Below, one piece after another: positions 1 through 22,258 of a stretch of DNA of 22,258 nucleotides (positions are counted from its first letter, which is position 1; the number at the start of each line of letters is the position of its first letter). The notes below the pieces were generated by a model. It ran no database searches, was not told the DNA's origin, and saw nothing but the letters and a program-made list of their open reading frames with translations. Source of the stretch: Chromera velia (taxonomy: Eukaryota > Sar > Chromeraceae); NCBI GenBank assembly GCA_018398765.1, contig JAHBMJ010002131.1, positions 1-22,258 on the forward strand, in the 5' to 3' direction. The translations under genes and the position numbers were made by a program.

Positions 1-232
1 CAGGCGGAGATCTTAGATCAGAGCTCAAATGACCAAATGGGGGTTTCCAAAGTTGTTGATTACATCTTTGAGGTCGGGGGGGTCCATAGAATAGCCTTTT
101 CCATCAAATTTTTATTAGAGTGATAAGAACTGAAAGATTTGCCCATCCGTCTCCCTGCATGCCCCTCTGTCCATGTGTGTTGCTTTCTTCTTTCTGTAGG
201 GCACCCACCAGACCGTCTACTCGGGAGGCTGA
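1..232 (+). CDS. C-terminal two exons of an unrecognised protein (5' end outside window)
   Basis: Frame 1 is open from the first base to 72 (24 codons) and ends in MGVSKVVDYIFE, followed by a GTCGGG donor at 73. A pyrimidine-rich tract ending CTGTAG at 199 is a good acceptor. The next ten codons read GTHQTVYSGG and end in TGA (230-232). Both exons join in phase 0, giving a continuous C-terminus of 34 residues with a 127-nt intron. I do not recognise the family; the tail has no membrane segment. The upstream part is outside the window, so function cannot be inferred. Support is the coherent phase, the splice motifs and the protein-like composition; the short length keeps confidence moderate. 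Confidence 0.5.
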
Positions 233-594
233 CGACTCTTTTCCCTCTCTAGGTTAGATTGAAGAATCCTGAGCTGTGACTGAGGCAGTGCACGCTTCTT
301 GTAGGCTGCAATGCATGAGTGCCCCCTCACTTTTGGGTAGGCTCTTTACATGGATTTAATTAAAGTTTTTTCAAACTTGGTATGTTTAGGTGGAGGACCC
401 GAAACCCCGGTGGGCAAAGTATGGTGAAATATACGGTATATATATACGTGCGTCCCAAAAAATTTTTAAAATGCATATATAATTCAATATAGTGGGACGT
501 CACTGTTGTTTGTATGTCCCTCCATATGTGTTGCAGACTTAGTTTAGGGAAGTCCAACAGCGCTCTATTGCAGACGCCAATCCTGAGTCCAACG
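233..594. other. Intergenic stretch, nothing secure
   Basis: Between the stop at 230-232 and the proposed start of the UNC93-like gene I see no supported coding exon. The stretch has an AT-rich part (about 415-500, with TATATATA near 436) and two TGGGACG-type motifs in opposite orientation near 447 and 494. It probably holds the 3' UTR of the first gene and the promoter/5' UTR of the next, but no defined promoter element can be named. Confidence 0.4.
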
Positions 595-2356
595 ATGTCT
601 ATGTTCACGAGTGCTCGCAGGATCGCACACAAGAAAGAGTCTGGAAGCTTGACGTCAGAATCGTCGAGCGAAATTGAGAATTGCGGTGTCAGGTTGATGG
701 AGAAATTCTGTTTTCTCTGTCTGTAAATATTCCTCCGGCAAGGAAAAAACACAGGCACTCACTCAGGTTTGCTCGTATCCCGCTTTTGAAACGCGGTTCT
801 CGCTTTTGAGAAGACCAAACGAGTTCGCAAGGGGACTGTTCGGTCAAGGGTTCCTCTTGCAAGACGAAAGAATGTGGTTTACCTCAGTGTGTGTTTCTTT
901 CTTCTCTTTGTATCTTTCATTGCCACCCAGAACCTCCAGAGTTCGATGAACGGGGTGATGAGGTATGTCTCCCTTGCGGTACTCTATTTGACCTTCGCTG
1001 TGGTCTCTCTGTTTTCCCCAGGCATTGTGAACGGTCTCAGCAAGTCCACACTCGCGGAGGGGGCACACGATTGTGTATGGTGGTCGGCGTCCTCCCATAC
1101 GTTGCGGTGATGTTTGCAAACATGAATAATCACGTGTATGAATATTTGATGATTCCCCTGAATTTTGGTGTGGGAATTGGTGCTGCGATCATTTGGACAG
1201 CACAAGGGAGCTACGTCGGTTTGTGTGCCATTCACGACGCAGCAGATGAGGTTGCTGCGAGAGGGGAAGATGGAGGAGAGGGAGATGTAACGCCAACAGG
1301 GAGGGGAAGTGCGGGAGTTGTGGAAGAAGAGAACCAGCTTGTTCTTCCTCATTTGGAATCTGCGATTGTGTCTAACGGGGATGGCCCAGAGGGGTGCAAG
1401 AGGGAAGCACAACAGGGTGATCTTCTGCAAGATCCACCGCCTGTGTCCGCTGCGCTTCGTGATGAAGATGACGATGAAATTCAGAGGGTCGGGACAGTAA
1501 AGGAAGTCCAGCCGGAGGGATACGATTTCCTTGACTACATGGGCAGGTTCGAGAGCAGCGCCACCGATTTTGGCGCTTTTGCGTCGTCTCCGATGGCCAC
1601 TTCTCCCGCTCGTGTGACTGACTCAGCAATGAGCGGGGCCTCTCCCCGAGACTCCTCAGGCGGCGGGGACAAGGTTGAACTCGACAGATGCAGCGAACAG
1701 AAGGACGACGTCGGGAGTGACGTCATCTGAAATATCCCAAGTCTCAAGAACATTAGAGGGGGAGCAGCAGGGAGGTACTGCTGCGTGGTATGGTGCCCGT
1801 GTGAAGCCGCAGAGGGGAAGGGCGTCGAGCCAGAACACAGAAGGATTGCCTCCGAGAGGGTTGAAGGACTCGAGAAGACTTGTGGGGAGAGTCGGTGGAG
1901 GGCAGAGACGGGGGAGAAGGGGGGAGGGGGGAGATGAAGAGACAGGTCAAACAAATGGGACAGACGGGCAACAGGGGGGCAGGGGGGGCTCTGCAGGAGA
2001 GAGGATGTCCTCGTCCTCTCTGACCCACCAAGGTCCCTTGAAATCAGCAGCTTGTTTGACTTCGCACTACAACGGGGTGTTCTTTCTGATTTTTCAGTTT
2101 CCCGGGACAGCAGGTTGGTCATGGCCACAGTGCTGATGAAGTACGTGTCAAGTGGGGAACAGGGTCACGCACCTGATCCTGATAGGTGGAAGCTGAAGTT
2201 TTTCGGCATCTACGGAGGCATAGCAGCCTTCTTGTTGTTTCTCTTTGCGTGCGTCAGGGAGAACGTCCACAAGCTCAGTCAGTTCTTTCTTTCTTTCTTT
2301 CTTTCTGTCTTTCTTTCTTTCTTTTTTTTTTGCTCTCTTTCTTCCTCTCTTTCTTC

Positions 2357-2388
<32 letters not shown>

Positions 2389-2432
2389 CATTCATTCTGT
2401 CTTTGTTTGTTTGTTTCTTTTTCTTCTTTCCT

Positions 2433-2464
<32 letters not shown>

Positions 2465-2574
2465 TTTTCCTCTCTTTCTTCCTCTCTTTCTTCCTCTCTT
2501 TCTTCCTCTCTCTCTCTTTCGTTCGTTCTTTCTTTCGTTCTTTCTTTCTTTCGCTCTTTCGTTCGTTCGTTCGT

Positions 2575-2610
<36 letters not shown>

Positions 2611-5600
2611 TCATTCATTCATTCATTCTGTCTTTGCTTGTTTGTTTCGATTTCTTCTTTCCTTCTTTCTTTCTCACTCGCTCTTTTTCGCTCGCTCTCT
2701 CTCGTTCATGAATGATTCACGAAAATCCACAGGCTTAGTGAATTGGGTAGATTGAGAAAAAAACAAAAAAAGAAACAGAATACAAAGGAAGGAGAGAAGA
2801 GAAGGCGCAAAAAAACAAACCCCATACGCACTGGAAACATGCATTTTGTCCCTCCGCTCAACTGCGAAATTCAACAGAGACTTTGTTTCAATTTTCGCTT
2901 AGACACTCACTTTTGAGTCAGACCGATAGTAAACGATTGATTGCGTGTCTTTCCTTCCGTTTTGCAGGCGTCTCGATGCACAACATGCCGGTGCATGGCC
3001 CTGACTGCCAAACAGACCTTCCTGTTAGTCTTGTTTGGTTCAAAGTTTCTGTCCCCTCTCACTTAGTTTTCTCTTATGTTTTTACAGGGTTTTCGCCTCT
3101 CTGCTTCTCTTCAAGACAAGAAGAAATGATACTCTGTGTATCTTTTTCTTCTTCTCGCCCGGTCATATCTTCCTTCCTTTTCGGTTGCTTCCTCTCTCCG
3201 CTTTTTGGCTTCTGCGTCCTTCTGTTTTCCCCTATCGACGTCCCTGCATGGCACCTTGCTTGTGAATTTTTCGTTCGGCCACCCCGTCTCTTTTTTTCTC
3301 TTGCTCTTCATCTACCGTAGAACCCCCCTCTGGTGTTTGACTCTCTGGCCGATCACTGCCTGACCCTTCTCTCGTCTTGTCGGCAGGCTCTTCCAAAAGG
3401 ACAAGCGCATGGCCATGCTGATTCCTCTCCTGTTTGTGAACGGTTGGGTGTTGGGTTTCTTCACTGGAAACGTCGGAGTGTTCGTCTCGAGAAGGCTCGG
3501 AGACGAGTGGATGGGAGCAGTGGGGGCCGCATTCTATGCCACCAACTCCGCGGCCTCGCGGCTTTATGTCAGTCTCTCTCCCTCCCTTCCCCTCCCTCCC
3601 TCCCTCCCTCTCTATCTATCTATCTCTCTCTGTGTGTGTGTGTGTGTGTGTATGTGTCCGTGTCAGTGTGCTTGACAGAGAGAGTGGGTATCTCAGTTTC
3701 TAATTGGCAGGGAGGAAGGTGTCTTGCCGTCCTCTCCGTGCAAAGTGTGGGTGGGTCTGCTGTCTTGGAGCCGATCGTCTTTCCATCCGTCTCGCTTTTC
3801 TCTTCTCTCGAGTAATCCCTTCGGTTCCGATTTCTCCTCTCTACATGTTCGCTTTATGTGCTTCCAACACATTTCTGTCGATGCCTGCTTTGATCCTGTG
3901 TGCCTGTGTGTCCCTTCGACAAAGCAGAAGCGTGCCTGTCCTTCGTCCTCCCCCCCCCTGAGAACTTCTACCTGATTGACCAGAAGGAGGTCAGTGAAGT
4001 TTTGTTGGTTGACTGACTGCAGAGACACAAACCCACTCCAGGCAGGGCACATGTTCCAGCGGTTGGAAGACTGTGTTATTGCATGTCGAAAACGATGAAT
4101 GAATATGAAGTGTGCAATCAACCAATCAGTCAATCGAGCTGTCTAAGGGTTAAGTAGGCAGTCAGCAAAAAACTCGAACGGGGGGAAAAGAAGCGAAAGA
4201 GGTGCATGCTGCAACTGTGACTTCAGCACACTCTTAGGAATTCAAAGTGGAAAGAAGACACAGAAAGTCGCACTACACAAACAACACAAGAACAAAAGAA
4301 CCGAAGCGGATCTCCATCTGATCGTCTGAACGTAGGCTGAATTGGATTCAGTCGATCGCCTCTATTGACATGACGCACACCATTCAAGCAGAAACTTCTA
4401 CCTGTGTGAGACAGATGAGTCCCCGTGTCCTCTTCCTGTCTTTGCCATCGAGCGCCCGCATTTGTTTTTCTTTCTTGTTGGGGTCCCTCATGTCCCTTCA
4501 AATCAGCGTCAAAAGGGCAGGTGAGTCGTGCACCGTCGCTGATTCGCTTCCCCTTTTGTGCATGACACATGATGAGTGCAGGTCAGAATTCCTGGAGAGA
4601 GCGAAGGGAAAGAGCTTGACCTCTTCTCCGAGTGAGTTTTTGGATTTGTTTTCTCTCTCTCTCTCTCTCTGTCTGTCTGTCTGTCTGTGTCTGTCTGTGT
4701 CTGTCTGTGTCTGTCTGTCTGTCTCTCTGCCTCTTTGGCTCCTTCCCTGTACACCCTCTGGATTTCTTTTCCTTTCGGTCCATCTGTCTGTTGTTGGCCT
4801 TTTCTGTTGCTTGAAACCTTCTCTGATCAGAGTTTTGATGGATGAAAGGATTCGAAAAAAAATCTTCAAGCGCATCCTCTGTCTGCCTCCTCGGATCCGT
4901 TTACTTTGCTTTGCTCTGCAAATCCCTCCTTCAGTCGGTTTTGGAATACTTTTATCAACCAGCCCGGACATGCACAGATGATAAATTTGCATGAGTCCCG
5001 ACATGCACAGATGATAAATTTGCATGAGTCCCTCGTGAAAAGAACCAAATCGTTTTGTTCTCTTTCCTGTCTGTCTCCTTTCTTCTTCTTTCCTCATGCA
5101 GTCCGGTTCCTCACGGGACATCCTTCTCAATCAGGTGCCAATCGGAAGTCGCAACCTCCCTCATTGAACCTCAACAGGTGAAAGGGGGGGGGGGGAAGAA
5201 GGGGAAGGGCATGGGCGGGGCTTTCACTTCAATCGGGATGACACTTCTCTCTCTCTCTCTCTCCCTCCCGCCTCCTTCCTTCTTCTCTCTCTCCCTTCCC
5301 CCCCCCACCTCTCGCTCTCTCAGTGTGGTGGAGGAAGTGGCTGTCTGTCTTTGTATGATGTCCAACGTATGTAGATGATCTTCTTTCTGCATGATCATTA
5401 GGACCCTTTCTACCTTCAGGCACGTCTCATGCCCTCTCCTTCTTTCTCTGCATCAATCTTCCCGCAGAAAGGAGACGAGGTGGTCGACTTCGTTCAGTGC
5501 AGATCCGGTCTTTTCTCTGCACAGCATCTGACCTGCATGCAGAAGTGAGTGAGTCAGTCAGTGAGTGTGTGATTGAGTGTGTCGTGTGGACAGGCAGGCT

Positions 5601-8600
5601 GGCCTCAATCTTGTTGTGTTCCTGGGCTTCGCTTTGACCTTGCTCTCCCCTTACCTTCGCAATTTTCACTTATTTTTTGGCTCCATTTTGACAGCTTGAT
5701 CCTCACCACCTTTCACTTTTTCCAGGGTTTTACTCTCATTTACTCTTTGACTCATGGACCCCAAATGTGTGTGTATACACCAAAATGATACAGAGTGACC
5801 ATCTTTGCATGTGTGTGATAAGACATACATGCACATGCACATGTGTTCTCTTCGTCCTCTCCTCATGCAGGTGTCCCCCCCCTGATCTGGGTCCTGAGTT
5901 TGCCCCCAGTGGTTTTTCTGAGGGGCAGACCATGGGGTGTCCTTCGAGGTTCAGTGCAGAGGGGGGTACTCGGCTGTACCGGTCAGTCAGTCAGTCAGTT
6001 GGTCTGTCTGTCAGTCAGTCAGTCAGTCAGTCAGTTGGCTTGTCAGCTTGTCTGTAGGTCTCAGTGTCTGAGTCAGGCCTGTCGAGCCAAGGCCATCCAG
6101 CCATGAAATCCCCATGCAGAATTTCTCCTCCATCAATGAATGAACGGTTAACCAAACACTCCATCCAACAAATTTCAGATAAGATAAAATTTCTTTACGA
6201 AATCTTAGCTCGTCGTGCACCCTAATCACTAAGTTTTCCCCCCCTTCCGTGCCTCCCTTCGACCGTCCTCCCCCCCTTCTTTCTCTCTCTCTTGGTTCTT
6301 CACAGAGTGATCCAGAAGGGCGCACCTCCCTCTGCATCAACGGAACGTGGACGGAGAGCGACCTGAAGTGCTACAGTCAGTGGAGGGGACTCACTATCTT
6401 GGTCCTTCATTTAATCACCGCTCTTTTCTTTTTAGGTCTACAGTCAGTGGAGGGGACTCACTATCTTGGTCCTTCATTGAATCACCGCTCTTTTCTTTTT
6501 AGGTCTACAGTCAGTGGAGGGGACTCACTATCTTGGTCCTTCATTTAATCACCGCTCTTTTCTTTTTAGGTCTACAGTCAGTGGAGGGGACTCACTATCT
6601 TGGTCCTTCATTTAATCACCGCTCTTTTCTTTTTAGGTCTACAGTCAGTGGAGGGGACTCACTATCTTGGTCCTTCATTTAATCACCGCTCTTTTCTTTT
6701 TAGGTCTACAGTCAGTGGAGGGGACTCACTATCTTGGTCCTTCATTTAATCACCGCTCTTTTCTTTTTAGGTCTACAGTCAGTGGAGGGGACTCACTATC
6801 TTGGTCCTTCATTTAATCACCGCTCTTTTCTTTTTAGGTCTACAGTCAGTGGAGGGGACTCACTATCTTGGTCCTTCATTTAATCACCGCTCTTTTCTTT
6901 TTAGGTCTACAGTCAGTGGAGGGGACTCACTATCTTGGTCCTTCATTTAATCACCGCTCTTTTCTTTTTAGGTCTACAGTCAGTGGAGGGGACTCACTAT
7001 CTTGGTCCTTCATTTAATCACCGCTCTTTTCTTTTTAGGTCTACAGTCAGTGGAGGGGACTCACTATCTTGGTCCTTCATTTAATCACCGCTCTTTTCTT
7101 TTTAGGTCTACAGTCAGTGGAGGGGACTCACTATCTTGGTCCTTCATTTAATCACCGCTCTTTTCTTTTTAGGTCTACAGTCAGTGGAGGGGACTCACTA
7201 TCTTGGTCCTTCATTTAATCACCGCTCTTTTCTTTTTAGGTCTACAGTCAGTGGAGGGGACTCACTATCTTGGTCCTTCATTTAATCACCGCTCTTTTCT
7301 TTTTAGGTCTACAGTCAGTGGAGGGGACTCACTATCTTGGTCCTTCATTTAATCACCGCTCTTTTCTTTTTAGGTCTACAGTCAGTGGAGGGGACTCACT
7401 ATCTTGGTCCTTCATTTAATCACCGCTCTTTTCTTTTTAGGTCTACAGTCAGTGGAGGGGACTCACTATCTTGGTCCTTCATTTAATCACCGCTCTTTTC
7501 TTTTTAGGTCTACAGTCAGTGGAGGGGACTCACTATCTTGGTCCTTCATTTAATCACCGCTCTTTTCTTTTTAGGTCTACAGTCAGTGGAGGGGACTCAC
7601 TATCTTGGTCCTTCATTTAATCACCGCTCTTTTCTTTTTAGGTCTACAGTCAGTGGAGGGGACTCACTATCTTGGTCCTTCATTTAATCACCGCTCTTTT
7701 CTTTTTAGGTCTACAGTCAGTGGAGGGGACTCACTATCTTGGTCCTTCATTTAATCACCGCTCTTTTCTTTTTAGGTCTACAGTCAGTGGAGGGGACTCA
7801 CTATCTTGGTCCTTCATTTAATCACCGCTCTTTTCTTTTTAGGTCTACAGTCAGTGGAGGGGACTCACTATCTTGGTCCTTCATTTAATCACCGCTCTTT
7901 TCTTTTTAGGTCTACAGTCAGTGGAGGGGACTCACTATCTTGGTCCTTCATTTAATCACCGCTTTTTTCTTTTTGGGTCTACAGTCAGTGGAGTGGACGC
8001 ACTGTCTTGGTCCTTCATTTAATCACCGCTCTTTTCTTTTTGGGTCTTTCTGTTTCTCATGAAGAAGAAAAAGGTTTTACGGATTGAAAACACACCTGCA
8101 AGACAAGAGACCAGCTTCTTTCATTCAATTTCGTTGCTCCATCTCCCGATGCCCCTTCCGTCCTTCCTACGTGCATCCCTGCTTTCCCTCCACAAGCAGC
8201 TTGCTCCGTTGTCCTTTGGCGTTCTTATCAATATATGCCTCCTCCATTTGTATGCCACAATGCAGGGGTACCTGATCTTTAAGAACTGTGCTGGCAGGTT
8301 CTCTGTGCTGCTGTTCGCGTCTGTGGTCCAAATTATAGCGGTCCTCTCGCGCTGTCTCATCCGATTCGCTTTTCCTGAAAACTTTCGGTGGGAAGATGCG
8401 AGCAGCTCATGGGAAGAGGTCGGTTGCTTTCTTCGTTCTTCACTTGTTTTATTTTGGTTTGACTTTCTCTCCTTCCTCGGTGCCACCTGCCACTTAGATC
8501 CTCCATGAGTCTCCGCACTCCTCCTCCTGTCTCTGCTCTCTTGTTCATAGAATGATCAGCTGCTTTCGAGTTGAAGCATGGACGGTGACTGCCTGGGTTG

Positions 8601-9679
8601 GTTTACTTGTTTTGTTACGGGAGTTTGGTTGCTACTTTTTTTGACTCAAAGGGACTCAGGCTGCACAAAGAATCATCAACAGTGGTGTGTTCCCCGCATT
8701 GGCGACGAAACTTTCTGCTGCTGCTTTTTTCATCCAAGACGCGTCATCATGTCTGGGCACCTCTCCAGCAAGGTCACATGAGGTGATCAGCGATGAGAGT
8801 ATGAAGAGTTCTATCGCATCTGATCAAGAGGTGAATTTGATGCATGCGTCTGACTTTTATTACGTCCAGCCTGAGCTCTGGCTGCAACTCTCACGTGAAG
8901 CCTGTATCTCCTTGTTCCTTTTTTGATTATTATCTTTTCTCTTCCTTTGACTTTGTTGGCTGTCAATTATCTTTCTCCCTCTACAAATTTTGTGACAAAT
9001 TACAAAACTTTCTTCATCTTTCCTTCAGGCATTCTTGTTGACAGAGGCATCAACAGAGGCAAGTTCAAAAACCGCAAAGGAGCGTCGACAAAAGCGACGT
9101 ATCGTCCGGGCCCGCATTTGCAAACAGGTCAGTAGAGACCAGCTTTTTAATACATGGTGCTGACGTTTGGTTAAAGTTTTGGAGATGTGACGGTCACGAG
9201 GTGCGTGGCGCGGAGGGAGGAGGAGGGGCCTTGGCCCTTGGGGCCCAAGTTGGGGGGGCGCAGTGGAGGGCGTTGGGAGGGGAAAAGTTGTTAGGGATGT
9301 ATTTGGGCAGGAGGTTTGGCGTGGGTGCCACTGGATGGGGACGTGCGTGGAAAGTGAGGTAGGATAGGGATGGATTTGAGTTGGTTTGAAGGATGTTGGT
9401 GACTGGCAGTGCGTTAGGTTTCTGTGGTGGCTGCTATTTTTATGTATGAGAGTGTTACGGCAGTGTGTGGCATGATTGCTAGCCTCTCCATTTTTATTCT
9501 TTTTTTTCACCCAATTTGTCGTCATTTGACAAAAAGTGTGCTTGCAGACCAAAAAGAGCATCAAAAAGACAAAAAATGAGAAACTGCGGAGATTCTACAT
9601 GCAAAAAGAGAGAGAGAAGCGGAAGCTTCTCTTCAAGCGCCTGAGGGATGCAGCCAAGCGAATGAAGCAGCTGCGATGA
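595..9679 (+). CDS. UNC93-like multi-pass membrane protein (MFS/DUF895), multi-exon gene
   Basis: Proposed exons: 595-692 (tentative start, hydrophilic Ser/Glu-rich), 864-2277 (TM1-6), 2968-3023 (tentative loop), 3387 or 3400-3567 (TM7-8), 8266-8418 (TM9), 8651-8830, 9029-9127 and 9548-9679 (stop TGA 9677-9679). Family features seen directly are RKNVVYLSVCFFLLF then LQSS in TM1, the TM2 pattern LAVLYLTFAVVSLFSPGIV, the signature GIGAAIIWTAQGSYVGL in TM4, and YNGVFFLIFQ in TM5. Joining 692 to 864, 2277 to 2968, 3567 to 8266 and the last exons keeps phase. UNC93 proteins are polytopic and known for trafficking or channel-regulating roles in animals; transport activity is unproven. Three frame changes inside 864-2277 mean either sequence errors, unusual splicing or decay. 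TM10-12 are not securely found. The large intron 3568-8265 holds another gene. Confidence 0.65.
864..2277 (+). CDS. UNC93-like N-terminal exon block (TM1-TM6), three frame changes
   Basis: TM1 and TM2 are read in the frame of 874 up to about 1060, where SPGIVNGLS precedes a loop. TM3 (CMVVGVLPYVAVMF) and TM4 (GVGIGAAIIWTAQGSYV) lie in the frame of 891, which runs through a long acidic Ser/Gly/Asp-rich loop to 1730. YNGVFFLIFQF at about 2068-2100 is again in the first frame. SRLVMATVLMKY and the next TM (FFGIYGGIAAFLLFLFACV) are in the frame of 2052. Gapless comparison with the family pattern FFLIFQSS..GNLISSL suggests that FLIFQF and SRDSRLVM are contiguous, with one T missing from the run at 2098-2100. 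The first break is near a GGGGG run at 1064-1068, also fitting one missing base. The block ends at a GTCAGT donor (2278). A 3' splice site at 2097 (TTTTTCAG) is an alternative reading of the last break. Confidence 0.6.
2281..2715. repeat. TTTC-type microsatellite in intron
   Basis: About 430 bp of nearly pure pyrimidine, mostly TTTC units interrupted by TCCTC, TTCG, ATTC and TTTG variants, begins three bases after the proposed donor at 2278. Long open frames on both strands here (poly Phe/Leu/Ser or Lys/Glu/Arg) are artefacts of the repeat. It serves as the body of the intron between 2277 and the next UNC93 exon; a homopurine-homopyrimidine tract of this size can form triplex DNA in principle. 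Confidence 0.95.
2968..3023 (+). CDS. Tentative small exon of UNC93-like gene (loop between TM6 and TM7)
   Basis: A strong acceptor (TTCCTTCCGTTTTGCAG, ending 2967) precedes 56 nt that end at a GTTAGT donor (3024). Joined to the exon ending at 2277 it reads S-VSMHNMPVHGPDCQTDLP with no stop, consistent with a hydrophilic loop between TM6 and TM7. It ends in phase 0. The next exon is in phase only if its acceptor is the AAG at 3397-3399 rather than the better-looking GGCAG at 3386. Family similarity is nil because the loop is variable, so the call rests on splice motifs and phase. Confidence 0.4.
3387..3567 (+). CDS. UNC93-like exon, TM7 and TM8
   Basis: After CTTGTCGGCAG (ends 3386) the frame reads LFQKDKRMAMLIPLLFVNGW and then a second hydrophobic segment, MGAVGAAFYATNSAASRLY, before a GTCAGT donor at 3568 (phase 0). 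The order basic loop, TM7 with internal NGW, FFTGN, TM8 ending in LY corresponds to the UNC93 pattern ending LLYGKLSQYTGR. The missing GYL... continuation is found at 8266, so this exon joins across 4.7 kb. If phase is to be kept with the small exon at 2968, the exon would start at 3400 (DKRMAML). Confidence 0.65.
3585..3655. repeat. CCCT/CTAT/TG microsatellite
   Basis: Consecutive CCCT, CTAT, CT and TG dinucleotide runs just inside the large intron; simple-sequence DNA with no coding support. Confidence 0.85.
3928..8022 (+). CDS. Nested Cys-rich protein with sushi/CCP domain (multi-exon, unrecognised gene)
   Basis: Candidate exons: 3928-3989 (tentative, LPPPENFYL), one ending at 4520 (start uncertain, CWGPSCPFKSASKGQ), 4582-4631, 5102-5177, 5468-5544, 5871-5981, 6308-6375, and a last exon 7910-8022 ending TAA (8020-8022). 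From the exon ending at 4520 onward every junction keeps phase (0/0, 2/1, 0/0, 2/1, 2/1, 1/2) and no internal stop appears. The donors are GTGAGT at 4521, 4632 and 5545, GTGAAA at 5178, and GTCAGT at 5982 and 6376. The product is rich in Cys and Gly/Pro. Exons 5871-6375 form a four-Cys sushi unit, and the preceding exons look like a second, degenerate one (IRCQ, VQCRSG, LTCM). Sushi domains are extracellular binding modules. No start or signal peptide is identified. The gene would lie wholly inside an intron of the UNC93-like gene, same strand. Confidence 0.45.
4643..4735. repeat. TC and TCTG microsatellite
   Basis: A TC run followed by TCTG/TGTC repeats lies within the intron that begins at the GTGAGT donor at 4632. 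Apparent ORFs on the minus strand (RQTDRQTDR) derive from it. The surrounding 4640-5100 contains no supported exon. Confidence 0.9.
4967..5032. repeat. 33-bp tandem duplication
   Basis: Two adjacent copies of a 33-bp unit starting GACATGCACAGATGATAAAT (4967-4999 and 5000-5032) appear identical. The unit lies in an intron of the nested gene. A unit length divisible by three is noted, but there is no sign that it is translated. Confidence 0.9.
5229..5330. repeat. CT/CCTT-rich low-complexity tract
   Basis: Pyrimidine-rich run with C homopolymers in the intron between exons 5102-5177 and 5468-5544. Minus-strand ORFs over it are repeat artefacts. Confidence 0.8.
5871..6375 (+). CDS. Sushi (CCP) domain exon pair of the nested gene
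   Basis: Exon 5871-5981 follows CCTCATGCAG. It begins (after one base completing Lys) with CPPPDLGPEFAPSGF and contains TMGCPSRF. It ends at GTCAGT (5982) with two bases over. Using the second AG of CACAGAG (acceptor ending 6307), exon 6308-6375 continues in phase with DPEGRTSLCINGTWT and LKCY, ending at GTCAGT (6376). The joined unit of about 60 residues has the CCP spacing: Cys1 before PPPD, Cys2 in MGC, Cys3 in SLC, the conserved Trp of NGTWT, and Cys4 in LKC. This is the firmest domain call in the nested gene and argues for a secreted or cell-surface product. Confidence 0.6.
5982..6048. repeat. TCAG/TCTG tandem repeat starting at a splice donor
   Basis: The donor GTCAGT at 5982 is the first of a run of GTCAGTCAGTCAG-type units interrupted by TTGG and TGTC. 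Several overlapping copies of the GTCAGT hexamer are present, so the donor is embedded in, and may have been amplified with, a microsatellite. Confidence 0.85.
6369..8043. repeat. 67-bp minisatellite, 25 units, each carrying donor, pyrimidine tract and acceptor
   Basis: Units start at 6369, 6436, 6503 and so on every 67 bp to 7977, giving 25 copies. They appear essentially identical apart from the first boundary, one TTGAATC variant near 6479 and the last two units. Each unit reads GTCTACA, then GTCAGTGG (donor-like), TTTAATC (branch-like), a CTCTTTTCTTTTTAG pyrimidine tract with acceptor, and then the next GTCTACA. A unit is thus a 60-nt intron-like block plus 7 nt. In units 24 and 25 the acceptor AG is GG (7975-7976 and 8042-8043), so the last usable AG is at 7909. 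The first donor is the end of the sushi exon. Confidence 0.95.
8266..8418 (+). CDS. UNC93-like exon, TM9
   Basis: The exon is 153 nt (51 codons), phase 0 at both ends, between CACAATGCAG and GTCGGT. It starts GYLIFKNCAGRF, matching the conserved cytoplasmic loop after TM8 (LYG...GR). It then has a membrane segment SVLLFASVVQIIAVLSRCLI and an acidic/Trp-containing end (FRWEDASSSWEE). It is the natural continuation of the exon ending at 3567. Confidence 0.65.
8651..8830 (+). CDS. Probable UNC93-like exon around the TQ...AAF region
   Basis: The frame of 8687 reads GTQAAQRIINSGVFPAL and then LSAAAFFIQDASSCLG, resembling the UNC93 pattern TQ..A..G.LF....AAF......LG. It continues hydrophilic (SHEVISDESMKSS) to a GTGAAT donor at 8831 in phase 0. 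The start is uncertain: AAG at 8648-8650 or CAG at 8657-8659 could be the acceptor. The preceding sequence in the same frame (8561-8641, VTAWVGLLVLLREFGCYFF) looks like the missing TM10 but is cut by TGA at 8642 after a run of seven T. Confidence 0.45.
9029..9679 (+). CDS. Last two exons: very basic C-terminal tail of the gene
   Basis: Exon 9029-9127 (99 nt, acceptor CATCTTTCCTTCAG, donor GTCAGT) reads AFLLTEASTEASS and then an Arg/Lys-rich stretch. Exon 9548-9679 follows TGTGCTTGCAG and encodes TKKSIKKTKNEKLRRFYMQK, more basic helix, and MKQLR-stop (TGA 9677-9679). Both junctions are phase 0 and agree with the exon ending at 8830. The tail (76 residues) is probably an amphipathic or coiled-coil helix with no membrane segment, unlike typical UNC93 C-termini that finish with two more TM helices. 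It could belong to a separate gene; only phase and proximity link it. Confidence 0.5.
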
Positions 9680-10957
9680 GCCTGTGAGATCCATATGGGG
9701 AGAGCTGAAAAAAGGTCAGCCAGCACTGACTCACAGATCAAGATGAGAAGGGCATCCAAGTTGAACCCCACACACCTGGCAACCCGTGTGCGCGCTGCTC
9801 CGCTCTTCGGGATGATTTCTTTTCATTAGCTGCTCTTGATGGTGATTCTGAAAGAGCTTGACTACGAAAAGAAACAGTTGATGACACCAGCTTATCGCGC
9901 CCGACTGTCTGCCTGCAACGCAAAGCCATGGTCTCTTGCCTGACAGTGTCGTGAGGTGTGGCATCCTTTCGAGTCTTTTTCTGTTGTCGCTCAAGTCATG
10001 GGTTCAGGCTTGATTCCCAAAGCTACGTACATGAGTTGCTTGGGCTGCATACTTCTGTATGCAGGTGCTGGGTGGCCTAGTAGGCGGCTAGGCCTCTCAA
10101 GACCGGCTAGTTGGTCGATGCTCAGTAAGCAAGAATAACCGAAGAGGGGGGTGAAGGGGGGCCCGGACAAGGGTTCAAGAGAGGGTGCGGTTGCAGGCAG
10201 AATGGAGTCTCACGGTTAAACGTACAGAGCATGCATGCCTTCAGAAAGCTTTGCGAGCCTCCGAGTCGAACATCTCACGGTCACGGCCTGACTGGCTGAA
10301 ACTCGGAAAAGGGGTGCAACCTGAAGCCAAGAGCCTGCGTGCAGTTTCTTTGACCACTCAAAGTCAGGGAACGGGGGGGGATGCAGGAAAGTCGACACCG
10401 TTTTGGGCATCAAAAGAGGGTGGACATATGTTTCGGCATTTAACGACATATTTGACGATCATGTTCATGGGTCTTTGTCGTAATTCTTGTGCATGTGCTT
10501 GTTATCCCTTTTGTATCTCCATTGTTTTCTGTAGACAAACGCGCACTAAAAAGTGCCTTGCCTAGTGCCTTGCACCGTTGCACCCACTTGGGTTGGCGAC
10601 CTATATCGAGGGTCCGGATAGAATTTAAATGAAATCGGATCACCCCTTTCACAAAACTACAGTCCTTCTTCCTAACTAAAAATCATAGTGGATTTTAAAT
10701 AAGTGCCCCTCAAGTTAATTTTATAATCGATTCTTGCAAAATGACTATATAATGACAGATTGATCTTGACAGTCAAAGAGACATAAAAAAACCTGTTTGT
10801 AAAGTCAATCACTGAAGCTCCGTAGTCAAACTTCTGAATCAGCCGTTGACTGAGAGGTTGACCTGCACATTCAGTGTCTGGAACAAGAATATGAAAAGAG
10901 AATGAATCAAAAAGCATTTCACCCTACTCCCTATGCAGTCTCGTCAATACCACGGCT
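9680..10957. other. No supported gene; unique-looking intergenic DNA with structured segment
   Basis: ORFs here are short, overlap on several strands and lack splice or family support. The only notable structure is the hairpin cluster at 10036-10132 and a G-run/purine segment near 10143-10165. Nothing else is called. Confidence 0.4.
10036..10132 (+). ncRNA. tRNA-like / cloverleaf hairpin cluster, possible SINE head
   Basis: Three hairpins lie between outer arms TTGCTT (10036-10041) and AAGCAA (10127-10132). They are CTGCATAC/GTATGCAG with a 4-nt loop (10045-10064), GGCCTAG/CTAGGCC with a 7-nt loop (10074-10094), and GACC/GGTC (10101-10114). TGGCCTAGTAGG at 10073-10084 fits the pol III A-box consensus TRGCNNAGYNGG, and GGTCGATGC at about 10113-10121 is a weak B-box-like string. 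A normal tRNA cannot be drawn, so a degenerate tRNA or tRNA-derived SINE is the most that can be said; chance palindromes remain possible. Confidence 0.25.
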
Positions 10958-11003
10958 TATATGGGGCGGCGCAGTAAACATTTTTGGCCATGGCGTGGCC
11001 AAA
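10958..11003 (+). repeat. 46-bp dispersed repeat, left copy of an inverted pair
   Basis: GGGGCGGCGCAGTAAACATT, TTTGGCC and GGCGTGGCCAAA occur here. The reverse complement recurs at 12681-12726 with two C/T differences over about 41 bp. The end is nearly self-palindromic (GGCCATGGCGTGGCC). A partial third copy (TTTGGCCACGG) lies at 11039-11049. Confidence 0.8.
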
Positions 11004-11299
11004 CCTGTCTTGACCCCCCCCCCCCTTTTCTTATTTAATTTGGCCACGGTCGCGAAATACGCGCCCCCCACCCAAAAGTGGTGTTTTTTGGGCTTTTTCC
11101 CATCAGTCTGAACAAAATTAATTTGGGGGGGGGCTCGAGGTTCAACATTTTTCCACTACTTTTTCGGTATCAAAGCTCACAGGTGGGCTACACCCGAGAT
11201 TCTTTTCAGGCTCACAACGGAAGAAAGTGGTGACAATTTACTATTGGAGGAGCACAGGTGTGTTCAAATATACTGTAAGATCACCATAGATACTTTCAG

Positions 11300-11686
11300 C
11301 TTCAAGGCAAGTCGGTGTTCAGTAGTTCTCCGCGGTCCAGACTGCTTTTCCGAGCCTGTCCGTTCATTCTTCTATACCGTCTCGTCAGCCGTCTCCGCTC
11401 TTTTTTCTCACTGAAGATTGTGAAGGTAAGTCTACAATGCTCCGGGCTGCGGTCTTTCTGCATAGATGTTGTTCTCACATATTCAACATCATGACTGCAG
11501 GGTACCTTCACGGCGGGGGAGGTCATAACGACCCCCATCGCCTCAAGAAAATGGAGACTGGAACTGGACCCCGTGCTGGACTCTCGTCTCCAACGTCCTC
11601 GCTCTCCACTCTGCAACGTTGGTCTCAGTGACTCACCTCCACGTGCCCATTCACACATAGTTAACGTCTGTTTATGCATTTGCTAA
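11300..11686 (+). CDS. Possible two-exon coding segment, unrecognised
   Basis: An acceptor-like TACTTTCAG (ends 11299) opens a frame containing RACPFILLYRLVSRLRSFF and ending LKIVK at a consensus GTAAGT donor (11426). A 75-nt intron ends CATGACTGCAG (11500). The next exon continues in phase 0 with GTFTAGEVITTPIASRKWRL, LELDPVLDSRLQRPRSP and runs to TAA at 11684-11686. The splice signals are the best in this part of the window, but no start codon or family is seen. It lies between the two arms of the 46-bp inverted repeat and could belong to a mobile element. Confidence 0.3.
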
Positions 11687-12680
11687 GCTGTTCGCATCGA
11701 GCCTTTCTCAAATCGCCGCTGCTGCTTTGTGTAAAAGCCTGTCTCTTCTATCCTACGCTCTCAGCCTGCGCTCCTCAACTGAGGAGCTGTCAACCCATCT
11801 GCCCAGAGCTCTCCCCTACCTGAATGCAGCTCGTCCCACTACAATTCATCGCCCGTGTGGGCATCTATCTTCATGCAGGTGCCTCTAGGTCTTTCTCAGA
11901 CTGGCGAGCGGATGACATTGTACCTCTGGAGGTTTTTTTCTTATTGTCTCCTCAAGGTGTTCGCAACTTTTCCCTCCTTTTCTTTCTTTCCTCTGCTCTC
12001 TTTCTTTGGCTTTGCACCTTGTTGTTACCTGGCCTCCATCTGGCTTGCTGTTTCCCTGCTCCTCTGCTACCTAACTGTCCGTCTCCCTTCCCGCTCATTT
12101 GTGAGCTCCCCCGCCAACTGATTGGCCGCCCTTTTGCATCAATCTGTTTATATCTGTTTGTCTCCCTGCCTGTTTAGCCTGTTGCCTCTCTGGCTGCCTG
12201 CCTGCCTCCTGCTTGTCTTTCTGCAGGTTGTCTTTTTGCCCGTCTCAGACTCAGAGTCTCCGTTCGCGTGCAGCTTAGCCTGCCTGCCCGCTGTCTGCCT
12301 GCCCGTCTATCTGCCTTGCCTGTTCACCTGGCTGCATGCTGCCTGCCAGTGCCTCCTGCCTTCCTGCTTGCCTGCCTGCCCGCCTTCCTGCTGTCTGCCT
12401 GCTTGCCCGCGACCGCCTGCTTGCTGCCTTCCTCTTGCCGAGTCATCGGTTTCAAGCTGCGTGACCTCTCGCCGGTGTCATGGTTTCCGCTTTGTGAAGC
12501 TATGATCGTTGTCTCAGAAGTCGTGGTATTCAAGAGCTTGTTCAGAACCTTGATGCTGGCTGGCAAGGCTGCTTAGTCTGGCTGTACAACGGCTCTGTAT
12601 GACTTGCTAAATGACTTATGACATGAGTTCACTGTTGTGTCAAGTCAGTTTTTGATTTCGCCATGCCCCCCTTTAGCCNA
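11687..12680. other. CT/CTGC-rich low complexity, no supported gene
   Basis: The region is dominated by pyrimidine runs and CTGCCTGC-type repeats (about 12170-12430). Open frames here are Leu/Pro/Cys-rich by-products of the repeat. A short segment 11880-11930 (SFSDWRADDIVPLE) follows a good acceptor (ATCTTCATGCAG) but has only a weak donor. Confidence 0.5.
12679..12679. other. Ambiguous base (n)
   Basis: The single undetermined base in the window lies two bases from the edge of the right copy of the dispersed repeat, suggesting that reads from different copies disagreed there. Confidence 0.95.
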
Positions 12681-12726
12681 TTTGGCCACGCCGTGGCCAA
12701 AAATGTTTACTACGCCGCCCCTATAT
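12681..12726 (-). repeat. 46-bp dispersed repeat, right copy in inverted orientation
   Basis: It is the reverse complement of 10958-11003 apart from two transitions and the outer AT bases. It begins TTTGGCCACGCCGTGGCCAA, which is itself almost a perfect palindrome. It lies immediately upstream of a copia integrase-like fragment. Confidence 0.8.
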
Positions 12727-12785
12727 GTTCTTACCAAAGGGTTTGTCATCTTGGTAGCTAGAGTTGCTACAATATTGGGGGTTAA

Positions 12786-13022
12786 TTGCATGCTCATTCC
12801 CATCTGAACATAGCTGTGGAAAGACTTACGCCTGTTGGAAAAGGGGTACAACACGAGAAAAGAACTCGTAATACTGTGCCTGTGGGTATGGACAGTAATA
12901 CTTTTATGATGCTGGATGCCTTTTTGACTACCGCTGGTCAAGAATCCCTTTGGATGCAAAACTGGTTATCATCTGCTGCTTTTCTTCAAGCCTTAACGCA
13001 AACGAGGCGCACGGCTTGTTGA
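12786..13022 (+). pseudogene. Copia-type integrase-like fragment
   Basis: The open frame contains HLNIAVERLTP and then MMLDAFLTTAG..SLWMQNWLSSAAFLQALTQT. This matches the copia integrase layout after the catalytic Glu: ER-N followed by M...L..AG....W...W..AA.L.N...T. It ends at TGA (13020-13022). The upstream DDE catalytic segment is absent from the window, so this is a 5'-truncated remnant. The same frame continues downstream through a stop-containing Lys/Arg/Glu-rich linker to about 13320. The call is by pattern only. Confidence 0.4.
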
Positions 13023-13322
13023 CAGAGCCAGACCCGAAGAGAAAGCCGAAAAAGAAATGAAAAAAAATGAAAAAGAAAAAAGAATAAACGAGCAAAAGAG
13101 AGAGCGGTTTCGAGGGAGCGACAAGAGGCAGCTAGAGGAAAGGGAAGAGGAGAAGAGATTGTCATTGATGAAGAAGGAAACGAGATGGAAGAGGGAGACC
13201 AGTCAGACAGTGAAGAGAGAAGAAGACAAATAATGGAAGAAGATGAAAGAAGAGAAAACGAAGAAAGAGAAAGGAGGGAAGCAGAGGCTCTTCCTGGATG
13301 GGAGGAAGATGGAGTGAATTAG
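13023..13322 (+). other. A-rich Lys/Arg/Glu linker, stop-containing
   Basis: The frame of the preceding fragment continues with highly charged sequence (GEEIVIDEEGNEMEEGDQSD) interrupted by stops near 13068 and at 13320 (TAG). It is purine-rich and low in complexity. It could be the integrase-RT linker of the decayed copia element or a host acidic segment; it has no domain. Confidence 0.35.
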
Positions 13323-14306
13323 AAGTTCTTTAAAAAGCAAACGGAGGCATTCTATTCTATTTTGAGAGCTTATTTTAAGACTTATGATGAACTGAAAAGG
13401 CAGAGGGAAAAGCGGCCACTCTTGGGAGGGTTGGCAGAAAAAGAAGGACCAGGCGTCTTCAGAGTCAATCCAAAGGCGGAACTCTTCCAGAAGTCTGCGG
13501 CATGGTGTCATGCTCCGAACCTTGGGAATGCCTTGGTGAAAAAAGTAGACTGGGATGGAGGTGAGTCTGTCCCGCTTTCTCCGTGGGAGGATACACTGAA
13601 GAATCTCGTCAAAGTCCTTGGGCCGCTGCTTGACCTCAAGAAGAACCCCCCCGCACCTCTCATAGATTTTAAGAACCGGCTCCCGGTCTACCTGACCCAG
13701 AGAGACCAGGACGCTCCCATCCGACACATCATCAAAAAAGCTGAGGAGATCGCATACACGTCAGTCGACTTCATGAACCGATGCGCTGTTTGCATGCATT
13801 GATCGACACGGTCATACGCGGGCACACAGATCTAATTGCTTCCACAAGCGCACATGCAGACAGACACGCACATAGAAGCACAGGCATCCATTCGCACACA
13901 CATGAACACATTCCAGCCACCGTCCAGCCTGCGCCGTCACACATCGAGAGAGCATAATGAGAGAGTCGCACTATTAACATGAGTTTGTCTGTATACGCCC
14001 CAACACACACTCTGCTTGTTTGCAGGGCCCAAGCATGGGCGGCAGAAAAGGTTGTGGAGCTCGCCAGCCTCATCGAGCAGCACCGACTCGGCGCAAAAGA
14101 CCACACACACGACTTCATTGAGTTCGAATCACGGCTTGCAACGAACGAAAACAGCCCCGAGAACGTGAAGAGGAAGTTTGTGGAGCTACGCAGCGGGGTG
14201 GACACGAAATAGAGGACGACACTAGGAGGGAGGGCAGCTCCTCGAAAGCTTCAGTTTCGACAATCAGCCGGATGTGCCGTTCGTCATCTACATGAACAGG
14301 ACTGAG
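13323..14306 (+). CDS. Unrecognised multi-exon coding segment
   Basis: Exon 1 (from 13323 or later, to 13759) reads FFKKQTEAFYSILRAYFKTY, then LPVYLTQRDQDAPIRHIIKK and AEEIAY. It ends at GTCAGT (13760) with two bases over. Exon 2 follows TGCTTGTTTGCAG (ends 14025) and continues in phase with AQAWAAEKVVELASLIEQHR and FIEFESRLATNENSPENVKR to TAG at 14210-14212. A third candidate, 14238-14306 (69 nt, donor GTGCGT), reads LLESFSFDNQPDVPFVIYMN. It connects in phase only if exon 2 ends at a weak GTGGAC donor (14198) with a 40-nt intron. Composition is that of a soluble helical protein. No family is recognised; no start codon is defined. A TAG at 13320 separates it from the retroelement frame upstream. 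Confidence 0.4.
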
Positions 14307-14339
14307 GTGCGTAAGCAGGCATTGTTAAGGCACTAGCTG

Positions 14340-14725
14340 TCGGACCCAACTGGCCCCACTCCTTACATCTTGTTCCCATGCTTCGTCTCTGTCTGTCTGC
14401 CGGCATGCCTGCAATTCTATGTATCTGCCTTACTGCCGCATTCCCGGTGGCCCTTATCTATCCCAGATTGTCTACGTGCAGTCTTTATGTATACCCACGT
14501 GCTTGCTTCTCTGTGTCTTATGTCTTCCTACATCTCTCTCTCTCCGTCTGCCCACTTGCATGTGCGGACTCATCCGTCCGTCTATGGCTCCATCCGTCCG
14601 CCTGTCTGCCTCCCGTTCTGCCTGCCTGTCTCGCTGCTTTCTGTTGCTAGAGAGAAGTGAAATAGGGGGGAAATCTTCTGTCTGTTTTTCTTTATTTTGT
14701 CCTCATGCTCTTGCTCTTGGGGTAA
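14340..14725. other. CT/CTGC-rich low-complexity stretch
   Basis: Pyrimidine-rich DNA with CTGTCTGTCTG and CCGTCCGTC runs; open frames are Leu/Cys/Ser-rich artefacts. No exon can be supported. Confidence 0.6.
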
Positions 14726-14727
14726 AG

Positions 14728-15267
14728 TTCAGTCTGATCTTGTCCGTTGGTGATCGGGTTGTTGTGTCGGACCCTCGCCCCTCAGGCGTCTCCGGACAAT
14801 CGGTCTGCAGGAGGGACGCAATTTTCTGTGGGGTAGAGAGCTCGTCTGTTGTGTCCATGTTGATTAAGACAGACAGTGGGAAAGGGTGGAGGTCTCTTTG
14901 TATTTATCCGAGTGCTGTGTCTTTGAAGTCTTGGTATGGTCTTGATGTGTCTGGTGACTTGTTGTATGATGACGACAAGAGAAAAGAGCTTGTCGATGAT
15001 GAGTTGGATCGTTTATCCAATTTCCCTCTCAATGATAAGGATGAGATCGATGTTTCTGCAGAAGGGAGCGACCTTCCTGAAGCTGTCCTTTCTTCTTCTC
15101 GAGCGCAAGCTCACCTTCCCCAGCAGGTGACCCAGGCGGCCGTGAGGCAACTGGAGAGGGCCCTTGCGGGTGAGCCCAATGCATCTGTGCAACGCGTGGA
15201 CTCATATAGGCGCCGATTTATCGGCACTAACTTCGGGATCAGTGTAAATGGCATATTGAAGGCTTAA
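14728..15267 (+). pseudogene. ORF remnant, possibly retroelement-derived
   Basis: The useful part of a long open frame starts near 14728 (VGDRVVVSDPRPSGVSGQS). It continues with AIFCGVESSSVVSMLIKTDS, an acidic segment (DDDKRKELVDDELDRLSNF), and ends at TAA 15265-15267. The first part has the feel of a copia integrase C-terminal segment, as it precedes an RT-linker ORF by 350 bp, but no motif is diagnostic. Its last 24 codons lie inside the inverted-repeat element at 15194-15420, so the original C-terminus has been replaced. Confidence 0.3.
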
Positions 15268-15420
15268 TAAAGCGTTTTTAAGAGTTGATATAGGGTTAAG
15301 ATAACATTAGAAACAATTTTGAAAGTGGGTGTTTAAGGTGATTTTGGGGTCCCTGACCCCCCTAACTTCGGGATCAATGCAAAAATTTCCCGACAAATCG
15401 GCGCAGTACTGAGTCCACGC
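15194..15420. repeat. 227-bp element with 31-bp inverted ends (MITE/foldback-like)
   Basis: The left end 15194-15224 (GCGTGGACTC...GCGCCGATTTATCGG) and the right end 15390-15420 (CCGACAAATCGGCGC...TGAGTCCACGC) are inverted copies with 25 of 31 positions matching: 15-bp inner and 11-bp outer blocks around a 5-bp divergent centre. Inside, CTAACTTCGGGATCA also occurs as a direct repeat (15227-15241 and 15362-15376). The interior is AT-rich and contains AATAAA at 15267-15272. Confidence 0.7.
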
Positions 15421-15618
15421 ATGCCTGCCTGCCTTCCCTCTCAGAGTGCTGTTAGCTCGCAACTCTAGCATCGCGAACTGGAGTGGCGGGCTGCACAGCA
15501 GGGGGTGGGGAGTAGAGAGGCATCGGCAGAGCAGTCAGGCAGGGAGTGCACGCCCAGTCAGGCAGAGTCTGTCTAAGTTAAAGAAGAAAGTTTTCTTGAG
15601 GCAGAAGACATAGATGTC
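15421..15618. other. Short spacer
   Basis: CTGCCTGCC and GGCAGG-rich spacer between the inverted-repeat element and the copia RT remnant; no coding support. Confidence 0.4.
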
Positions 15619-17084
15619 GTGCCTGAAGGAATGTCTGCGTTTTGTTTGGGTTTCTCCAAGAAACAGAAGACAAAGAAGAGAGTGCGTTTTGCACAGGAGG
15701 TTGAAGTGAGAGAGTTCTCACAGGACGATATCGTGCAGAGGAGAGCACAGAAAGGAAAACAGATAGCTAGAGCAGCAAGAAAAGAGGAGAGAGACAGAGA
15801 AAGAGAGGCTGAGCCGGGCTTAGCAACCCAGAAGTCGCCACAAGAAAGAGAAGAGGAGAAAAAGAAGAAACTCAGAGAGAAAAGAAAAGTGAAAGAGGCA
15901 GAGTTCAGAGAGTGATAGTGAGAGAAGAGGTGATTAAGAAAATGATGAGTCATGTGAATCCAAGAAAGGATCACATCGACGCAATGGAAGAAGAAGTGAG
16001 GAATAGAAGCCATGACGAGGCAATGAGAAACGAATTGAAAAGTTTCTCTGACAATAAAGTGCTAAAGGTTAACGGAGTGAGAATGCTGCAGAAAAGAAGA
16101 GCCATGAAGACCAGATGGGTGCTTACATGGAAAATGAAAGGAGGGAAGAGAGTACCCAAACCGAGGTTGGTGTGCAAAGAATTTTAGGATGACAAGAAGA
16201 ATGTAGAGACATTTAGTGGGACTGTATCCTGGTGGGCTGTTTTGTTTTACTTTGTGTTCGCGGCAGGAAAAAAGTGGTCGGTCGGAAAGTCAGACGTGCG
16301 TACTACATTTTTGACTGCACCGATAAATGATGAGGTGTATGTGCAGCTGCCTAAGTATGTTCCGACGGGGTCACCCGAAAGCGTCGTCCCCGGTTAGTTC
16401 TATCAGTTAGAGAGAGCAATGTATGGTCTGAAGGATGCACTGCGTCTCTATGGCCAGCATTTTAAGAAAATAGCGAGAGAGGAAGGATGGGAGGAAGTGA
16501 TGGAGTCTGTGTTTGTTTTGTACGAAGATAAAGACAAGAAGAAAGAAGCGAAAGCAGTGATGGTTGCGCATGTTGACGATCTTTTAATTTTCTTTGCTGA
16601 TCCCTTGAGTGACTTTGCATCCATCAGAAAGAGACTGCAAATGGACGAGCCAGAGATTTTTGTCGAGGGAGGAGAGATGGGGTACACTGGTTTGGAAGTA
16701 AAGAAGAATGGAGATGAGTTTGTCTTGTCTCAGGAAGGGTACCTGTCTTCTATCCCTGTTGAGAAAGAGAGCATGCCGAGAAAGAATTTGTCTTTCAATC
16801 TGTTGGCAAAAGAAGAAGAGAAAGATGAATCTCTCGTAACGGTTGCAGTGGTGCAGAAGGTGATAGGCATTCTTGGTTGAGTGTGCAGGACTTTTTCTGA
16901 TTTGGCTTTCTTGTTTTCTGAGCTGTCGAGGTACAATTCGTGCCCGACTGGTGCGAAGTTGACTGCTGCCCCGCTTGCCTTTGTGAAAGCAAAAGAGAAA
17001 GGAGAAACATTGAAAATGAATTCCGTGAATGATCCGAAGATCGTTTTGTTTGTTGATGCAGCGTATTTGCTTTTCGTAATATAG
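15619..17084 (+). pseudogene. Ty1/copia reverse transcriptase remnant
   Basis: The first ORF (15619-15915) is a charged linker containing KKRVRFAQEVEVREFS. After one frame change the RT follows in the frame of 15912. Motifs are a Lys/Asn-rich NELKSFSDNKV, RWVLTWKMKGGKRVPKPRLV, KSDVRTTFLTAPI, YVQLP, AMYGLKDALRLYGQHF, the catalytic HVDDLLIF (usual YVDDLLI), and YTGLEVKK. IGILG-stop-VCRTFSDLAF is the usual W..RTRPDL. In-frame stops lie at 16185 (TAG), 16395 (TAG) and 16878 (TGA); RNase H is truncated after FVDAAY and a TAG at 17082. The element is non-coding now. The stop at 16878 replaces the conserved Trp, and that at 16185 falls where the family has KGF.Q. The integrase and gag portions are missing or scattered upstream. 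Confidence 0.85.
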
Positions 17085-17538
17085 TGAGGCGAGCCACGGG
17101 ACCGGCCAATCCCGGGGTGAGCCGAACTAATGCGCACCGCCGCCGCACGGGACGCACGCAGCTCAGAGACCAACATGCACATGCACGCAGGCTCATGAAG
17201 GCACCGCCATGCCAGTCTGTATTAGAAGAGAATTAAATAAAATAGAAATAAAATGGAATTAATTCAATTAGCTGCGTATAGCCTGGATTGAGTAAACAAC
17301 AGTTGCTTGCAAAGCTTCTAGAAGTAGTTTGGAAGTGAACCTTGAACTGACAGACTTTCCGTAGTAGAGATCTAACTGAACTAAGTGCGATCACTTAGGA
17401 GAAGAGGAGTTACCTCCTTACGTGGTAGCACAGAGCCTAGTTGATCTCTCCAGGACCTCTGTTGCTCGGTTTGATCTTGTAACAGTCATCTTCTTTCTTG
17501 GCAAGTGAATTCTTTTCTTCTCTCAAGACTCTCTCTCG
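17085..17538 (+). other. Possible LTR and leader region of the gypsy element
   Basis: No coding sequence is seen between the copia remnant and the gag ATG. TGGTAGCA at 17423-17430, followed by CAGAG, resembles a primer-binding site complementary to the 3' end of an initiator-Met-type tRNA (TGGTAGCAGAG). If so, the 5' LTR would end just before 17423. The AT-rich part 17218-17280 might lie in the LTR. No second LTR copy is in the window, so the LTR limits cannot be set. Confidence 0.3.
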
Positions 17539-18486
17539 ATGGAGCAGGTTCTGCAACAATTGCTGGAGGGGCAGCAATTTATACAGCAGCAGATGATCCA
17601 GGTGCAGCAGACACAACAACTTCAGCAACAACAGATGGACGCTCTGGGAGCACAGCAGCAACAAACAGCTACCGACGGGGGCCTAATCCATCAACAGCAG
17701 CAGCAGACACCAGAACAGCAGCAGCAGCAGCAGCAGCGGATGAATCAACAGCCGACTTCTCCACCTCCCCAGTGGTCGAACTTCAAGGCGAAAGAGCCGC
17801 CAGTGTTTCATGGGGACCGGAAGTTGCTCAAAGGTTGGGTCACGGATATGAGGGAATATATACAGCTCTCCGATATTCAGGTATCGAAGCAGTTAGGGTC
17901 TGTGTATCAGTACTTCTCCCGATTCCTCAAACAATGGTATGACAAGACGCAGAGGTCCGCCTCTCCTTTTGTCAACGTAGAAGATCTCTTCACCTGTCTG
18001 TCTGAGCGTTTCCCCGACTCAAACAAACAGATAGACTTGAGAGGGGAAGTCCGGAACGTCCATTGTCAGGGCAATGAGGGGGTTCACAAGTACTCTGTCC
18101 GATTCAACGATATTGCAGAAGGAATCGTTGATGTAAGTGAGATCGATTTGATGTATGACTACATTCGGGGCCTTCTGGATGAGGTGAGGAAGGAAGTGAG
18201 GAGGAGGAAGCCTGACAGTCTTGATGCTGTGATGAAGGATGCAGAGGAGGCCAAGCAGCTGTTGAGTGGGGGGAGAAAGAAAGACTACAGGGGCCAGAGC
18301 AGAGACAGGCGAAGTGATTCGCACCCGCCTTTGCGACCTCAGTCCCAATCGAACGATGGGCCCGTCCCGATGGATCTCAACCGAATCTCCCAAATTTATT
18401 CCCTTTCCCAAGATGAGATCAAGAGGCACATTTAGGAGAATAGGTGCTTCAATTGTCACGCGGTGGGACACTCTGCACGCCAGTGT
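17539..18486 (+). pseudogene. gag: gypsy gag with polyglutamine N-terminus and CCHC zinc knuckle
   Basis: The first 70 codons are a CAG/CAA-rich tract encoding Gln runs (interspersed LQQLQ, MDALG), unusual for gag and prone to repeat-length change. A capsid-like region follows (SNFKAKEPPVFHGDRKLLKG, YIQLSDIQ, FLKQWYDKTQ, LRGEVRNVHCQ, IRGLLDEVRKEV), the usual retrotransposon gag layout. After a TAG at 18433 the zinc knuckle CFNCHAVGHSARQC (C-x2-C-x4-H-x4-C) is intact at 18445-18486. Gag would assemble the particle and bind the RNA; this copy would end before the knuckle. Confidence 0.85.
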
Positions 18487-18789
18487 AGGAACCGCAAGCA
18501 GCAACAGCAACAACAGGGTCTTAGGGATCACGGGGGTCAGAGAAATTTCTACGGAGGTCAAGAATGCATGCACAACCTGCAGAGTGGGGTGCAGCAGCAC
18601 TACGGTGGTTTGGTGCAGGGGCAGTAGGGGAATCCAGTCATCCTGCAGGGGCTTACGCCTCCCCCTGGACTGTGCCCACCACCGCAGTTCCAGGGGAACC
18701 CTCCCCAGTGGTCACAGCGCCAGCAACAGAATGCACCCCCAAGAGGGATGTACTCCACGACTGGGGGCAGGACAGGCAGGAGGGGGAAA

Positions 18790-19335
18790 TTGATCACCTT
18801 CCATGGCACAGCGAATGGCATCCCGATCCGTGCCCTTTGAGATCCAGGGGCGGACTCCATTTATGTGAGCAAGAGAGTCGTTGAGGCCGGGGAGTTCCGT
18901 TTGTCCGCCTTGGAGCCCTCCACGTACAAAGGGGGCATCCGTCTCGATGGTGCGCAGGCTCCTTCGACTACTGTCTAATGGGAGGCGCCTGACATCGATC
19001 TGAAAATTCAGGACTTCGCAGCCCCCCTGACCATGACTGTACTCGATCTGGACAAAGATTATGATGTGGTCCTGGGGATGCTCTTCTGTGAGACCTTCAA
19101 ACCCCTTCCCGATTTCGAAGCGAAGTCTCTCTTCATAGCTGCAGATCGTTCTCCCTCCGGGTTGCAGTTCATACTGTATGACTCGGAAATCTACCATATT
19201 CTGGGGGCCGAGCCTGAGCCTCTGACCCGCAGAGAGATCCGTAGGCTTTTCAAGAAGGAATCTACCACCTTTCGGTGCTACCGTCTTGAGGTCCGCCCTC
19301 TTCCCTCCGTTTCCCCCCCCCTGGAGGTCAACTGA
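18790..19335 (+). pseudogene. gypsy aspartic protease and linker
   Basis: ITFHGTANGIPIRAL-stop-DPGADSIYVS has the retropepsin layout, with D-P-G at 18841-18849 in place of the usual D-S/T-G and a TGA directly before it. A further stop (TAA 18976) precedes KIQDFAAP and the second conserved segment DYDVVLGMLF. The linker ends at TGA 19333. The protease would process the polyprotein in an active relative; this one is broken. Confidence 0.65.
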
Positions 19336-19399
19336 ATCCAAGGAGCCACGACACAGAAGCCCCCGCCTCTCTCGTCTTTCCCGCCCGATCACCCGGTCA

Positions 19400-20830
19400 A
19401 TTCGGATGATTACACAGATTTCCGCAGGGAAGTGCAGGAGGAGGGAATGAGGCCAGGGATGAGAAAGGTTCTGGAGAAGCATTTCAGCATCTTCCCAAAT
19501 GAGATTCCCACCCTCCCGCCCAAGAGGGAAGTCGAGTGTCACATCAAACTCGAGCCAGGTCACCGCCCCCCTGCTCGAGCTCCGTATAGGCTCACCTACG
19601 GGCAGCTCGATGAGCTCCGAAAACAGTTGGAGTCATACTTAGCCAAGGGTCAGATCTGCCCTTCCAACTGCCCGTTTACTGCCCCTGTCCTTTTTGTTAT
19701 GAAGGCTGACGGCACTCAGCGTATGTGTATTGATTACACGCAGCTGAACAAGATCTGTGCGAGGGACAGATATCCCTTGCCGCATCTGGATGACTTGATT
19801 TCCCGTCTGCACAGGGCCAAGTACTTCTCGTCTCTCGACTTGAGACAGTACTTCCATTAGATCTGGGTAGCCAAGGGCGACGAGGAGAAGACTGCTTTCG
19901 TAACAAGGTACGGCACGTTTGAGTGGCTGGTCATGCCGTTTGGTTACTGCAATGCGCCTGGTATCAGCATGCGTATGATCAATAAGACATTGCGCCCCTT
20001 GTTAGACAGGTGTGTAATTGTTTTTATTGATGATCTTTTGATTTTCAGCCGCACTCCTGAGGAACATGAGAGAGACGTGGAGGCCGTCCTCTAGCTCCTT
20101 GCCGACGAGTCTCTCTATGTCAAACTGTCGAAGTGTGATTGGTTCCGAACGGAAGCCAAGTTTCTGGGGCTGGTCATCAGTGAGGGTGGATTCAGGCCTG
20201 CGTCTGAGAAGGTGCAGGGACTCCAAGACTTCCCCAAGCCGACCGACCGCACTTCACTGCGTCAGTTTTTGGGGTTAGGGAATTGGTTTCGGAAGTTTGT
20301 TAGGGGGTACAGCCAGGTTGCTTCTCCCTTTCTCTCTCTTCTCCGCACCTCAATCCCCTTTATGTGGGAGCCTGTGCATGATCAAGCATTCGTTGCTCTA
20401 AAGAAAGCCGTCCTTGAGCTTGCCACCCTTGCACTGCCTGACCCCAGTCAGCCTGTCTACATTGCACATGATGCCTCACAGTCGCATCAAGCCATCGGAG
20501 CAGTTGCCATTCAGCGCTGTCAGAAGACAGAGGCATACCGTCCGTTTGCCTTCGGCTCCCGCCGCCTGAACCCCACCGAGGCACGCTATCCAGTGCAGGA
20601 GTTAGAGCTGTTGGCGATTGTCCATTTTACGAAAGTTTGGCGTCATTTCCTGACGCCCGGGTCAGAGTTTTGGACAGATTACAAGAGTTTAGAGAATTTA
20701 AGGAAGTCGTTTGAGCACTGGAGTCTGCGTATGAGACGGTGGATTAAGTTTTTGGAGGAAGTGGTAGTTCCGATCAAATATATTCCGGGGAGGGCGAACA
20801 TCGTTGCCGACGCACTTTCTCGCAATCCGC
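19400..20830 (+). pseudogene. gypsy reverse transcriptase and RNase H
   Basis: RT motifs in order are KREVECHIKLEPGHRPPARA, YRLTYGQLDELRKQLESYLA, APVLFVMKADGTQRMCIDYT, LNKICARDRYPLPHLDDLI, FSSLDLRQYFH, TAFVTRYGTFEWLVMPFG and the catalytic IVFIDDLLIFS. Next come the C-terminal RT segment KFLGLVIS and [15 protein letters not shown]. RNase H follows with [32 protein letters not shown] (usual TDHKSL; the Tyr codon is TAC at 20680) and ADALSR. TAG stops lie at 19858 and 20092. The order and spacing are typical of Ty3/gypsy; RT and RNase H catalytic Asp residues are retained, so decay is by stops rather than loss of the core. Confidence 0.9.
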
Positions 20831-21239
20831 CCCCTTTGGTCCAGTCCTCCCCTTCTGCCCCTTTGCCATCTGTCACAGTGAGGCAACCCACCCCGCCGAC
20901 GGTCAGTCAGGCCGACGGTCCTGACAACGATGAGGTCCCAGGGCTTGAACCTGAGTATGCGGATGAGGGGGCAGTTGTTTGCGAGACCCGTTCTTTGGGG
21001 GGGGGGCACGGGGGCACTGAGCAGCATCAGTGCCAGACAACCTTGAAGGTTGAAGGAGATGTTGAACTGCAGAGGCGCTGCAGAGAGGAGTATGCAAACG
21101 ATTCCTGGTTTGCTCCGGTGCATGTTCACCTGAAGAATTCCCCAAACAAACTTCCCTCCCCTCATCTGGTGCCCCGTTTGAAAGGTCTCTCTCTGAGAGA
21201 TGGTTTATTGTTCCGAGGGGACCGCCTTTGTGTCCCTCG

Positions 21240-21945
21240 CTCACAGCGCACGGCTTTTATTCGGGAGAGCCACTCATCCCCTGAGAGTGCGTACTTCGGG
21301 GTTGGGAAAACCTACAGTCGAATGGCAGAGAGATACTTCTGGCCTCGGATGTGGAGAGATGTACGCAGATTCGTTCGTGCCTATGATCCCTGCCAGAGAA
21401 GGAAAGCTCCCAGCCGAGCACCACCCGGTCTCCTCCGACCGCTCCCTGTTCCCAACCACCCATAGGAAGTCATTCAAATTGATTTCCTCGTTGGACTGCC
21501 CGCCTCCGGGGATGAACAGTTTGACTGTCTTATGGTTGTCACTGACTCTCTGTTAAAAGGAGTATACCTGATCCGGACCCACACAACAGTAACAGCAGAG
21601 CAGGCAGGCCGGCTATATTATGAAAACGTCACAGTAAAGAAGGGGTGGCAGCGTACGATCCTCAGTGACAGAGACCCCCGTTTTCTGTCTCGATTCTAGC
21701 AGACCCTACACACCCTCTCAAGCACGCACCTGTCGTTCTCCACAACGGCACACCACGACACACCAAGGTCAGCAGAATGCATGAATCGAACAATCGACGA
21801 GGCCCTCCGTTGCCTCGTTGAGACCCAGCATCACCGATGGGCGGAATTCATCCCGTCCCTTGAGTTTGCATACAACACATCTGTCCATGTCAGGACAGGT
21901 CGCCCCCCCTTTCAGCTCGAGCACGGAAGAGAACCCCTCACGCAG
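21240..21945 (+). pseudogene. gypsy integrase, degenerate zinc finger, truncated C-terminus
   Basis: The HHCC region reads [16 protein letters not shown] then [13 protein letters not shown] and AYDPCQRRK. The first His and last Cys are present, but the second His (usual GHFG) is Tyr (TAC 21292) and the first Cys (usual CDxCQ) is Tyr (TAT 21382). The core has IQIDFLVGLP, VVTDSL, LSDRDPRFLSRF-stop-Q, then [20 protein letters not shown] (usual TDGQ.ER.N) and [20 protein letters not shown]. The DDE acidic residues look retained. TAG stops lie at 21463 and 21697. After HGREPLT the GPY/F-type C-terminus is missing and unrelated acidic sequence follows. Confidence 0.85.
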
Positions 21946-22258
21946 GAGGAGAAGGAAAAGTTTCGCGCCCTTGAGAGATGCGAAGGTGAGGAGCTGATCG
22001 ATGCTTCTGACCAGATCGATGGGCAAATCCTCTCCTGCGAGAAGGCTGGCTACGTTCCCCCCGAACCCGAGAAGAAGGAGGTCCTGGAGAACCTCATGAC
22101 CGACGATGAGTTCGAAGGAGTTGTCACCGCCGCTGCCCTCGCCCAGATCGTGATTTCTGCAATTGAGCAGAAGGCGGCAGAGGCGGAGGGCAAACCCGTC
22201 TCCCCCGAGGATGAGGATTCCAAGTTCGACTACGACAACCTCTCCTATGCCCTTCTGC
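21946..22258 (+). CDS. Acidic coding segment running off the end, possible host exon
   Basis: Directly after CCCCTCACGCAG (a good 3' splice-site sequence ending at 21945) the frame is open for 104 codons to the window end: [75 protein letters not shown]. It is rich in GAG/AAG/CTC/GCC codons, acidic and free of stops, unlike the element to its left. It has no integrase feature. Most likely it is an exon of a host gene into whose intron the element fell. It is also in frame with the integrase, so an element-encoded C-terminal domain is the alternative. No family is recognised. Confidence 0.45.

Follow-up and report, generated by a model that had tools for sequence, protein, structure and literature searches.

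Human introns that arose from tandem repeats were reportedly described by Zhuo et al. in 2007. Human cryptic sites activated by tandem repeats are also on record, in the accessible part of PMC2812944. In lancelets, minisatellite-like repeats known as mirages lie across the 5' or 3' exon/intron boundary with the splice site copied, and the available portions of PMC3087553 and PMC3902484 place them in Adh3, in the globin genes BflGb6 and BflGb9, in troponin C and in PGBD5. According to the same portions, mirage units, with reported sizes of 10-160 bp (PMC3087553), are homogenised within a cluster while edge units escape, and normal mRNA is still produced despite the mirages (PMC3087553, PMC3902484). 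Lancelet mirages and human tandem-repeat introns are the nearest reports that we found, and closer ones may be in print.

The window, that is, the whole stretch of Chromera velia DNA that was analysed (22,258 nucleotides), is one entire contig of a 177.8-Mb assembly. It carries a 67-bp minisatellite which we consider likely to be a junction minisatellite at the exon/intron boundary of a sushi-gene fragment that was inserted in a host intron, and to be excised together with that host intron. As in a mirage, the unit covers an exon/intron boundary (exon end CTACA plus the donor at 6376), its 67 bp falls within the 10-160 bp given in the accessible part of PMC3087553, and the 3' edge units 24 and 25 have diverged while 22 units are identical, the 5' edge unit not having diverged. 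In the lancelet reports, as far as they are available, the boundary is that of a functioning gene, whereas here it is that of a fragment inside the intron of another gene; likewise, the copy number is about 25 here against 6 and 3 in BflGb6. The human tandem-repeat introns resemble the array in that the units provide a GT and an AG able to make the units introns, although transcripts are the evidence in the accessible accounts of the human cases, while here the evidence is DNA and the context is contrary. With introns that come from tandem duplication of coding sequence, the array shares an AG and a GT adjoining within the unit (TTTTTAG/GTCTACA/GTCAGT); in those introns, however, the source was coding sequence that is now spliced as introns.

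Structure of the array and its copy number

6371-8047, plus strand: 67-bp minisatellite, 25 copies (TRF, unit-by-unit comparison and assembly search)
6376-6381, plus strand: phase-1 donor GTCAGT (5' splice site) at the end of the sushi exon, repeated in each unit (same donor place in 13 of 17 sushi loci)
6434-6435, plus strand: first of 23 acceptor-like AG dinucleotides (within TTTTTAG of units 1-23; units 24 and 25 have GG there)

TRF on the window returned a period of 67, 25.0 copies and 99% matches at 6371-8047, which bears out the initial annotation of a 67-bp minisatellite with 25 copies, placed by it at 6369-8043. Each unit is made up of CTACA (the final 5 nt of the sushi exon), the GTCAGT donor and the remainder of the 67 bp. 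In the register that starts at 6376, unit 1 and units 3-23 are identical and unit 2 has a single substitution; at the 3' end, unit 24 has two substitutions and unit 25 has four, after which new flanking sequence begins. Units 1-23 contain TTTTTAG, units 24 and 25 TTTTTGG. From the AG of unit 23, which ends at 7909, an open frame continues to a TAA at 8020-8022. The 7-nt series that would be strung together if the units were spliced is stop-free in every phase, just as the initial annotation had it.

With 22 of its 25 units identical, the array has a copy number that should not be trusted without long reads. An array length that is mostly a product of assembly, which is compatible with every other reading considered here, is nonetheless unlikely in our estimate. 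A short-read assembly would be unable to size an array with 22 identical units, and the published Chromera velia assembly was, in the accessible part of its description, a short-read assembly with a k-mer of 71 (PMC4501334), which is relevant only if it is the same assembly as the present one; against this, the diverged units 2, 24 and 25 lie near the ends and the flanks are clear on both sides. Searching all 4,040 contigs of the 177.8-Mb assembly retrieved the 67-bp unit at one locus only, a search that is no proof of rarity. The assembly also yielded 58 light-harvesting matches, as expected of a photosynthetic eukaryote, and one of these proteins had many relatives in PDB. Among 37 other loci (117,645 bases, overlaps included), TRF found no unit of at least 30 bp beyond 2.5 copies, and one 29-bp TTTC-type array had 8.8 copies. 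The predicted RNA fold of two units was no better than that of shuffled sequences (z 0.52; 140 of 200 shuffles were equally or more stable). Over the window, neither Rfam, at gathering thresholds, nor ARAGORN gave any match, and a promoter/terminator scan of 6300-6600 returned nothing, the models being bacterial and so uninformative for the array.

Sushi exons and the donor at 6376

5102-5177, plus strand: sushi exon A, a fragment, colinear with residues of C3080 from 1093, E 0.003 (limits by eye)
5468-5544, plus strand: sushi exon B, C3080 residues 1116-1142, E 0.023 (limits by eye)
5871-5981, plus strand: sushi exon C, matches in two frames, E 0.087, with a frame change near 5930 (limits by eye)
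6306-6375, plus strand: sushi exon D, 15 of 21 residues identical to C3080 residues 1185-1205, E 3e-06 (limits by eye)

On contig C3080, an open frame of 1,848 residues matches exons A-D colinearly at residues 1093-1205, and this frame is intron-free across the region that matches them. A peptide joined over exons C and D, and over the frame change in exon C, scored 25.6 bits with the Pfam Sushi model (PF00084) against a cut-off of 20.7. The first 14,000 window bases contained no downstream match to C3080 residues beyond 1205. Because the match to the paralog is partial (1093-1205 of 1,848), later residues are missing and exon C changes frame, the sushi exons are a gene fragment, probably broken.

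Exon D terminates as TGC TAC A at the donor. The sushi peptide search gave 44 matches, three of them in the window; 17 of the other 41 were read, on 13 contigs (nine plus-strand and eight minus-strand loci, not all independent). At 13 of these 17 loci a GT donor stands at the exactly matching place and phase, one nucleotide past the codon immediately after the last cysteine: seven are GTGAGT, three GTCAGT, and GTCAGC, GTCGGC and GTAAGT occur once each. The other four (L026, which is the closest paralog, L030, L031 and L044) have no donor there and the sequence reads through. GTCAGT is a usual donor in this genome, being the sequence at 3 of the 13 sushi-family donors and occurring as a candidate in 4 of 18 introns of CCT-type genes (one of them with an alternative). 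The donor at 6376 occupies the domain-end phase-1 splice site of the sushi family, whose introns are predicted from sequence; this position supports the earlier statement that the array starts at the donor of a sushi exon.

The same donor bears on a reading in which the unit is amplified coding DNA, with a membrane helix SQWRGLTILVLHLITALFFLGL continuing the sushi exon and T-rich codons mimicking the end of an intron; the resulting protein would stop in unit 3 at 6546. In its favour, the frame is open and of high hydropathy (170 of 20,000 shuffles were open and at least as hydrophobic), and both TTA and TTG encode Leu. Nevertheless, 13 of 17 relatives have a donor precisely where this reading requires coding sequence, 649 of the 12,658 plus-strand 19-residue stretches in the T-rich window, counting those of the array, reach that hydropathy, and the sequence beyond 8047 is host intron. 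On account of the family donor and the host-intron 3' flank, we rejected the coding membrane anchor as scarcely credible.

Two further observations concern sushi genes and donors in this genome. The 1,848-residue sushi frame (locus L046, on C3080) is intron-less as compared with domain-end donors in 13 of 17 loci, which may point to large-scale intron loss. Several introns here open with GTCA or GTGA runs, so that the 5' splice site heads a microsatellite; examples are found at 5982-6035 in the window and at several donors in L038, L071 and L073.

An insertion in the intron of a membrane-protein gene

3387-3567, plus strand: host exon of a multi-pass membrane protein, 85% identical to L077 over 54 amino acids (start by eye)
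3568-8265, plus strand: predicted host-gene intron, 4,698 nt, GTCAGT...GCAG, phase 0 (paralog comparison)
3893-8046, plus strand: 4.15-kb insertion with the sushi fragment and the array (flanks adjacent in C2958)
8266-8418, plus strand: following host exon, a membrane segment with 94% and 75% amino acid identity to C2958 and C3859, respectively

Two other contigs of the assembly, C2958 and C3859, carry relatives of exon 8266-8418. On contig C2958, three bases separate the counterparts of window 3663-3892 and 8047-8574 (76% and 80% identity); this contig ends about 20 bases past the left arm, and both host exons are visible only in L077. In the latter locus, on C3859, an intron of 310 nt, in phase 0 and with a matching donor and acceptor, separates the counterparts of 3387-3567 and 8266-8418. 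As the flanks adjoin in C2958 and the intron is short in C3859, the sushi fragment and the array constitute an insertion in a host intron, one that is absent in both paralog comparisons. The insertion measures 4,154 bases, and the host intron would be 544 nt without it. The right end of the array (8047) coincides with the right junction of the insertion, a junction blurred by T-rich sequence, while the left junction is placed to some tens of bases. By comparison with these paralogs, the 4.15-kb insertion sits within the larger predicted intron of a different gene, one for a membrane protein.

This context alters how the array is read. The initial annotation had noted that joining the first donor to the acceptor at 7909 would give a message reading through to the TAA at 8020. 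The frame is as described, but this is a mechanical property of it: the sequence past 8047 is host-gene intron and not the 3' end of the sushi gene itself. It had also listed transcription of the array only within a larger excised intron as refuting its own proposal; comparison with two paralogs places the array in a larger intron, and this would refute the proposal if transcripts show nothing else. It is likewise improbable, to about the degree given above for an assembly product, that the insertion amounts to an entire nested sushi gene, equipped with its own promoter and 3' end, whose last intron or 3' UTR would be the array. Such a gene would fit the four exons, which have good splice sites, and the open frame at 4415-4648, whose start is hydrophobic, but the best other assembly match of that frame has an E of 0.115, the sushi match is partial with respect to the paralog and has a frame change in exon C, and the right end of the array is the insertion junction. 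Exon 8266-8418 was considered as the sushi protein's own anchor and rejected, as the paralogs have that exon in the membrane-protein gene.

Scoring 40 of 171 candidates gave outside matches to the insertion in simple repeats only, and the part at 3893-4650 alone had no matches elsewhere. A mobile-element origin of the insertion was not favoured, since the outside matches among these 40 candidates are just simple repeats and there is no clear target duplication. The edges of the insertion (3885-3925 and 8034-8072) have a faint similarity to one host stretch, which could be what is left of a target duplication but is too weak to build on. The host protein, judged by eye, has the look of what we take to be the UNC-93 branch of the MFS; with the Pfam UNC-93 model it scored 11.4 bits, below the cut-off of 22.9, and the long frame of L077 gave no match to that model. 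The host gene copy at window 844-2282 is in two frames as against one uninterrupted frame in L077 (1044-2666), and its frame changes near 1032-1059 and 2019-2115 may be decay or assembly indels.

Intron-like signals in the unit

The initial annotation took each unit to hold a complete intron of 60 nt. For comparison, 23 neighbouring exon pairs from CCT-type genes were collected, of which five were dropped with 23 to 90 profile positions missing between the exons; the 18 kept are a small sample from conserved genes, and their introns are estimated at 115-912 nt. All 18 are thus at least 115 nt, and the 60-nt unit is about half the shortest and outside the range. When in-frame GT-AG pairs were enumerated, a CAG acceptor candidate was found in 15 of 18 introns (CAG alone in nine), GAG was the sole candidate in one and two had no GT-AG candidate; a TAG acceptor candidate was found in none of the 16 introns with in-frame GT-AG candidates. 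A 60-nt intron ending in TTTTTAG would be unusual in both length and acceptor in this genome, and the last two units lack the AG altogether, so the claim of a complete intron in each unit was not upheld. Units 24 and 25 do carry GG, as had been noted, but probably not through loss of AG: since the units beside the unique flank read TTTTTGG, the AG looks derived. It was probably derived and then amplified, with the flank-proximal GG ancestral by parsimony, which is not proof.

We regard as very doubtful the model in which all units function as 60-nt introns, each with a 7-nt micro-exon, and are spliced one at a time or in varying combinations. The donor type is genuine, 23 of 25 units have a pyrimidine tract and AG, and the 7-nt series contains no stop. 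When the circular unit was shuffled 20,000 times with its dinucleotides kept, the combined signals appeared in just 260 shuffles (1.3%) under a strict rule (a GTNAGT-type donor, then a pyrimidine-tract YAG 40-67 nt away) and in 2,880 (14%) under a looser donor rule, figures that overstate the rarity of the intron-like look because the rule was composed after the unit was seen. The length below all 18 sampled CCT introns, the TAG found in 0 of 16 and the position of the entire array within a larger host intron stand against this model, and lancelet mirages with duplicated splice sites, in the available portions of PMC3902484 and PMC3087553, leave normal splicing undisturbed. Splicing of array units is, in our judgment, possible but unlikely.

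Possible origin and fate of the array

A junction minisatellite excised with the host intron could have arisen as follows. A sushi-gene fragment with four exons and their introns would have been inserted, on the same strand, in an intron of the unrelated membrane-protein gene, the break in the fragment lying some 60 nt past the start of the intron that follows its last exon. At the right junction, a 67-bp piece comprising the last 5 nt of the exon, the 5' splice site and the intron stub may have been tandemly duplicated early and, more recently, expanded to about 25 copies via slippage or unequal exchange. Amplification of one variant with TTTTTAG, as against the flank-proximal TTTTTGG, would then have left 23 units that resemble a 60-nt intron. 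The array would be transcribed, if at all, within the 4.7-kb host intron and most likely removed with it, and single units would be weak decoy sites at most.

Counting against this explanation are the genuine use of GTCAGT as a donor type in this genome and the 23 GT...AG pairs of the array, which might allow some cryptic splicing, as well as the missing donor in 4 of 17 sushi loci, including the closest paralog. Conceivably, the array is an intron nursery, in which a real donor was multiplied, the AG came by one substitution and 23 new GT...AG units now lie in a transcribed intron; we consider this quite improbable, slightly less so than the micro-exon model. If true, it would lead to copy-number-dependent micro-exon or recursive splicing of the host transcript.

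As a junction minisatellite, the locus would be a clean example of the birth of a minisatellite at the junction of a gene-fragment insertion, in which the multiplication of one true donor makes an array resemble a train of introns. This emphasizes the caution to be exercised with GT...AG spacing within arrays, which is weak evidence of splicing, and the array provides a concrete locus for asking whether intronic copies of splice sites disturb splicing.

Other elements in the window

A remnant of a Copia-type reverse transcriptase was noticed at 16398-16877 (26.2 bits, below the Pfam cut-off of 31.6). The stretch at 17509-22258 resembles a Ty3-type retrotransposon, with a gag-like frame at 17509-18432 that scores below the cut-off and with RNase H and integrase zinc-binding domains above their cut-offs at 20095-21462.
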